In this document: positions 1 to 64,000 of the stretch, piece after piece
Layout of the letters: the number at the start of each line of letters is the position of its first letter
Position numbering within the stretch: position 1 is the stretch's first letter
Source of the DNA: Nibricoccus aquaticus
GTDB lineage: Bacteria; Verrucomicrobiota; Verrucomicrobiia; Opitutales; Opitutaceae
Direction of reading: 5' to 3'
Assembly: GCF_002310495.1 (NCBI RefSeq)
Contig: NZ_CP023344.1
Location: 2,108,001-2,172,000, forward strand
DNA: 64,000 nucleotides
Program-made: the position numbers and the translations under genes
The notes under the pieces: model-generated
What the model saw: only the letters and a program-made list of their open reading frames with translations
Told to the model about the DNA's origin: nothing
Databases searched by the model: none

Positions 1-486
1 CATGAAAATGCCGATGCCGCGTCCGCGCCGGATGCAAGCGGTGCCAAGCGCGGACGGCTGCTGGTCATCGAGGATCATGCGCCGACGAGGCAGACTTTGA
101 AGAATCTGCTGAGCCGGCGGAATTTCGAGGTGAGTGTGGCGGGCAGCGGTGTGGAGGCGCGCGAGCTGGCGCGGCAGCAGCCGCCGGATCTGGTGATCTC
201 GGACATCGGGCTGCCGGATGTGGATGGCTGTGTGCTGATGAAGGAGTTCCGGGTGGTGAATCCGACGCTGCCGGGGATCGCGCTGAGCGGTTATGGGATG
301 GATGAGGATCTGGCGCGCACGCGGGAGGCGGGATTCGTGGAGCACCTGACGAAGCCGGTGAATGTGGGCGCGCTGGAGCGGGCGATTGAGAAGATTTTAT
401 CCGGCAGGAATCCGGCGTCCGGCACGGCGGTGCAGGGGCAGCCGCCGGTGGGCAACGCGATGACGGACGAACCGCACTCTCCATGA
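1..486 (+). CDS. Receiver-domain protein, 3' part (probably C-terminus of a hybrid sensor kinase)
   Basis: The gene is cut by the left window edge and is open from base 1. The visible residues form one response-regulator receiver domain: strand 1 with an acidic residue (LLVIEDH), the phospho-acceptor Asp in VISDIGLPD, and the switch Lys in HLTKPV. A low-complexity Ala/Ser linker precedes the domain and about 30 unstructured residues follow it, as expected for the tail of a hybrid histidine kinase. It could also be a stand-alone regulator. The stop overlaps the next gene's start (ATGA), so the two are probably translationally coupled in one signalling operon. The domain identity is clear; the full-length architecture cannot be seen. 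Confidence 0.85.
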   Translation, partial: HENADAASAPDASGAKRGRLLVIEDHAPTRQTLKNLLSRRNFEVSVAGSGVEARELARQQPPDLVISDIGLPDVDGCVLMKEFRVVNPTLPGIALSGYGMDEDLARTREAGFVEHLTKPVNVGALERAIEKILSGRNPASGTAVQGQPPVGNAMTDEPHSP

Positions 487-1520
487 AAATCCAGCAAGTA
501 TTCGTAATCGGGATGCGCGAAGAGCTGCGCGCGCTGCTGACCGAGGCGGTGGGGCGCGTGTTTCCGGAGGCGGTGCTGGCGGTGCTGGAGACGTTTGCGC
601 AGGCGCAGGCGCGGCCGGAGGCGGAGCGGGGTGTGTTGATCCTGGTTGATCCGGCGGCTTCGCTGGTGGCGGGGGCGCGGACGGGATTGGATGGCTCCGG
701 GTTGTTGCGATGGCCGGTGCTGGTGCTGGTTTCGGCAGGGCGGGAGCCGGGCGCGGACGCGTTGGCGCTGGGGCCGGAGGAGTGGACGGTGGGATCGGTG
801 GCGCGGGGGCTGGTTTACGCGGTGGAGAAGCACGCGCTGGTGCGGGACAACGCGCGGTTACGCGGCGATCTGCTGACGGTGGCGAGGCGGGTGAATCATG
901 ATCTGCGTTCTTCGCTCAGTGGCGTGATGACGGCGGGCGAGGTGATCAAAGAAGTGTTATCGGCGGAGAAGCCGGAGGATGTGGAGCTCGTGCAGCCGGT
1001 GGTGGAATCGGCGGCGGAGATCGCGCGGCTGATTGAGCAGGTGAGTTTCGTGGCGAAGGCCACGGCTGCGCCGAACGCGCCGCAGTTGATCGCGATGGAT
1101 GAGCTGGTGTGGCGGGGGTTGAGCCGGGTGGAGCGGCGGATGCATGAGCGGAAGGCGCATGTGGTGCACGCGGAGGTGTGGCCGATGGTGAGCGGGGTCG
1201 GCGCGTGGATCGAAGGGATCTGGGCGGATTTGATTTTGAATGCGCTCGATCACACGGGCGTGAATCCGCACGTGGAACTCGGGTGGGGCGAGAACGAGGC
1301 GGAGCATCGTTTCTGGGTGGATGATCGCGGGCCGGGCGTGGCGGTGGAAAAACGGGCGGGGCTGTTCAAGCCGTTCAACCGGCTGGCGGAGCCGGGCTCG
1401 ATGCGGGGGTTTGGGTTGTCGGTGGTGCAGCGGCTGGTGGAGTTGCAGGGCGGGCGTTGTGGGTACGAGCCGCGGGAGGGCGGCGGGGCGCGTTTTTATT
1501 TCACGCTGCCGAAGGCATAG
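483..1520 (+). CDS. Histidine kinase with degenerate N-terminal receiver-like domain
   Basis: This is a 345-residue soluble sensor kinase with no membrane segment. Residues 1-115 look like a receiver fold without the acidic pair (FVIGMREE), so a pseudo-receiver. The dimerisation/phosphoacceptor helix has the H-box VNHDLRSSLSG with His139. The C-terminal ATPase domain shows an N-box (LNALDHT), a G1 box (DDRGPGV) and a G2 box (GFGLSVV). The start overlaps the preceding receiver protein by four bases, which suggests both act in one phosphorelay. The input signal cannot be read from the sequence. Codons are strongly G-ended, like other plus-strand genes on this side of the window. Confidence 0.85.
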   Translation: MKIQQVFVIGMREELRALLTEAVGRVFPEAVLAVLETFAQAQARPEAERGVLILVDPAASLVAGARTGLDGSGLLRWPVLVLVSAGREPGADALALGPEEWTVGSVARGLVYAVEKHALVRDNARLRGDLLTVARRVNHDLRSSLSGVMTAGEVIKEVLSAEKPEDVELVQPVVESAAEIARLIEQVSFVAKATAAPNAPQLIAMDELVWRGLSRVERRMHERKAHVVHAEVWPMVSGVGAWIEGIWADLILNALDHTGVNPHVELGWGENEAEHRFWVDDRGPGVAVEKRAGLFKPFNRLAEPGSMRGFGLSVVQRLVELQGGRCGYEPREGGGARFYFTLPKA

Positions 1521-1597
1521 AGCGCGGGCGGGCGGTGCCGAGCGAGTGCCGGCGGACAGCGGAGGCGCGTGCAAGCACGCTGGCCTGCGGGCGGATT

Positions 1598-2047
1598 TCA
1601 GGAGGCTTTTTTTTGCGCGGCCTGATGGGCGGCTTCGATCATGGTCGAGGAGAGGAGGTCGTAGGCTTTGGACCAGGCGGTGTGGGCGGCGGGGGACCAG
1701 GCGGGGCCGAGATTTTCGGCGAGGGCGGCGAGGAGGGCGGCGCCGACGGTGACGTAGTGGGCGTCTTGCACGCGGTAGCCGGCGTGGCGTTCGCCGAGCT
1801 GGCGGACGGTGGGGAGGAGGCGGTCGAGGTGGCTCAAGTTGGCGGCGACCATCGCGAGCATGCTGATGAATTTTTCGCCCATGGCGCGCATGTCGCCGTG
1901 GAAGAGGCCGCGCAGGCTGGGATCGAGGGTAAAGAGTTTCGCGTAGAAGAGCGCGGCGGTGGCGTCGGGTTGTTTCGCGGCGGCGGCGAATGTGGAGCGG
2001 ATGAGGGCGATTTCTTCGGAGGTCAGCGCGTGGGCGGGCGTGGGCAT
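1598..2047 (-). CDS. Single-domain bacterial globin
   Basis: A 149-residue haem protein of the flavohaemoglobin/Vitreoscilla globin branch, here without the FAD/NAD reductase domain. The proximal haem ligand is His88 in GERHAGY, in the same context as the F8 His of Hmp. Tyr35 in ALFYAKLF corresponds to the distal B10 Tyr that stabilises bound O2 or NO. The likely role is oxygen binding or, with a separate reductase, nitric-oxide dioxygenation in the cytoplasm; that is inference from the family. It is transcribed convergently to the kinase upstream and divergently from the PAS kinase, with about 108 bp between the starts. Confidence 0.87.
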   Translation of the reverse strand: MPTPAHALTSEEIALIRSTFAAAAKQPDATAALFYAKLFTLDPSLRGLFHGDMRAMGEKFISMLAMVAANLSHLDRLLPTVRQLGERHAGYRVQDAHYVTVGAALLAALAENLGPAWSPAAHTAWSKAYDLLSSTMIEAAHQAAQKKAS

Positions 2048-2155
2048 AGCCCACTATCGCACATTGGGGACTTTTTGGGGATGGGCCGAATGGCCCGGGG
2101 GTGCAAATGGCGCGGCCTTGATTCTGGCGGGGATGTGCTGTGAGTTGGCGCGCAT

Positions 2156-3790
2156 ATGGTTTCTGTCCAGGGAAACGCAGGTGACGAAGCGGCTGCGCAG
2201 GTGCAGGCGGATTCGCACGCGCGGTTGACGGGCATCCTGGCTGCGGCGCTGGACTGCATCGTGACGGTGGATGGGGAGAACCGGATCATCGAATTCAACC
2301 CGGCGGCGGAGAAGACGTTTGGTTACCGGGCGGTCGATGTGATCGGGCAGGACATGGCGGAGTTGATGATCCCGCCGGCGTACCGGGCGATGCACAACGC
2401 GGGGATGAAGCGGCATCTGGCGACGGGGGAGAATCGGGTGATCGGGAGGCGTATCGAGATAACGGCTATGCGGGCGGACCGGAGCGAGTTTCCCTGCGAG
2501 CTGACGATCGCGCGGTTAAAGATCGAGGGGCGGCCGGTGTTCACGGCGTTTTTGCGGGATATCACGGAGCAGAAGAAGGCGGAGGAGGATGTGTGCCGGT
2601 TGAACGCGAGTCTGGAGCAGCAGGTGGCGGAGCGGACGCAGGAGTTGCGCGAAAGTCTGGGGGCGCTGGACCGCACGCGGGAGCGGTTGGAGGAGGCGCA
2701 GGCGATCGCGCGGCTCGGGGACATCGAGGTGGATCTGGAGACGGGGCGGCGGATGTGGTCGCGGGAGGTTTTCCGGTTGTACGCGTTTCCGATCGCGGAG
2801 GAACCGCCGCCGCTGGAGGAGGTGATCGCGCGGGTACACCCGACAGATCAGGAGGTGTTGCGGGCGTTTTTGGAGAAGTATCAAAACGAGGCGGAAGGTG
2901 TGGAGCGCGCGCTGGAATACCGGGTGATCCGCAAGGATGGGGCGGTGCGCTGGCTGCGGCTGACGGCACGGGTGGGACGGCGGGGAGAGGAAGGGCGGCG
3001 TATTTTGAGCGCGACGGTCCAGGGGATCACGGAGCGCAAGACGCTGGAGCGCGAGCTGCTCACGACGATCGACCGCGAGCGGGAGCTGGGGCGGCTGAAG
3101 ACGAGTTTCCTGCACATGGTGACGCACGAGTATCGCACGCCGCTGGGGATCATCAGCTCGTCGGCGCAGATCCTGGAGCGGTATTTCGCGCGGCTGGACG
3201 AGGCGCAGCGGGCGGAGCATTTGAGCGAAATCCGTCTCAATGCGCGGCGGCTTTCGGATTTGATGGAGGAGGTGCTTTTCCTCGGGAAGACGGATTCGGG
3301 GATGGTCGTGATGCAGCCGCAGGCGGTGGAGCTGCAGCCGTGGTTGAAGTCGCTGGCGAACGATGTGGTGACGTCGTTCGGGGCGGAGCGCGACGTGACG
3401 ATTTTTGTCGAAGGGGGGGCGGTGCGGGCGATGCTCGATGAGCGGCTGCTGCGTCATGCGATGACGAATCTGGTCTCGAACGCGTTGAAGTATTCGACGC
3501 TGGACAGCGCGGTGACGATCACGGCGAAGGCGGTGACGGGCTGGCTGACGATCAGCGTGACTGACGCGGGTATCGGGATACCGGCGACGGACAAGTTGAA
3601 GCTGTTCCAGATGTTTCAGCGCGCGTCGAACGTGGGGACGATCTCGGGGAGCGGGCTGGGATTGGTGATCGTGAAGCGTTGTGTGGATCTGCACTGCGGG
3701 ACGATCGACATCGAGAGCGAGCCGGGACGGGGCACCACGGTGACGGTGCGTTTCCCGCAGCTATCGGGCCCGGGCGCGGCGGCACTTTGA
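2156..3790 (+). CDS. PAS-domain sensor histidine kinase
   Basis: A 544-residue soluble kinase. Residues about 20-140 form a PAS domain (IVTVDGENRIIEFNP) followed by a PAC-type strand and a short coiled coil. Residues about 185-300 are a second, PAS_3-type domain (VIRKDGAVRWLRL). The HisKA segment MVTHEYRTPLG carries His324. The ATPase domain has NLVSNALKYS, DAGIGIP and GSGLGLVIV. There is no transmembrane segment, so it senses a cytoplasmic cue, possibly redox or a ligand. The LuxR-type regulator starts 13 bp after the stop and is the obvious partner. Confidence 0.9.
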   Translation: MVSVQGNAGDEAAAQVQADSHARLTGILAAALDCIVTVDGENRIIEFNPAAEKTFGYRAVDVIGQDMAELMIPPAYRAMHNAGMKRHLATGENRVIGRRIEITAMRADRSEFPCELTIARLKIEGRPVFTAFLRDITEQKKAEEDVCRLNASLEQQVAERTQELRESLGALDRTRERLEEAQAIARLGDIEVDLETGRRMWSREVFRLYAFPIAEEPPPLEEVIARVHPTDQEVLRAFLEKYQNEAEGVERALEYRVIRKDGAVRWLRLTARVGRRGEEGRRILSATVQGITERKTLERELLTTIDRERELGRLKTSFLHMVTHEYRTPLGIISSSAQILERYFARLDEAQRAEHLSEIRLNARRLSDLMEEVLFLGKTDSGMVVMQPQAVELQPWLKSLANDVVTSFGAERDVTIFVEGGAVRAMLDERLLRHAMTNLVSNALKYSTLDSAVTITAKAVTGWLTISVTDAGIGIPATDKLKLFQMFQRASNVGTISGSGLGLVIVKRCVDLHCGTIDIESEPGRGTTVTVRFPQLSGPGAAAL

Positions 3791-3803
3791 TTTTTTAAGA
3801 CTT

Positions 3804-4421
3804 ATGAAAAAACACCGCATCCTGGTTGTTGAAGACGAGCCGCGCATGAGAGCGAACCTGGTCACCATTTTGAAGATGGAGGGCTACGAGGTGATCGAGG
3901 CCAAGCACGGCAAGGAAGGCGTGGAGGTGGCGAGGACGCAGCGGCCGGATTTTATTTTTTGCGACATCTCGATGCCGGAGCTCGACGGGCATGGCGTGCT
4001 GAAGGCGGTGCGCGCCGATGCGGCGACGATGAAGACGCCGTTTGTGTTTCTCACGGCGCATGGGGACCGGCCGGATGTGCGGGCGGGGATGAATCTGGGT
4101 GCGGATGATTATCTGACGAAGCCGGTGGAGGTCGAAGAGCTGGTGGGCGCGATCAAGTCGCGGCTGAACCGGCGCGAGCAGATGGCTCCGCTACCGAAGG
4201 AGCTTTCGCCCGCGATGCTGATGCCGCTGGGGCTGACCGAGCGCGAAGCGGAGACGCTGTTCTGGCTGGCGCAGGGCAAGGCGAACGCGGACCTGTGCAT
4301 CCTGCTCAATGTGCAGCTGACGACGATCAAGAAGCACCTGGAGAAAATTTATCAGAAGCTCGGCGTGGAGAATCGCACGGCGGCGGCGGCGATGGCGCTG
4401 GAGACGATGAATGCGGGGTGA
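3804..4421 (+). CDS. Response regulator, receiver plus LuxR-type HTH
   Basis: A 205-residue NarL/FixJ-type regulator. The receiver has the acidic pair VVEDEP, phospho-acceptor Asp54 in FCDISMPELDG and a switch Lys in LTKPVE. Residues about 138-205 form a LuxR-like helix-turn-helix beginning LTEREAETLFWLAQGK, with recognition helix around TTIKKHLEKIYQKL. It follows the PAS kinase by 13 bp and is presumably phosphorylated by it. No Shine-Dalgarno sequence precedes the ATG (…TTTTTTAAGACTT). A strong terminator lies about 75 bp downstream. Confidence 0.92.
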   Translation: MKKHRILVVEDEPRMRANLVTILKMEGYEVIEAKHGKEGVEVARTQRPDFIFCDISMPELDGHGVLKAVRADAATMKTPFVFLTAHGDRPDVRAGMNLGADDYLTKPVEVEELVGAIKSRLNRREQMAPLPKELSPAMLMPLGLTEREAETLFWLAQGKANADLCILLNVQLTTIKKHLEKIYQKLGVENRTAAAAMALETMNAG

Positions 4422-4494
4422 GTGCGGAACGCAGGGCTGTGCTCGGGGCGGAGTGAAAGCCGGCGGGCTGCTGCTGCTCACGGAAATGAGAATG

Positions 4495-4525
4495 AAAAAG
4501 CGCGCCTGAGGTGGGCGCGCTTTTT
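4495..4525. terminator. Bidirectional rho-independent terminator
   Basis: A 12-bp perfect stem, AAAAAGCGCGCC pairing with GGCGCGCTTTTT, around a 7-nt loop. It lies between convergent genes (the LuxR-type regulator and the four-helix-bundle protein) and has A/T tracts on both sides, so it can serve both strands. Confidence 0.9.
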
Positions 4526-4577
4526 GAAGCGCTCGACAGGTGGAGCGCGGTGCTGCGGCCGTTGTCGCCGCAGCGGT

Positions 4578-5042
4578 TTATTTTTTGGCGTAGCGGGGGC
4601 TGTCGCGGAGATCGCGGATCTGGTCGTGCGCGGCCTTGACGGCGTTGAACTGGCGGGAGACGAGGTCGCGGGCGGCTGGGTCGTAGATTTGTTCGCTGGC
4701 GTTGCGGTAGGCGGAGACGGCGGCGTCTTCACCGCGTTCGGCTTCGGCGAGGACGGCGTGCGGCTCGTTGGAGGAGACAGCGGCCTTGATGTTGATCCAG
4801 CCGCGGTGGAGGGCGCCGGTGACGCTGCCGTGTTTATCGGGGTCGCCGCCGAGGGTGCCGACGAGGGCGCGGAGTTCGCGGGCGAAGTCGGAGCGTTGGG
4901 CGGAGTAGCGGTGGAAGACGGCTTGGAGTTCGGAGTCTTTGGAGTCGGCGGCGGCGGTCTTGAAGCCTTCGCAGCCGTCTTTGCAGGTTTCGATGAGGGT
5001 ATTGAGGAGGTCGATGGTCTCGGAGGTATCGGTGGTTTTCAT
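4578..5042 (-). CDS. PA2169-family four-helix-bundle protein (DUF2383)
   Basis: A 154-residue soluble helical protein. The N-terminal helix with ETIDLLNTLIETCKDG, followed by GFKTAA and later FHRYSAQRSDFARELRALV, matches the ferritin-like DUF2383/PA2169 family. It has no signal peptide. Family members are often stress-associated, but the biochemical function is unknown. It stands alone and converges on the upstream signalling operon. Confidence 0.8.
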   Translation of the reverse strand: MKTTDTSETIDLLNTLIETCKDGCEGFKTAAADSKDSELQAVFHRYSAQRSDFARELRALVGTLGGDPDKHGSVTGALHRGWINIKAAVSSNEPHAVLAEAERGEDAAVSAYRNASEQIYDPAARDLVSRQFNAVKAAHDQIRDLRDSPRYAKK

Positions 5043-5392
5043 GTAATATGATCTCGGTTACGCGACACGTCAGTGCGCCGCTGGTGGTGAGTTCGCTTCG
5101 CGCGTGCCGGTGAGGACAAGAAAACGTGTGAGCGATGATGGGCAGTGGCTTAGGCAATCACGGGGGAGCGGCGGTGCGGGTAAGTCCGTGCGAAACGCGC
5201 AGGGAATGACGGGCAAAGCCTTCAATCTACAGTCGTGGGCGTGTGTCGGGCGGAAATGATGCGACGGAGCGGAAGTGAGCGTGCGAGCACGATGGTTTAA
5301 GGGCGGGGGGCGGGGGAAATCGGACGCTTCGGAAATGGTCGCGGTGGCGGGTTGCCTGTGGGCAGGGACACTGCGAGCCCTGTTTCCCGATC
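5043..5392. other. Divergent intergenic region, no gene seen
   Basis: About 350 bp separate the divergently transcribed DUF2383 gene and the glycosidase gene, so both promoters should lie here. I see no RNA gene, no clear sigma-70 hexamers, no operator-like palindrome and no convincing small ORF. The right end leads into the glycosidase start, just after which lies a copy of the C-rich motif CTCCCCTGCCC (from 5399). Confidence 0.6.
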
Positions 5393-7543
5393 ATGCGTCT
5401 CCCCTGCCCTGCCCGTCTTGTTTTCCAGGTAATTTCCGCCGCTGGTTTTTGCGCGGTGCTCGTGTGCGGTGCGCTGGCGCAGCCGATCGATCGCGAGGCT
5501 CTGGTGAAGCGGCACACGGTGCGCGTGGACAAGGTCGATCCGGAGGCGGCGCTGAGCGTGGGCAACGGGGATTTCGCGTTCACGGTGGACGCGACGGGGC
5601 TGCAATCGATGGAGGCGCTTTATTTCAGGGAGGGCATCCCGCTGGAGACGCTCTCGACGTGGGCGTGGCATGAGTTTCCGAATACGCAGGGGCTGACGCT
5701 GGCGGATGCGTCGGAGCTGCATGAGTTTCACGGGCGGAAGATCTCGTATGCGACGAAGCAGCGGGGCCCGGCGGGGGAGTATTTCCGGCAGAATCCGCAT
5801 CCGGTGCCACTCGGGCAGGTGAGTCTTTTGTTGAAAGGAAAGCCGGTGACGAAGGAGCAGCTGGGCGCGGTGAAGCAGTCGCTGGATCTGTGGACGGGAA
5901 TCATCCGCAGCGAGTACGTGCTGGCGGGCGAATCTGTGGTGGTGGAGACGGTGGCGCATGACACGGCGAGCGCGGTGGGGGTGACGATCGTGTCGCCGCT
6001 GGTGAAGAGCGGGGCGCTGGAGGTGCGGTTGCGTTTTCCGTATTCGCATAATCTGGCGAAGCATAACAAGCCGGCGCTGGTGTGGGATCAGCCGAAGAGT
6101 CACCGGTCGCAGATCGTCGAGCGGGCGGAGGGCGGTGCGGTGATCGAGCGGGCGCTGGATGCGACGCGTTATTATGTGCAGCTGCGCTGGGACGGGGCGG
6201 CGACGTTGAAGGAAGCGGCGGCGCATGATTTCCGCCTGAAGGCGGCGGGAGATGAGCTGGCGTTCACGTTCGCGTTTTCGGCGGAGAAGCCGGAGGCGGG
6301 GGCCGCGTTGGGTTTTGCCGAGGTGAGCGCGGCGAGTGCGCGGGGGTGGAAGGATTATTGGACGCGGGGGGGCGCGGTGGATTTCACGGGGAGCACGGAC
6401 CCGAGGGCGGCGGAGTTGGAGCGGCGGATCGTGCTGTCGCAGTATTTGATGAAGGTGAACTATGCGGGGGATGTGCCGCCGGCGGAGACGGGGCTGACGC
6501 ACATCAGCTGGTACGGGAAGCACAACTCGGAGATGTATTTCTGGCACGCGGCGCACTTCTACCAGTGGGGGCGGACGGAGTTGTTGGAGAAGAGTCTGGC
6601 GTGGTACCGGAAGATCCTGCCGGTCGGGAAGGCGGATGCGGCGGCGCAGGGCTTCGCGGGTGTGCGGTGGCCGAAGATGGCGGGGATCGATGGTCGCACG
6701 GGGCCGGGCGGGATCAATCCGTTCATCATCTGGAATCAGCCGAACCCGATTTATCTGAGCGAGCTGGTTTACCGGTCGAAGCCGACGAAGGAGACGCTGG
6801 AGACGTATCGCGACGTGGTGTTCGAATCGGCGGAGTTCCTGGCGTCGTTTGCGTTCTATGATGAGGCGACGAAGCGGTATGTGCTGGGGCCGCCGATCAA
6901 GAATGTGAGCGAGAAGAGCGGGGCGAACCTTACGCAGAACCCGACGTTCGAGCTGGCGTATTGGTATTATGGATTGCAGGTGGCGCAGGCGTGGCGCGAG
7001 CGGCTGGGGCTGGCGCCGGAGCCGAAGTGGGCGGACATCCTGGCCAAGCTCTCGAAGCTGCCGGTGAGCGAGGAAGGGTTTTACCTGGAGATCGAGACGT
7101 TGAAGGACATGTACCAGGAGCCGGGACACATCCCGATCTCGATGATGCTGGCGTATGGGTATCTGCCGAAGACGGCGTTGCTGGATGTGGAGACAGCGAG
7201 GCGGACCTTTGCGGAAGTGAACCGGCGCAATGGAGCGGATCGCTGGATGAGCTGGCAGCTCGGGCAGGGTGCGCTGACGGCGGCGCGGCTCGGGCAGACG
7301 GAGCTGGCGGTGGCGATTTTGACCAATCCCTCGAAGCAGACGCGGTTCATGCCGAGCGGTCATGTGCGGCGCCCGAAGGAGCCGGAGGGTTGCGTGACGT
7401 ATCTGCCGGTGAACGCGTCGTTGCTGACGGCGGCGGGATTGATGGCGGGTGGTTGGGACGGCGCGCCTGAAGGAGCTGCACCGGGTTTCCCGAAGGATGG
7501 GAAATGGGTGGTGCGGGTGGAGGGGTTGAATCCGCTGCCGTGA
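5393..7543 (+). CDS. Secreted six-hairpin (alpha/alpha)6 glycosidase-like protein
   Basis: A 716-residue exported protein. Residues 1-30 look like a signal peptide ending near CGALAQ. The N-terminal half is a beta-sandwich of the type preceding clan GH-L catalytic domains. The C-terminal half (from about residue 330) is an alpha-helical barrel with the aromatic segment ISWYGKHNSEMYFWHAAHF, reminiscent of the active-site region of GH65/GH95-like enzymes. It probably hydrolyses an alpha-linked glycan in the periplasm or outside the cell; the substrate and GH family number cannot be assigned. It is monocistronic and ends at a shared terminator. Confidence 0.65.
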   Translation: MRLPCPARLVFQVISAAGFCAVLVCGALAQPIDREALVKRHTVRVDKVDPEAALSVGNGDFAFTVDATGLQSMEALYFREGIPLETLSTWAWHEFPNTQGLTLADASELHEFHGRKISYATKQRGPAGEYFRQNPHPVPLGQVSLLLKGKPVTKEQLGAVKQSLDLWTGIIRSEYVLAGESVVVETVAHDTASAVGVTIVSPLVKSGALEVRLRFPYSHNLAKHNKPALVWDQPKSHRSQIVERAEGGAVIERALDATRYYVQLRWDGAATLKEAAAHDFRLKAAGDELAFTFAFSAEKPEAGAALGFAEVSAASARGWKDYWTRGGAVDFTGSTDPRAAELERRIVLSQYLMKVNYAGDVPPAETGLTHISWYGKHNSEMYFWHAAHFYQWGRTELLEKSLAWYRKILPVGKADAAAQGFAGVRWPKMAGIDGRTGPGGINPFIIWNQPNPIYLSELVYRSKPTKETLETYRDVVFESAEFLASFAFYDEATKRYVLGPPIKNVSEKSGANLTQNPTFELAYWYYGLQVAQAWRERLGLAPEPKWADILAKLSKLPVSEEGFYLEIETLKDMYQEPGHIPISMMLAYGYLPKTALLDVETARRTFAEVNRRNGADRWMSWQLGQGALTAARLGQTELAVAILTNPSKQTRFMPSGHVRRPKEPEGCVTYLPVNASLLTAAGLMAGGWDGAPEGAAPGFPKDGKWVVRVEGLNPLP

Positions 7544-7570
7544 GGGCGGGCGGAGGCCTGTGGGGAAAAG

Positions 7571-7608
7571 AAAAGGCGCCTGCCCGGGAAACGAGAGGCG
7601 CCTTTTTT
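7571..7608. terminator. Bidirectional terminator
   Basis: Stem AAAAGGCGCCT pairs with AGGCGCCTTTT across a 14-nt loop, followed by further T residues. It sits between the convergent glycosidase and outer-membrane barrel genes. Confidence 0.88.
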
Positions 7609-7629
7609 GTTGGCCGTGGTTGAGGCGGA

Positions 7630-8340
7630 TCAGAAGCGGATGCCGGTGGAGAGCTGGGCGCTGGTGGGGGTGACGCCGAGGGTCTTTTCGCTGACCTGGA
7701 GGCCGAGCTCGGCGTAGAAGCCGCTGCCGAAGTTGGTGCCGAGGGCGGCGCGGGCGGCGGCGGTCCATTTGTCGTCGCTGATGCCGATGTCGCGGGTGGT
7801 GGTCGTAGTGATGGTGGTGCCGTTATTGACGACGACGACGGACTCAGCCGCGAGGGCGATGGGGCCGTTGGGAACAGTGATGACGCTGGGGCCGTAGCCG
7901 CCGCTGCCGGAGGGGACGGGAGTGACGACGACGGTGCGTTGTTCGCGAGTGGATTTGACGGACTGGCGGACGATGCCGACGCCGAGAGTGGCGTAGAGGG
8001 GAAGCGGGGCGTTTTCGAGGATGTCGATGCGTTCCTGATACCAGGCGCCGTAGTTTTCGAGACGGCGGCCGTCTTTGCTGTGGCGGGTGTAATCGACGGC
8101 GACGCTGCTGGAGCCGAGGAGGCCTTTGGGCAGGGCGTAGGCGACGCCGACGCGGACGCCGGTGCTGCCGACGGTGTCGCGGGAATCGCTGTCGAGGAGG
8201 TAGTTGGCACCGGCTTCGACGGCGAAGCGGGTGGGAGCGGACTGGGCCTCGGCCTTTCCGGCGGTGAGGGCAAGGGCGCCGAGTGTGGCGGTGGCGAGAG
8301 CGGCAGTTTTGCCGAGCGTATTATTCTGGATGGTGTTCAT
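7630..8340 (-). CDS. Outer-membrane beta-barrel protein
   Basis: A 236-residue protein with a signal peptide (cleavage near AGKAEAQ) and alternating hydrophobic beta-strands ending in the C-terminal Phe motif LSTGIRF typical of BAM-inserted barrels. A Thr/Val-rich loop (NNGTTITTTTTRDIG) is probably extracellular. It resembles small OmpA/opacity-type barrels with no assigned ligand. It begins 22 bp after the end of the upstream glycosyltransferase on the same strand, so the two may be cotranscribed. Confidence 0.75.
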   Translation of the reverse strand: MNTIQNNTLGKTAALATATLGALALTAGKAEAQSAPTRFAVEAGANYLLDSDSRDTVGSTGVRVGVAYALPKGLLGSSSVAVDYTRHSKDGRRLENYGAWYQERIDILENAPLPLYATLGVGIVRQSVKSTREQRTVVVTPVPSGSGGYGPSVITVPNGPIALAAESVVVVNNGTTITTTTTRDIGISDDKWTAAARAALGTNFGSGFYAELGLQVSEKTLGVTPTSAQLSTGIRF

Positions 8341-8362
8341 AGTTCGGTAGGGAAATAGAATT

Positions 8363-10069
8363 TTAGGGTGCGTCGTTTCCGGTGGGCGTGACGGGGATGA
8401 GGTCGAGGATGCCGGTTTTGAGGAGGAGGCCGCAGTGGAAGCGGATGGTATCGGGGGAAGCTTTGAGCGGTGAGCCGAGGGCGGATTCGGTTTCGGCGAG
8501 GGATAGACCGGCGGGGCCGGCGCGGTCGAAGAGGCGCAGGAGGGAATCGAGAAGGGGCTGGCGGAGAAGCGGGGTGATTTCGTCGTAGAAGGCGATGGGG
8601 CGGGCGTCGTCGAGGTGGAGGCGGCCGCGCGGGGAGAGGCGGAAGCGGTCGCGGGAGGAATCCCAGGAGGCGGTGGCGTAGTTGGAAAACAGGGACGTGT
8701 AAGGTGTGGGGCGGCCGAGGGTGGAGGCGGCTTCGCGGCGGGTGGCGGCGGAGGCGGGGGATTCGGCGCGGGCGAGGGCGAGGAGATCGTCCCAGAGGGA
8801 GAAGAGGCGCTGGCGGACGGGGGGCCAGGAGAAGTGTGATTCGACGCGCTGGCGGCCGGCCTGGCCGAGGGTGGCGCGGAGGGCGGGGTCGCGGAGGAGG
8901 GAGAGCCAGCGGGTTTTCCAGAGTTCGGGGTCGATCCAGACCATCTGGGCGACGTGGAGGAAGTCGGCGGCGCGCTGGCTGGCGGGCGAGAGGGTTTCCA
9001 CGGGGTCGAGGGCGCCGGGCATGATGCGCGTGGGGATGAGGTATCCGGTTTTCCCTTCTTCGATGGAGTCGCGGGCGCCGTCCCAGTCGGCGGAGAGAAC
9101 GGGGATGCCGGAGGCCATGGCTTCGAGGGGGGTCACGGTGGAGCCCTCGATGATGGAGTCGGCGGGGAGGAGAAAAATGTCGGCGGCCTGGTAGTAGAGC
9201 GGGCGGAGGGAGGGATCGACGCGGCCGTGGAAGAGGGCGCGGTCGCCGAGGCCGAGCTCGTGGGCGGCGCGTTTGAGCATGGCGGCGTAGCCGGGGACGT
9301 TTTCCTCGCCGGCGATGAGGAGGACGTCTTGCGGGGAGGAGATCTCGGCGAACCAGCGGAGGACGGGGAGGAGGTCGGCTTTATCGTTGGGGGTGAGGCG
9401 GCCGAGGCAGAGGCTGAGGGTGCGGTCTTGCGGGAGGCGGAGGATGCGGCGGGCGGTGGCTTGGGCGGTGGGGCCGGAGGCGGGTTGGAAGAGCGAGGTG
9501 TCGAGGAGTCGGGGGACGAGTTCGAGGCGGCAGGAAGCGGGCGTGGGGCTCAGGCGGGCGAGCCATTTTTCGAGGGAGTCGCGGTAGGAGCGGGAGAGGC
9601 AGCAGATGGCGTCGAAATCGACGGGGGTGGCTTCGGCGATGGGGCGAAGTTGATTCCAGAATACGTGGGCGCCGAGGGTGTGGGTGTCGGCGACGACGGC
9701 GGTGGGGGCGGTGGCGAAGCGGTCGCGGAGGTAGCGTTCGCGCTGGAGGGTGGCGGCGTCGATGACCCAGAGGATGCGTTCGCGGCGGTCGGCCCAGGTT
9801 TCGGGGAGGGCGGAGAGGGGGAGGAAGTGGAGTTTGCCGCGGCCGCGGAGTTCGGGAGGGAGGGCCTGGCGGGCGGCGTTTTCGAGGCCGGGGCGGTCGA
9901 GGTAGATTGCGGTGGGGAGGAAGAGTTCGAGGGTCTCGATGTCTGGATCGCGGAGGAAGTGGCGGAGGTAGAGGGAGGCGACGAGGTTGGCGCCGTTGAG
10001 GGTGAGGCCGGGGGTGTTCTCGTGGAGGTAGTCGAGGGAATCGATCAGACAGGAGACGATGCGGGCCAT
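8363..10069 (-). CDS. Glycosyltransferase family 4-type with C-terminal winged-helix-like extension
   Basis: The reading frame is open upstream, but the first recognisable domain begins MARIVSCLIDSLDYLHENTPG, so I place the start at 10069, giving 568 residues. Residues about 250-400 are a GT-B nucleotide-sugar-binding domain: LCLGRLTPNDK, LLIAGEENVPGY, LFHGRVDP, then the EGSTVTPLEAMASG signature. It transfers a sugar to an unknown acceptor, probably for envelope or exopolysaccharide. The last ~70 residues (PLLDSLLRLFDRAGPAG onward) look like a winged helix, which is unusual for this family. It is divergent from a second glycosyltransferase-like gene. Confidence 0.8.
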   Translation of the reverse strand: MARIVSCLIDSLDYLHENTPGLTLNGANLVASLYLRHFLRDPDIETLELFLPTAIYLDRPGLENAARQALPPELRGRGKLHFLPLSALPETWADRRERILWVIDAATLQRERYLRDRFATAPTAVVADTHTLGAHVFWNQLRPIAEATPVDFDAICCLSRSYRDSLEKWLARLSPTPASCRLELVPRLLDTSLFQPASGPTAQATARRILRLPQDRTLSLCLGRLTPNDKADLLPVLRWFAEISSPQDVLLIAGEENVPGYAAMLKRAAHELGLGDRALFHGRVDPSLRPLYYQAADIFLLPADSIIEGSTVTPLEAMASGIPVLSADWDGARDSIEEGKTGYLIPTRIMPGALDPVETLSPASQRAADFLHVAQMVWIDPELWKTRWLSLLRDPALRATLGQAGRQRVESHFSWPPVRQRLFSLWDDLLALARAESPASAATRREAASTLGRPTPYTSLFSNYATASWDSSRDRFRLSPRGRLHLDDARPIAFYDEITPLLRQPLLDSLLRLFDRAGPAGLSLAETESALGSPLKASPDTIRFHCGLLLKTGILDLIPVTPTGNDAP

Positions 10070-10275
10070 GGAGGTGATTGAAAAAGCCGGAGGTGTACAC
10101 GGTCCGCAAAAGGTAAGCGGGCGTTTTTCCCCGGTGCTCGTGTGGGGGAATCGCTTGGAGCGAGGAGGCGCGGCGTGCAGTCGGGTTGCGTCAGCGGGTG
10201 GCTGTTGGTTTTTCCGCATCGTCGCGGGCGGGGTGATCGCGCTCACTGGCCGGGCGGACGGCCGCGAATTTATTT

Positions 10276-11160
10276 ATGAGCGAGCAAGCGATCGTTTTTC
10301 ACACGCATCTGGGCGATCGGAGAATCGCGGGGCACTTCGAGCGGTTGAAGCGCGAGGTGGGCGAGGCGATGCCGGTGTATTTGAGTTTTCATGTCGGCGG
10401 GGGCACGGCGCCGGCAGTGGTGGAGAAGATGAAAGCGGATCTGGTGGCGACGGAGGGGGACGCGGAGCGGTTGCTGCCGGCGCGGTGCCGGGAGCTGAGG
10501 CGGAGCGCGGGGCGTGGGCTGGCGAGCGGGTTTCCCGATCTGACCTGGCTGCCGTCGCTCATGAACGAGCGGCTGCGCGGGTGCGACCATGTATGGATGG
10601 TGGAGTACGACGTGGATTTCGCGGGGAGCTGGGGGGAGTTTTTTGCGGAGGCCGGGAGGAGCGAGGCAGACTTGGTGGGGACGACGTTGTTTTCGCGGAC
10701 GGACGATCCGGGCTGGATGCATTGGAGCTGGTTCGAGCCGCCGGAGGAGGTGCCACTGGGGCTGCACACGCGCGGGTTTTTCCCGATCATGCGGCTCTCG
10801 CGGCGGTTGCTGGAGCGGTACGCGGCGTTGGCGAAGGAGGGCAGCTGGCGCGGGCACACGGAGGCGATCCTGCCGACGCTGGCGAGGCAGGAGGGGTTTT
10901 CGCTGGAGGATCTGGGTGGCGGGCGCGCGTGGTCACGGGCGGGGCGGCGTAACTGGTATCGGAATACGCGGAGCAGTCTTTTTCTGACGCCGGGGTCTTT
11001 CGTGTACCGGCCGCCAGTGAGCGAGGCGTATTTCCACGAGGCAGCGGGGGCATTTGTGGAGGCGGGGCTGCTTTATCACCCGGTGAAAACGCAGGTGACG
11101 GAGATGGGGCCGGTGAGGCAGGCGGTCCGCGCGGAGGCGGAAGGCGGGGTGCGGTTTTAG
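10276..11160 (+). CDS. Putative glycosyltransferase (GT-A-like, DUF3405-type)
   Basis: A 294-residue soluble protein. The segment HVWMVEYDVDFAGSW resembles the metal-binding DxD region of GT-A glycosyltransferases, and the whole is reminiscent of DUF3405-like proteins. Assignment is tentative because only the central motif is diagnostic. The ATG is preceded by an AT-rich stretch (GAATTTATTT) and no Shine-Dalgarno sequence. The divergent gene is also a glycosyltransferase, which supports a polysaccharide role. Confidence 0.5.
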   Translation: MSEQAIVFHTHLGDRRIAGHFERLKREVGEAMPVYLSFHVGGGTAPAVVEKMKADLVATEGDAERLLPARCRELRRSAGRGLASGFPDLTWLPSLMNERLRGCDHVWMVEYDVDFAGSWGEFFAEAGRSEADLVGTTLFSRTDDPGWMHWSWFEPPEEVPLGLHTRGFFPIMRLSRRLLERYAALAKEGSWRGHTEAILPTLARQEGFSLEDLGGGRAWSRAGRRNWYRNTRSSLFLTPGSFVYRPPVSEAYFHEAAGAFVEAGLLYHPVKTQVTEMGPVRQAVRAEAEGGVRF

Positions 11161-11216
11161 AGCGTTTTCAGAAAAGTCGTGGCTGCTCGGATGGAGAGCC
11201 GGGTGGTGTGGCGACC

Positions 11217-11243
11217 GTGGACGACACGGAGGCCGTCCCTCCA
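11217..11243. repeat. Dispersed repeat, copy 1
   Basis: A 27-bp unit, GTGGACGACACGGAGGCCGT followed by CCCTCCA, recurs at 18447-18473 with two substitutions. Read on the minus strand both copies encode the same peptide start MEGRPPCRPRS, which makes spurious short ORFs. It lies outside genes in both places. Confidence 0.75.
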
Positions 11244-11295
11244 CAGAATAAGGCCATGACTTTATCGGGACTACGCTGGCCGGTAGGAAACGGAC

Positions 11296-11316
11296 GGCCT
11301 GACGCGAGGTCAGGCC
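11296..11316. terminator. Intergenic hairpin, possible terminator or dispersed element
   Basis: GGCCTGAC pairs perfectly with GTCAGGCC across a 5-nt loop GCGAG, between convergent genes. There is no T-tract, so it may be a repeat-type hairpin or a block to transcript degradation rather than a classic terminator. Confidence 0.5.
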
Positions 11317-11332
11317 CTACAGGGTGGAGACA

Positions 11333-12040
11333 TTATTTCGGTGGGAGGACGAATTCCTGGCGGGCGGAGACGATCACCGGCTGGCCGGCGCGGGTGGGTG
11401 GGGCGAATTGCCAGTCGAGCAGGGCGTCGGTGGCCACGTGGGCGAGGAGCTGGTTATCGCCGGTGTGGAGGACGGGCATGCGGACGCGGCCGGTTTCATC
11501 GATGAGGAATTCCAGGATGACGCGCGCGCCTGCCGCCTCGTGGAGGGATTCCGGATAGTGGGGGGCGACGGAGTGCCGGAGGATGAGGGCGTGGTCGAGC
11601 TGGCGGAGAGTGCCCAGTTTATTGATACGGCGAACCGGGGTGATGCGGGTGATCAGGCTGTCCACGGTGTTGCTGGCGTTTTGGGAGATGATGACGCCTT
11701 TGGTCTCGAAGAGGAAGTGGAGCTTGATGCGGCCCGGGCCGTTGCGGCTGGTCGAGGGAGGTAGTCGGCATTCAAGGGTGGGCAGGATCTCGGCGGCCAT
11801 TTGTTCGAACGCGGGGTCGGTGCAGGCGGTGACGAGCCAGTCGGCGGTGCGGCCGTCGGGGTTGATGCTGACGATGACCTCGGCCTCGCCTTCGAGGATG
11901 CCGCGCTGGCTGAGGTGCTGAGGAAAGGGCGGGTTGGCCATGCTGAGGATTTCAAGCGAGGTCTTGCGGGGTGGAGCTGCGTGAGCGTTGAGGCAGATCA
12001 GGGCGGCGAGCGCGGTGGCGAGGGGGACGAAGGCTTTCAT
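11333..12040 (-). CDS. Exported protein with two TonB-C-like domains
   Basis: I start at MKAFVPLATALAALICLNA, a clear signal peptide, which gives 235 residues. Two consecutive segments resemble the C-terminal periplasmic domain of TonB: PFPQHLSQRGILEGEAEVIV (about 40-120) and PHYPESLHEAAGARVILEFL with DALLDWQFAPP (about 150-225). No N-terminal membrane anchor plus proline-rich spacer is present, so it is not a standard energy transducer; it may be a periplasmic binding partner of TonB-dependent receptors. It is divergent from the PQQ-type dehydrogenase. Confidence 0.7.
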   Translation of the reverse strand: MKAFVPLATALAALICLNAHAAPPRKTSLEILSMANPPFPQHLSQRGILEGEAEVIVSINPDGRTADWLVTACTDPAFEQMAAEILPTLECRLPPSTSRNGPGRIKLHFLFETKGVIISQNASNTVDSLITRITPVRRINKLGTLRQLDHALILRHSVAPHYPESLHEAAGARVILEFLIDETGRVRMPVLHTGDNQLLAHVATDALLDWQFAPPTRAGQPVIVSARQEFVLPPK

Positions 12041-12240
12041 CGGGGTGCGGGTGGGGTTGAAGCGGGAAGGCGCTGAGATGTTGGTAGGATTTGCTGCGGA
12101 GGGCAATCGAGGGGCTTGGGTATAAGGTTCGATGAAGGAGCAAGGGGACGGGCTGAGGTGAAGACCCTGCGAGGCGGACGGTTGCACTGGGGCGTGGTTC
12201 GCGGGATAAGGGTTTCGCAGTCCAACCCCTGCCCTACCCC

Positions 12241-14343
12241 ATGAATTATCCTGAATGTGTCAGCCGGTCTCGCGTGTCTGTTCATCTGGTCCGGCGGTTG
12301 CTCGCGGGAGTCGCGGTCGCGGCGGTGGCCGCCCTGCCCTCGTTCGGGCAGTACACGGCGATCACGTTGCCGACGATCACGGCGAAGCTGGAGGATTTCG
12401 CGGCGGCTCCGGCGACGGGGGCGACGGCGGACACGTACATCGCGCGCGTGAATTTTCTGAGGACGCAGCCGGGGGATGCGAACAGGCTTTGGGTGAACGA
12501 TTCGAGCGGGCGGCTTTATGTGCTGGATCGGGACGACAAGGAGTTTCACACGCTGCTGAACTTCAACGGCACGGGGACGAATGGCGGGTTATTCGCGCAG
12601 ATGTACACGGCGGGCGGATACTCTTGGGGACTCGTGACTTTTCAGTTTCACCCGCAGTACGCACAGGTGGGGCAGCCGGGTTATGGGAAGTTTTATTCGG
12701 TGCATGTGGAAGTGCCGACGACGGATGGGGCGGCGACGCGGCTCCCGGTGACGACGAATTTTTCCGGGTTCAACGCGGCGGGGTATACGACGACCAGCGT
12801 GCAGGCCGCGCCGGGGACGAATACCTCGACGGCGATCCATTGCGTGCTGATCGAGTGGCAGGACACGGATGTGACGGACTATGTTTTCACGGGGACTGCG
12901 CGGGAGTTGCTGCGGACGGAGGGGAACAGCCGCATCCATCCGCTGGGGGATCTGGCGTTTAATCCGCTGGCGACGACGGCGGCGCATCCGGACTGGGAGA
13001 ATCTGTATCTGGCGCATGGCGACGGGGCGGATGGCGAGCAGGCGGCCGATGCGACGCGACATGGGAATCCACAGAGCCTGGCGACGCTGGGCGGGAAGAT
13101 TTTGAGGATCAATGTGGCCGATCCGGACGGAGCGGGCGCGCAGCGTTACGGGGTGCCGGCGGGAAATCCGTTTGTGGGGATGGGCGGTGTGCGTGGCGAG
13201 GTGTGGGCGTATGGGTTTCGCAATCCGCACCGGTTTTCGTGGGATGTCGATCCGGCGGCGCCGACGGTGGCGCGGCTGTTCGTGAACGACATTGGGTTTC
13301 ACGATGCGGAGGAGGTGAACATCGTGGTGGCGGGCGGGAATTATGGCTGGGCGGAGCGCGAGGGGTTACGGGCTTCGACGAGTCCGATCGGCACCACGAC
13401 GCAGGCCCTGCCGGGGAACGACGCGACCTTTGGCTATACGTATCCGGTAGTCAGTTACCCGCACTCGGATGCGAACAACTTCGAGTTCGGGGATGCGATC
13501 TCCAGCGGGTACGTTTACCGGGGGGCGGCGATCCCGGCGTTGCGGGGAAAATATGTTTTTGGGGACATCACGACGGCCAGGCTTTTCTATGCGAACCTCG
13601 CGGACATGGACGCGGTGAATGATGGGAATCCGGCGACGGTGGCGGCCATCGGCGTGATCGATCTGCGATGGGACGATCCGGACGATTCGCTGGGGGCGGG
13701 GTTGCTGCACTTCGATGGGGCGGAGACTTTTGCAGGCGTTTTTAGCGGTGGATTTGGGGCGGTGCCGGAGGATCGCGGGTTGTTCACGGTGATCGTGGAC
13801 ACTTATCGGGCGCGTGGAGGCACGGGGGGGAGTCATCTGCCGGGCGGCGCGGCGTCGACGGATGTGGGGCGCGCGGATGTGCGGTGGGCGATGGATGCGA
13901 GCGGCGAGTTGTTTCTGCTCAGCAAGAGCGACGGGATGATCCGGCGGCTGGTGGCCGGGCCGACGGCGTGGCAGGTGGCCAATTTCAATGCGGTGGAGCT
14001 TGGGCAGCCGTCGGTGTCTGGGGATGCGGCTGATCCGGACGGGGATGGCGTGAGCAATTTGTTGGAGTATGCGTTCGATCTGAATCCACGGGTGAGTTCG
14101 GCGGCGTTACTGCCTCAGGCGGTGGTGATCGACGGGGCGACAAAACTGAGACTGGAGTTTGAGCGGATGAGGAGCGAGCTGACGTACGTGGTTGAGGTCA
14201 GCACCGATCTGGTCTCGTGGAATGATGATGTGCCGGATAATCCGGCGCTCGATGTGCAGACGGTGGGGAATCACGTGACGGCAGTGTATACGCGGGGCGC
14301 GCAGGTGAGGGCTTTTATGCGGGTGAATGTGGTGGGACCGTGA
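12241..14343 (+). CDS. Secreted PQQ-dependent sugar dehydrogenase-like protein
   Basis: A 700-residue exported protein. The signal peptide ends near ALPSFGQ. The main domain (about 40-560) is a six-bladed beta-propeller of the soluble aldose dehydrogenase/GSDH type, with AYGFRNPHRFSWDVD, GGNYGWAEREG and YVFGDITTARLFY. Such enzymes oxidise sugars with PQQ and Ca2+ in the periplasm or outside the cell. Residues about 590-700 are a separate cassette: a Ca-binding thrombospondin-3-like turn (DPDGDGVSNLLEYAFDLNP) and a beta module with YVVEVSTDLVSWN. No PQQ biosynthesis gene is nearby. A C-rich CCCCTGCCC motif lies 7 bp before the start. Confidence 0.8.
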   Translation: MNYPECVSRSRVSVHLVRRLLAGVAVAAVAALPSFGQYTAITLPTITAKLEDFAAAPATGATADTYIARVNFLRTQPGDANRLWVNDSSGRLYVLDRDDKEFHTLLNFNGTGTNGGLFAQMYTAGGYSWGLVTFQFHPQYAQVGQPGYGKFYSVHVEVPTTDGAATRLPVTTNFSGFNAAGYTTTSVQAAPGTNTSTAIHCVLIEWQDTDVTDYVFTGTARELLRTEGNSRIHPLGDLAFNPLATTAAHPDWENLYLAHGDGADGEQAADATRHGNPQSLATLGGKILRINVADPDGAGAQRYGVPAGNPFVGMGGVRGEVWAYGFRNPHRFSWDVDPAAPTVARLFVNDIGFHDAEEVNIVVAGGNYGWAEREGLRASTSPIGTTTQALPGNDATFGYTYPVVSYPHSDANNFEFGDAISSGYVYRGAAIPALRGKYVFGDITTARLFYANLADMDAVNDGNPATVAAIGVIDLRWDDPDDSLGAGLLHFDGAETFAGVFSGGFGAVPEDRGLFTVIVDTYRARGGTGGSHLPGGAASTDVGRADVRWAMDASGELFLLSKSDGMIRRLVAGPTAWQVANFNAVELGQPSVSGDAADPDGDGVSNLLEYAFDLNPRVSSAALLPQAVVIDGATKLRLEFERMRSELTYVVEVSTDLVSWNDDVPDNPALDVQTVGNHVTAVYTRGAQVRAFMRVNVVGP

Positions 14344-14383
14344 GAGGTATTGCCGGAAGGTGTAGGGGAATGATGGGCACGAA

Positions 14384-14417
14384 AAAGCCCGGGCGACCGT
14401 GAGTCGCGCCGGGCTTT
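14384..14417. terminator. Bidirectional terminator
   Basis: AAAGCCCGGGCGAC pairs with GTCGCGCCGGGCTTT, with one bulged base and a short loop. It separates the convergent dehydrogenase and TonB-dependent receptor genes. Confidence 0.85.
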
Positions 14418-14441
14418 GAGGATGGAGATGGAGAGCACTCT

Positions 14442-17400
14442 TTAGAATTTGCCGGTAACGCCCACGGACCAGACCACTCCGAAGCGCCGGATGTCTGCAA
14501 TTTCGGCATAGCTGGGCAGCAGACCTTGATCGTCACGAAGGATCTGCTCGCGTTCGGCGTTGAAGACATCGCGGCCGCTTAGGAACAGGCTGTAACGTGG
14601 CGAGAGCACGTAGTTGAGCGTGACGTCGATACGTGTTTCTTCCGGCGCGTAACGGCGGAGCAGATTTCCATTCGGCAAAATGACCCGAGAGAATCCCGAG
14701 TCTTCATCTTCTTCACGCCATGTTCCGCGGATTTGGGCCGAAAATCGGTCGCCCGAGTATTGGATGCCCGCGCCGCCAAACTTTGTAGCACGACGATCAA
14801 TCGTCACAACAGACGGTGTCAGGGCAACGATGCTGCCATCCGGGGCCGTGATTGAGTACGGAGCGGGCGTGGAGGGCTCCGCCAGTTTGGTCATGGAATA
14901 GCTGACAAACGTTTGGATATTGCGACCGAAACGGCCAAGGAACCCAAAATCCTGCCGAACCTCGAATTCCCAACCTGAAGTCTTCTGGTCGTTTTGACTA
15001 TTCGTCGTGGTCACCACGCGCCAGTTATCATAATTGGAAGGGTCTAATCCTAGAGCTCCCAGCACGGCGTTAAACGTGGATGTTCCTGAAGGGCTCGTGA
15101 AGTTCTGAATCTGGTTGGTGACGGTTTTTGTGTAGTAACTGACAGACAAGATGCCGCCTGAATCAGTGTAGTAGGCGATATTCCCTTCAAGGTTGTCTGA
15201 GACCTGAGGTTTGATGCCTGGATTAGCTACGGCGAGCTGACCTAAGAAGCCTGAATTGGCGATCTGTTCAGTGTCGGTATATGGCGTTTCAGTGAACTGG
15301 TTGTTTCCGGAAAGGATGCCGTTGTTACCGTCTTCAAGTTTAGGCAGCCCAAAGCTGCGGCTCCAGGACGCTTTCAGATCAATTTTGCTGGTCAGCTTAT
15401 AGGCAAGGCTGAGGGAGTAGGAGGGATCGCCTTTAATGCTGGTATCAACACGGCGATTGGCGCTGAGCTGACGCTGAGCTGAGGCGAGGGAGTTATTTGG
15501 AGGACCATATGGAAGGATCGGGAAAGGGATTCCTGCAGTAGTCAGTGCTTGGCGCAGTGCGATACCTCTAGCGGTATTCTCAAAGATAGGCCTATTCCAG
15601 TTTGGGCTGCCAGGAGCGGTCGTGGGGGGAATCCAAGCGCCGGTGGTCGGATCGATGGTGCCATTGCCTTGAGTCAGTTGAACGCCATTGGGATTGTCGA
15701 TATCCGTGTAGAGAGTGCCGTCGGCACGATATATGTAATCCCATTTAGCGTTGGTAAACGGGCCGCGGCCTTCTCGACTTTTCTTTTCCTGACGAGCGCC
15801 ACCCACGAATGACAGACGATTGTCGAAGAATCGACCGCTGAGCATGCCGTACCAAGCGTCGGTTGTTTCAGTGATGGACTTTTGTTGGTTCACCCAGCTC
15901 CGGTAATTTTCGACACGCGTGTTGGTGGCTTCGTCGAAATCTGGAGCATAAAATAGATTCTGCTCTTGGTTGAGCTGGAATAGCCGGTAGGTGGAAACCC
16001 ATTGCTGGCCCGGGAGATTGAAGCCTGGTTTTTCCATGTAGTCGGGGTCTAGAATGTTGGCTACCGTGTAGGATGCACCGGGGCGGAGGATTTCGCGATA
16101 ACCTGATCCGCGCCCGCTTTTCTCGTCTTTATCTTCATCTCGACGCGCGCCGACTTTCAACGAGAGAGGGTTGTTTCCAATCAAGGGGATGAAGCTGAGA
16201 TCTCTCTCAATATCTACCTTATAGAGGCCTCTCGTACTCTTGTTCACGGCTTCGCCCGATTTGGCGGTCGTGCCATCGAACGACCAGCTATTAAGGCTGG
16301 TGTACGGCTTCGGAGTTCCCGCCAAACCACCGGACGCATTTGTACGCCAATACGTGGTGACGTTTTGTGGTACGCCGTCGGTGATGCTGTTGAGGTTTAC
16401 CCGACCCGGATTAAGATTGAGCGCTACCTCAGAGTAATGCCCGTTTTGAGCGTCCAAATACTCGCCAGTCGACACGGAGATGCTCGCGGCTGCGCCGATG
16501 TTCCAGCCCTCTTTTTTGAAACTATACTGAACCTGGCCGGATTTTGTTTCGCCCGTGCGATCACGGGTGGTGACTGTCATGGCAGTAGTCCCGCTGGTAC
16601 CAGCGACACCGATCACATAAGTGGGGCTCCAGTCTGCTCCGGCCCCAAGTAACGGACGAAAGTCCATTCTCCTTTGAGCTTCCGTGCTCTCGTATGTGCC
16701 GTACTGCACATTCGTCCGCAGCACTTGCGAGGGTGTGGGCTTCCAGTCGACGTGAAGATTGACCGAACGCTTTTCGATCAAACGTGGTGAGCTGGTGACC
16801 TGGACTCTGTTGAGCAATGGATTGCTAATGGAAGGGGCCTGTCCGGCCGCGTTCGTGAAGCTTCCCGTGTACGTGTAGCTATTTTGAGCCCTCTCCGTAA
16901 GGGTGGCCTCATTGGCCGCCGACGCAGACAGAGTCGCGCCTAAGGTGCTGGAAAAAGGATAAGACGCAGACACTTCAAAACCGGGCTGTGTCTTGAACGT
17001 ATCCTTGTTGGTTGGCCCTGCTGTTTTCGAAAGACTCGCGGTGAGTGAGTTGACGTTAAAATAAGCACGACCGGTGTAACTAGGCCGGGCGAGTTCAAAG
17101 GCGCTTTTGGTAATCAAGTTCACCTGCCCACCGATCGAGTTATTCGGCATATCGGGTGTCGCCACCTTGATAAGTTCGACGCGCGAGGCGTTGTTGATGG
17201 AGAGCTGGTCAACCGTCACGGTGCGGGTGAGGCTTCCGGGTACCGAGCTGGAAACGGGAAGGCCATCGATAAGGATCGCTGTGTCTTCTGCGCCGAATCC
17301 ACGAACGGAGATAGCACTAGCATCGGAATCGGAGTAGCCCGAGTTTCCTCCTGCGCTGCCGTAATCCACTTGGACGCCAGGCAGGAACTTAACCAGTTCG

Positions 17401-17960
17401 CCAACGTTGCCGCTGGGGATGTCACCAAACTGGTCGGTCGAAATGACGTTCTTGATATTTACCGAGCTGCGCTGCTCGTTGATCGCGATTTCCTGGGCGT
17501 TGCGGAAGCGGTTGGCGGCGACGGTGAATTCGTTGAGGACGAGGGTGCCGTCCTCGCCCGTGGTGGAGTCACCGGCGTTGAAGGTGATGTCTTGGACGGC
17601 GGTGGCGTCGGCGGCGACGGTGACGGTGCTGACCTGGGGCGTCTGGCCTGTGTAGGTGACGCGGATCGTCGCGGAGCCGGCGGGGACGTTGCTCAAGGTG
17701 TATTCGCCGAACTGATTCGTGAAGGTCTCGAGGTTGGTGCCCTCGACGGCGACGCGGGCGTTGCCGAGGTACATGCCGTTGGTGGCATTCAAGACGCGGC
17801 CCTGGATCGAGCCGGTGGCGGCGGTCTGGGCGATGGCGGTGGTGGGCGTGAACTGCACGGCGACGGTGAGAGACGCGAGCAGCAGGGCGAGTTTACGGAC
17901 GTTGAGGGCACGGACGCGGGATGCGGCGGTGGCACCTCGTGCGAGACGACGGGAGTTCAT
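14442..17960 (-). CDS. TonB-dependent receptor, Opitutaceae-type
   Basis: An 1172-residue outer-membrane receptor. Order: signal peptide (cleavage near TTAIAQT), a carboxypeptidase-regulatory-like beta domain (GSIQGRVLNATNGMYLGNAR, about 45-130), the plug (NVISTDQFGDIPSGNVGELV, then SVRGFGAEDTAILIDGLPV), and a long 22-strand-type barrel ending SVGVTGKF. It imports an unknown ligand, plausibly a glycan or metal complex, using the proton-motive force through TonB. The first ~160 codons have window-typical high-GC usage while the rest is AT-richer. It is monocistronic with a long palindrome-bearing upstream region. Confidence 0.93.
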   Translation of the reverse strand: MNSRRLARGATAASRVRALNVRKLALLLASLTVAVQFTPTTAIAQTAATGSIQGRVLNATNGMYLGNARVAVEGTNLETFTNQFGEYTLSNVPAGSATIRVTYTGQTPQVSTVTVAADATAVQDITFNAGDSTTGEDGTLVLNEFTVAANRFRNAQEIAINEQRSSVNIKNVISTDQFGDIPSGNVGELVKFLPGVQVDYGSAGGNSGYSDSDASAISVRGFGAEDTAILIDGLPVSSSVPGSLTRTVTVDQLSINNASRVELIKVATPDMPNNSIGGQVNLITKSAFELARPSYTGRAYFNVNSLTASLSKTAGPTNKDTFKTQPGFEVSASYPFSSTLGATLSASAANEATLTERAQNSYTYTGSFTNAAGQAPSISNPLLNRVQVTSSPRLIEKRSVNLHVDWKPTPSQVLRTNVQYGTYESTEAQRRMDFRPLLGAGADWSPTYVIGVAGTSGTTAMTVTTRDRTGETKSGQVQYSFKKEGWNIGAAASISVSTGEYLDAQNGHYSEVALNLNPGRVNLNSITDGVPQNVTTYWRTNASGGLAGTPKPYTSLNSWSFDGTTAKSGEAVNKSTRGLYKVDIERDLSFIPLIGNNPLSLKVGARRDEDKDEKSGRGSGYREILRPGASYTVANILDPDYMEKPGFNLPGQQWVSTYRLFQLNQEQNLFYAPDFDEATNTRVENYRSWVNQQKSITETTDAWYGMLSGRFFDNRLSFVGGARQEKKSREGRGPFTNAKWDYIYRADGTLYTDIDNPNGVQLTQGNGTIDPTTGAWIPPTTAPGSPNWNRPIFENTARGIALRQALTTAGIPFPILPYGPPNNSLASAQRQLSANRRVDTSIKGDPSYSLSLAYKLTSKIDLKASWSRSFGLPKLEDGNNGILSGNNQFTETPYTDTEQIANSGFLGQLAVANPGIKPQVSDNLEGNIAYYTDSGGILSVSYYTKTVTNQIQNFTSPSGTSTFNAVLGALGLDPSNYDNWRVVTTTNSQNDQKTSGWEFEVRQDFGFLGRFGRNIQTFVSYSMTKLAEPSTPAPYSITAPDGSIVALTPSVVTIDRRATKFGGAGIQYSGDRFSAQIRGTWREEDEDSGFSRVILPNGNLLRRYAPEETRIDVTLNYVLSPRYSLFLSGRDVFNAEREQILRDDQGLLPSYAEIADIRRFGVVWSVGVTGKF

Positions 17961-18016
17961 GCTAGGGCGGTTAGGTTTTGGCGCGTAAGGGGGACGCGCG
18001 GGTGGGGCTTGGGGAT

Positions 18017-18036
18017 CTTATTTCAAATGAAATAAG
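18017..18036. promoter_or_regulatory. Candidate operator: perfect inverted repeat
   Basis: CTTATTTCA-AA-TGAAATAAG, a perfect 9-bp inverted repeat 57 bp upstream of the TonB-dependent receptor start. Its core TTTCAAATGAAA resembles two further sites nearby (18055 and 18197), which suggests a regulator-binding cluster. Confidence 0.55.
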
Positions 18037-18043
18037 ATGGATA

Positions 18044-18070
18044 GATAGCTTCCATTTCATGAAAGCTATC
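18044..18070. promoter_or_regulatory. Candidate operator: nested palindromes
   Basis: Outer arms GATAGCTT and AAGCTATC enclose the inner palindrome TTTCATGAAA (18055-18064). The inner element matches the core of the adjacent site, so both are likely bound by the same factor. This is inference from symmetry only. Confidence 0.5.
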
Positions 18071-18196
18071 TGTCAATAAACTTTCATTCGCCTGATGCGG
18101 CGGATCGGTGTCTGGGGCCTGATATGCAGGATGTTGGCAGAACAATCAGTTGCGGGTCTATAGATTCGACGCAGGGGACGTGATAACTTGCGGCAT

Positions 18197-18210
18197 TATT
18201 TCATGGAATA
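18197..18210. promoter_or_regulatory. Third TTTCATGAAA-like site
   Basis: TATTTCATGGAATA, an imperfect palindrome with one arm change from the core seen at 18055. It lies about 240 bp upstream of the receptor start. Confidence 0.35.
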
Positions 18211-18446
18211 GCGTCGACTGATGTTGGGCTTAGGTTTGCTGAAAATCGTCAGCAGTGGGTACACGCAGCCAAACGCTAGGGATGCGCGGGGTCGCAAAAT
18301 TTTGCGACTGCTCCTTCCGAAGGGCGATTTAGCGCGGTTCAAATTAAACTGTGGCCAAAAAATCGAGGCGTGTCCGGGGTGACGCCGGACACCAAACGCG
18401 GGACGCGTATGCTCCCCGGGAGACGGGCGACGCGTCAGAGCCGAAC

Positions 18447-18473
18447 GTGGACGGCACGGAGGTCGTCCCTCCA
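18447..18473. repeat. Dispersed repeat, copy 2
   Basis: GTGGACGGCACGGAGGTCGT followed by CCCTCCA, differing from the copy at 11217-11243 in two bases. It lies 13 bp beyond the stop codon of bshA. Confidence 0.75.
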
Positions 18474-18486
18474 TTAGATACGGTCG

Positions 18487-19626
18487 TCACTTGTTACGGA
18501 CGCGGTGGTAGAGGGCGAGGTACTGCGGGACGATGGTGGCGGCAGAGAATGCGGTGCGGGCTTTTTCGCGGGCGGCGTTGCCGAGGGCGGTGCGGCGCGG
18601 AGGGTCGGCTAGGAGAGATTCGGCGGCGAGGGCGAGGGCGTCGGGGTCGCCAAAGGGGACGCGCAGGCCGTTGAGGTTGTGGTCCACGACTTCGGGGATG
18701 CCGCCGACGTCGGTCGTGACGCTGGGGCAGGCGAAGGCCATGGCTTCGAGAATGCTCAGGCAGAAGCTTTCGGTTTCGGAGGTGAAGAGGGCGAGGTCGG
18801 CGGCGGCGAAGTAGTCCTCGATGTCGGGGACGTTGGTGCGGACGACGACGCGGTCCTGGAGGCCGAGGCGGAGGATGTCGGGGAGAAATGGTTCGAAGTC
18901 GCCGCCGGCGAGGATGACGAGTTTGAAGGCATCGGCCGGACGGATACGGGCGGCGGTTTCGAGGAGGAGGTCGATGCGCTTGAGCGGGCGGAGATTAGAA
19001 GCGTGGAGGATGAGGGCTTCGTTTTCTTTGAGGCCGAGGCCGGCGCGGATGGAGTCGCGGGATTCTTTGGGCGGGCGGGGCTCGAAGAAATTGTGGATGA
19101 CGTCGATGGGGCGTATGATGCCGAGGAGGCGGAGGGTTTCGGCTTTGAGGAAGTGGGAGACGGTGGTGATGGCGTCGGCACCTTCGAGGGCGTGGCGGAT
19201 GGCCGGGGCGTAGGCGGGGTCTTTGCCGAGGAGCGTGGTGTCGGTGCCGTGGAGGGTGGCGACGATTTTGGGGCGGAGCTCGGGCGGGAGCATGTCGCGC
19301 GCGAGGAGCGCGGCGGTGGCGTGCGGGACGGCGTAGTGGACGTGGAGAATGTCGAGGCGGTGCTCGCGGCTGACCTCGGCCATTTTGACGGAGAGCGGGA
19401 GCGTGTAGTCGGGGTATTTGAAGAGGCCGTAGTCGCTGATATCGACGGGATGGAAGAAGAGACGCGGCGCGTTGGCGGGCATCCGGAAGGGGCGCTCGTA
19501 GCTGATGAAGTGGACTTCGTGGCCGAGGCGGGCGAGTTCTTCGCCGAGGGCGGAGGCGAGGATGCCGCTGCCGCCGACGGAGGGATAGCAGGTGATGCCG
19601 ATTTTGAGTGGAGCGGGAGCGGACAT
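18487..19626 (-). CDS. bshA: N-acetyl-alpha-D-glucosaminyl L-malate synthase
   Basis: First enzyme of bacillithiol synthesis, joining GlcNAc from UDP-GlcNAc to L-malate. The N-terminus KIGITCYPSVGGSGILASAL, with HEVHFISYERPFRM, is the BshA signature, and the C-terminal GT-B domain has ASNLRPLKRIDLLLE and ETESFCLSILEAMAFACP. Starting at MSAPAPLKIGI gives 379 residues, the family's usual length; the open frame upstream is not protein-like. It follows bshB1 by 20 bp at the end of a six-gene operon. The product in this organism could be bacillithiol or a methylated or otherwise altered thiol. Confidence 0.92.
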   Translation of the reverse strand: MSAPAPLKIGITCYPSVGGSGILASALGEELARLGHEVHFISYERPFRMPANAPRLFFHPVDISDYGLFKYPDYTLPLSVKMAEVSREHRLDILHVHYAVPHATAALLARDMLPPELRPKIVATLHGTDTTLLGKDPAYAPAIRHALEGADAITTVSHFLKAETLRLLGIIRPIDVIHNFFEPRPPKESRDSIRAGLGLKENEALILHASNLRPLKRIDLLLETAARIRPADAFKLVILAGGDFEPFLPDILRLGLQDRVVVRTNVPDIEDYFAAADLALFTSETESFCLSILEAMAFACPSVTTDVGGIPEVVDHNLNGLRVPFGDPDALALAAESLLADPPRRTALGNAAREKARTAFSAATIVPQYLALYHRVRNK

Positions 19627-19646
19627 CGGTGGGCGGCGGAGGAAGA

Positions 19647-20366
19647 TTAAAACTGGCGGGCCGTGCGGGCGAGCTGTGCCAGGGAATCGAATACGAGCGG
19701 GTCGTTGGGGAAGAGCGCGGTGGCGTGGGCTACACCGGAGCGGAGGCCGTTGACGCGGGCGCGGGTGAGTTGGAGTTCGACGTAGTTGCGCGTGCGGAGC
19801 TGGGTGGTGTGGGCTTCCATGGCGGCGGTCCACGCGGGGACCGCGCTAGAGATGTCGATGAGGAGGGCGGAGCGGTCGGCGGGCTCGGCGTCGGGCGTGA
19901 TGGCGTAGAAGAGAAGCGAGGCGATGGCGTGCGCGGGAGTTTCACGGAGCTCGGCGACGCCGCCGTAGCGGGCGAGGCGGGCGGCGTCGCGGACGAGGCG
20001 GCCGACGATGACGTGGTCGGGGTGCTGGTTTTCGACGAGTGTGGGCGCGAGGACGATTTGCGGGCGGAGGCGGCGGATGATCGCGGCGAGTTGGAGAGCG
20101 TGGGCGACGGTGTGCGTGAGGTGGGCGTCGCCTCCGAGGTTTAGAAATTCGCAGGTGGCGCCGAGGAGAGCGGCGGATTTTTGCGCTTCGGCGGTGCGTT
20201 CGGCGGGGGTGCCGTTGGTGCCGGATTCGCCGCGCGAGCAGATGACGAAGTGGGCGGGGCGGCCGGACTGGGTTTCGCGGGCGATGACGCCGCCGCAGCC
20301 GAACTCGATGTCGTCGGGGTGGGCGCCGAAAGCGAGGAGCGTGGCGGGCAGATCAGACGGGGACAT
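19647..20366 (-). CDS. bshB1: PIG-L deacetylase, bacillithiol-type (BshB1)
   Basis: A zinc-dependent LmbE/PIG-L deacetylase that would convert GlcNAc-malate to GlcN-malate. With the start at 20366 it has 239 residues and opens with LAFGAHPDDIEFGCGG, the metal-binding HPDD motif at 16-19; the second His motif is NQHPDHVIVGRLV. SRGESGTNGTPAERTAEA is typical of BshB1. The start overlaps the end of the BshC-like gene by 14 bp; an alternative ATG at 20381 is possible. Its position between the BshC-like gene and bshA supports the assignment. Confidence 0.9.
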   Translation of the reverse strand: MSPSDLPATLLAFGAHPDDIEFGCGGVIARETQSGRPAHFVICSRGESGTNGTPAERTAEAQKSAALLGATCEFLNLGGDAHLTHTVAHALQLAAIIRRLRPQIVLAPTLVENQHPDHVIVGRLVRDAARLARYGGVAELRETPAHAIASLLFYAITPDAEPADRSALLIDISSAVPAWTAAMEAHTTQLRTRNYVELQLTRARVNGLRSGVAHATALFPNDPLVFDSLAQLARTARQF

Positions 20367-21141
20367 CGGTGTAGGCTTCATCGGAGCGGTCGATTTCGTC
20401 GCGGGTGACGAAGAGGATTTCAGGGGCGTCGGCTTTATTGAGATAAGCCTGTTCGCCGAGGCCGGCAATGTAGTGAGTGCAGTGGATGACGGATTGCATC
20501 CAGCGGAGGCGGGAGTCGCGCGTGGGGCTGATCTGAGATTTTTCCCAGGAGCCGGCGGAATGCGGGAGCGTGACGAAGGTGTTTCCGCCCTCGTGGAGCT
20601 GGAGGGAGTTGGCAGAAGGGTTGTGGCGGGCGCGGACGATTTCGCCTTCGTGCGGGACGTCTACGAAGAAGTCGGTGATGTCGCAGGCGGCGCGGCGGAC
20701 GTCGGGCGAGCTGGAGCGGACGATTTCCACGCCGTCGAGCAGGCCCATGTGGCGGTACATTTCGAGGCAGAAGTCGGCGATATTGACGGCCTCGGTTTTG
20801 CGGAAGGCATCGGTCCAGCACTGGGGGACGTAAGCGGGGAGCTGGCGGGCGGTGGTGTCGCGCCAGGCGGAAGTCACGCGCTTCGCGTAGAGTGGTGAGT
20901 ACTTACGCTGGAGTTTGTTTTCGAAGGCGAAGTTGAGCGTATGAGGCTCGCCGGTTTTGCGATGGCGGAGGCAGGTCTGGGTTTCGCGCGGGTCGTGGTC
21001 GCTGTCGTGATAGAAGAAGACGATGCGGCCGCCGATCTCGGATTGGAGACGGCGGGCCGTCTGGAATTTCGAATACAGAAACCGGCGGGGGAAAATCCCG
21101 CAGGGTTGCTGGCCGAAGCAGATGACGGGTGCAGCGCTCAT
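20353..21141 (-). CDS. BshC-like protein, about half length
   Basis: A 262-residue protein without a signal peptide. Its N-terminus VICFGQQPCGIFPRRFLYSK followed by FFYHDSDHDPRET resembles the Rossmann-like start of BshC (GQQ-x-G-x-F...YK...EDHD), the putative Cys-adding enzyme of bacillithiol synthesis. Normal BshC proteins are about 520-540 residues, so this one lacks roughly half, including the usual C-terminal coiled coil. It overlaps the symporter gene upstream (ATGA) and bshB1 downstream, exactly where bshC would be expected. The similarity is read by eye and the function is inferred from context. Confidence 0.65.
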   Translation of the reverse strand: MSAAPVICFGQQPCGIFPRRFLYSKFQTARRLQSEIGGRIVFFYHDSDHDPRETQTCLRHRKTGEPHTLNFAFENKLQRKYSPLYAKRVTSAWRDTTARQLPAYVPQCWTDAFRKTEAVNIADFCLEMYRHMGLLDGVEIVRSSSPDVRRAACDITDFFVDVPHEGEIVRARHNPSANSLQLHEGGNTFVTLPHSAGSWEKSQISPTRDSRLRWMQSVIHCTHYIAGLGEQAYLNKADAPEILFVTRDEIDRSDEAYTDVPV

Positions 21142-22856
21142 GCGGCGGTGGCAGATGTTTTTGCGGAGCCGAGAAGCGGTTGGAGCGCGAGGGCGAAGAG
21201 GACGCAGGCGGCGCAGCCGATGGGGTTGAGCCAGAGGTAGCCGATCTCGTGAGCGGGAAAAAATTTCCCGAGGGCGAAGATGGCGATGACGACGAGTTGC
21301 GCGGCGATGGCGGCGTAGAAGACGGCGGAGCCGCCGACTTTCTTGAAGAAGAAGGCAACGATGAAGACGCCGAGCAGCGCGGGATAAAAGATGGAGGCGA
21401 CGATGTTGAGCGCTTCGATGAGGTTTTCGGCGAAGCTGACGAAGAGTGCGAAGCCGATGGCGAAGAGTCCCCAGACTGCGGTGAACCATTTCGCGTTTCT
21501 CACGTTGCGGGCTTCGTCGTGGGCGGCGAGCGGGCGGAAGTGGCGCCAGAGATCGATCGTGCTCGTGGTGCCGAGGGCGTTGAGCTCGCCGGCTTTCGAG
21601 GAGAGCGCGGAGGCGAACATGACGGCGATGAGCAGGCCGATGGCGCCGTGCGGGAGCTGGGTGAGGATGAAGGTGATGAAGACGAAGTCGGAGTCGCGGG
21701 TTTTTTTGGCCTCGGGGGAAACGGCGTAGAGGGCGTTGCGGGCTTCGTTGCGGAGCGTTTCGGAGGCGGCTTGGGATTCGGCGAGGGCGGCGCGGGCAGT
21801 GTATTCGAGCTGTGGATCGGCGGAGGCGCGGGCGTCGGAGAAGGCGCGGATTTTCTCCTGTTTGTCGGCGTGGAGGGCCGTGTGTTTTTCCTCGAAGGCG
21901 CGGAAAGTGGCGGCTTGCGGACCGTCGAGCTGGCGGCGCCATTCGGTCTGGTTGAAGAGAAGCGGCGTGGTTGGGGAGAACTGATAGAAGACGAAGAGGA
22001 GCGCGCCGAGAATCACGATGAAGAATTGCATCGGGATCTTGAGGAGGGCGTTGAACATGAGGCCGAGGCGGCCCTCGCGGAGGGCGGCGCCGCCGATGTA
22101 GCGCTGGACCTGCGTTTGATCGGTGCCGAAGTATGAGAGCGAGAGGAAGAAGCCGCCGATGAGGCCGCTCCAGAGCGTGTAGCGTTGCTTGAGGTCGGGC
22201 TCGTAGCTGACGGCATCGAGTTTATCCATCGCACCGGCAATGTGCATCGCGTCGGGAGGGAGTTTCACGAGCAGGACGACGAAAGCGGTGAGCATGCCGC
22301 CGAAGATGACACCCATCTGCCATTTTTGGGTGAGGTTCACGGCGGCGCTGCCACCGGTGACGGTGTAGACGATCGCGAGCAAGCCGGTGAAGACGATGGT
22401 GAGATCGACGCGCCAGCCCAGCACGGTGGAGAGGATGATGGCGGGCGCGTAGATGGTGATGCCGCACTGGAGGCCGCGCTGGAGGAGGAACAGGCTTGCG
22501 CCGAGGAGGCGGGTTTTGCGGTCAAAGCGTTGACCGAGGTATTCGTAAGCCGTGTACACGCCGAGCTTGCGGTAGATGGGGAGGAAGACGGCGCAGACGA
22601 GGATGAGCGCGAGCGGGAGGCCGAAATAATTTTGGATGAAGGCGATGCCGTTTTCGTAGGCCTGGCCGGGAAGCGACAGGTAGGTGATCGTGCTTGCCTG
22701 CGTGGCCATGACGGAGAGGCCGATGGTGCCCCATTTGGTCGTCTGGCTGCCCTTGAGGTAGGTGTTGAGATTGTCTGTGTGGCGCGTGCGCCAGGTGCCG
22801 TAGGCGGCGATGCCGAGCATGGTCCCGAGGAGGACGATCCAATCGAGGCCGTTCAT
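21138..22856 (-). CDS. Sodium/solute symporter (SSS family)
   Basis: A 572-residue membrane protein with about 13 hydrophobic helices. It starts MNGLDWIVLLGTMLGIAAYG; the signature region includes YLKGSQTTKWGTIGLSVMAT and LSLPGQAYENGI. Between helices about 8 and 9 lies an extended, charged, coiled-coil-like insert (about 300-385, FRAFEEKHTALHADKQEKI). SSS carriers import sugars, amino acids or similar solutes with Na+. The start overlaps the stop of the 52-residue membrane protein (ATGA) and its own stop overlaps the BshC-like gene, so it belongs to the thiol operon. Confidence 0.92.
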   Translation of the reverse strand: MNGLDWIVLLGTMLGIAAYGTWRTRHTDNLNTYLKGSQTTKWGTIGLSVMATQASTITYLSLPGQAYENGIAFIQNYFGLPLALILVCAVFLPIYRKLGVYTAYEYLGQRFDRKTRLLGASLFLLQRGLQCGITIYAPAIILSTVLGWRVDLTIVFTGLLAIVYTVTGGSAAVNLTQKWQMGVIFGGMLTAFVVLLVKLPPDAMHIAGAMDKLDAVSYEPDLKQRYTLWSGLIGGFFLSLSYFGTDQTQVQRYIGGAALREGRLGLMFNALLKIPMQFFIVILGALLFVFYQFSPTTPLLFNQTEWRRQLDGPQAATFRAFEEKHTALHADKQEKIRAFSDARASADPQLEYTARAALAESQAASETLRNEARNALYAVSPEAKKTRDSDFVFITFILTQLPHGAIGLLIAVMFASALSSKAGELNALGTTSTIDLWRHFRPLAAHDEARNVRNAKWFTAVWGLFAIGFALFVSFAENLIEALNIVASIFYPALLGVFIVAFFFKKVGGSAVFYAAIAAQLVVIAIFALGKFFPAHEIGYLWLNPIGCAACVLFALALQPLLGSAKTSATAA

Positions 22857-23011
22857 GCGAAAACGCGGGAGAAGATCGTGAGCGCGATCACGACGACGAT
22901 GAAGCAGCCGAAGACGAAGAGGTACACGCCGCGCCAGGTGCGGAAGCCGGGAACGCCGGGGGCGGATTCGGCGTGCGGTGTTGGCGGAGAGTTGGGCGGT
23001 GGCGTGTTCAC
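22853..23011 (-). CDS. Small single-pass membrane protein, 52 residues, GTG start
   Basis: This short gene fits exactly between its neighbours: its GTG overlaps the stop of the PIG-L gene (GTGA) and its TGA overlaps the symporter start (ATGA). The protein is a Pro-rich N-terminal tail (about 22 residues) and one hydrophobic helix, WRGVYLFVFGCFIVVVIAL, ending IFSRVFA. It could be an accessory subunit of the symporter, as small partners exist for other sodium symporters. No homologue is recognised. The overlap at both ends is the main evidence that it is translated. Confidence 0.7.
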   Translation of the reverse strand: MNTPPPNSPPTPHAESAPGVPGFRTWRGVYLFVFGCFIVVVIALTIFSRVFA

Positions 23012-25530
23012 TTTCCGAGGGAGACGAGGTTGGCGAAGAGACGATACGCACCGGGGACGCCTTCGGGCAACTCGCGGAACCAGGAGAGGCCGGTATACAC
23101 GAACCAGCCTTTGCCGTGTTGGGCGACGAGGAGTCCGCCGGAGAGCGGGGTTTCGCCGGCGTCGGCGCAGGCAATTAGAGGCGTGAACTCGGGCGCCCAC
23201 TGATTGGGAAAATAGAGACCGCGTTCCTGGACCCAGCCGTCGAAGTCGGCGGAGGTGATTTTGTTGGGCGTATTAAGTGCGGGGTGGTTGGGCGCGAGGA
23301 TCGTGACGGTGGCGTTTTCTTCGGTGACGCGGTCGCGGGAGATTTTGAGGTCGTAAGGCGCGAGCGGTGCGGAGGGGAGATCGGCGGTGGTGTTGTACTG
23401 GACGATGACGGTGCCGCCGTTTTTGGCGTAGTCGAAGAGCGCGGGGAGCTGCGGGACAAGATCGGTGCGGGTGTTGAAGGCGCGGATGCCGAGGACGACG
23501 GTGTCGAAGGAGCGAAGGCGGTCGATGGTGAGATCGGCGCCGGTGAGGAATGTCACCGAATAGCCCATACGCGTGAGGCTGTCGGCGACGAGATCGCCGG
23601 CGCCGGGAAGATAACCGACGGTTTTGCCGCGAATCTGGAGATCGATGCTGACAGCTTTCAGGCTGGCGGGCGGCTGCAGCAGTTGTGGCGGGATGTGGTC
23701 GTAGCGGATATCGATGCGGCGGTTGCGGTAGGTGACGTTGTCGATGTCGGCGGCGGCGGTGAGTGAGGCGGTCGCGGGCGCGGAAGATGCGGATGTCTGG
23801 GGAGAAACGGTGAAGGTGAGGAGGGACTTCTCCCCTACTCTGCCGAGCGCGAATGGCTGGGAGGACGGTGAGGTTTTCCAACCGGAGGGGGCTTCGATTC
23901 GGAGCGTGCCGGTGGTGCTGGTGCGGGCGGCGGTCACTTCGACAGCGACGGTTTTGGCGGAGCCGGGGGAAAAGAGTTCGAGGTTTTGGGTGAAGCCGAG
24001 CGAGACGGGCGGGATGACGGCGAGGCGGCGGCGGATTTCGCCTTTGACGGGGTCGTCGATCACTTGGACGGGTTCGTCGGCGACGATGAGGGTTTGTCCG
24101 GCGATCTCGATGAAGTGCTCGACGGGGAAAGCGGGCGGGTTTTCGGGGAGGCCGATCAAGGCGGGGTCGGCGACGGCGAACATGCCGGCGGTGCCGTCGC
24201 TGCGAAGCCAATACGGTTGAGTGAGCGAAGTCGCGGGGGGGAGCGGCTGGGCGTTTTCTTGGTTGAGGGCGACGTTGGCGGCTAGGTCGGTGGCGACGGG
24301 GATTTCGGTGGCGAGAGTGGGATAGCGCGTGGCGAGCCAGCGGACGGGGAAGTTGTTTCGCGCGATGAGCGTGTGGCGGAGTTTTAAGGTTTCGCCGGGG
24401 ACGGCTTCGGCTTGGGGGATGACGGTTTCCCAGTGGAGGCCGAGGCAGGCGGTGAGGATGCGATCGAGGTGGGCGCGTTTGTCGGCGAGGATTGGATCGG
24501 TCGGAAGCGCAGCGAGCGCGGAGCGGATTTCGAGGAGCGCGGGGATGCTAGCGGCGGGGTTTTGGGGAGAGAAATTTTTGAGCGCGGCGTCGGTGAGCGG
24601 GCCGAGGGCGGCGGCTCCGGGGATGCGGGACCAGGTAGTGTCGATGCCGTCGAGGATGTCGGTCGTGGCGGGTTCGCCGGCGAGGAGCTGGAAGTGTTCG
24701 TAGGCGGTGCCGCGGGTTCCGACGGAGCCGAAGCCCTGGCTCTTGTGCATGGTGCGGCTGCGGGCGGCGATTTCGCCGAAGGATTCTCCGAGAAGCGGAT
24801 TGAAGCCGCCGACATCGAGACGGAGCACGGTGGGATTCGCGGACTGGCCGGTGCGGCTCGCGCCGCTGGGGCCGGTGTTCCAGAGGACGCGTTTCGCCTG
24901 CCAGGGCGGCAGATGGCCGAGCTCTTTAGAGAAGGCAGCTGGATCGGCCGCTAGTGTGAAGGCTTCGAGGGCGAGGATGGCGGAGGCGGTGTGGTGGCCG
25001 TGGGTGGTGCCGGGTTGGGGGGAAAAGCGCGTGACGAGGACATCGGGCCGGAAGGTGCGGATGACGCGTATCATATCGGCAAGGACTTGATCGCGGTTCC
25101 AGATGGAGAGGGTTTCGCGGTAGTCTTTGGAGAAGCCGAAGTCGTTGGCGCGGGTGAAGAATTGTTGAGCGCCGTCGATGCGGCGGGCGGCGATCAGCTC
25201 CTGCGTGCGGATGAGGCCGAGGGAATCGCGGAGCTCGGTGCCGATCAGGTTCTGGCCGCCGTCGCCTCGGGTGAGCGAGAGATAGCCGGTGCGGTAGCCG
25301 CGGCCGCGCGCTAGGTAGGCGATGAGGCGGGTGTTTTCGTCGTCGGGATGGGCGGCGACGTAGAGGACGCTGCCGAGTTCGCGGAAGCTGCGGAGCTCCT
25401 GGAGGATTTCGCCCGACGACAGCGGAGTGGCTGAGGCAGGTGCGGCGGGTTGAGCGAAGGCGTGGGAGGCGAAGAGCAAAACGGTGGCTCCGAGAAGTCT
25501 GGTGGCCAGCCGCCAGAGCGGGTGATGCAT
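23008..25530 (-). CDS. Large secreted PIG-L family deacetylase
   Basis: An 840-residue exported protein. A signal peptide ends near ASHAFAQP. Residues about 40-260 are a PIG-L/LmbE zinc deacetylase domain: YVAAHPDDENTRLIAYLARG, GDGGQNLIGTELRD, and the second metal motif TTHGHHTAS. The C-terminal half has beta-sandwich regions and a ThuA/GATase-like segment (FDTVVLGIRAFNTRTDL, then GTVIVQYNTTADL). It would remove N-acetyl groups from an extracellular or periplasmic amino-sugar conjugate. It is the first gene of the operon that ends with bshB1 and bshA. The substrate is unknown. Confidence 0.85.
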   Translation of the reverse strand: MHHPLWRLATRLLGATVLLFASHAFAQPAAPASATPLSSGEILQELRSFRELGSVLYVAAHPDDENTRLIAYLARGRGYRTGYLSLTRGDGGQNLIGTELRDSLGLIRTQELIAARRIDGAQQFFTRANDFGFSKDYRETLSIWNRDQVLADMIRVIRTFRPDVLVTRFSPQPGTTHGHHTASAILALEAFTLAADPAAFSKELGHLPPWQAKRVLWNTGPSGASRTGQSANPTVLRLDVGGFNPLLGESFGEIAARSRTMHKSQGFGSVGTRGTAYEHFQLLAGEPATTDILDGIDTTWSRIPGAAALGPLTDAALKNFSPQNPAASIPALLEIRSALAALPTDPILADKRAHLDRILTACLGLHWETVIPQAEAVPGETLKLRHTLIARNNFPVRWLATRYPTLATEIPVATDLAANVALNQENAQPLPPATSLTQPYWLRSDGTAGMFAVADPALIGLPENPPAFPVEHFIEIAGQTLIVADEPVQVIDDPVKGEIRRRLAVIPPVSLGFTQNLELFSPGSAKTVAVEVTAARTSTTGTLRIEAPSGWKTSPSSQPFALGRVGEKSLLTFTVSPQTSASSAPATASLTAAADIDNVTYRNRRIDIRYDHIPPQLLQPPASLKAVSIDLQIRGKTVGYLPGAGDLVADSLTRMGYSVTFLTGADLTIDRLRSFDTVVLGIRAFNTRTDLVPQLPALFDYAKNGGTVIVQYNTTADLPSAPLAPYDLKISRDRVTEENATVTILAPNHPALNTPNKITSADFDGWVQERGLYFPNQWAPEFTPLIACADAGETPLSGGLLVAQHGKGWFVYTGLSWFRELPEGVPGAYRLFANLVSLGK

Positions 25531-25758
25531 GGGGCGTGATTATGAAGGCGTGAGCGGCGGAGCTGGAGTGGCGTCGCTCGCTTGACGGCGGGGCGGCGCG
25601 GAGGTTGCGGGAGTAACGCTGGCTGAGCAGGTGGCGGGCCGGAGGGTGAATGAGTCGCGGTGGATTTGGGCGATGAGTCGGAGGGAGCGACGGTGATGTT
25701 TATGTCCATGTGAGGGACGCGTCGCTCCGGCGCGTTTATCGGGCGGTGGCGCGGAAGG

Positions 25759-26643
25759 TTATTTCAGCGAGGCGATGAGGTCGTTGTTCATCTTCACGAA
25801 GCCGCTTTGCGGGCCTTCGACGGCGACGGCGAGTTCGGAGGATTGTTTCGCGGCAGCGATGGCGTCGGCCTTTTCGCCGAGTTTCGCGAGGATCTTGGCC
25901 TTCAAGTGGACCATGTAGAACGCGGGTTTGTCGCCGGCGGTGGCCTCGGTGATGAAGGCTTTGGCCTTGGTGAGATCGAGGCCTTGGTCGAAGTAGAATT
26001 GAGCGGCGTTGAAGTAGAAGCCGGAGGATTTTTTGGCGGGGGATGCGAGGGCGGCTTCGATCTGGGGGACGACGAGGCTGGCAGTGTCGACGGTGAGTTT
26101 AATCGGGACGCGGGTGCGTTCCCAGCGGAGATTGAGCGTGGCGGACTCGTTGCGGATGTCGTTCACGTCGATCGTGAAGGTCTCGACGACTTCGGTGAGT
26201 TTGACGGGCGTGGCGGTGAAGCGGGCGATGTCGTTTTTGGCGTCGTACTTGTAGGCGCCCCATTGAGAAGAATCTTTGTGGATGATGACGGTCCACTCAG
26301 TTTCGCCGGGGATGGTGAAGAGCTCGTAGGTGCCGGCGGGAATGTCGGTGCCGTTGAGTTTCACGGGTGTGCTGACGGTGAGCTTGGTGGCGTTGTTGGC
26401 GCCGGTGCGCCAGATTTTGCCGTAGGCTTCGAGTCCGCCGAAGATGGTGCGGCCTTTGACGCTGGGGCGGGAGTAAACGACTTCGATGTCGGTGAGGCCG
26501 ACGCGTTGTTTGAGCGTGCTGGCGGGGCTGGCGGCGGGGAAGGTGACTTTGGGGGCCTCGGCTGGCTGGGCGAAGGTGGTGGAGGCGAGAGCGAGGGCGC
26601 AGGCGAGCAGGGCGGCTGGGCGTAGGACGGATGCAATGGTCAT
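25759..26643 (-). CDS. Exported DUF2911 protein
   Basis: A 294-residue protein with a signal peptide ending near STTFAQP. The DUF2911 domain (about 35-190) is recognisable by VVYSRPSVKGRTIFGGL, YGKIWRTGANNATKL, PAGTYELFTIPGETEWTVI and FHK-like IIHKDSSQWG. The C-terminal ~90 residues are helical, TPR-like (FYFNAAQFYFDQGLDLTKA). The function of DUF2911 is unknown. It precedes the PIG-L gene on the same strand, with 228 bp between, so it is likely a separate transcript. Confidence 0.88.
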   Translation of the reverse strand: MTIASVLRPAALLACALALASTTFAQPAEAPKVTFPAASPASTLKQRVGLTDIEVVYSRPSVKGRTIFGGLEAYGKIWRTGANNATKLTVSTPVKLNGTDIPAGTYELFTIPGETEWTVIIHKDSSQWGAYKYDAKNDIARFTATPVKLTEVVETFTIDVNDIRNESATLNLRWERTRVPIKLTVDTASLVVPQIEAALASPAKKSSGFYFNAAQFYFDQGLDLTKAKAFITEATAGDKPAFYMVHLKAKILAKLGEKADAIAAAKQSSELAVAVEGPQSGFVKMNNDLIASLK

Positions 26644-26810
26644 GATGTTTTTTGAGTGACGGATAAGCGGGACGAAAGGGACTGAGGATTCACGCGCTTC
26701 GCAAGCGGCGCGTGGTCAGCTAGCAGCGACGGTTAAACGCGTGGGGACAGAAAAACCCTTGGTAGAGACGCTGAAAGCTAAAGACCTGCGACACCACGAG
26801 AAGCGGGCAC

Positions 26811-26839
26811 AAAAAATCCGGCCCGAGTGGGCCGGATTT
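26811..26839 (-). terminator. Terminator of the DJ-1/PfpI gene
   Basis: On the minus strand AAATCCGGCCC-ACTC-GGGCCGGATTT is followed by more T residues (six T in all), 30 bp past the gene's stop. Confidence 0.9.
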
Positions 26840-26869
26840 GAAGGAGGCAGAGGAAAGGCTCCGAACGAA

Positions 26870-27445
26870 TCAGGAGTGCTGGCCGGCGTGGATGCCTTCG
26901 GCGATTTCCTCGATGAGCTTCGCATTGAAGTCAGGAATGTCGTCGGGCTGACGGCTTGTTACGAGGCCTTGATCGCAGACGACGGCTTCGTCGCTCCAGA
27001 GGGCACCAGCATTTTTGAGGTCGGTCTGGATCGTGTGGTAAGACGTCACGCGGCGGCCGCGGACAACATCGGCTTCGATGAGGAGCCAGGGACCGTGACA
27101 GATCGCGCCGACAGGTTTACCGGCATCGAAGAAGGCGCGGACGAATTTCACGGCTTTGGGAATCCCGCGGAGTGTATCCGGATTTTTGACGCCGCCGGGC
27201 AAAAGAAGCGCGTGGAAGTTTTCTGGTTTGGCTTCGTCAAGCGGGAGATCGACGTCGAATGCATCGCCGAAATCGTTCGCGTTGCCGTCCCACGCGGTGA
27301 CTTGGTCTTCGACAGGAGAAACGACGGTCACGTCGGCACCCGCTTCAAGGAGAGCGAGACGGGGTTTTTCAAATTCACTTTGTTCGAAGCCGTCCGCGAC
27401 GAGGATGGCGACTTTCTTGCCTTGGAGATTTTGAGACTGAGACAT
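26870..27445 (-). CDS. DJ-1/PfpI family protein (YhbO-like)
   Basis: A 191-residue cytoplasmic protein of the type I glutamine-amidotransferase-like fold. The nucleophile elbow AICHGPWLL carries Cys116 with His117, and the N-terminal strand VAILVADGFEQSEFEKP supplies the conserved Glu near the active site. Relatives are described as protein/nucleotide deglycases or stress chaperones; the exact activity is debated. It lies downstream of gltB on the same strand but is separated from it by about 250 bp and the gltB terminator. Confidence 0.9.
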   Translation of the reverse strand: MSQSQNLQGKKVAILVADGFEQSEFEKPRLALLEAGADVTVVSPVEDQVTAWDGNANDFGDAFDVDLPLDEAKPENFHALLLPGGVKNPDTLRGIPKAVKFVRAFFDAGKPVGAICHGPWLLIEADVVRGRRVTSYHTIQTDLKNAGALWSDEAVVCDQGLVTSRQPDDIPDFNAKLIEEIAEGIHAGQHS

Positions 27446-27642
27446 GGGATTCCTTTGGTTGTTTTATTTCCGAGCCAGACCTGCCGGGAGTATCGCTGGA
27501 GGTGTGCCACGGTTGGGCGCGAATCTCAGGCGGTTCGCTCAGAGCATCTTAACGAAAAGGCCATTGAGCGGAGGGAACGACTTCACGGGCAGAGTGCAGC
27601 TTGGCCAATTCTCGGTTGTGCATTCTGCGCTCGGTGGAGACG

Positions 27643-27674
27643 CAAAAAAAACCGCAGCGGTGAGGCTGCGGTTT
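27643..27674 (-). terminator. Terminator of gltB
   Basis: On the minus strand AAACCGCAG pairs with CTGCGGTTT over an 8-nt loop, followed by a run of T, 21 bp past the gltB stop. Confidence 0.92.
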
Positions 27675-27694
27675 CTGAAGTAAGGACCAACCAA

Positions 27695-30600
27695 TCAGGC
27701 CGTGACTGGAACCTTGGCGGCGTCGAAGGTGTAGACGGACTTCGGGAAGTCGGGGGTTGGTGGGTGTGGGACCACTTTCCAGAACTTGCTGACGGCCGTG
27801 TCCCAGTTGTCGAGGAGCGACTTGGCGTGCGGGCTCGTGGTGAGCTTCGCGTGAACCGAGATCAGCTTCTTCAAGCTGTCGCTCTCTTCCTGGTTGTTGA
27901 GGCGTTCGAGGCCGATCATCGCGGGGTTGATGTGGGTTTCGAAGTCGCCCTTTTCGTCGTACACGAAGGCGAGGCCGCCGCTCATGCCGGCGCCGAAGTT
28001 TTTGCCGGTGCGTCCAAGCACGACGACGAGACCGCCGGTCATGTATTCACAACCGTGATCGCCGAGGCCTTCCACGATTGCCGTGGCACCCGAGTTACGG
28101 ACGGCGAAACGCTCGCCTGCGCGGCCGGAGACGAAGATGTTGCCACCGGTGGCACCGTACAAACAGGTGTTACCGACGAGGGAGTTTTCGTGCCAAGCGT
28201 AGCCGACGTTCTTGAAGGGACGGATGACGACTTCGCCGCCGTTGATGCCTTTGCCGACGTAGTCGTTGGCTTCGCCGACGAGCGTGAGGCGCAGGCCGTT
28301 GACGAGGAAGGCGCCGAAGGACTGACCGGCCGAACCGTTGAAGGTGAGGTCGATCGTGCCCGCTGGGAGACCTTCGTTGCCGCGCTGATAAGCGATCTGG
28401 CCGGAGAGCTGCGTGCCGACGTCGCGGTTGACGTTGGTGATCTTGTAGCGGGCCACGAGGCGCGCGGACTCGCCGAGGATGACGTCGCGGGCTTCCTGAA
28501 GGATGACTTCGTCGAGCGAACCTTCGCCGCCGAAACGCTCGTTGCGTTCGCGCGTGTGGTAGCGGTCGAGCTCGCCGGTCGGATCCGGATTGTGGAGCAG
28601 GCCGGAGAGATTGAGCAGCTTGGTCTTCGGGTTGGCGGGATCGTCGATCTGCTCGAGGAGTTCGGTGCGACCGATGATCTCGTTGAGCGTGCGCGCGCCG
28701 AGCTTGCCGAGGTACTGGCGGACGTCTTCGGCGACGGCGTTGAAGTAGTTGATGACGTTCTCGGGCTTGCCGCGGAATTTGGCGCGGAGGTCGTCGCGTT
28801 GTGTGGCGACGCCGACCGGGCAGGTATTCAGATGGCAAACACGGAACATGGCGCAGCCGGCCGCGATGAGGGCGGCGGTGCCGAAGTTGAATTCTTCCGC
28901 GCCGAGGATGGCGGCGATCACGATGTCGCGGCCGGTCTTCATGCCGCCGTCGGTGCGGAGGACGATGCGGCCGCGGAGATTATTCATCATCAGGACCTGG
29001 TGGGCTTCGGCGACGCCGATTTCCCACGCGGAGCCCGCGTTCTTGATGGAGGCGATCGGCGAAGCGCCGGTGCCGCCATCGTGGCCGGAGACGAGGACAA
29101 CGTCAGCGTACGCCTTCGCGACACCAGCGGCGACGGTGCCGACGCCGGAGGACGAGACGAGTTTCACGCAGACCTTGGCGCGCGGGTTCACTTCCTTCAG
29201 GTCGAAGATCAGCTGGGCCAAGTCTTCGATGGAGTAGATGTCGTGGTGCGGAGGAGGCGAAATCAGGGTGACGCCGGGGACGCTGTGACGGAGGCGCGCG
29301 ATGAGCGGCGTGACCTTGGCACCGGGCAGCTGGCCGCCTTCGCCGGGCTTCGCGCCTTGGGCCATCTTGATTTCGATTTCCTTCGCGGATGAAAGATACG
29401 CGGGCGTGACACCGAAGCGGCCGGAGGCGACCTGCTTGATGGCAGAGTTGGCGTTGTCGCCGTTCTCGCGGATATTGAAACGATCGGGATCTTCGCCGCC
29501 TTCACCGGAGTTGGATTTGCCGCCGATGCGGTTCATCGCGATGGCGAGGGCCTCGTGCGCTTCAGGAGAAAGCGCGCCGAGCGACATGCCAGCCGTGGTG
29601 AAACGCTTACGGATGTCGTCGATCGGCTCGACCTCGTCGAGCGGAACGGCGGGGCGGGTGCCAAAGCGGAGCTTGAGCAAATCCTTAATCGCTTGCGGGG
29701 CGTGTTCGTCGCCTTGCGTGCGAACGCCTGCGTAGTCCTCGGCGGAGTTGCTCTTGAAGAACTTGTTCATCGACGCGACGAACTTCGGGTTCCAGCCGTG
29801 GAACTCGCCTTCGCCCTTCTTGTTGACGCGGTAGTAGCCTTCGTTGCCGAGGGCGGCGACGGCGTCTGCGGCCGCGGGGAACGCGGTGAGGTGGCGGCGG
29901 ATGGATTCTTCAGCGATCTGGGCGTAGTCGATGCCGCCGATCGGCGACGCGGTGCCGGTGAAGCACTCTTCGATGACTTTGTGCGAGATGCCGAGGGCTT
30001 CGAAGATCTGCGCGCCGCGATAGCTCGCGAGCGTGGAGATGCCCATCTTGGCCATGATCTTCAAGAGACCGGCGTCGATGGTGTCCTTGTAATTTTTGCG
30101 TGCCTGTTCTGCGGATACAGGCTTCGCGGTCTTGCCGGCGGCAGCCAGCGCGGCGACAAGATCGAGCGCGAGGTACGGGTTGACGGCGTTGATGCCGAAG
30201 CCGAGCAAGCAGGCGATGTGGTGAACGTCGCGGGCTTCACCGGTTTCGCAGACGAGGTCGCACTTGAGGCGCAGACCGGCGCGGACGAGCTGCTGGTGAA
30301 CGGCGCCGGCGGCGAGGAGCATGGGGATGCCTGCCTGCTCGGCGGTGACGTTTTTGTCGGAGATGATGATGACCTTGGCGTTGTTGGTCTCGACGGCGGC
30401 TTGCGCGCGCTGGGCGAGATCCTTCACGGCTGCTTCGAGCGCGGCGGGACCGGCCTTGGCGTCGAAAGTGGCGCCGAGACGGACGACGCGGTTCTTCAGG
30501 ATCGGAACGTCGAAGAGCGCGGCGACCTCCTGCGTTTGGAGAACAGGCGAGTCGAGTTCGACGTAGCCGGAGGTTTTCGGGAATTCCTCGAAGAGACCGA

Positions 30601-32242
30601 GGCGTCCGCCGAGATACATCGTGAGCGACATGACCGACTTTTCGCGGATCGAGTCGATCGGCGGGTTGGTGACCTGCGCGAAGAGCTGCTTGAAGTAGGT
30701 GTATAGCAGGCGCGGACGGCGCGAGAGGACGGCGAGCGGCGTGTCGTCGCCCATGGAGCCGGTGGGCTCGATGCCTTCAGCGAGCGGCGTGAGGATGAGC
30801 TCCTGTTCGTCGAGGTCGTAGCCGAACGCGACTTGCTGCGGGAGCGAGGCGTTCAAGTCGGCTGTCGCGGGAGCGGCGGCACCGGCGGACGCGGCGAATT
30901 TGTGGAGGTTGGTGAGGTGGGCTTCGCACCATTCTTTATAGTGAGGATCCTTGGTGAAACGCGCCTTGAGCTCTTCGTCGGTGAAGAACTTTTTCTCGAT
31001 GAGATCGACCGCGATCATGCGACCGGGCCCGAGGCGGCCGGACTGGATGACCTTGCCGGGGAAGTCGTGCACGAGGCCGGCTTCGGAGGCGAGGATCACG
31101 TAGCCGTCGTCGAAGATCTTGAAGCGCGCGGGGCGCAGGCCGTTGCGGTCGAGGGATGCGCCGATGACTTTGCCGTCGGTGAAGACGAGGGCGGCGGGGC
31201 CGTCCCATGGCTCGACCATGCAGGAGTGGTAGCGGTAGAAGGCGCGGGTCTCGGGTGAGAGGTCTTTGTCTTTTTCCCACGCCATCGGGGCCATGATCAT
31301 GGCGGCGTGCAGGGGATTGCGGCCGCCGAGCGTGAGGAGCTGGAGGGCGTTATCGAAGGTGGCCGAGTCGCTCATGTTCGGTTGGATGAGCGGCTTCAAA
31401 TCGTTGAAGCGGTCGCCCCACACGCCGTACGCGGTGGAGTTTTCGCGGGCGCGCATGAGGTTCCGGTTGCCGCGGATGGTGTTGATCTCGCCGTTGTGGG
31501 CCAACATGCGGAACGGGTGCGCGAGGTGCCAGGTCGGGAAAGTGTTCGTCGAGTAGCGCTGGTGGAAGACGGCGAAAGCGCTGGTGAACTTGGGCGACTT
31601 CAGGTCGGGGAAAAACTTCCGGATCTGGGCGGGTGTGAGCAGGCCCTTGTAGATGATGGTGCGTGAGGAGAAGGAGCAGATGTAGAAGCCAGCGATCTTG
31701 GCCTCGATGACTTTGCGCTCGATGGTGTTTTGCGCGAGGAAGAGCTTACGTTCGAATTCGTCGTCGCTGATTTCTTCCTTACGGGCGACGAGGGCTTGAA
31801 CGATGACGGGCTGGGTCTCGAGGGCCTTGCGGCCAAGGCAGGAGGAATCGACGGGGACATCGCGCCAGCAGAGCCAGACGAGGCCTTCGGCTTTGATGGC
31901 CTGCTCGACGAGCTTCTTGCAGTGGGATTGGGCGTATTCGTCGTCCTTCGGGAGGAAGATCATGCCGACGCCGAGATCCTGATCGCGGAAGAGCGGCTTC
32001 TTTTTCTTTTCGAGATACTCGCGGAGGAGCTCGACGGGGACCTGCGTGAGGATGCCCGCACCGTCGCCGGTGATGGCGTCGGCGTCGATGGCGCCACGGT
32101 GGGCGAGCGATTTGAGGGCCGTGATCGCGCGATTGACGACGTCCGCAGAGCGTTCGCCGGAGAGTTTCGCGATGAAGCCGACGCCGCATGCGTCGTGTTC
32201 TTGATCGGCGTTATACAGGGGAGACGGGATCACGGTGGGCAT
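27695..32242 (-). CDS. gltB: Glutamate synthase large subunit
   Basis: Transfers the amide of glutamine to 2-oxoglutarate to give two glutamates. The 1515-residue protein has, in order, a class II amidotransferase domain (catalytic Cys19 in HDACGVGFIAK, after removal of residues 1-18), a central domain, an FMN-binding synthase domain (GGKSNSGEGGEDPDRF; the 3Fe-4S cysteines in GCAMFRVCHLNTCPVG), and the C-terminal GXGXG beta-helix. The N-terminal 18 residues would be a propeptide. No gltD lies beside it, so the electron donor (NADPH via a distant small subunit, or ferredoxin) is open. No Shine-Dalgarno sequence is seen before the ATG. Confidence 0.97.
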   Translation of the reverse strand: MPTVIPSPLYNADQEHDACGVGFIAKLSGERSADVVNRAITALKSLAHRGAIDADAITGDGAGILTQVPVELLREYLEKKKKPLFRDQDLGVGMIFLPKDDEYAQSHCKKLVEQAIKAEGLVWLCWRDVPVDSSCLGRKALETQPVIVQALVARKEEISDDEFERKLFLAQNTIERKVIEAKIAGFYICSFSSRTIIYKGLLTPAQIRKFFPDLKSPKFTSAFAVFHQRYSTNTFPTWHLAHPFRMLAHNGEINTIRGNRNLMRARENSTAYGVWGDRFNDLKPLIQPNMSDSATFDNALQLLTLGGRNPLHAAMIMAPMAWEKDKDLSPETRAFYRYHSCMVEPWDGPAALVFTDGKVIGASLDRNGLRPARFKIFDDGYVILASEAGLVHDFPGKVIQSGRLGPGRMIAVDLIEKKFFTDEELKARFTKDPHYKEWCEAHLTNLHKFAASAGAAAPATADLNASLPQQVAFGYDLDEQELILTPLAEGIEPTGSMGDDTPLAVLSRRPRLLYTYFKQLFAQVTNPPIDSIREKSVMSLTMYLGGRLGLFEEFPKTSGYVELDSPVLQTQEVAALFDVPILKNRVVRLGATFDAKAGPAALEAAVKDLAQRAQAAVETNNAKVIIISDKNVTAEQAGIPMLLAAGAVHQQLVRAGLRLKCDLVCETGEARDVHHIACLLGFGINAVNPYLALDLVAALAAAGKTAKPVSAEQARKNYKDTIDAGLLKIMAKMGISTLASYRGAQIFEALGISHKVIEECFTGTASPIGGIDYAQIAEESIRRHLTAFPAAADAVAALGNEGYYRVNKKGEGEFHGWNPKFVASMNKFFKSNSAEDYAGVRTQGDEHAPQAIKDLLKLRFGTRPAVPLDEVEPIDDIRKRFTTAGMSLGALSPEAHEALAIAMNRIGGKSNSGEGGEDPDRFNIRENGDNANSAIKQVASGRFGVTPAYLSSAKEIEIKMAQGAKPGEGGQLPGAKVTPLIARLRHSVPGVTLISPPPHHDIYSIEDLAQLIFDLKEVNPRAKVCVKLVSSSGVGTVAAGVAKAYADVVLVSGHDGGTGASPIASIKNAGSAWEIGVAEAHQVLMMNNLRGRIVLRTDGGMKTGRDIVIAAILGAEEFNFGTAALIAAGCAMFRVCHLNTCPVGVATQRDDLRAKFRGKPENVINYFNAVAEDVRQYLGKLGARTLNEIIGRTELLEQIDDPANPKTKLLNLSGLLHNPDPTGELDRYHTRERNERFGGEGSLDEVILQEARDVILGESARLVARYKITNVNRDVGTQLSGQIAYQRGNEGLPAGTIDLTFNGSAGQSFGAFLVNGLRLTLVGEANDYVGKGINGGEVVIRPFKNVGYAWHENSLVGNTCLYGATGGNIFVSGRAGERFAVRNSGATAIVEGLGDHGCEYMTGGLVVVLGRTGKNFGAGMSGGLAFVYDEKGDFETHINPAMIGLERLNNQEESDSLKKLISVHAKLTTSPHAKSLLDNWDTAVSKFWKVVPHPPTPDFPKSVYTFDAAKVPVTA

Positions 32243-32390
32243 GGAAAGGGAAAAGTCGGAGGTGATGCGGTGACGAGCTGGAGAGCGTGGCGGACTGGAT
32301 TCGGTGCGAACGTGCGACGGAAGTTGTGATGCAGAGGCGGTCGCGGCTGGCGGGAAATCGGTGGTTTGGACGGATTTGGCTTAGAGCAAG

Positions 32391-32425
32391 AAAAGGGCCG
32401 GTCACGCGTTTGCGAGAGCCGGCCC
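32391..32425 (-). terminator. Terminator of the glutaredoxin gene
   Basis: On the minus strand GGGCCGG…CCGGCCC with a 17-nt loop, followed by TTTTCTT. It lies 32 bp past the stop. Confidence 0.75.
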
Positions 32426-32456
32426 AGAGCGTTTTGAAATTGGGGAGCTCTTTTAG

Positions 32457-32792
32457 TTAAAAGAAGCGGATAGTTTTAGTGGCCATTTTGGCATGCTCTT
32501 CGTCGGTGCATGCGGCGTTGGTCGGCGCGTCGGCGGGCGTATCGGTGGGTTTGATGAGGTCGTTGGAGAGCATGTAGTTCTCCACTTCTTCGCCGGAAAC
32601 GTCGGCGAGCATCACGCCGTCGATTTCAACGCAGGGCGAGAGGGGCTGGCCGGACTTCTGAACCATCTCCGCGTAGTTTTCGCGGTTGTTGATGATGTCG
32701 ATGTCTTCAAACGCGAGGCCGTGTTTGCGCATGATGGCGCGGACGCCGTTGGACCAACCACAGCTGGGTTTGAGATAGGCTTTGATGTTCAT
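32457..32792 (-). CDS. Glutaredoxin-like protein with CGWS active site
   Basis: A 111-residue thioredoxin-fold protein. The active site is KPSCGWSNG with Cys11, a monothiol-type CGxS sequence; the cis-Pro segment is PLSPCVEIDG, and DVSGEEVENYM matches the C-terminal glutaredoxin motif. The last 30 residues are a polar tail. It may handle mixed disulfides or iron-sulfur clusters; since the window carries bacillithiol genes, it might work with that thiol rather than glutathione. It stands alone, upstream of gltB and separated from it by about 214 bp that hold a terminator. Confidence 0.85.
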   Translation of the reverse strand: MNIKAYLKPSCGWSNGVRAIMRKHGLAFEDIDIINNRENYAEMVQKSGQPLSPCVEIDGVMLADVSGEEVENYMLSNDLIKPTDTPADAPTNAACTDEEHAKMATKTIRFF

Positions 32793-32983
32793 GCTGGAAG
32801 CGTCGCTAAGGTCAAAAACGGTGCAACCTAAAGGCCGGTTTTTTTGCCAATCAATAGTAAGTTTGGAAATTTTTTCATGGGAGGGCGGCGGGGTAGAAGC
32901 CGGGCGTGTGGGCGAAGGGGATAAGCGAGCGGAGTTTTTACGCTAGCCGCATTTTCCGGGGTGCTCTAACAACGCCGCCTCTC

Positions 32984-33958
32984 ATGAAAGTCCTCGTGAC
33001 CGGCGCGGCCGGGTTTATTGGTTACCATGTGTGCCGTCGGCTGGCGGAGACGAAGCGTTGCGAGGTGCTGGGCATCGACAACCTCAACGATTATTACCCG
33101 GTCGATCTGAAGCGGGCGCGGCTGAAGCAGCTGGAGCCGTTGGAGAAGTTTCGGTTTGTGCAGAGCGATTTCAGCGATGCGGCGGCGTTTGGCGGGCTGT
33201 ATCGGCAGTTCAAGCCGGACTATGTGGTGCATCTCGGGGCGCAGGCGGGCGTGCGGTACAGCACGGAGAATCCGGCGGCGTATGTGCAGGCGAATCTCAC
33301 GGGTTTCCTGAATGTGCTCGAGGCGTGCCGGGCGAGGCCGCCGAAGCATCTGGTGTTTGCGTCTTCGAGCAGCATTTATGGCGCGGGCGCGAAGCTGCCT
33401 TTCTCGGAGGATCAGATCACGGATCAGCCGCTGTCGTTTTACGGGGCGACGAAGAAGAGCAATGAGCTGATGGCGTACAGTTACGCGCATCTGCACGGGC
33501 TCATGATAACGGGGCTGCGGTTTTTCACGGTGTATGGACCGTGGGGCCGGCCGGATATGGCGCCGTCGCTTTTCTCGAAGGCGATCTGCGAGGGAGCACC
33601 GTTGAAGCTGTTCAATCACGGGCGGTCGTTGCGCGACTTCACTTATATAGACGACATCGTGGGCGGCGTGGTGAAGGTGCTGCTTTATCCGCCGGACGAG
33701 CGCCCCACCCCGCCGTATCGGGTTTTCAACCTCGGGCACAACCGGCCGGTGGAGGTGCGGCTGTTTGTGGAGATGCTGGAGTCGCTGCTCGGGAAGAAGG
33801 CGAATGTAGAGTTGTTGCCTGCGCAGCCGGGGGATCTGCCGGAGACGTGCGCGAATATCGAGCGGGCGAAGGCGGCGATTGGGTTTACGCCGAAGGTGGT
33901 GCTAGAGGACGGGCTGCGGGAGTTCGTGACGTGGTTCAAGGGGTATCACGGGTACTGA
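32984..33958 (+). CDS. NAD-dependent sugar-nucleotide epimerase (UDP-glucuronate 4-epimerase-like)
   Basis: A 324-residue extended short-chain dehydrogenase. Starting at MKVLVTGAAGFIGYHVCRRL puts the Rossmann glycine motif at 7-13. The catalytic pair is YGATKKSNE (Tyr-x3-Lys), and GVRYSTENPAAYVQANLTGF plus TVYGPWGRPDMA are typical of UDP-glucuronate/UDP-glucose 4-epimerases of the GAE type. It makes UDP-galacturonate or a related donor for surface polysaccharide. The frame is open 26 codons upstream, but that stretch is not conserved-looking. The DUF486 gene follows after 16 bp. Confidence 0.88.
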   Translation: MKVLVTGAAGFIGYHVCRRLAETKRCEVLGIDNLNDYYPVDLKRARLKQLEPLEKFRFVQSDFSDAAAFGGLYRQFKPDYVVHLGAQAGVRYSTENPAAYVQANLTGFLNVLEACRARPPKHLVFASSSSIYGAGAKLPFSEDQITDQPLSFYGATKKSNELMAYSYAHLHGLMITGLRFFTVYGPWGRPDMAPSLFSKAICEGAPLKLFNHGRSLRDFTYIDDIVGGVVKVLLYPPDERPTPPYRVFNLGHNRPVEVRLFVEMLESLLGKKANVELLPAQPGDLPETCANIERAKAAIGFTPKVVLEDGLREFVTWFKGYHGY

Positions 33959-33974
33959 TTTTTAAGACACGCCG

Positions 33975-34346
33975 ATGAAAACTATCCTGCTGCTGGTGGC
34001 TTCGAACATCTTCATGACGCTCGCGTGGTATGGGCACTTGAAGTGGAAATTTCTCGAAGGGAAAACCGTGCTGACGGTGATCCTGTTTTCGTGGGGGCTG
34101 GCGTTTTTCGAGTACTGCCTGATGGTGCCGGCGAATCGGGCGGGGTACATGAGCGGGACGTTCACGGGGTATCAGCTGAAGATCATCCAAGAGGCGATCA
34201 CGCTGGGGGTTTTCGTGATTTTCGCGTGGCTGGTGCTGAAGGAAAAGCTGACGTGGAACTACGCAGTGAGTTTCGGGCTGATCCTGCTCGCGGTGTATTT
34301 CGCGACGGCGTTCAAGCCCGGCGGCGGGGCGCCGGGGGGGCATTGA
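33975..34346 (+). CDS. DMT-superfamily membrane protein (DUF486)
   Basis: A 123-residue integral membrane protein with four hydrophobic helices. The pattern ILLLVASNIFMTLAWYGHLK near the N-terminus, then FEYCLMVPANRAGY and YQLKIIQEAITL, is characteristic of DUF486, a small relative of drug/metabolite transporters. No substrate is known. It starts 16 bp after the epimerase and is probably cotranscribed with it. Confidence 0.9.
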   Translation: MKTILLLVASNIFMTLAWYGHLKWKFLEGKTVLTVILFSWGLAFFEYCLMVPANRAGYMSGTFTGYQLKIIQEAITLGVFVIFAWLVLKEKLTWNYAVSFGLILLAVYFATAFKPGGGAPGGH

Positions 34347-34402
34347 AAGGTTGGCGCGGGAGATAGTTTTTGAAGAAAGGCGCGTCTCTGCGCTTGCCAG
34401 CG

Positions 34403-34426
34403 GGCGAACGTTTCCCACCGTTCGCC
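34403..34426. promoter_or_regulatory. Inverted repeat upstream of recA
   Basis: GGCGAACG-TTTCCCAC-CGTTCGCC, a perfect 8-bp inverted repeat with an 8-bp spacer, 68-91 bp before the recA ATG. Its right arm overlaps the LexA-like site, so the two could compete or form one extended operator. Confidence 0.5.
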
Positions 34427-34432
34427 TGAACA
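34419..34432. promoter_or_regulatory. Candidate LexA (SOS) box of recA
   Basis: CGTTC-GCCT-GAACA matches the Verrucomicrobia LexA motif TGTTC-N4-GAACA (recalled from the literature) at nine of ten fixed positions. It lies 62-75 bp upstream of the recA start, where an SOS operator is expected. Confidence 0.65.
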
Positions 34433-34493
34433 TATCCCGTTGATTGGCGCATCACGCGCGATCTTCACGCTCACTTTTCAAACAACACATCCC

Positions 34494-35573
34494 ATGTCCA
34501 AAGCCGCTCCTGCCAAAGCTGAATCCAAGTCGTCCGCCGTCGTCACCGCCTCTGCTGCGCGCGACAAGAACATCGACCTCGCGCTCTCCTCGATCACCAA
34601 GCAATTCGGAGAAGGCTCGATCATGCGTCTGGGCAGCAATGCCAAGATGAAGGTCGAAACGCTCTCGACCGGCTCGCTCGCCCTCGACCTTGCACTCGGC
34701 GTGGGCGGTTTGCCCAAGGGCCGCATCATCGAAATTTACGGGCCGGAGTCCTCGGGTAAGACGACGTTCTGTTTGAGCGTGATCGCGGAGGCGCAGAAAC
34801 GGGGCGGGTTGGCGGCGTTCATCGACGTCGAGCACGCGCTCGATCCGAAGTATGCGCGCGTCGTTGGCGTGAACTTGGATGACCTTCTCGTTTCTCAGCC
34901 GGACTCCGGTGAAGACGCGCTCAACATCATGGAGACGCTGATCCGCTCCAACTCGATAGACGTGATCGTACTCGATTCCGTCGCGGCGCTGATCACGAAG
35001 GCCGAGCTCGATGGTCAGATGGGCGACATGACGATGGGCAGCCAGGCGCGGTTGATGTCGCAGGCGATGCGCCGTCTCACGGCGGTCGTGAGCAAGACGA
35101 ACTGCGTGTGTATTTTTACCAATCAGATCCGCGAGAAGATCGGCGTCATGTTTGGCAGCCCCGAGACGACTTCGGGCGGACGCGCGCTGAAGTTCTTCGC
35201 CTCGGTCCGCATCGACATCCGTCGCAAAGACCAGATCAAGCTGCCCGACGGCAAAATCGTGGGCAACCGGACGAAGATCAAAATCGTGAAGAACAAAGTC
35301 GCCCCACCCTTCACCGAGGTGGAATTCGACATCATGTATGACGAGGGCATTTCGAAGACCGGCTCGTTGCTGGACCTCGCGCTTGAGCACAAGATTCTGG
35401 AAAAGAAAGGCGCGTGGATCGCCTACAACGGCGAGCTCATCGGCCAGGGCCGCGATGCGGCAAAACAGACGCTCAAGGACAAGCCGGATGTCGCGCAGAA
35501 GATCACGGAAGCCGTGCTCGCCAAGGTAAACATCACGGGTGGAGCGACGGTGACGGGTGAAGCGGAGGAGTGA
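34494..35573 (+). CDS. recA: Recombinase RecA
   Basis: A 359-residue DNA strand-exchange ATPase. The start [12 protein letters not shown] is followed by the conserved core [20 protein letters not shown]; Walker A is GPESSGKTT; the L1/L2 regions and [18 protein letters not shown] are intact; the ATPase motif VLDSVAAL is present. The N-terminus has an extra Ala/Lys/Ser-rich segment of about 20 residues. Unlike other plus-strand genes on this side of the window, its codons are C-ended, as expected for a highly expressed gene. A candidate LexA box precedes it and a strong terminator follows. Confidence 0.98.
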
Positions 35574-35626
35574 GATCGGCTGGAATAACAGCGGGACATT
35601 AGGCGGTCCTGCCTGGTGTGGCCGAC

Positions 35627-35658
35627 AAAAGCGCGATGAGAAAGCATCGCGCTTTTTT
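35627..35658 (+). terminator. recA terminator
   Basis: AAAAGCGCGATG pairs with CATCGCGCTTTT across AGAAAG, followed by two more T. It lies 53 bp after the stop. Confidence 0.93.
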
Positions 35659-35784
35659 ATGTTCACGTACGACGGAGTGATTTGGTCCGTTGCGTTGCGG
35701 CGGAACTGATTGTTGTTTTTTGCTACAGTTATGAGCGTGGATTGAGTCTGCGTCTCCCCTGCTTCATCAACCCCCTCTTTCATC

Positions 35785-36618
35785 ATGCTTCGTCACGTCC
35801 TTCTCGTTTCACTCGTTGTTTCGCTGCCGTTGTCTGTCGCGCGGGCGGCTGACGATTCCCGTCCTGAGCTGGTTTCTACGACTGGGGGCAATAATAGCTG
35901 GAGCAGTGTGGAGGAGATGCAGAAGGCGGCGGAGGCGGGGAATCCGGAGGCGGGCTATCAGCTCGGCGAGATGTATCTCAACGGCGTGCAGGTGCCGGTG
36001 GATGTGGCAAAGGCGGTGGCGTTGCTGGAGCGGGCTGCGGATGCGGGGCACGCGAACGCGGCGTTCCGGCTGGGAAAGTTGAATGCAGACGGTGAAGTGA
36101 TTCCGAAAAATCTGCCGCAGGCGTTCGTGCGTTATCAGGCGGCGGCGAACGCGGGTGTGGCGGAGGCGCAGTTTAATCTGGGGGCGATGTACTCCAGTGG
36201 GCGCGGGGTGAAGCGGGATTATGTGGAGGGTCTCGCGTGGCTGATTGTTGCGACGAAGAATGGCGCTGACCCGGCGGGTGAAAAACAGCTGCGTGATCAT
36301 CTCACGAAGGCGAAGCGCACGGCGATCATCGCGGATGCGGAAAAACGGGCGCTGGTGCTTTCGAAGGCGGGCGGCGATGGCAAGGCGGCGGCAGGTTCTG
36401 GAGAAAAGTCGGCCGGGTCTTCGCCGAGCGCTCCGACCGGTGTGCCTGCGGTGACAAAGCCCGATGGCAAAGTGAAGCTGGACGCGCCTCCTGCACCCGG
36501 ACGTATCCAAATCGCCCCTCCGGCTCCGGGCGGTCTCTCAATTCCGGTCATCTCTCCACCCGCGCCCAAGGCGACACCTCCGCCAGCTCCTGACGCGCCG
36601 CCTGCGCAGACGAAATAA
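35785..36618 (+). CDS. Exported Sel1-repeat protein with Pro-rich tail
   Basis: A 277-residue protein with a signal peptide (cleavage near VARAADD). Residues about 45-160 hold three Sel1-type TPR repeats: GNPEAGYQLGEMYLNGVQV, GHANAAFRLGKLNADGEVI and GVAEAQFNLGAMYSSGRGV. The last ~90 residues are Pro/Ala-rich and disordered (PPAPGRIQIAPPAPGGLSI). Sel1 proteins scaffold protein-protein contacts; the partner is unknown. A near copy of the C-rich motif (CTCCCCTGCTT) lies about 30 bp before the start. Confidence 0.85.
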   Translation: MLRHVLLVSLVVSLPLSVARAADDSRPELVSTTGGNNSWSSVEEMQKAAEAGNPEAGYQLGEMYLNGVQVPVDVAKAVALLERAADAGHANAAFRLGKLNADGEVIPKNLPQAFVRYQAAANAGVAEAQFNLGAMYSSGRGVKRDYVEGLAWLIVATKNGADPAGEKQLRDHLTKAKRTAIIADAEKRALVLSKAGGDGKAAAGSGEKSAGSSPSAPTGVPAVTKPDGKVKLDAPPAPGRIQIAPPAPGGLSIPVISPPAPKATPPPAPDAPPAQTK

Positions 36619-36850
36619 ATACCTGTGCACGGACATCCGTGCGGATTACGCGGGAAGCCTGGTGAGGAGCGCTCGTGTTATCGACGGAATGCTGAAAATA
36701 AAAAAGCCGCGCTGGTGAATGCGTGGCTTTTTATTCTGGAAGGCGGCGACCGGGCCCGGCCGAAGGGCCGCTGTTATAAATGATGACGGTTTGCCGGGTT
36801 TCCCCGGTGCGCGGCGCTGACGGAACAGCGCCCCACATTTTCGTTCAGGT
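36619..36850. repeat. Hairpin-rich intergenic region
   Basis: About 230 bp between convergent genes hold, besides the terminator, several hairpins: GCACGGACATCCGTGC (36627), CCGGG-TTTC-CCCGG (36794) and GGCGCTG-ACGGAA-CAGCGCC (36813). The density of hairpins suggests a dispersed-repeat insertion. No gene is seen. Confidence 0.5.
36701..36732. terminator. Bidirectional terminator
   Basis: AAAAAGCCGCGC pairs with GCGTGGCTTTTT (one G-U pair) across an 8-nt loop, between convergent genes. Confidence 0.85.
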
Positions 36851-39199
36851 TCAGCGTTTGGGTTTGGTGCGGGGGACGGTGACTTCGTAACCGGATTCCA
36901 AGGACGCTTTGATCGTCTCGTAATCGCGGCGGATAACGAGAGCACTGAGGTCGGGGGTCGCAGCGGAGGTTGGCGCATCGCTCGTGCTGACGACGGGCAT
37001 CGCGGCATCGTCATGAGTAGCGGTGTCGATGGCCGGGACGGGGTCTTCGTAGATTTCGCCGGAGACGACGAGTTCGGCTTTGGGGTTTTTGGCGAAGTAG
37101 GCGGAGGCGGCGCGTTCGAGTTTTTGGAGGCGTTCGCGGAGCGCGGTGACGAGTTTCGGCGAAGGCGGCTCCGTGTAGATGACGCGGCCGAAGCGGGGAT
37201 GCGTGAGCGAGGTGGAGGTGGAGTCGCGGGTGAAGCTAAGGTCGGAGTAGTTTTCGCCGATGATCGGAGTGAGTTCGGGTTTGAGATCTTTTTTCGCGAG
37301 GTCGTCGAATGAGACGGCGTATTCTTCGGGGCTGGCTTCGAAGTAGCGGCGGGCAGCTTCGTGGGCTTTTGCGAGGTTGCGCTCTACGTGGAGCTGTCGT
37401 TCGGCGATGGAGCGGCGGACTTGGGCGAGGGCTTTGGGTTCTCGGGTGATGGCGATTTCCTGGTTGCCGCGCGTGGTGATGGTGAGGCGGGGCTCGGTGA
37501 GCGTGGGAGAAACGGAGGTGTAATCTTCGCCGAGGAGGCTGATGGGTTTTGGCTCGATCCAGCCGGCGTCGATCAAGGTGCCGGCGTAGGCGTAGCCGCT
37601 GCCCTCGGCGAGCATCGACTCGAGGGCGGCGCCGTCGATGGCACGGAGGTTTTTCTCGATCGTGGCGCGCTGAGCGTTGGTGATCGGCATGAGATGCTGG
37701 ATACTGCCGAGAGTATTGTGCTCCAAGATGACGATGTCGGAGGCGCGGAGGACTTCGACTTCGGTCGAAGAGACGGTGGAGAAGTCGGGGAGTTTTTCGT
37801 TGGGCAGCGCAGCTTTGAGCGCGGTGAGCGTGACGGACTCGGCTTCGGGATTGGCGGCGAAGAATTTTTGCGCGGCTTCGCCGACTTGCTGGAGTTGAGG
37901 GGCGAATTCTTTTTGAGCGCGCTCGGTTTCGTGGCGGCGGGCGTCGTCGATGACCCAGGCTTTGGCGGCGTAGGTGGCGATGCGGCCGAGGAAGTCGGGC
38001 GTGAGGAGGGAGACGGCGGGGAGGCTGGCTTTGAGGGATTCGATGGAGCGGCCGCGGATGAGGATGCCGTCGTCGCGGGCGACGAGGACGGAGGTGAGGG
38101 GCTTATCGATCATGGGGAGCATCGACATGAGCTGGTTGGCGATGAGTGCGTCTTTATAGGAGCGGCTGGCGAAGCTGCTGGTGAGGAAGAGCATTTTGGA
38201 GGCGTTGCGCACGGAGGTGAAAAACTTCGGCGTCATGTAGAAGAGCACGTGGCCTTCGGAAGCGGAGTCGGCGAGGGCCTGGAGGTAGGCGGGGTCGGCG
38301 GCGAGGGCGCCGGTTTTGGCTAGGCACTCGTCGGAGAAGGGCGTGGAGGCGATGGCGATGGAGTCGCCGTCGAGGATGATGGCGAAGTCTTCGGGCGGGA
38401 CGTCGTCGGTGGGTTTGCGGGTGAAGTAGGTGCGGCCGTTTTTCTCTTCGCGGAGCCAGTCGGAGTCGGCGGCGAGGGTTTTGGCGATGTGTTTGCCGCC
38501 GGTTTCGATGCGGGCGAAAACGTCGAAGGGAAGTTTGAAGGAGAACTCGGCGGCGCGGCGCTCGATCTGGTCCTGCGGGTGCATGCGGACGATGACGATG
38601 GCGCGGCCTTGGTAGGCGATGAGTTCGGTGAGGCCTTTTTCCTCGGACTGGGCTAGGAGCTTGAGGAGTTCGTCGGCGACTTCTTTTTCGCCGGTGAATT
38701 TCACGGCGACGGACTCGACGGTTTTGATGAGGGCGGGGAGGTCGAGGCGCAGGTCGAGGACGAGGTCGGCGTCGGCGGGGGCGAATTGGGCGGCCTGGAA
38801 GGGCTGGGGTTTGCCGGGGAAGAGGGAGAACACGCCGGCGCGGCCGGTGGGTGTGTAGAGGAAGAAGCGGTTGTCGTAGCCGCCGGGGACGGCGTCGGAG
38901 CTGAGGCCGATGGCGCGGATCTGGGAGAGACCGATGGCCTCGAAGGCGCCGGGGAGATCGATGGGTTTATCGGCGAAGGAGCTGGCCTTGAGTGTATCGG
39001 AAAGTTCGCGACCGACCTGGCCCCAGCCGCCTTCGAAGTCGATGTAGGTGTAGAAGAGGGCGTCGGGCGAGAGCTCGCGGCGGACGGCGTTGAGGGGATT
39101 GGGCTCGGTCGGAGCGCCGGTTTGGGCGAGGGCGGCGGCGGGCAGAAGTGCGACCGCGGCGGCGAGTTGGAGAGAACGAACCAGTGAGAAAGGGTCCAT
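36851..39199 (-). CDS. Large exported protein with C-terminal internal repeats, unknown function
   Basis: No family recognised. Starting at MDPFSLVRSLQLAAAVALLP gives 782 residues with a clear signal peptide (cleavage near ALAQT); an ATG three codons earlier is also possible. The first ~430 residues have a mixed alpha/beta, DUF3352-like look (YIDFEGGW, DLRLDLPALIKTVESV). The C-terminal part has three spaced copies of a helix ending in an aromatic-Phe-x2-x-Pro pattern: AQKFFAANPEAE, ARRYFEASPEEY and ASAYFAKNPKAE, each preceding a beta segment such as LGEDYTSVSPTL or GENYSDLSFTRD. It is convergent with the Sel1 gene and stands alone. Confidence 0.7.
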   Translation of the reverse strand: MDPFSLVRSLQLAAAVALLPAAALAQTGAPTEPNPLNAVRRELSPDALFYTYIDFEGGWGQVGRELSDTLKASSFADKPIDLPGAFEAIGLSQIRAIGLSSDAVPGGYDNRFFLYTPTGRAGVFSLFPGKPQPFQAAQFAPADADLVLDLRLDLPALIKTVESVAVKFTGEKEVADELLKLLAQSEEKGLTELIAYQGRAIVIVRMHPQDQIERRAAEFSFKLPFDVFARIETGGKHIAKTLAADSDWLREEKNGRTYFTRKPTDDVPPEDFAIILDGDSIAIASTPFSDECLAKTGALAADPAYLQALADSASEGHVLFYMTPKFFTSVRNASKMLFLTSSFASRSYKDALIANQLMSMLPMIDKPLTSVLVARDDGILIRGRSIESLKASLPAVSLLTPDFLGRIATYAAKAWVIDDARRHETERAQKEFAPQLQQVGEAAQKFFAANPEAESVTLTALKAALPNEKLPDFSTVSSTEVEVLRASDIVILEHNTLGSIQHLMPITNAQRATIEKNLRAIDGAALESMLAEGSGYAYAGTLIDAGWIEPKPISLLGEDYTSVSPTLTEPRLTITTRGNQEIAITREPKALAQVRRSIAERQLHVERNLAKAHEAARRYFEASPEEYAVSFDDLAKKDLKPELTPIIGENYSDLSFTRDSTSTSLTHPRFGRVIYTEPPSPKLVTALRERLQKLERAASAYFAKNPKAELVVSGEIYEDPVPAIDTATHDDAAMPVVSTSDAPTSAATPDLSALVIRRDYETIKASLESGYEVTVPRTKPKR

Positions 39200-39339
39200 G
39201 AAGCGCATGAATAAGGGCGCTGTCGGACCGTCCGCCACGGGAAAAGTGCGAGGCGTGGAAGAATATATTTGGGCGAGGCCGCCGCAGAAGCGGTTGAAGG
39301 AGCGATCGCTTCGGCGGCGGACGTCATCCCGCCAGGGTG

Positions 39340-40206
39340 TTAGGCGGCGAGCTTCAGGCGGTTTTGGGCGGTGACGAGTTTATCCATGAGGCGGAGGTCG
39401 CGTTCGGAGATTTGTTTCACGCTGGCGACCCATTCGTGGACGACGGCGAGGAGTTCTTCGCGGGAAGTCCAGAGCGTTGTGCGGCGGCGGGCTTCGAGGA
39501 AGGATCTGTATCCGTGGAGTCGTTTCCGGGTGTCGCGGATGAAGTCGCGGACGGCGTGTTCGCCCTGCCCTGGTGGAGTGACCTGGTCGAGGAGTCCGCG
39601 TGCGTGCAGCTCGGGAGCGGAGTAAGTGGAGCCGCTGAGGATCATGCGCTGGGCGGGCTGGGGGCCGAGTTTGCGGGCGAGAAGGCTGTACGCACCCATG
39701 CCGGGGAAGAGGTTAAAGAGGACTTCGGGGAAGCCCATTTTGGTCTGCTCTTCGGCGATCATGAAGTCGGTGGCGAGGGCGGATTCGAAGCCGCCGCCGA
39801 GGGCGTCGCCTTGGAGGAGGGAGATGCTGATGACTTTGCGATCAAAGCCGCAGACGAGGTCGTTGAGGACGCCGATGCAGGACTCGGCGTAGTTCGTCAG
39901 GCGTTCCCAATCGTGATCGAGGGCGCACTGGCGGAAGAGCGAGAGGTCGCCGCCGAGGTTGAAGACTTTCGGTACGGCGGAGGCGGCGACGTAGAAGTCC
40001 ACCGGGATTTCGCCGTTACGGATCAGGGAATGGAGTTGATGGGCGTCGGCGAGGAGCGACTCGGTGAAACACGGGCGCGGTGAGGCGTGGAGGTAGTTCC
40101 AGAGGGTGCGGGTGGATTCGTCGTAGCGGGCGGTGAGCGACTCCGTTTGGAGAACGATGTCGGATTGGGTGTTCTGAGTTTCAGCCAGGCTGAGGATTGC
40201 GTGCAT
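39340..40206 (-). CDS. rpfF: DSF-type diffusible signal factor synthase (RpfF family)
   Basis: Crotonase-fold enzyme that makes cis-2-unsaturated fatty-acid signals from acyl-ACP by dehydration and thioester cleavage. Starting at MHAILSLAETQ gives 288 residues, close to Xanthomonas RpfF. Both catalytic glutamates are present at the same positions as in that enzyme: Glu141 in GDALGGGFESALATD and Glu161 in MGFPEVLFNLFPGMGAY. KVFNLGGDLSLF forms the oxyanion hole. General enoyl-CoA hydratases lack this FPGMGAYS context, so the RpfF assignment is strong. No rpfC/rpfG pair is adjacent. A divergent ABC efflux operon starts 209 bp away. Confidence 0.88.
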   Translation of the reverse strand: MHAILSLAETQNTQSDIVLQTESLTARYDESTRTLWNYLHASPRPCFTESLLADAHQLHSLIRNGEIPVDFYVAASAVPKVFNLGGDLSLFRQCALDHDWERLTNYAESCIGVLNDLVCGFDRKVISISLLQGDALGGGFESALATDFMIAEEQTKMGFPEVLFNLFPGMGAYSLLARKLGPQPAQRMILSGSTYSAPELHARGLLDQVTPPGQGEHAVRDFIRDTRKRLHGYRSFLEARRRTTLWTSREELLAVVHEWVASVKQISERDLRLMDKLVTAQNRLKLAA

Positions 40207-40415
40207 GGTATGTGCAGGGCTGGCTGCTCGCGCGAACAACCGGTTTGATCGGTGTGGTCGCAAAAAACCCGTGTGTTCGTTCTCGATAGTTTAATTTCTT
40301 CCGCGACGGCTCAGCCCGCAGAGTTATCGTAGCAGGCGCTTGGCCTGCTGCCCACTGAACAGTTGAAAATTGTAGAGACCATCGGCTGTGGGTTTTGTCG
40401 GAGAGCGCACTTAAC

Positions 40416-41156
40416 ATGACTCACGTTCATACGCCTGTTTCCGAGCTGAGAAGCGACGCGGTCTTCCACGTGCGCGGGCTCACTAAAATTTATGGTGAGG
40501 AGACGGCGACGGTGCGCGCGTTGAGCGGCGTCGATCTCGATCTGCACTCCGGCGAGTTGGTTGTGCTGCTGGGGGCGTCGGGCAGTGGAAAGTCGACGCT
40601 GCTGAATATTTTGGGCGGTCTGGATTCGCCCACGGCGGGGACGTTGGATTTTCGCGGACGTTCTTTAGCGGAGGCAGACGAGCGAGAACTAACTAGTTAC
40701 CGACGAGACGTGGTCGGGTTCGTGTTTCAGTTTTATAATTTAATACCGAGCCTGACGGCGCGGGAAAACGTGGGGCTGATCACGGAGATCGCGCGCGATC
40801 CGATGACGGCGGAGGAGGCGCTGACGCTGGTGGGGCTGGGCGAGCGGATGGATCACTTTCCGGCGCAGCTTTCCGGTGGCGAGCAACAGCGTGTAGCGAT
40901 TGCGCGGGCGATCGCGAAGCGGCCCGAGGTTTTGCTGTGCGACGAGCCGACGGGGGCACTGGATATTAAAACGGGGATCACGGTGCTGGAGGCGATTCAG
41001 CGGATCAATCGCGAGCTCGGGACGCTGACGGTGACCATCACGCATAACGCGGCGATCGCGGCGATGGCCGACCGGGTGCTGAGTTTATCCGACGGGCTTA
41101 TCGTGAGTGAAAAGCGCAATGCGAGCCGGGCGGCGGTCGCGAGTCTGGAGTGGTGA
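40416..41156 (+). CDS. ABC transporter ATPase (LolD/MacB-type)
   Basis: A 246-residue ATP-binding subunit. Walker A is GASGSGKST, the Q-loop region FQFYNLIP, the signature LSGGEQQR, Walker [13 protein letters not shown] choose the ATG at 40416; a TTG seven codons earlier is in frame. The LolD/MacB-type sequence and the FtsX-like permease that follows show it powers a mechanotransmission-type exporter rather than an importer. First gene of a three-gene efflux operon divergent from rpfF. Confidence 0.93.
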
Positions 41157-41220
41157 GTGCGAGCGAGACCTAACGCATCATGAGCAACTCCAGTCCCCTG
41201 CCCTGTCGCGTAGTTGAAAT

Positions 41221-43584
41221 ATGAATCACCTCGACCGAAAATTGCTGCGGGATCTGCGCGGGTTGAAATCGCAGGCGCTGGCGGTGGCGCTGGTGATGGC
41301 GTGCGGGCTGGCGATGATGATCATGACGCGGAGTTTGATCCGGTCGCTGGAGACGGCGCAGGCGGGCTACTATGAGCAGAATCGTTTCGCGCAGGTTTTC
41401 GCGGGGTTGAAGCGGGCGCCGTTGTCGGTCGCGGAGCGGGTGGCGGAAATTCCAGGGGTGGGCGCGGTGGAGACAGGGATCGGGATGCGCGTGACGCTGG
41501 ATCTGCCGGGGATGGACGAGCCGGCGAGCGCGTTGATCAATTCGCTGCCGGAGCGCGGCGAGGCGCGGTTGAACCGGCTGTATTTGAGATCCGGGCACAT
41601 GATTGGGATAGATTCGCGGCATCAGATTCTGGTTGGCGAGGCGTTTGCGGAGGCGCACGGGCTGAAACCAGGGGATGCGTTGTCGGCGATTTTGAACGGG
41701 CGGAAGATCCCGCTGCGGATCGCGGGGATCGTGTTGTCGCCGGAGTTTGTGTTCGAGGCGCCGCCGGGCGCGGCGTTGCCGGACAACCGGACGTTTGGGG
41801 TTTTCTGGATGAGGTACGAGGAGCTGGCGGAGGCGTATAGTCTGGAAGGGGCGTTTAACCGGGTGTCGGTGACGCTGGCGCCGGGAGCGTCGGAGCGGGC
41901 GGTGATCGCGGAGATGGACCGGGTGCTGGAGACGTTTGGCGGGCTGGGCGCGTATGGGCGGGAGAATCATCCGTCGCACATCCGCGTGCGGGATGAGATC
42001 CGCGTGCTGGAGGGGCTGTCGTTTGGTTTTCCCCTCGTGTTTCTGAGTGTGGCGGCGTTCATGACGAACTCGGTGATGAGCCGGCAGATCACGCTGCAGC
42101 GGGAGCAGATCGCGATTTTGAAGGCGTTTGGTTTTAGCAACGCGCAGATCGGCGGGCATTTTTTCAAGTTCACGTTCGCGATCATCGCGGCGGGGACGGC
42201 GCTCGGTGCGCTGGGCGGCGTGGTGCTGGGGCACAAGCTGGTGGATATGTATCACTTATTTTTCCGGTTCCCGCGGCTGGAGTTCATGCTGTCGTGGCCG
42301 ACATTGCTGGCGGCGGTGGCGGCGAGCGCGGTGGCGTCGTCGGTCGGTGTAGTGGGCGCGGTGAGACGCGCGGTGATGTTGCCGCCGGCGGAGGCGATGC
42401 GGCCGGAGGCGCCGGCGTCGTTTCGGCCGTCGCTGGTGGAGCGGGCGGGGATCGGCGGGTGGTTTAGCGCGTCGATGCGGATGGCGATGCGGAACGTGGA
42501 ACGGAAACCGTGGCGGGCGGGGTTGACGACCCTGGCACTGGCGATGGCGACGGGGATCTTGATTATCCCGAATTCGTTTCGCGACGGAGTCGGGTACATT
42601 TTGGATTTTCAGTGGGATCTGGTGCATCGCGAGACGGTGTCGCTGTCGCTGGTGGAGCCGGGGCCCTCGCGGGCGATCGCGGAGTTCAGGCAGTTGCCGG
42701 GCGTGGTTCATGCCGAGCCGTTTCGCTATGTGGCGGTGGAGCTAGACGCGGGAACGGTGCGGCGGCGCGTGGCGATCCAAGGGCTGCCGTCGGAGGGATT
42801 GTTGAGCCGGGTGGTCGATGGAAGCGGAGTGCCGCTGACGTTGCCGGAGCGCGGGCTGGTGCTTTCGCGGAAGCTCGGTGAGGCGCTCGGGCTGCGCGTG
42901 GGTGATACGATTGTGGTGCGGGTGTTGGAAGGAAAGCGGCCGGTGCGCGAAGTGACGGTGGCGGGGTTTGCGGAGGATTTTGCGGGGATCGCGGCGTATA
43001 TGGAGCTGGACGCGCTCAACCGGTTGCTGATGGAAGGCGACCGGATCAGTGGCGCGCATGTGAGTGTGGCCGCGGGGAGCTGGCGGGCGTTTTTGCAGGC
43101 GGTGAAAGAGACACCGCGGGCGTCGGGCGTGGTGATCAAGGATTCGATGCGGGAGAGTTTTCGGAAGACGACGGCGCAGAGCATCGGGTTATTGCAGACG
43201 ATCTATCTGGTGTTCGCGACGGTGGTGGCCTTTGGGATCGTGTATAACAGCGCGCGGATCTCGCTGTCGGAGCGGCAGCGGGAGCTGGCGACGTTGCGGG
43301 TGTTGGGGTTCACGCGGCGCGAAGTGGGCGCGGTGCTCGTGGGGGAATTGGTGATACTGGCGGTGGTGGCGATTCCGCTGGGGCTGGTTTTCGGGTCGGG
43401 TATGGCGAAGGCGATTCTCACGAGTGTGAACACGGAGACGGTGCGGCTGCCGTTGATCCTGACGGCGGGGAATTACGCGTTTGCGACGCTGGTGATTGTG
43501 GTGGCGACGACGCTGTCGCTCGTGTTTGCGTGTCGGAAGCTGGCGCAGCTCGATCTCGTGGCTGTGCTGAAAGCCCGCGACTGA
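41221..43584 (+). CDS. ABC transporter permease with two FtsX domains
   Basis: A 787-residue membrane protein. An N-terminal helix (ALAVALVMACGLAMMIM) is followed by a periplasmic MacB-PCD-like domain, a first FtsX triad (about 265-395: LVFLSVAAFMTNSVM, FAIIAAGTALGALGG, LLAAVAASAVASSVG), then a second helix-periplasmic-domain unit and a second FtsX triad (about 660-780). It works with the upstream ATPase and the downstream adaptor as a tripartite efflux or lipid/lipoprotein-type exporter. A CCCCTGCCC motif lies 18 bp before the start. Confidence 0.92.
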   Translation: MNHLDRKLLRDLRGLKSQALAVALVMACGLAMMIMTRSLIRSLETAQAGYYEQNRFAQVFAGLKRAPLSVAERVAEIPGVGAVETGIGMRVTLDLPGMDEPASALINSLPERGEARLNRLYLRSGHMIGIDSRHQILVGEAFAEAHGLKPGDALSAILNGRKIPLRIAGIVLSPEFVFEAPPGAALPDNRTFGVFWMRYEELAEAYSLEGAFNRVSVTLAPGASERAVIAEMDRVLETFGGLGAYGRENHPSHIRVRDEIRVLEGLSFGFPLVFLSVAAFMTNSVMSRQITLQREQIAILKAFGFSNAQIGGHFFKFTFAIIAAGTALGALGGVVLGHKLVDMYHLFFRFPRLEFMLSWPTLLAAVAASAVASSVGVVGAVRRAVMLPPAEAMRPEAPASFRPSLVERAGIGGWFSASMRMAMRNVERKPWRAGLTTLALAMATGILIIPNSFRDGVGYILDFQWDLVHRETVSLSLVEPGPSRAIAEFRQLPGVVHAEPFRYVAVELDAGTVRRRVAIQGLPSEGLLSRVVDGSGVPLTLPERGLVLSRKLGEALGLRVGDTIVVRVLEGKRPVREVTVAGFAEDFAGIAAYMELDALNRLLMEGDRISGAHVSVAAGSWRAFLQAVKETPRASGVVIKDSMRESFRKTTAQSIGLLQTIYLVFATVVAFGIVYNSARISLSERQRELATLRVLGFTRREVGAVLVGELVILAVVAIPLGLVFGSGMAKAILTSVNTETVRLPLILTAGNYAFATLVIVVATTLSLVFACRKLAQLDLVAVLKARD

Positions 43585-43596
43585 TTTTTTTATTCG

Positions 43597-44871
43597 ATGA
43601 AACCGTCCGATAATTCCGCTCCTGTGATTTTGAAATCGAAGGCTTCCGTGAAGAAGCGGCGTGTGCCGTGGGTGTACATCGCGGGGGGCGTGTTGCTGGT
43701 GTTGATTGTTATCGGACTGATGCCGAAACCGGTGTCGGTGGAGACGGCGCGGGTGAAGACGGGGATGTTGCGCGTGACGGTCGATGAGGAAGGGCGGACG
43801 CGGGTGAAGAATCGCTACGTGATCGCGGCGCCGGCGGCGGGGCATATGCGGCGCATCGAGTTGAAGCCGGGGGCGAAGGTTGAGGCGCGGGGGACGTTGC
43901 TGACGTCGTTGGAGACGAGCGGTGCTGATTTATTGGATGCGCGGAGTCTGGCGCAGGCGGAGGCGCGGGTGCGTGCGGCGGAGGCGGCGCGGGATCAGGC
44001 GGTGGCGAGGCGCGAGAGTGCGAAGGCGACGGCGGAGCTGGCGCGGACGGAGCTGGACCGGGTGCAGTCGCTTTTCGCGCAGGTGAGTGTGTCGCGTCAG
44101 GATCTGGATGCGGCGGTGACGCGGGCGCGGACGACGGCGGAGGAAGGGCGGGCGTCGGAGTTCGGAGCGAGGATCGCGGAATACGAATTGGAGCAGGCGC
44201 GGGCGTTGCTGATGCGCGGGAGGCCGGAGGCGGCGGGAGACACGGCGCAGGAGAGTCTGGCGACGTTGCCCGTGGTGTCGCCGGTGAGCGGGCGGGTGTT
44301 GCGGGTGTTTCAGGAGAGTGCGCGGACGGTTGTATCGGGAACCCCGTTACTGGAGGTGGGCGATGCGACGGATCTGGAGGTGATCGTGGAAGTGCTTTCG
44401 AGAGATGGCGTGGCGATCGACCAGGGGGCGAAGGTGTTTTTGGAGCAATGGGGCGGAGGTGAAGCGCTGGAGGCGAAGGTGCGGTTGGTGGAGCCGTCGG
44501 CGTTTACGAAGATTTCTGCGCTGGGTGTGGAGGAGCAGCGGGTGAACGTGATCGCGGATTTCGTCGATGCGGTGGAGAAGCGGCCGACGTTGGGCGATGC
44601 GTACCGGGTGGAGGCGCGGATCGTGGTGTGGGAGAAGGATGCGGTGACGCAGGTGGCGGCGGGGGCGTTGTTTCAGCGCGGGGGAAGGTGGCAGGTTTTT
44701 GTGGTGGAGAACGGGCGGGCGCGGTTGCGCGAGGTGAAGACAGGGCGGTCGAATGGGGTGATGACGCAGATCGTCGAGGGGTTGAAGACGGAGGAAGTCG
44801 TGATCGTTTATCCGGGGGATAAGATCGTGGAGGGTGTGCGGGTGAAGGCGGGTGATGCGGTGGGGCGGTGA
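43597..44871 (+). CDS. Periplasmic adaptor (HlyD/MacA-type)
   Basis: A 424-residue membrane-fusion protein starting 12 bp after the permease. One N-terminal helix (WVYIAGGVLLVLIVIGL) anchors it. A split lipoyl domain (APAAGHMRRIELKPGAKVEA and VVSPVSGRVLRVF) flanks a helical hairpin of about 90 residues rich in Ala/Arg/Glu (about 110-200). The beta-barrel and membrane-proximal domains follow. It would link the ABC permease to an outer-membrane channel; no TolC-like gene is in the window. No Shine-Dalgarno sequence precedes the ATG (TTTTTTTATTCG). Confidence 0.92.
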   Translation: MKPSDNSAPVILKSKASVKKRRVPWVYIAGGVLLVLIVIGLMPKPVSVETARVKTGMLRVTVDEEGRTRVKNRYVIAAPAAGHMRRIELKPGAKVEARGTLLTSLETSGADLLDARSLAQAEARVRAAEAARDQAVARRESAKATAELARTELDRVQSLFAQVSVSRQDLDAAVTRARTTAEEGRASEFGARIAEYELEQARALLMRGRPEAAGDTAQESLATLPVVSPVSGRVLRVFQESARTVVSGTPLLEVGDATDLEVIVEVLSRDGVAIDQGAKVFLEQWGGGEALEAKVRLVEPSAFTKISALGVEEQRVNVIADFVDAVEKRPTLGDAYRVEARIVVWEKDAVTQVAAGALFQRGGRWQVFVVENGRARLREVKTGRSNGVMTQIVEGLKTEEVVIVYPGDKIVEGVRVKAGDAVGR

Positions 44872-44985
44872 GTGGGTTGAGGCAGCGGGAGGCCGAAGGA
44901 GGAGAGGCTGACGGGCGTGGTGGAATTGAAGGCGGATGCGTGAGCTGACTTTTCTTTTGGCGGGGCGCGGTGTTGGCTGGGGGGA

Positions 44986-46347
44986 ATGAGTCACGCATCC
45001 CTCGATACGATCGCAGCATTGGCCACTCCGGTGGGAACGTCCGCCATCGCGGTGGTGCGGGCGAGCGGGCCGGAGTGCGCGGAGCTGGCGCGGGCGATTT
45101 TTGGAGAGACTCCCCTGCCCCGGATGGCGCATCACGCGGATTATCGGGATCGAGCGGGCGCGGTGGTGGATGATGTGCTGGTGACGTTTTTCGCGGGGCC
45201 GAAGTCGTACACGGGCGAGGACACGCTGGAAATTTCATCGCACGGGAATCCTTTTATCGCGCAGAAGATATTGGAGGATCTGCTGGCGCGGGGATGTCGG
45301 GCGGCGGAGGCGGGGGAATTTACGCGGCGGGCGTTTTTGAGCGGGCGGATGGATTTGAGCCAGGCGGAGGCGGTGATGGATTTGATCCATGCGCGGAGCA
45401 AGCGGGCGTTAGCGGCGGCGAATCAGCAGCTGCGCGGGAGTCTTGGCCGGCATCTGGGAGTGTTGACGGATGAGTTGCTCGGCGTGCTGGCGCGGGTGGA
45501 GGCTTATATCGATTTTCCCGATGAGGATTTGCCGGCGGAGGATCGCAGGATCGTGGCGCGTGGGGTGGAGCGCGTGGCGGCGGGGACGGAGCGGTTGCTG
45601 GCGACGCAGCATTACGGGGAGTTGTTGAGAGACGGCATCAAAACGGTGATCGTGGGCGAGCCGAACGCGGGGAAGAGTTCACTGCTGAACCAGCTGGTGG
45701 GGCGCGAGCGGGCGCTGGTGAGTCCGGAGCCGGGGACGACGCGGGATTTTATCGAAGAGCGGGTGATCCTGGGGCCGCATTGTCTGCGCCTGATCGATAC
45801 GGCGGGGCTGAACCCCTCGCCTGCCCCGCTGGAAAAACTCGGAATGGAAAAGACGCTGGAGCGCGCGGCGGAGGCGGATTTGTTTTTATTGGTGTTGGAT
45901 GCGACGCGGCCGCATCCGGAGCTGCCTAAGGAGCTGGTTGAGCGGTTATCGGCGGAAAACGCGTTGGTGGTCTTTAATAAGATCGATCTCGGCGGTGATC
46001 AGCTTGATATAGAGCAATATATTGAAGGAAAGGAGGTTGTACGAATATCGGCACGCACGGGTGAGGGCGTTGACTCGCTAATCTCGGCGGTGGTGGAGCG
46101 GGCGGAGGCGTTTCGTCGCGATCAGGGAGATGAGGTGATTGCGATCAATGCGCGTCATGCGGCGGCGTTGGGGCGCGCGCAGGAATGTTTGAAGGCGGCT
46201 GGGGCTAATCTCGGAGTGGCTGGGCCGGTGGAGTTGCTGGCGAGCGATCTGCGTGGGGCGCTCGATGCGCTGGGAGAGATCGGCGGGAAGATCGATAACG
46301 AGCGGATGTTGGATCATCTCTTCGCGACATTTTGTATCGGGAAGTAG
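44986..46347 (+). CDS. mnmE: tRNA modification GTPase MnmE
   Basis: With MnmG it forms the 5-carboxymethylaminomethyl group on U34 of tRNAs reading split codon boxes. The 453-residue protein has the N-terminal folate-binding domain (TIAALATPVGTSAIAVVRAS), a helical domain holding an inserted G domain (G1 GEPNAGKSS at 223-231, G3 DTAG, G4 NKID), and the diagnostic C-terminus FCIGK. It is followed by mnmG after 136 bp. Inside it lies an exact copy of the 12-mer ACTCCCCTGCCC (45109). Confidence 0.97.
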   Translation: MSHASLDTIAALATPVGTSAIAVVRASGPECAELARAIFGETPLPRMAHHADYRDRAGAVVDDVLVTFFAGPKSYTGEDTLEISSHGNPFIAQKILEDLLARGCRAAEAGEFTRRAFLSGRMDLSQAEAVMDLIHARSKRALAAANQQLRGSLGRHLGVLTDELLGVLARVEAYIDFPDEDLPAEDRRIVARGVERVAAGTERLLATQHYGELLRDGIKTVIVGEPNAGKSSLLNQLVGRERALVSPEPGTTRDFIEERVILGPHCLRLIDTAGLNPSPAPLEKLGMEKTLERAAEADLFLLVLDATRPHPELPKELVERLSAENALVVFNKIDLGGDQLDIEQYIEGKEVVRISARTGEGVDSLISAVVERAEAFRRDQGDEVIAINARHAAALGRAQECLKAAGANLGVAGPVELLASDLRGALDALGEIGGKIDNERMLDHLFATFCIGK

Positions 46348-46483
46348 TTGGACTCGGTGGGCGCTGGAGATGGCGGCGGATGCGTGAAGCGATGGATGAG
46401 CGTTGCGGGGAATTGGGTACACTTCCTCTTTGCGTGGTGCTGGGGTTTTATGCTTAATCGTCGGCTTAATTTACTGCTAGTCG

Positions 46484-48376
46484 ATGATTTACAATAAGAT
46501 ACCGTTTGATGTGATTGTGTGCGGCGCTGGTCATGCAGGCTGTGAGGCAGCTTTGGCGGCGGCGCGAATGGGGGCTAACACGCTGCTTTTGACGGGTAAT
46601 ATCGATACGATTGCCCAAATGAGCTGCAATCCGGCTATTGGCGGGCAGGCGAAGGGGCAGATGGTGCGTGAAATCGATGCATTGGGCGGAGAGATGGGGA
46701 TCAACACGGATCTCACCGGAATTCAGTTTCGCTTATTGAATGAATCCAAGGGACTGGCGGTACAGTCGCCTCGGGCGCAGTGCGACAAGAAGGCGTATCA
46801 GTTTCGTCTGAAGCACACGCTGGAGCTTCAGAAGAATCTACAGGTTTTTCAAGCAACGGTGACTGGGCTTGTTTACACCGGACAAAAAGTCACGGGCGTA
46901 CGCACGAACCTCGATATTGAGTTCAACGCCGCGACGGTAGTTGTGACGACCGGGACTTTCCTGCGGGGGTTGATGCATATCGGGCAGAATAAGAATGAAG
47001 GCGGACGCTTGGGTGACTTTAGCGCGAAGACGTTATCGGCCAGTTTTCTTGAGGCGGGGATCGAGTTGCAGCGGTTGAAAACGGGGACTCCGCCACGGTT
47101 ATTGGGACGGAGTTTGGATTTCAGCCAGATGGAGGAGCAAAAGGGTGATAACTCCCCTGCCCTCTTTGCATTTCATGACACGCGCGATCCCGAAAATTTG
47201 TTCCACGTGGAACAGACCGGCGAACAGCGGCTTGGCTGGCGGCCGGGGTCGGCTCAGGTTTCGTGCTGGATGACGTATACGACGGCGGCCACGGCGCAGC
47301 TCGTTCGGGATAACTTACATAAGTCGGCAATGTATTCCGGGGAGATCGAGGGCGTTGGGCCGCGCTATTGCCCGAGTATTGAGGATAAATTTGTCCGCTT
47401 CGCTGATAAGCCGAGGCATTTGTTGTTTTTGGAGCCTGAGGGACGTACGACGAATGAGTACTATGTGAATGGGCTTTCCACGTCGCTGCCGTTTGAGGTG
47501 CAGCTTGAGATGGTTCATAGCGTTCCTGGTCTGCAAAATGCGGTACTGCTGCGGCCCGCGTATGCGGTTGAGTACGATTTCGCGCCGCCGACTCAGCTAT
47601 TTCCATCACTGGAATCCCGAAAGGTGGAGAATTTGTTTTTTGCCGGGCAGATAAATGGGACCTCGGGGTACGAGGAGGCGGCAGCGCAGGGATTAATCGC
47701 TGGAGTTAATGCGGTCCGTAAGGTCCGAACGCAGTCCCCGTTGGTCATGCAACGGCACGAAGGCTATATCGGCGTGCTGATTGATGATTTGGTGACCAAG
47801 GGGACGCGTGAGCCTTATCGCATGTTTACGAGCCGGGCGGAGCATCGGCTTTTGTTTAATCACGGGAGTGCGGAGCTGCGTTTGTTACATCATGCGCGTG
47901 AGCATGGGTTAGTTTCGCCGACGCGCTTGATTCGAATGGAGGAGAAGAAGCGCCAGGTGGACTATTGGGTACAGGCGTTTGAGAAACTGCGGGCGCCGGT
48001 CGGGCAGGGGAGTTGGGGTGATGCGGTCCGGCGTTCGACGACGGGCAACGCTCCGGTGCCGGACTACCCGGTGGAGTTTGGTAGTTTATCGGCGGAGATT
48101 CGTGGCGAAGCACTCTATCGGGTCAGCTATCAGGGCTATTTTGCTCGCGAACAGCGGCAGATCGAAAAACTTTCGGCGGTCGAAAAGATCAAGATTCCGG
48201 CTGACATGGACTTTCTCTCCATCCGTGGTTTGCGAAAAGAGAGCGCACTCAAGCTTCAGGAATTTAAGCCCTATAACTTGGGTCAAGCGGGCCGTATTAG
48301 TGGAGTTAACCCGGCGGATATTAGCATTTTAATGGTTTATATTGAGGCGGTTAGGGCAGGGCGCATGAGTGGGTGA
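46484..48376 (+). CDS. mnmG: tRNA uridine-5-carboxymethylaminomethyl(34) synthesis enzyme MnmG
   Basis: FAD-dependent partner of MnmE. The 630-residue protein opens with the dinucleotide-binding motif VCGAGHAGCEAALAAARMG; the GidA signature region GPRYCPSIEDKFVRF and the segment INGTSGYEEAAAQGL are intact, as is the C-terminal helical domain (INPADISILMVYIE-like, here VNPADISILMVYIE). Base composition is AT-richer and codon use less biased than in mnmE. Two exact copies of the 12-mer ACTCCCCTGCCC (one per orientation) lie within it. Confidence 0.97.
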   Translation: MIYNKIPFDVIVCGAGHAGCEAALAAARMGANTLLLTGNIDTIAQMSCNPAIGGQAKGQMVREIDALGGEMGINTDLTGIQFRLLNESKGLAVQSPRAQCDKKAYQFRLKHTLELQKNLQVFQATVTGLVYTGQKVTGVRTNLDIEFNAATVVVTTGTFLRGLMHIGQNKNEGGRLGDFSAKTLSASFLEAGIELQRLKTGTPPRLLGRSLDFSQMEEQKGDNSPALFAFHDTRDPENLFHVEQTGEQRLGWRPGSAQVSCWMTYTTAATAQLVRDNLHKSAMYSGEIEGVGPRYCPSIEDKFVRFADKPRHLLFLEPEGRTTNEYYVNGLSTSLPFEVQLEMVHSVPGLQNAVLLRPAYAVEYDFAPPTQLFPSLESRKVENLFFAGQINGTSGYEEAAAQGLIAGVNAVRKVRTQSPLVMQRHEGYIGVLIDDLVTKGTREPYRMFTSRAEHRLLFNHGSAELRLLHHAREHGLVSPTRLIRMEEKKRQVDYWVQAFEKLRAPVGQGSWGDAVRRSTTGNAPVPDYPVEFGSLSAEIRGEALYRVSYQGYFAREQRQIEKLSAVEKIKIPADMDFLSIRGLRKESALKLQEFKPYNLGQAGRISGVNPADISILMVYIEAVRAGRMSG

Positions 48377-48498
48377 TCGTTTTTTATTTGGCCGATGCGG
48401 CGGCATAGGTTTCGGGATCTGCGCCCTGTAACATTTGTGAAACGCTCGGGTAAAATCGCTCGGCTTGCTGTTCGCCAGTTTGTAACTTCCGGGCTCAT

Positions 48499-49218
48499 AT
48501 GACGGACAGCAAAGTGAAGAAGATTTTGATCGTGGACGATGAGGCCGATGTTACCGAGTTGGTTTCCTATCATCTCAAAGCCAAGGGCTATCAGGTGGAG
48601 GCGATCAATAATCCCAATAACAGCCTAGGCACGGCGCGGACATTTTTGCCCGATCTGGTGATCCTAGATGTAATGATGCCGGATCTGAATGGAGTGCAGA
48701 TTTGCCGCCTGTTGCGTGCCGATCCGCAGCTTAAAAAAGTCCCGGTGATATTTCTCACCGCGAAGGCGGAAGAGTCGGATCGTATTCAGGGATTGGAAAC
48801 AGGTGCTGATGACTACATTTGCAAGCCATTCAGCACCAAAGAACTTGTGCTTCGAGTGCAGTCGATTTTACGGCGGGCATCTGAGGGTGGCGGTGAAGAA
48901 GTGAAAAAGCTTCAGGCGGGCGACATCGTGATCGATATCGAGCGACACGAAGCGGTTGTCTGCGGTAAGGCCATCGAGCTCACGGCGACCGAGTTTAAGC
49001 TTCTGCGCCTGCTCATGGAGCGTCGAGGCCGCGTGCAGACTCGCGAACATCTTTTGATTAACGTCTGGAATTACGAAACCGAGATTGAGACGCGCACCGT
49101 GGATACGCACGTGAGACGTCTTCGCGAAAAGCTCGGCGCGGAAGCCGACTGGATTGAAACCATCCGCGGGGTGGGGTACCGCTTGGCCGAGCGTAAAGTC
49201 CAGACATGCCCTACTTGA
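48499..49218 (+). CDS. PhoB-like response regulator
   Basis: A 239-residue OmpR/PhoB-type regulator. The receiver has DDE (13-15 region, IVDDEADV), phospho-acceptor Asp57 in VILDVMMPDLNG, and Lys in CKPFSTKEL. The C-terminal winged helix includes ELTATEFKLLRLLMERRGRV and DTHVRRLREKL with TIRGVGYRL. It overlaps the kinase gene by 13 bp. The pair most resembles PhoB/PhoR of the phosphate regulon, but no pst genes are present to confirm it. Confidence 0.9.
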   Translation: MTDSKVKKILIVDDEADVTELVSYHLKAKGYQVEAINNPNNSLGTARTFLPDLVILDVMMPDLNGVQICRLLRADPQLKKVPVIFLTAKAEESDRIQGLETGADDYICKPFSTKELVLRVQSILRRASEGGGEEVKKLQAGDIVIDIERHEAVVCGKAIELTATEFKLLRLLMERRGRVQTREHLLINVWNYETEIETRTVDTHVRRLREKLGAEADWIETIRGVGYRLAERKVQTCPT

Positions 49219-50477
49219 TCATCGCCGCCTTGGTCCTGGCTCTGGGCTTCTTGCTTCGCCGCCATTGGAGTCATCGGACGGCGATGCGTAGTCTGCATCA
49301 GGCGATTCTGCAAAAGCAGGCGCTCTTGCGTGAGGATTTGCCCGGCTCGTTGAGTGATAGCTGGGATCAACTTTGCCGCGAAACCAACGATCTTATCTCC
49401 GAGGTCAGCCGCCTCCAGCACCAGCGCACTGGCCAGCTTGCTCAACTTGAGGCCACGCTCGGCAGTCTTCAGGAAGCGGTGCTGATCGTGGATCGCGACA
49501 ACTACATCTTGCTCGCGAACAAAGCCCTTCAGGAAATTTTCCCGCGCGCCACCAACATCCTCCATCAACGTCTCGAACTCGTCCTGCACAGTGTCACGTT
49601 TCTCTCGTACGTTGAGTCCGTGCGCAAAAATGAGGCTGAGCCTCAGCACGAGATGGAGTTCGCCGATGGCAACCGCTCGCTGTGGGTCGAAGTTACCGGC
49701 ACGACGATTCCTCCGCTCAACGGCCAGCAGGGCCCGTGGGCGCTGTTCGTCCTCCACGACATCACGAAACAAAAAAAACTGGAGGCCGTGCGAAAGGATT
49801 TCGTCGCCAATGTCTCTCACGAACTGCGAACGCCGCTCAGCATTATCAAAGGTTACACTGAAACCCTCGTCGATGGGCACCACGACATACCCGGAGCTGA
49901 CCGCGATAAATTCCTGCGCACCATCCAGCGTCATACTGAGCGGTTAAATTCGCTCCTCGAAGATCTCCTTACGCTCTCGCGTCTCGAATCCATTAACCCA
50001 GGGCTTCGCCGCGAGTCCGTCGCGCTCTCCTCGCTAATCGCTTCTATCATCGACGACTATCGCGCACGCCCCGCCGCCGCCGAGCATCAACTTCATTTCG
50101 CGATCGATCCCACTGTCGGCGAGCTGCTCATCGATCCACTCAAGGTAACTCAAGTCTGCGAAAACCTCCTCGATAATGCGCTCAAATACACGCCCAAGGG
50201 CTCGCACATCGACGTCTCCGCGCGCATCCGTGATCAAGAAGTGGAAGTCTGCATACGCGACAATGGCCCGGGTATTCCGGCCGACGATCTCCCGCACATC
50301 TTCGAGCGTTTCTACCGCGTGGACAAAGGCCGCTCCCGCGACAAGGGCGGCACCGGTCTCGGTCTCAGCATCGTGAAACATATTATCCAGCTCCACGGCG
50401 GCCGCGTCTGGGTTGAAAGCACGCTAGGGCAGGGGACCGCGTTCTATTTTAGCCTACTGGTTCGTGCCAACGGCTAA
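49206..50477 (+). CDS. PhoR-like sensor histidine kinase
   Basis: A 423-residue kinase with one N-terminal membrane helix (LIIAALVLALGFLL), a coiled coil, a PAS domain (about 85-190: LQEAVLIVDRDNYILLANKA), HisKA with VSHELRTPLSIIKG (His205), and an ATPase domain (NLLDNALKYTP, DNGPGIP, GGTGLGLSIVK). The single helix and PAS domain match the PhoR layout. Codons are strongly C-ended, unlike plus-strand genes to its left. A GGGCAGGGG motif lies near the end (50427). Confidence 0.9.
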   Translation: MPYLIIAALVLALGFLLRRHWSHRTAMRSLHQAILQKQALLREDLPGSLSDSWDQLCRETNDLISEVSRLQHQRTGQLAQLEATLGSLQEAVLIVDRDNYILLANKALQEIFPRATNILHQRLELVLHSVTFLSYVESVRKNEAEPQHEMEFADGNRSLWVEVTGTTIPPLNGQQGPWALFVLHDITKQKKLEAVRKDFVANVSHELRTPLSIIKGYTETLVDGHHDIPGADRDKFLRTIQRHTERLNSLLEDLLTLSRLESINPGLRRESVALSSLIASIIDDYRARPAAAEHQLHFAIDPTVGELLIDPLKVTQVCENLLDNALKYTPKGSHIDVSARIRDQEVEVCIRDNGPGIPADDLPHIFERFYRVDKGRSRDKGGTGLGLSIVKHIIQLHGGRVWVESTLGQGTAFYFSLLVRANG

Positions 50478-50596
50478 GCGAGCGCGTGCCGCTCGAGACC
50501 CTTCGCTCGTGCATACTTGCCGCGATGATCGAATAAATCGTCGCTCCACACGCTTTGCGCTTTCGCGACCGCGTGCGCCTCTGCTAGCTCCGCCGC

Positions 50597-51214
50597 GTGG
50601 ATAACGCCGCCCGCACCGCCGACTACCTTTCCCGCCGTGATTCGCGCCTGTCCGCTCTGAAGACATTTCTGGCCGACTCGGTGCCGGCCAAAGCCCTGTC
50701 TCAGCTCACATTCGAGATCGGCTGTGGCCACGGTCATTATCTCACGGCGTATGCAGCAGCGCATCCCGACGCATTCTGTATTGGCATCGATCTGCTCAAA
50801 GACCGGATCATCCGCGCCGGCCGCAAACGCGACCGCGCAAAACTCACCAACCTCCTCTTCCTAGAAGCGGAAGCCCGTGAATTTCTTGACGCCCTTCCGT
50901 CGCTTGCAGCTCTGGCGGATATTTTCATCCTCTTCTCCGACCCCTGGCCGAAACGCCGCCATCATAAGAACCGTATCCTCCAGTCGGACTTCCTCTCCGC
51001 GTTGGCCGCTAAAACCCGACCAGGCGCCCGGCTTTGCTTCCGCACGGATTACGCCCCCTATTTCTCCGCCGCACAAGCGACCGTAGCCTCTCATTCTGAC
51101 TGGAAAGTCGATGCGTCCGATTCATGGCCCTTCGAACTGGAAACCGTCTTTCAAAGCCGCGCTGCCTCCTATCAATCGCTCGTCGCCCGTCGGGCCTCTC
51201 ATCTCGCGACTTAA
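50597..51214 (+). CDS. trmB: tRNA (guanine-N7)-methyltransferase
   Basis: Methylates G46 of tRNA using S-adenosylmethionine. The 205-residue protein has the SAM motif FEIGCGHGHYL, the acidic residue after strand 2 (CIGIDLLKDR), and the family signature SDPWPKRRHHKNR. The start is GTG at 50597, with no Shine-Dalgarno sequence. It lies between phoR and the ATP synthase operon, about 120 bp from the former and 180 bp from the latter. Confidence 0.93.
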   Translation: MDNAARTADYLSRRDSRLSALKTFLADSVPAKALSQLTFEIGCGHGHYLTAYAAAHPDAFCIGIDLLKDRIIRAGRKRDRAKLTNLLFLEAEAREFLDALPSLAALADIFILFSDPWPKRRHHKNRILQSDFLSALAAKTRPGARLCFRTDYAPYFSAAQATVASHSDWKVDASDSWPFELETVFQSRAASYQSLVARRASHLAT

Positions 51215-51395
51215 CGCGGCAGCAAAGGTCCAATCGTGCGGGCGACTATTACGATAAGTTCAGCCCGTCTTGTGTGACGAACAGGCTAATTCCCGGCGCA
51301 TCCATAAGCCGGATTGATTTCAATTATTGACGACGGGGAACGCGTTTGCCTACGTCATCTCCTTTTCCACTGATCCAACGCCCATCCGCGCTGAC

Positions 51396-52286
51396 ATGCC
51401 CGCACTCAAGAAATTAGTCCTTTCGATGTCGATGCTCGCCACTGGCGCGACTGCGTTTGCCGCAGAAGATGGCCATGAAAAAGCGCCTTCACTCCAGAGC
51501 TTCCTCGGACTCCCCGTCACCAACAGCATTCTTTATAGCGTGATCATCACGCTAGCGATCATTGCGCTGGTCCGCTGGTTGGTAGGAACACCCAAAATCG
51601 TCCCGACACGAGGACAGGCGATTGTCGAAAGCGCCGTCGATGCACTCCGCGGACTCTACGAGCCCATTGTCGGCAAGAAAGCCATGCCGATGGCCTTCCC
51701 GGTTCTCATCACACTTTTCATCTTCATCGTCTTCCACAACTGGGCTGGCCTCATCCCCGGCGTTGGTACGATCGGTTGGGGTCACGAGGTGAATGGTCAC
51801 TTCCACGTCTCCACTCCGCTGGTACGCCCCCACACCTCTGAACTCAACGGCACCATCGCCCTCGCCCTCGTCTCCTTCGGCGCTTGGTTCATCATCGTCA
51901 TGCGCTACGCCGGTCCCGGCCTGCTGCTCTTCGATCTATTCGGTAATAAGGCCGACAAAAAAGAACTCGCTCCGGCCATGTACTGGGGCCTCTCCGGCAT
52001 CTTTCTGATCGTTGGTTTCATCGAGGTCGTCTCGATCTTTATCCGCCCCGTCACACTCTCGATGCGCCTTTTCGGTAACGTCTTCGGTGGAGAAAACCTC
52101 CTCCACGCGATGCACTTTCTCCCGCCTTTCTACTTCCTGGAACTCCTCGTCGGCTTCGTCCAAGGCCTCGTATTCACTCTCCTGACGGCCGTTTATATCG
52201 GCCTCATCTGCAATCACGGCGACGATCACCACGACGAAGAGCATGGCCACGGGCACGCCGCCCACGCCAAGGAATCCGCCCACTAA
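51396..52286 (+). CDS. atpB: ATP synthase F0 subunit a
   Basis: Forms the proton half-channels next to the c ring. I start at MPALKKLVLSMSMLATGATA, which resembles a cleavable signal peptide as in some a subunits, giving 296 residues; the frame is open from a TTG 23 codons earlier. The essential Arg is in LSMRLFGNVFGGENL, within helix 5. The C-terminus is a His/Asp-rich tail (NHGDDHHDEEHGHGHA) that might bind metal. No Shine-Dalgarno sequence precedes the start. First gene of the operon; no atpI is seen. Confidence 0.95.
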   Translation: MPALKKLVLSMSMLATGATAFAAEDGHEKAPSLQSFLGLPVTNSILYSVIITLAIIALVRWLVGTPKIVPTRGQAIVESAVDALRGLYEPIVGKKAMPMAFPVLITLFIFIVFHNWAGLIPGVGTIGWGHEVNGHFHVSTPLVRPHTSELNGTIALALVSFGAWFIIVMRYAGPGLLLFDLFGNKADKKELAPAMYWGLSGIFLIVGFIEVVSIFIRPVTLSMRLFGNVFGGENLLHAMHFLPPFYFLELLVGFVQGLVFTLLTAVYIGLICNHGDDHHDEEHGHGHAAHAKESAH

Positions 52287-52364
52287 ACCCTTTCACGGTC
52301 GGGAGCATGTATCTAACAAACGTGCACGACTGAGAGAACGAACAAAACCAAACCCACCACGCAC

Positions 52365-52568
52365 ATGATCCTCGCAGAAATCACTGGCAACATCGCCTCC
52401 GCAGCCGGCCTCATCGCCGCCGCAACCGCCGTCGGTCTCATCGGCACCAAAGCAGCCGAAGCTGTCGGTCGTAATCCCGCCGCTTCCGGCAAGATCCTCG
52501 TTCAGTCCATTCTCGGTATGGCGCTCGCAGAAGGTCTCGGCCTCCTCGCGCTCTTCCTCGCTAAGTAA
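52365..52568 (+). CDS. atpE: ATP synthase F0 subunit c
   Basis: A 67-residue two-helix proteolipid that forms the rotor ring. The ion-binding carboxylate is Glu56 in GMALAEGLGLLAL, and the polar loop is GRNPAA. In helix 1 the usual GxGxGxG is AxAxAxG (Ala18, Ala20, Ala22, Gly24 in LIAAATAVGLIG), a change known from alkaliphilic Bacillus rings. The protein is at the short end for the family. Ion specificity cannot be decided by eye. Confidence 0.95.
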   Translation: MILAEITGNIASAAGLIAAATAVGLIGTKAAEAVGRNPAASGKILVQSILGMALAEGLGLLALFLAK

Positions 52569-52643
52569 GTTGTCTCTTTGAAACTGCTGCGCGGCATCTG
52601 AACGATCCGCGCAGCATGTCTCCTCTCAATTTCCGTCTCTCCC

Positions 52644-53222
52644 ATGCTCTCCTTCATCCTCGCAGCCGCGACTCCCACAGTTGAAGCGCACTCGGCCCAT
52701 GCAGCCGAGGCTGGCCTCGTGCAGGAACTGGTCACGAAGTTCGGCATCGATGCCGTGAACATCGGCATGCAGCTCGCCAGCTTCACGATCCTGGCCGTCG
52801 TGCTCTACAAGTTCGCGATCAAGCCCGTCCTCGCGACGATGGATCAGCGCACGAGCAAGATCGAATCAGGCCTCAAGTTCGCCGAGGACATGAAGTCCCA
52901 GCTCGCCGCCGCCCAGCAGGAGAGCGCAGCCCTCATCAAGGCCGCCCAGCTCGAGTCTAACAAGATCATCGAAGAAACCCGCAAGACCGCGAAGGACTTC
53001 TCTGATAAATCCCAGGCTGAAGCCACCGAGCGCGCCAATGGTCTTATCACCAAGGCCCAGCAGGCCATCGAGCTCGAGCACAAGAAAATGCTCGCCGATG
53101 CCCGCAGCGAAATCGCCCGCCTCGTCGTCGCCACGACCGAACGCGTTCTCGCCAAGAAGCTCACCGACGCCGACCGCGCCAGCTACAACGAGACCGCCGC
53201 ACGCGAGCTCGCCAACGTCTGA
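52644..53222 (+). CDS. atpF: ATP synthase F0 subunit b
   Basis: A 192-residue peripheral-stalk subunit with an Ala-rich, polar N-terminal extension, one membrane helix ([18 protein letters not shown]) and a long charged coiled coil rich in Ala/Lys/Glu. It follows atpE by 75 bp. The extra ~35 residues before the helix are longer than usual and may be a signal-like segment. Confidence 0.95.
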
Positions 53223-53264
53223 GCCGCCATATCCTCCCTTTACTGACGACCTTCGTCCCGCGCC

Positions 53265-53657
53265 ATGGCCGCTAAAAAACAAACCCTGCAACTCGCCCGC
53301 CAGCTCTTCAAGCTGAGCTTCGAAAACGGCCAGATCACGGCCGAGCGCGTCTCGGGTGTTCTCGGCTACGTCGAAAAAATCCAGCCGCCCGCCATCGTCG
53401 CGGTGCTTAAGGCCTATGAGCGCCTCGTCGCCGCCGAACTCGCCCGCGGCCACGCCATCGTCGAGCACGCCGGTTCCGTCACGCCTGCCGCGCTTCAGTC
53501 CATCGCCGCCGCTCTTACCAAAAAATACGGCCGCGCCGTCACCGCCTCCGCTAAACCGAATCCCGCGCTTCTCGCCGGTCTTCGCGTCCGTGTCGGCGAT
53601 GACATTTACGAAAACTCCGTCTCCAGCCAGCTCGGCGCCCTCGCCGCCGCCGTCTAA
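53265..53657 (+). CDS. atpH: ATP synthase F1 subunit delta, short form
   Basis: Links F1 to the peripheral stalk. The 130 residues align by eye with the C-terminal two-thirds of normal delta (about 175-180 residues): HAIVEHAGSVTPAALQSIAA, LTKKYGRAVTASAKPNPALL and GLRVRVGDDIYENSVSSQL. Roughly the first 50 residues of the helical N-terminal domain, which grips the alpha N-termini, are missing. There is no sign of a frameshift upstream, so it appears to be naturally compact. Confidence 0.9.
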   Translation: MAAKKQTLQLARQLFKLSFENGQITAERVSGVLGYVEKIQPPAIVAVLKAYERLVAAELARGHAIVEHAGSVTPAALQSIAAALTKKYGRAVTASAKPNPALLAGLRVRVGDDIYENSVSSQLGALAAAV

Positions 53658-53693
53658 CTTTCTCAACAAATCCCTCAGTCCTTTTCCCGTCGC

Positions 53694-55220
<1,527 letters not shown>

Positions 55221-55264
55221 TCGCCACCGCGTTTCTCGTCCTTTCGCGCTAATCCTCTCACACC

Positions 55265-56125
55265 GTGCCTTCAACTCGCGACATCCGCCGACGCATCAAG
55301 TCGGTTAAAAACACTCGCCAGATCACCAAGGCGATGGAGCTCGTGGCCGCTTCTAAGATGAAGAAGGCTCAGCACGCCGCGCTCGCGGGCCGTCCTTACG
55401 CGCAGCTACTTGCTTCGATGCTCGGCGCGCTCGCCAACCGCGTCGAAGAGTCGATGCATCCCTTCCTCGCGAAACGCGAAGTGAAGGTCCGCGGCATCAT
55501 CCTCGTTACCTCAGACAAAGGTCTGTGCGGTCCGCTCAACGCCAATCTCTTCAAGATCGTTTCCGAGATTAAGACCCCTGCGAAATTCGTAGCGATCGGC
55601 CGCAAAGGCTCTCAGTTTCTCGCACGCTCGCAGCGCGACATGCTCGCCGATTTCCCGGTGCATGATCGCGTGCCGTTCAACGAGGTCAAAGTCGCCGTTG
55701 AGTTCCTCGTGAAGCAGTACCTCGAAGGCGCTGTCGATACGGTTGAAGTCATCTATTCGCGCTTCAAGAACACCCTCGTTCAAGAGCCGCAGATCCGCCC
55801 GATTCTCCCGCTGACCAACGTCGCGGAATTCCAGGCGATCCTGAATCCCGCGACCGGTGGTGCCGATTCGCGCGACATGCTCTTCGAGCCAAGCGCCCAG
55901 TCGGTCCTCGATGCGTTGCTGCCGTTCTACGTCAACCGCTACATCTACCAGACCGTCCTCAGCGCAAAAGCCTCCGAGCACAGTGCGCGCATGGTCGCGA
56001 TGAAGACCGCGAAAGACAACGCCACCAAACTAGTCGGCGAACTCAGTCTCGAATACAACAAGGCCCGCCAGGCCGCCATCACGCAGGAGATTCTCGAAAT
56101 CTCCGCCGCCGCTTACTCCGCTTAA
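55265..56125 (+). CDS. atpG: ATP synthase F1 subunit gamma
   Basis: Central rotor shaft, 286 residues, with a GTG start. The N-terminal helix TRDIRRRIKSVKNTRQITKA and MELVAASKM, and the C-terminal ARMVAMKTAKDNA followed by YNKARQAAITQEILEI, are the two helices of the coiled coil. The Rossmann-like middle domain includes ILVTSDKGLCGPLN. Confidence 0.97.
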   Translation: MPSTRDIRRRIKSVKNTRQITKAMELVAASKMKKAQHAALAGRPYAQLLASMLGALANRVEESMHPFLAKREVKVRGIILVTSDKGLCGPLNANLFKIVSEIKTPAKFVAIGRKGSQFLARSQRDMLADFPVHDRVPFNEVKVAVEFLVKQYLEGAVDTVEVIYSRFKNTLVQEPQIRPILPLTNVAEFQAILNPATGGADSRDMLFEPSAQSVLDALLPFYVNRYIYQTVLSAKASEHSARMVAMKTAKDNATKLVGELSLEYNKARQAAITQEILEISAAAYSA

Positions 56126-57586
<1,461 letters not shown>

Positions 57587-57598
57587 GCTTCCTCCGCG

Positions 57599-58006
57599 AT
57601 GCCTCTCACACTCGAAATCGTCACTCCCGAAGCCCGGGTTTACTCCGATGTCATCGAGACCGTCGTCATCCCGACGGTCGAAGGTGAAATCGGTATTCTC
57701 CCCGGCCACATCCCGCTGCTCACGCAGGTGGAAGCTGGAGAACTTCGCGTGTCCAAGAACGGCCGCACGGAGTACCTCGCAGTCGGCAACGGCTTCGCCC
57801 AGATCGACGGCGATAAAGTTTCCGTCCTCGCCGAAAGCGCGATCGACGAAGCCAAGATCGATGAAGATGCCGTGGCGAAAGCCCAGGCCCGCGCCGAAGA
57901 AGCCTTGCGCACTCGTGAGAGCATGGACCCCGCCGAAGTCGAGCGCCTCGAAGGCGTCGTCCGCTTCTCAATTGCCCAGCTCGGCGTGAAACGCCGTCGC
58001 AAGTAA
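57599..58006 (+). CDS. atpC: ATP synthase F1 subunit epsilon
   Basis: Rotor subunit and potential ATPase inhibitor, 135 residues. The N-terminal beta-sandwich shows LEIVTPEARVYSD, GEIGILPGHIPLLTQV and LAVGNGFAQIDGDKVSVLA; the C-terminal helical hairpin is rich in Ala/Glu. It follows beta by 12 bp and ends the operon before a strong terminator. Confidence 0.97.
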   Translation: MPLTLEIVTPEARVYSDVIETVVIPTVEGEIGILPGHIPLLTQVEAGELRVSKNGRTEYLAVGNGFAQIDGDKVSVLAESAIDEAKIDEDAVAKAQARAEEALRTRESMDPAEVERLEGVVRFSIAQLGVKRRRK

Positions 58007-58042
58007 GGGCTTCGTCCATAGCGAACAACTTCTCCAGTCTCC

Positions 58043-58070
58043 AAAGCGCGGTTTCCAACCGCGCTTTTTT
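58043..58070 (+). terminator. ATP synthase operon terminator
   Basis: AAAGCGCGGTT pairs with AACCGCGCTTT across a 3-nt loop, followed by TTT, 37 bp after the atpC stop. Confidence 0.92.
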
Positions 58071-58104
58071 CATGCGCGCTTCGGAGCGATTTTGGCTGAT
58101 CAAT

Positions 58105-58133
58105 AAAAAGCCGGCCTCAAAGAGGCCGGCTTT
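58105..58133 (-). terminator. Terminator of the outer-membrane protein gene
   Basis: On the minus strand AAAGCCGGCCTC-TTT-GAGGCCGGCTTT is followed by TTATTG, 55 bp past the stop. Confidence 0.88.
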
Positions 58134-58187
58134 CATCAACGCGGCATTCCGCGCTCAGGATTGCTCAGGCAAACGAGTGATCGCTCC

Positions 58188-58793
58188 TTAGAAACGGATA
58201 TTCAGCCCCGCAGAAATCACATGGGCCTTCGACTCTTCGAAGTCGACGTCCACGCCGAGAAGCTCGGTCTCGCCGCTGTCGATGTAGAGATAGCGATAGC
58301 CGATGTTGAGTGAGAGCTTCTCATTGAAGCGGATGTCCACGCCGACGTTCCCGGCGACAGTGAGCAGGACTTCCGCAGAGTCGTCTTTTTGAAATAAGCC
58401 AGGCCCGCTGACTTCGACTTCATAACTGGCCGCCGTGAACCCGAGCGAAGGACCGAAGAAAAAGCGGACTTTTGCGTCTGCGGGCTGCGCATAATAACGG
58501 TAGCTCGCGAGGATCGGTGCGTAAACTTCCTCGCCTTTGACGCGCTGTGCACCGATGCGATCGTCGAATTCCCATCCCGTCGCGCCAATCTCAGCGCTGA
58601 ATTCGTGTTGTCCCGTCGGGCCAGTGGCCACGCCGGCGGAAACCCCGATGTAGCCCGCATCATCATAGCCGTCAGCCTCGGGTGCGACGTAGGCGATGGT
58701 AGGGCGGATGAAGGCGCTCGTGGCGGCATGCAGCGACGGTATGGCGGCTAGCGCGAGTGGCGCGAGGCACGTGATGACGAATGTACGGTTCAT
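58188..58793 (-). CDS. Small outer-membrane beta-barrel protein
   Basis: A 201-residue exported protein with a signal peptide (cleavage near SLHAATS) and about eight amphipathic strands; the final strand AHVISAGLNIRF ends in Phe, the BAM insertion signal. Tyr-rich turns (GYDDAGYIGVSAG, YRYYAQPADAK) resemble OmpW/OmpA-like porin-type barrels. The ligand is unknown. Its coding strand is G-ended, opposite to minus-strand genes elsewhere in the window. A strong inverted repeat lies in its 5' region. Confidence 0.75.
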   Translation of the reverse strand: MNRTFVITCLAPLALAAIPSLHAATSAFIRPTIAYVAPEADGYDDAGYIGVSAGVATGPTGQHEFSAEIGATGWEFDDRIGAQRVKGEEVYAPILASYRYYAQPADAKVRFFFGPSLGFTAASYEVEVSGPGLFQKDDSAEVLLTVAGNVGVDIRFNEKLSLNIGYRYLYIDSGETELLGVDVDFEESKAHVISAGLNIRF

Positions 58794-59099
58794 GTAGTGT
58801 GTTTGGTCGCCTCACCCTCGGCGCGAGCCGCTCCTGACTTGGCACAGGCGGAACACGAACTGGACGTGTTCCGGTGGGGTTACTCCCTTGAATTATCATG
58901 GTCGTGTGCAGCGCCTCGTTTCTGAGGCGACTTCATGCACGTGCGTGTACTGATTGCTGATGCACCCTCTCCGGTTCATGAGAACGGGAAGTCACTAACA
59001 ACTCAGCCCCGGGGCAAGAAACTTTATTCATGGCTCCGCACCGCTGGCTGGCGCGGATGATGTGCCCGAAAAGTAACCGCGAGCTTCTGGTAATCGGAC
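58794..59099. other. Intergenic region rich in inverted repeats
   Basis: About 305 bp without a convincing gene. It contains CGGAACACG-N7-CGTGTTCCG (58849), CGCCTC-N6-GAGGCG (58912) and GTTC-ATGA-GAAC (58974). A GATAAT hexamer on the minus strand (58893-58898) could be the -10 box of the outer-membrane protein gene. Confidence 0.55.
58849..58873 (-). promoter_or_regulatory. Perfect inverted repeat in the 5' region of the outer-membrane protein gene
   Basis: CGGAACACG-AACTGGA-CGTGTTCCG, a 9-bp perfect repeat. It lies about 20 bp downstream of a possible -10 (GATAAT) and 56 bp upstream of the ATG, so it may be an operator near the transcription start or a 5'-UTR hairpin. Confidence 0.5.
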
Positions 59100-59291
59100 T
59101 TAATGGGCGACCAATGCCCGGTACAAACCGCGCAGATGGAAACCCATCTTGCGGAAGTCTCCGCTCGCCAGATCGCGCAGCACCGCGCGGCCGTTGAGGC
59201 TGAGCTGATGTTTGCGGGAGAGCGGCAGGTGAAGGATCATACTCCTCATTACGGATTCACGCGCCCATTGTTTTAGCGGACGCTCGGACAT
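59100..59291 (-). CDS. Small hypothetical protein or gene remnant
   Basis: A 63-residue basic, Leu-rich sequence starting MSERPLKQWARES; the frame is open further upstream but that part is not protein-like. The end (LRDLASGDFRKMGFHLRGLY) faintly resembles the C-terminal tail of family 2 glycosyltransferases, so it might be a decayed remnant of such a gene. No family is recognised and translation is uncertain. Confidence 0.3.
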   Translation of the reverse strand: MSERPLKQWARESVMRSMILHLPLSRKHQLSLNGRAVLRDLASGDFRKMGFHLRGLYRALVAH

Positions 59292-59463
59292 CGCCGCCTT
59301 ATTACTTTTTCTTTCCGATACTGAGGAGGCTTGCGGGATTTTTGCAGCGCCACCTGCCGCGTTTATTCTCCGCAGTGGCGGCGGTAATCGTTGCACGAAA
59401 GTAGAGTCGATCCGTTGACTTTGAAACTCGGTCTCATCTCACTCTCGCTCACTCATTTTGCTC

Positions 59464-59727
59464 ATGCAGACCTCCGTCGATCGCCATCGCCCGCAGCGGA
59501 TGCGGCTCACCGAACTCCCGGTGGGCGCGACCGGCCGCGTGTGCGAACTGGCCGGGCAGGACGACATCTGTCAGCGCCTGCGCGAGATGGGGTTTTGCGA
59601 GTCGGCCGTGATCGAAAAAGTCTCCGGCCAGCGCACGCTGCTATGTCAGCTCTGCGGCACGCGCATCGCCCTCAGCGACCGCGCCGCCCAACACATCGTG
59701 GTCGAGCTCATCCGTGGCGCAGCGTGA
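59464..59727 (+). CDS. feoA: FeoA-like protein, first copy
   Basis: An 87-residue cytoplasmic SH3-like protein of the ferrous-iron uptake system. The core is LTELPVGATGRVCELAGQDD, LREMGFCESAVIEK and IALSDRAAQHIVVELI. It has several Cys (RVC, DIC, GFC, LLC-QLC), more than typical FeoA, which may sense iron or redox state. I use the ATG at 59464; a TTG two codons earlier is in frame. It is followed by a second FeoA after 24 bp. Confidence 0.9.
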   Translation: MQTSVDRHRPQRMRLTELPVGATGRVCELAGQDDICQRLREMGFCESAVIEKVSGQRTLLCQLCGTRIALSDRAAQHIVVELIRGAA

Positions 59728-59751
59728 TCTGATTTTTTCAACGACTGCTTC

Positions 59752-59997
59752 ATGTCCGCCTCGCAAATTCTTTCCCAACTTCCCGTCGGTTCCCTCGCCA
59801 CCGTTCGCGATCTCCCCAAGCAAGGCACCGCCTTCCTCCGTCTCCGCGAGATGGGCCTGCTTCCGGGCACGTCGATCACCCTGATCCGCACCGCGCCGCT
59901 GGGCGATCCGATCGAGATCAAGGTCCGCGGCTACCACCTCACGCTGCGCAAGAGCGAAGCCGAGCACATCGTCGTCGAGCCTGCTACGGCGAAGTAA
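59752..59997 (+). CDS. feoA: FeoA-like protein, second copy
   Basis: An 81-residue FeoA with the standard pattern LPVGSLATVRDLPKQGTAFL, LREMGLLPGTSITLIRTAPL, GDPIEIKVRGYHLTLRKSEA. It lacks the extra Cys of the first copy. It probably contacts the FeoB N-terminal domain. feoB starts 13 bp downstream. Confidence 0.93.
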   Translation: MSASQILSQLPVGSLATVRDLPKQGTAFLRLREMGLLPGTSITLIRTAPLGDPIEIKVRGYHLTLRKSEAEHIVVEPATAK

Positions 59998-60010
59998 ACT
60001 CCGCACTCCG

Positions 60011-62122
60011 ATGGCTCCAGACTTCAAATCACCATCTCCGGCGCGCGCGCCGGTCTTTGCCCTCGTCGGTAACCCGAACTGCGGCAAAAGCACGCTCTTC
60101 AATGCGCTCACGGGACTGAAGCAGAAGGTAGGCAACTATCCCGGCGTCACCGTCGAGAAAAAGGTGGGCACCGCGTATTCGCAACACGGGCACGCGCTGA
60201 CCCTGATCGATCTCCCCGGCACGTACTCGCTCGCCGCGCGCTCGCCCGACGAGGCCGTCACGCGCGATGTGCTCCTCGGCCGTCGCGCCGACACGCCCCA
60301 GCCCGACCGCATTCTCTGCATCGTCGATGCCACGAACCTGGAGCGTAATCTCTACCTCGTTCACCAGATCCTCGATCTCGGCCGCCCCGTGATCCTCGTG
60401 GTGAATATGATGGATCTCGCCGCTCAGGCGGGGCTCGAAATCCGCATCGGCCGCCTGGAGCAGGAGCTTGGCATTCCTGTGATCGCCTGCGAAGCCGCGC
60501 ACGGCAAAGGCATCATCGAGCTCAAGCTCGCGATGAGCCGCCCCGATCTCCCGCTCTCGCGCCACGCGTGGGATGTGCCTGCGGCGATCTCATCGGCGGT
60601 GGCGGAGTTGCAGGCGTCGCTCGTCGCCAGCGATTTGAAGGCGCCGCTGATCGCCCGTGCCGAGGCGTTGCTGCTGCTCACGGATCAAGACGCGATGCGC
60701 GTTGCCGGTTCGACGCCGCTGAGCGCCCGCACCGCAGAGATCCTAAACGCCTGGAAGAAGCGCTGGGAAGCCGAGGGCACTGACTGGGCCGGTACGCTCG
60801 TGAACAGCCGCTACGATGTGATCACGCGGCTCTGCTCGGAACTCGTGCATCGGAAGAAAGCCGTGACGGGGCCGAGTGTGAGCGACCGCATCGATTCCTT
60901 CGTCACTCATCCAGTCTGGGGCTGGCTCGCTCTGGGCGGCGTGATGACGCTGCTGTTTCTCTCGATCTTCATTTTCGCCGAACATCCGATGAACTTCATC
61001 GACGGGCAGACGGCGGCGCTGGCCGACTGGGTGAAGGGATCGATGCCTGAGGGAGAGTTGCGCGATCTCATCACCGATGGCGCGATTGCCGGCGTCGGCG
61101 GCGTGGTGATTTTCCTCCCGCAGATCCTGATCCTATTCTTCTTCATTGGCCTGCTCGAAAGCACGGGCTACATGGCGCGTGCGGCGTTCATCATGGATCG
61201 CTTGATGGGGAGCGTCGGGCTCAACGGCAAAAGCTTCATCCCGCTGCTCAGTTCCTACGCGTGCGCGATTCCCGGCATCATGGCTACGCGCACGATCGAG
61301 GATAAGAAAGATCGCCTCGTCACGATCCTCATCGCGCCGTTGATGAGCTGTTCCGCGCGCCTGCCGGTTTACCTGCTCATGATCGCCGCGCTCATTCCCG
61401 GTGAAAGTGTGCCGCTGCTGACCAAAGTCGGCATCATGCTGCTCATGTACGCGCTCGGCACGTTTGGCGCGTTCGGCTTCGCATGGCTCTTCAAGCGCAC
61501 GCTGCTCAAGGGGGAGCCCTCCATGATGATCATGGAGCTGCCGCCGTACCGACTGCCGAAGCTGCGCGACATCGCGCTGCAAATGCTGGAGCGCGGCTGG
61601 ATGTTTTTGAAACGCGCCGGGACGATGATCCTCGGCATCTCCATCGTGCTGTGGTTCCTCGCGACTTATCCAAAAGCACCGGAGGGTACGCCGCCCGATC
61701 AGCAGATGGCGCACAGCTTCGCGGGCATGGCGGGTCACGCGATCGAGCCGGTGATAAAGCCGATCGGGTTTAATTGGGAGATCGGCATCGGCGTCATCAG
61801 CTCCCTCGCGGCGCGTGAAGTGTTCGTGAGCACGATGGGCATTGTTTTCAACGTCGAGGATGCGCAGGAAAACACCGAGCCACTGCGGGTGGCGTTGTTG
61901 TCGGCGAAGTGGCCCGACGGGCGGCCGCTGTTCACGCCGCTGGTGTGTTTCACGCTGATGATTTTCTATGTGTTCGCGATGCAGTGTCTGGCGACGCTCG
62001 CGGTGGTGAAGCGTGAGACGAATTCGTGGAAATGGCCCGCGTTCCAACTCTTCTACATGACGGGCACTGCGTGGGTGCTGTCGTTTATCGTCTATCAAGG
62101 AGGCCGCGCGCTGGGCTTCTGA
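60011..62122 (+). CDS. feoB: Ferrous iron transporter FeoB
   Basis: A 703-residue membrane GTPase-coupled Fe2+ importer. The N-terminal G domain has G1 GNPNCGKST (18-26 region), G3 DLPGTYSL and G4 NMMD; a GDI-like helical segment follows; the membrane part starts around residue 295 and contains the Gate motifs LLSSYACAIPGIMATR and LMSCSARLPVYLL. Third-position base use shifts from C-ended to G-ended along the gene. No obvious Fur box is seen upstream of the operon. Confidence 0.97.
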   Translation: MAPDFKSPSPARAPVFALVGNPNCGKSTLFNALTGLKQKVGNYPGVTVEKKVGTAYSQHGHALTLIDLPGTYSLAARSPDEAVTRDVLLGRRADTPQPDRILCIVDATNLERNLYLVHQILDLGRPVILVVNMMDLAAQAGLEIRIGRLEQELGIPVIACEAAHGKGIIELKLAMSRPDLPLSRHAWDVPAAISSAVAELQASLVASDLKAPLIARAEALLLLTDQDAMRVAGSTPLSARTAEILNAWKKRWEAEGTDWAGTLVNSRYDVITRLCSELVHRKKAVTGPSVSDRIDSFVTHPVWGWLALGGVMTLLFLSIFIFAEHPMNFIDGQTAALADWVKGSMPEGELRDLITDGAIAGVGGVVIFLPQILILFFFIGLLESTGYMARAAFIMDRLMGSVGLNGKSFIPLLSSYACAIPGIMATRTIEDKKDRLVTILIAPLMSCSARLPVYLLMIAALIPGESVPLLTKVGIMLLMYALGTFGAFGFAWLFKRTLLKGEPSMMIMELPPYRLPKLRDIALQMLERGWMFLKRAGTMILGISIVLWFLATYPKAPEGTPPDQQMAHSFAGMAGHAIEPVIKPIGFNWEIGIGVISSLAAREVFVSTMGIVFNVEDAQENTEPLRVALLSAKWPDGRPLFTPLVCFTLMIFYVFAMQCLATLAVVKRETNSWKWPAFQLFYMTGTAWVLSFIVYQGGRALGF

Positions 62123-62177
62123 TCTGTGTGCGGCGTTTGCGCGCCGCGCGTTATCCGGGTTCTTTGCTGCCAGAAAA

Positions 62178-62360
62178 ATGGCTCCTGAAATTCAAACTAT
62201 CGCAGCACTGGCAGTCGTGGCCGTCACGGTCGCGTTGCTCGCGCGTTCGTTGCTGAAGAAAAAAAGTGCGCCCGGCTGCGGCGGTGGCTGTGGATGTCCG
62301 TCGGAGAAGATGAAGGCGGACCTCGTGGATAAACGCAGGGCTGGCGGCATGAGGTCTTGA
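62178..62360 (+). CDS. FeoB-associated Cys-rich membrane protein
   Basis: A 60-residue protein with one N-terminal membrane helix (TIAALAVVAVTVALLARSLL) and a Cys-rich motif GCGGGCGCPSEKMKADL. This matches the small FeoB-associated Cys-rich family found after feoB, whose role in iron uptake is unclear. It starts 55 bp after feoB. Confidence 0.88.
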   Translation: MAPEIQTIAALAVVAVTVALLARSLLKKKSAPGCGGGCGCPSEKMKADLVDKRRAGGMRS

Positions 62361-62391
62361 GTCGCGGCGAGGTGCCGTGAAGGTTGCCGGG

Positions 62392-63843
62392 ATGCCGAGA
62401 ACACAATCGCCGCTGGAACGCATCGCTTCCTGGGCATTGATCGGCGTGGTGGCGGCGGTTCCGTGGATTGGCGGGGCGAAGACGCGAATGGAAAACGTCC
62501 TCTGGTATCCGGGCGTGGCGCTGTGCTCAGCGTTTTTTCTGATGTGTGTGGCGCGAGCGCGCGAATCCCGGAAGCCGCAGATCCCGCCGCTGGCTGCGGG
62601 GTGTGTGGGTGTGCTGCTCGCGTGTCTCGCCTGGTGGTGGGTGCAGCCCGAGCCCGGTTTCGCGACGGCGTTCGCGGAGGAGCATTGGGCGTTCATAGAG
62701 TCGTGGAATCCGGCGGGGCAGCTCCAGTTTCCGCGGGAGGAGCGGCTGTTTTTTGCGGGCAGTGTGTTGCTGGGCTTTTTGGCGGCGGTCGATCTGGGGC
62801 GTGACGGCCGTTTCCGTCGGAAAGTTTATTGGGTAATCGCGGTGAGCGGGCTGGCGGCTGCCGGGTATAGCGTGGGCCAGAAATGGCTCGGGTGGAGCGC
62901 GGTTCCCTGGTTGCTCACCTCGTACGGGCTGGACCGGTTTTCCGGTCCATTTTTCAACTACAGCGCATCGGCGGCTAGTGTGAACTTCGCGTGGCCGTGG
63001 CTGGTGTTTGGCGTGTGGGCGTCTCTCAAGAAACGTCTGCCGGTGATGATACTAACAGTGGCGGTGACAGTGGCTGCGCTGATGGCGTGGCCGGCGACCT
63101 CGGGGTGGGGTGTGGCGGGAATCCTTCTCACGGGCGGAGCTCTGTGGCAGTTGTGCGCGAAACGTTTCGGGCTCGGGCCGCGCTGGATTCTGGGGCTGTG
63201 CGCGGCGTTGTTTGCGGCGGCGTTTGTGTGGCAGGCGAGGGAGGTCTCGGCGTTGCGAGCGCGGTATTCCGACAGGTGGACAGGCGCGGAGGCGACGCGG
63301 ATGAACGCGGCGGCCCGGGACGAGGCGTTTCGCGTCGCGGCGGCTAGTCGCGGGGATCACCTGGTGGATTCTCCCGCGCCGCCGCTTCCGTCGGTGTGGA
63401 ACGCGGCGCTGCGCATGGCGGGCGATCATCCGCTCATCGGCGACGGCCCGGGCTCGTGGGTGCGTGAGTCGTCGCTGTATTCAAATGATCCGCTCGTGAA
63501 CACGTTCTTCCACATGCGGCAGTTCGCGCACCACGATCTATTGCAGACGGCGGCGGAGTGGGGCGTTTTACCGGCGCTGGCGTGGAGCGCGTTGTGGGTT
63601 TTTGGTTTTTATCGGGCGGCGATTCGCAATGGGACGAGCGACGACGATCTCGCGTTGCTGCTGATGTTGATCGGCGTGGCGTTGCACAGCCTCGTGCATT
63701 TCCCGTTGCAGGTGCCGGCGCTGCAAACGTGGACGGCGGTGGCGCTCGGGTTTGCGTGGAGTCGCCGGCCGCGCGTGCGGAACGAAGCGGTTCCGGCGCA
63801 GGAAAATGCCTCGACTAACCGTCGTCGTGAAACGCTAGGCTGA
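62392..63843 (+). CDS. O-antigen ligase/polymerase-like membrane protein (Wzy_C type)
   Basis: A polytopic membrane protein of about 483 residues with roughly 11 helices. I use the ATG at 62392 (MPRTQSPLERIAS); a GTG five codons earlier is in frame. The large periplasmic loop has the Wzy_C-type pattern AALRMAGDHPLIGDGPGSW followed by HMRQFAHHDLLQTAAEWG, with the conserved His-His near the end of the loop. It would polymerise or ligate surface polysaccharide. It follows the Feo operon but looks functionally unrelated. Confidence 0.82.
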   Translation: MPRTQSPLERIASWALIGVVAAVPWIGGAKTRMENVLWYPGVALCSAFFLMCVARARESRKPQIPPLAAGCVGVLLACLAWWWVQPEPGFATAFAEEHWAFIESWNPAGQLQFPREERLFFAGSVLLGFLAAVDLGRDGRFRRKVYWVIAVSGLAAAGYSVGQKWLGWSAVPWLLTSYGLDRFSGPFFNYSASAASVNFAWPWLVFGVWASLKKRLPVMILTVAVTVAALMAWPATSGWGVAGILLTGGALWQLCAKRFGLGPRWILGLCAALFAAAFVWQAREVSALRARYSDRWTGAEATRMNAAARDEAFRVAAASRGDHLVDSPAPPLPSVWNAALRMAGDHPLIGDGPGSWVRESSLYSNDPLVNTFFHMRQFAHHDLLQTAAEWGVLPALAWSALWVFGFYRAAIRNGTSDDDLALLLMLIGVALHSLVHFPLQVPALQTWTAVALGFAWSRRPRVRNEAVPAQENASTNRRRETLG

Positions 63844-63850
63844 TGGGATC

Positions 63851-64000
63851 ATGCCATCGAAACCCATTCCCGGCTCCAGTGGTGAAGTGCTGACGTGTCT
63901 GCCTTCGCCGTATGTGCCGCACGCGGCGACGGGGCTGCTGTATCTCCCGCGTTTCATCGCGAAGTGCCGCTACGTGAAAACGCATGGAGCGCTGCCCGCG
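63851..64000 (+). CDS. DUF5069-like protein, 5' part
   Basis: The gene starts with ATG 7 bp after the ligase gene and runs off the window; 50 codons are visible with no stop. LPSPYVPHAATGLLYLPRFI followed by AKCRYVKTHGALPA resembles the N-terminus of DUF5069 proteins (GLLHLPRMIDKIRLHxAGxLP). Function unknown; the call rests on a short match. Confidence 0.55.
   Translation, partial: MPSKPIPGSSGEVLTCLPSPYVPHAATGLLYLPRFIAKCRYVKTHGALPA

Follow-up and report, generated by a model that had tools for sequence, protein, structure and literature searches.

In a 64,000-nucleotide stretch of the Nibricoccus aquaticus genome (the window), six genes form an operon that is likely to produce a compound resembling bacillithiol by means of a half-size enzyme not recognised before, here called C262. 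The bacillithiol pathway itself is known; what is probably new is the half-size ligase, together with an exported hydrolase and importer module tied to it.

The six genes are all encoded on the minus strand within positions 18487-25530 (Table 1), and the chain of coupled starts and stops described in the initial annotation was borne out there. Overlaps of 4 nt join the PIG-L stop to the GTG of the 52-aa gene, the stop of the latter to the ATG of the sodium:solute symporter (SSS) gene, and the SSS stop to the ATG of C262. The C262 and BshB1 genes overlap by 14 nt, and a gap of 20 nt separates BshB1 from BshA. Two raw open reading frames, one of 529 aa for the BshC-like gene and one of 448 aa for BshA, were rejected in favor of the refined genes listed. 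The initial annotation had called both bshA and bshB1 clear. This holds for BshA, which scores above the curated TIGR03999 cut-off, but is slightly too strong for the BshB1-like protein, because its score falls under the curated cut-off of TIGR04001, even though TIGR04001 is its best model by far.

Table 1. Genes of the operon and its upstream neighbour, with window positions
Gene product	Position	Strand	Basis
Long secreted PIG-L, 840 aa	23008..25530	-	PF02585 7e-16
52-aa single-pass membrane protein, GTG start	22853..23011	-	sequence; in 58/67 loci
Sodium:solute symporter (SSS), ATG start, 572 aa	21138..22856	-	PF00474 1e-33, TIGR00813 204 bits
C262, minimal BshC-like ligase (predicted), ATG start, 262 aa	20353..21141	-	AF2 fold match to BshC 4wbd
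BshB1-like PIG-L deacetylase, ATG start, 239 aa, no signal peptide seen	19647..20366	-	TIGR04001 133 bits, cut-off 182.5
BshA, GlcNAc-malate synthase, ATG start, 379 aa	18487..19626	-	TIGR03999 390 bits, cut-off 273.7
DUF2911 protein, 294 aa, usual upstream neighbour of PIG-L	25759..26643	-	PF11138 1.3e-57

The window C262 matched no Pfam or NCBIfam model, including PF10079, the model for canonical BshC. The single-contig host genome has no PF10079 match, and C262 is the only BshC homologue found in it. The top match of its AlphaFold (AF2) model (pLDDT 94.2) was B. subtilis BshC 4wbd (E 4.6e-10, Z 20.6, rmsd 2.7, 244/262 residues), which was clearly closer than the runner-up, class I lysyl-tRNA synthetase (Z 14.5), a member of the class I aminoacyl-tRNA synthetases. 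In the model, C262 is predicted to retain the class I synthetase-like catalytic core of 4wbd and to stop after it, without the N-terminal part of BshC and without the long C-terminal helices of its coiled coil. C262 would represent a minimal catalytic core for BshC-type ligation.

The sequence of C262 has diverged far from that of BshC. When PDB chains were searched with C262, by phmmer and by profile, only chance matches appeared and BshC was not reached. PF10079 matched 3/28 C262 proteins weakly (best E 8.4e-6), and the sub-threshold PF10079 matches in two genomes (G286 and G220) were the C262 genes themselves. When C262 was compared with five BshCs by hhalign, only the N-terminal GQQ...DHD block was aligned (probability 16%, E 0.0016), and a C262-BshC consensus alignment, in which the C-terminal part was misplaced, scored 133, which the best among 200 shuffles also reached (mean of the shuffles 99.9, sd 12.7). 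Within the family, 72 columns, including GQQ and DHD, were invariant when 28 members were aligned, the most distant of which shares 55% identity with the window protein. Cys14, Cys221, and His223 are also invariant; a CysRS/MshC-like zinc site at these residues is not claimed, as the spacing in CysRS fits poorly.

To analyze the distribution of C262, we used a sample of 288 Verrucomicrobiota genomes. BshA scored over its cut-off in 19: C262 was present in 17 of these, none of which had PF10079 over cut-off, and the other two had canonical BshC and no C262. Neither C262 nor PF10079 over cut-off was found in the remaining 269. In this sample, C262 accompanies BshA in precisely those BshA genomes that have no canonical BshC, a strict replacement. 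Fisher tests gave p 1.5e-25 for C262 with BshA and p 1.1e-27 for PIG-L with BshA, values that ignore relatedness and are descriptive only. The genes were jointly absent from single members of two genera (G152 in g6 and G105 in g18), suggesting joint gain or loss. Our case for homology between C262 and BshC rests on the match in fold, the weak PF10079 hits, and the way in which one replaces the other among the genomes. The initial annotation's label "BshC-like" agrees with the predicted fold, but it missed that C262 belongs to a half-size family that no database model covers and that replaces BshC. It is very improbable that C262 is a degenerate or regulatory BshC remnant and that an unknown enzyme performs the ligation: the half length and the missing coiled coil, which dimerises BshC according to part of a published account (PMC4360819), would fit such a remnant, but the invariant columns and the strict replacement in the sample speak against it.

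We then focused on the redox partners of bacillithiol. YpdA over cut-off, BrxA/B, and BrxC were each found in 0/17 C262 genomes, and all three were present in both genomes with canonical BshC. The absence of YpdA weighs most, because YpdA also passed its cut-off in three control genomes. DinB transferases, taken as a marker of thiol use, were not clearly enriched (7/17 C262 genomes versus 6/22 BshA-negative genomes). Judged from gene content, the missing partners count against a standard bacillithiol role of the C262 operon. They favor an alternative in which C262 joins another amino acid or acid to GlcN-malate, yielding a metabolite without a redox role that has its own arm for import and turnover, as does the divergence of C262, only 3/28 members of which are reached by the BshC family model. 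On the other hand, a single missing partner is not decisive, since among three control genomes with BshC, PF06491 was found in one and PF11009 in two, and the fold of C262 is closest to BshC rather than to another ligase. We consider a non-bacillithiol product possible, though clearly the less probable outcome.

To collect related loci, we scanned contigs once with exact peptides of the window C262 and retained the best 80 of 299 stretches, of which 79 carried labels of Verrucomicrobiota groups; counts refer to loci with enough flank, and loci were not de-duplicated, some from the genome sample being on contigs equal in length to those of the scan. Among these best 80 of 299, SSS was upstream of C262 in 62/67 loci, the 52-aa gene in 58/67, PIG-L in 51/57, and DUF2911 in 44/51, and downstream of C262 we found BshB in 76/76 and BshA in 66/69. 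In 60/65 loci measured, the overlap between the 52-aa stop and the SSS start was exactly 4 nt. Some loci (L019, L020, L024, and L050) had no PIG-L and SSS beside the core, and BshB was absent between C262 and BshA in 2/17 C262 genomes (G254 and G271). The gene neighbourhood is more than chance. Its conservation extends beyond this genome, at least among the Verrucomicrobiota loci checked, and the coupling of the symporter and exported PIG-L to genes for GlcN-malate-thiol synthesis, as initially proposed, holds even in genomes in which these genes are not linked.

The long PIG-L consists of a signal peptide, an MshB/Mca-like metal hydrolase domain, a beta-sandwich region, and a C-terminal ThuA/GATase1-like domain. 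It passes PF02585 (59 bits against a cut-off of 28.2), and neither AHPDDE nor the two His of HxxH varied among 36 Verrucomicrobiota-type and 13 mixed PIG-L sequences. In the AF2 model of the mature protein (pLDDT 88.7), the PIG-L domain was closest to MshB (Z 20.7), with BshB at Z 17.8, and the C-terminus resembled ThuA/GATase1 folds (Z 15-17). Foldseek's own ranking for this model listed a sperm-axoneme chain first, followed by chitobiose deacetylases. The best NCBIfam model was Mca (TIGR03446, 47.8 bits, below the cut-off of 277), and the Mca and MshB scores were both far under their cut-offs. Export looks conserved in Verrucomicrobiota, as judged by a simple hydropathy rule that detected a hydrophobic N-terminal segment in 59/63 PIG-Ls.

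Long PIG-L (E <= 1e-40) was present in 18/19 genomes with BshA over cut-off and in 0/269 others, and was unlinked from the thiol genes in three (G088, G268, and G126). SSS (E <= 1e-60) was present in 17/17 C262 genomes and in G126, and in 0/22 BshA-negative relatives; one BshA genome, G046, had neither long PIG-L nor SSS. The window symporter exceeds the cut-offs of TIGR00813 (184 bits) and PF00474 (117 against 22.8 bits), as scored on the enclosing raw ORF, and its nearest solved sequence is 5nv9, a "putative sodium:solute symporter" (E 3e-37). In G126, which has canonical BshC, the genes for PIG-L, a small membrane protein weakly similar to the 52-aa protein (26% identity, E 7e-4), and SSS form a separate cluster. 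There is good support for a tie between thiol synthesis and a periplasmic module of hydrolase and importer, because in the sample the long PIG-L occurs only in BshA genomes and sits with the symporter in one of the two canonical-BshC genomes as well. PIG-L and the symporter are candidates for a module that recycles or takes up a molecule of the bacillithiol type.

With about even confidence, we propose that the operon combines synthesis of a bacillithiol-type molecule with salvage of its backbone. BshA would make GlcNAc-malate, BshB1 would convert it to GlcN-malate, and C262 would ligate cysteine, or less probably another amino acid, to the latter. By analogy with Mca and Bca, which are intracellular, the periplasmic PIG-L may act as an amidase on thiol that has been released, in free, disulfide, or S-conjugated form, and the symporter would return GlcN-malate to be recharged by C262. 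The initial annotation instead had the exported PIG-L deacetylate GlcNAc-malate or an N-acetylated conjugate outside, with the symporter importing the amine. N-deacetylation is frequent PIG-L chemistry, MshB, BshB, and chitobiose deacetylases are among the structural neighbours of the long PIG-L, and BshB is missing from the operon in two genomes; however, the BshB1-like deacetylase found in every locus with flank makes a further deacetylase unnecessary for synthesis, and there was no sign of GlcNAc-malate export. We therefore regard external deacetylation as unlikely. Somewhat less likely still, the exported PIG-L, its neighbouring 52-aa protein, and the symporter could take up an amino sugar that has nothing to do with the pathway, such as one derived from chitin or peptidoglycan, and simply be encoded in the same operon. 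Alphaproteobacterial long PIG-L homologues do adjoin sugar importers, and G126 has a GH3 gene and another symporter close to its PIG-L/SSS module, but long PIG-L is missing from the BshA-negative Verrucomicrobiota sampled, and its association with BshA holds with the genes unlinked.

The proposed synthesis and salvage operon resembles the BshA-BshB-BshC system of B. subtilis and C. tepidum in its BshA, BshB1-like deacetylase, and predicted BshC-fold ligase, encoded by adjacent genes. It differs in that the ligase has 262 instead of ~540 aa, lacks the coiled coil, and escapes PF10079, in the redox partners missing from C262 genomes, and in the added exported hydrolase and symporter. PIG-L shares metal hydrolase fold and motifs with Mca, MshB, and Bca, with MshB as nearest structure and Mca as best-scoring NCBIfam model, whereas its length, signal peptide, and beta-sandwich and ThuA/GATase1-like domains set it apart, as do its low Mca and MshB scores. 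Mca and Bca are described, in part of PMC4360819, as acting before product export. A glutathione import locus of S. aureus, as presented in part of PMC10355420, likewise couples a hydrolase gene (a predicted gamma-glutamyl transpeptidase) to a low-molecular-weight thiol transporter (an ABC transporter), but enzymes and thiol differ, and here the genes are joined to the molecule's synthesis.

According to a 2018 survey (PMC6282198), Verrucomicrobia had no documented or predicted low-molecular-weight thiol, and C262 provides a testable prediction of the missing bacillithiol step in this phylum. According to excerpts of that survey and of one from 2025 (PMC12719100), BshC hits had to match in length, a criterion that a 262-aa ligase would fail. 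The BshC ligation mechanism was called unknown in 2015, in a passage of PMC4360819. A half-size BshC, bacillithiol salvage, and a PIG-L/argininosuccinate-lyase cluster were not named in the literature that our search returned.

Finally, we analyzed plasmid-borne alphaproteobacterial homologues of the long PIG-L, which have no signal peptide, in 13 contexts of 21 records. Sugar importer genes, a fumarase-type lyase, and PIG-L were found in 13/13 contexts, and a kinase in 12/13; plasmid records had no C262 match. The lyases lacked the textbook pattern G-[ST]-[ST]-x-M-P-x-K-x-N (0/8); its loop is present in them with Ile or Val replacing Gly. These contexts suggest that the clusters break down a GlcN-malate compound: the sugar ABC transporter may import it, PIG-L may free the amino acid, and the fumarase-superfamily lyase may split GlcN-malate into glucosamine and fumarate, with a sugar kinase also in the cluster. 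By analogy, they also suggest amide cleavage of a GlcN-malate conjugate rather than deacetylation. More tentatively, there may be an extracellular economy of GlcN-malate thiols, in which Verrucomicrobiota make them with the half-size ligase and reclaim them with the periplasmic amidase and sodium symporter, and alphaproteobacterial plasmid clusters eat them. One alphaproteobacterial context contained nagB, and a cysteine dioxygenase was encoded near by in one.

The initial annotation described a chain of six overlapping genes, which we confirmed as a tightly coupled operon. Three junctions have start-stop overlaps of 4 nt and a fourth has one of 14 nt; a 20-nt gap then precedes BshA. BshA scored above its curated cut-off, and the symporter and PIG-L each exceeded the cut-off of their own model; for the smaller deacetylase, BshB1 was the best model, with a score below cut-off. 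No Pfam or NCBIfam model matched the BshC-like protein (hereafter C262), and canonical BshC (PF10079) was absent from the genome, a single 4.73-Mb contig, even at E <= 10.

The operon and its upstream neighbor (positions within the window)
Feature	Position	Strand	Description
Tightly coupled chain of six genes	18487-25530	minus	
PIG-L		minus	840 aa, signal peptide
TM52 membrane protein		minus	52 aa, single-pass
Sodium:solute symporter (SSS)		minus	572 aa
C262		minus	262 aa
BshB1-like deacetylase		minus	239 aa
BshA		minus	379 aa
DUF2911 gene	25759-26643		directly upstream of PIG-L

An AlphaFold model of C262 (36 sequences) had a mean pLDDT of 94.2 and a pTM of 0.91. Its top solved-structure match was B. 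subtilis BshC (4wbd; Foldseek E 4.6e-10), with Z 20.6 and rmsd 2.7 over 244 residues; class I LysRS came next (Z 14.5), ahead of other class I synthetases (Z <= 9.0). PF10079 matched 3 of 28 C262 members (best E 8.4e-6). Because the fold match was strong but profile comparison and plain alignments with BshC were weak, C262 is a very divergent, core-only relative. As modeled, C262 is a predicted minimal BshC-like ligase that has no database model, and this is a more important result than the earlier retrieval idea, in which the secreted PIG-L trims an N-acetylated conjugate outside the cell and the symporter imports the product. According to PMC4360819, Bca and Mca are amidases, the coiled coil of BshC is required for dimerization, and the BshC reaction had not yet been demonstrated in vitro by 2015. 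Our literature search turned up no report of a BshC of half the usual length or of bacillithiol salvage.

We then analyzed 288 genomes drawn from the Verrucomicrobiota. C262 was found in 17 of them by single sequence, and in the identical 17 by profile. BshA was above cut-off in 19 (the next match falling to 165.7 bits) and PF10079 in two, which are the two BshA genomes lacking C262 (G046 and G126). Thus, each sampled BshA genome has exactly one ligase type and the other genomes have neither, indicating that C262 replaces BshC in the sampled Verrucomicrobiota. Kinship among these genomes reduces the number of independent events; in each of two genera, however, some members had all the genes and one member (G152 or G105) had none. 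The phylum that carries C262 has been reported to lack any predicted thiol of the bacillithiol kind: according to PMC6282198, which accepted only orthologues of similar length, no low-molecular-weight thiol is documented or predicted for Verrucomicrobia. PMC12719100 required similar length, >80% coverage and >25% identity, and the portion of its main text available does not name Verrucomicrobiota.

Conservation of the neighborhood was assessed with one genome per species, using the best 80 of 299 stretches that hold C262 relatives; all of the 80 except one (L064) carried Verrucomicrobiota labels, most often Opitutaceae or Opitutia. Among those of the 80 with long enough flank, the symporter (62/67 loci), TM52 (58/67), PIG-L (51/57) and DUF2911 (44/51) lay upstream of C262, and BshB (76/76) and BshA (66/69) lay downstream. 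In 60 of 65 loci, the stop of TM52 and the start of the symporter share 4 nt. A few loci, such as L050, carried C262-BshB-BshA without the PIG-L-TM52-SSS module next to them. BshA was not found downstream of C262 in L036, L092 and L041, the first two of which also have an additional opposite-strand gene between symporter and C262. In G254 (L107) and G271 (L115), BshB was absent between C262 and BshA, so a different PIG-L would be needed there to deacetylate GlcNAc-malate. L064 is a typical operon (C262 67% identical) on a 418-kb contig labeled Cyanobacteria bacterium SZAS-4, reflecting either mis-binning or transfer.

Long PIG-L (E <= 1e-40) was present in 18 of the 288 genomes, namely the 17 with C262 and G126; among the 17, it was far from the bsh genes in G088 and G268 and next to them in the other 15. 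The symporter (E <= 1e-60) was likewise detected in 17/17 C262 genomes and G126, and in none of 22 BshA-negative genomes that we selected from the same family and order. At these thresholds, neither was found in G046. In G126, PIG-L clusters (L141) with the symporter, DUF2911 and a 52-aa gene of weak similarity to TM52 (26% identity), apart from bshC-bshB-bshA, which lies behind a methyltransferase gene. DUF2911, a common upstream neighbor of long PIG-L, accompanies it in this unlinked module too. The distribution of PIG-L and symporter indicates that the module goes with GlcN-malate-thiol synthesis in 18 of the 19 BshA genomes, whichever of the two ligase types is present. The retrieval idea is partly supported: it is now based on gene presence and absence across many genomes, not on a single one, and the chemistry it assumes is putative. 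By a simple hydropathy rule, a hydrophobic N-terminal segment was present in 59 of 63 Verrucomicrobiota-type PIG-Ls, whereas 1 of 10 alphaproteobacterial ones had it. The PIG-L domain was structurally closest to MshB (Z 20.7, 26% identity), with BshB behind (Z 17.8), and the C-terminus is ThuA/GATase1-like. The closest solved sequence to the symporter was 5nv9, labeled a putative sodium:solute symporter; this is the sialic acid carrier SiaT, whose substrate is an acidic amino sugar. Because iodide and monocarboxylate carriers scored almost equally, this likeness is a weak hint only.

The known bacillithiol redox partners YpdA (TIGR04018, above cut-off), BrxA/B (PF06491) and BrxC (PF11009) were each found in 0/17 C262 genomes but in both canonical-BshC genomes. 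Missing YpdA weighs most, since it passed in three control genomes, compared with two for BrxC and one for BrxA/B. DinB-type proteins showed no clear enrichment (7/17 C262 versus 6/22 BshA-negative genomes). Judged from gene content, the absence of these partners speaks against ordinary bacillithiol in C262 genomes: either different redox partners serve in these organisms, or an amino acid other than cysteine is attached to GlcN-malate. We lean towards cysteine, because the fold of C262 is that of BshC and BshA is a close family match. G046 (L103, 12-16 kb) and G126 (L104, 10-15 kb) represent a second Verrucomicrobiota lineage, in which canonical bshC-bshB-bshA follows a SAM methyltransferase gene, possibly NmbA.

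Full-length PIG-L homologues were also encoded in 21 plasmid records from Alphaproteobacteria; the seven that we aligned had 27-30% identity. In all 13 whose context we examined (L130, L131, L132, L134-L140, L148-L150), the order was the same: ABC-transporter ATPase, argininosuccinate-lyase-type gene, permease and solute-binding genes, ROK regulator and PIG-L. The lyase catalytic loop SSIMPQKRNP was kept in 8/8 annotated cases. The lyase scored as ArgH under one model (312 bits, cut-off 279.5) but stayed below cut-off under another (338 bits, cut-off 883). By its gene content, the cluster resembles a route for breaking down a glycosyl-malate or a related compound. In our proposal, a cysteinyl-GlcN-malate compound would be imported, PIG-L would cleave its amide, fumarate would be eliminated from GlcN-malate, and glucosamine would be phosphorylated. 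Two points count against this proposal: the lyase could be just another ArgH paralogue (an arginine deiminase operon is found 3 kb from the cluster in Loktanella), and the substrate could be another glycosyl-aspartate or glycosyl-malate. The kinase was PfkB in 11 of the 13 contexts, a ROK kinase in one and missing from one. A DMT transporter was present in nine, nagB in one and cysteine dioxygenase in one.
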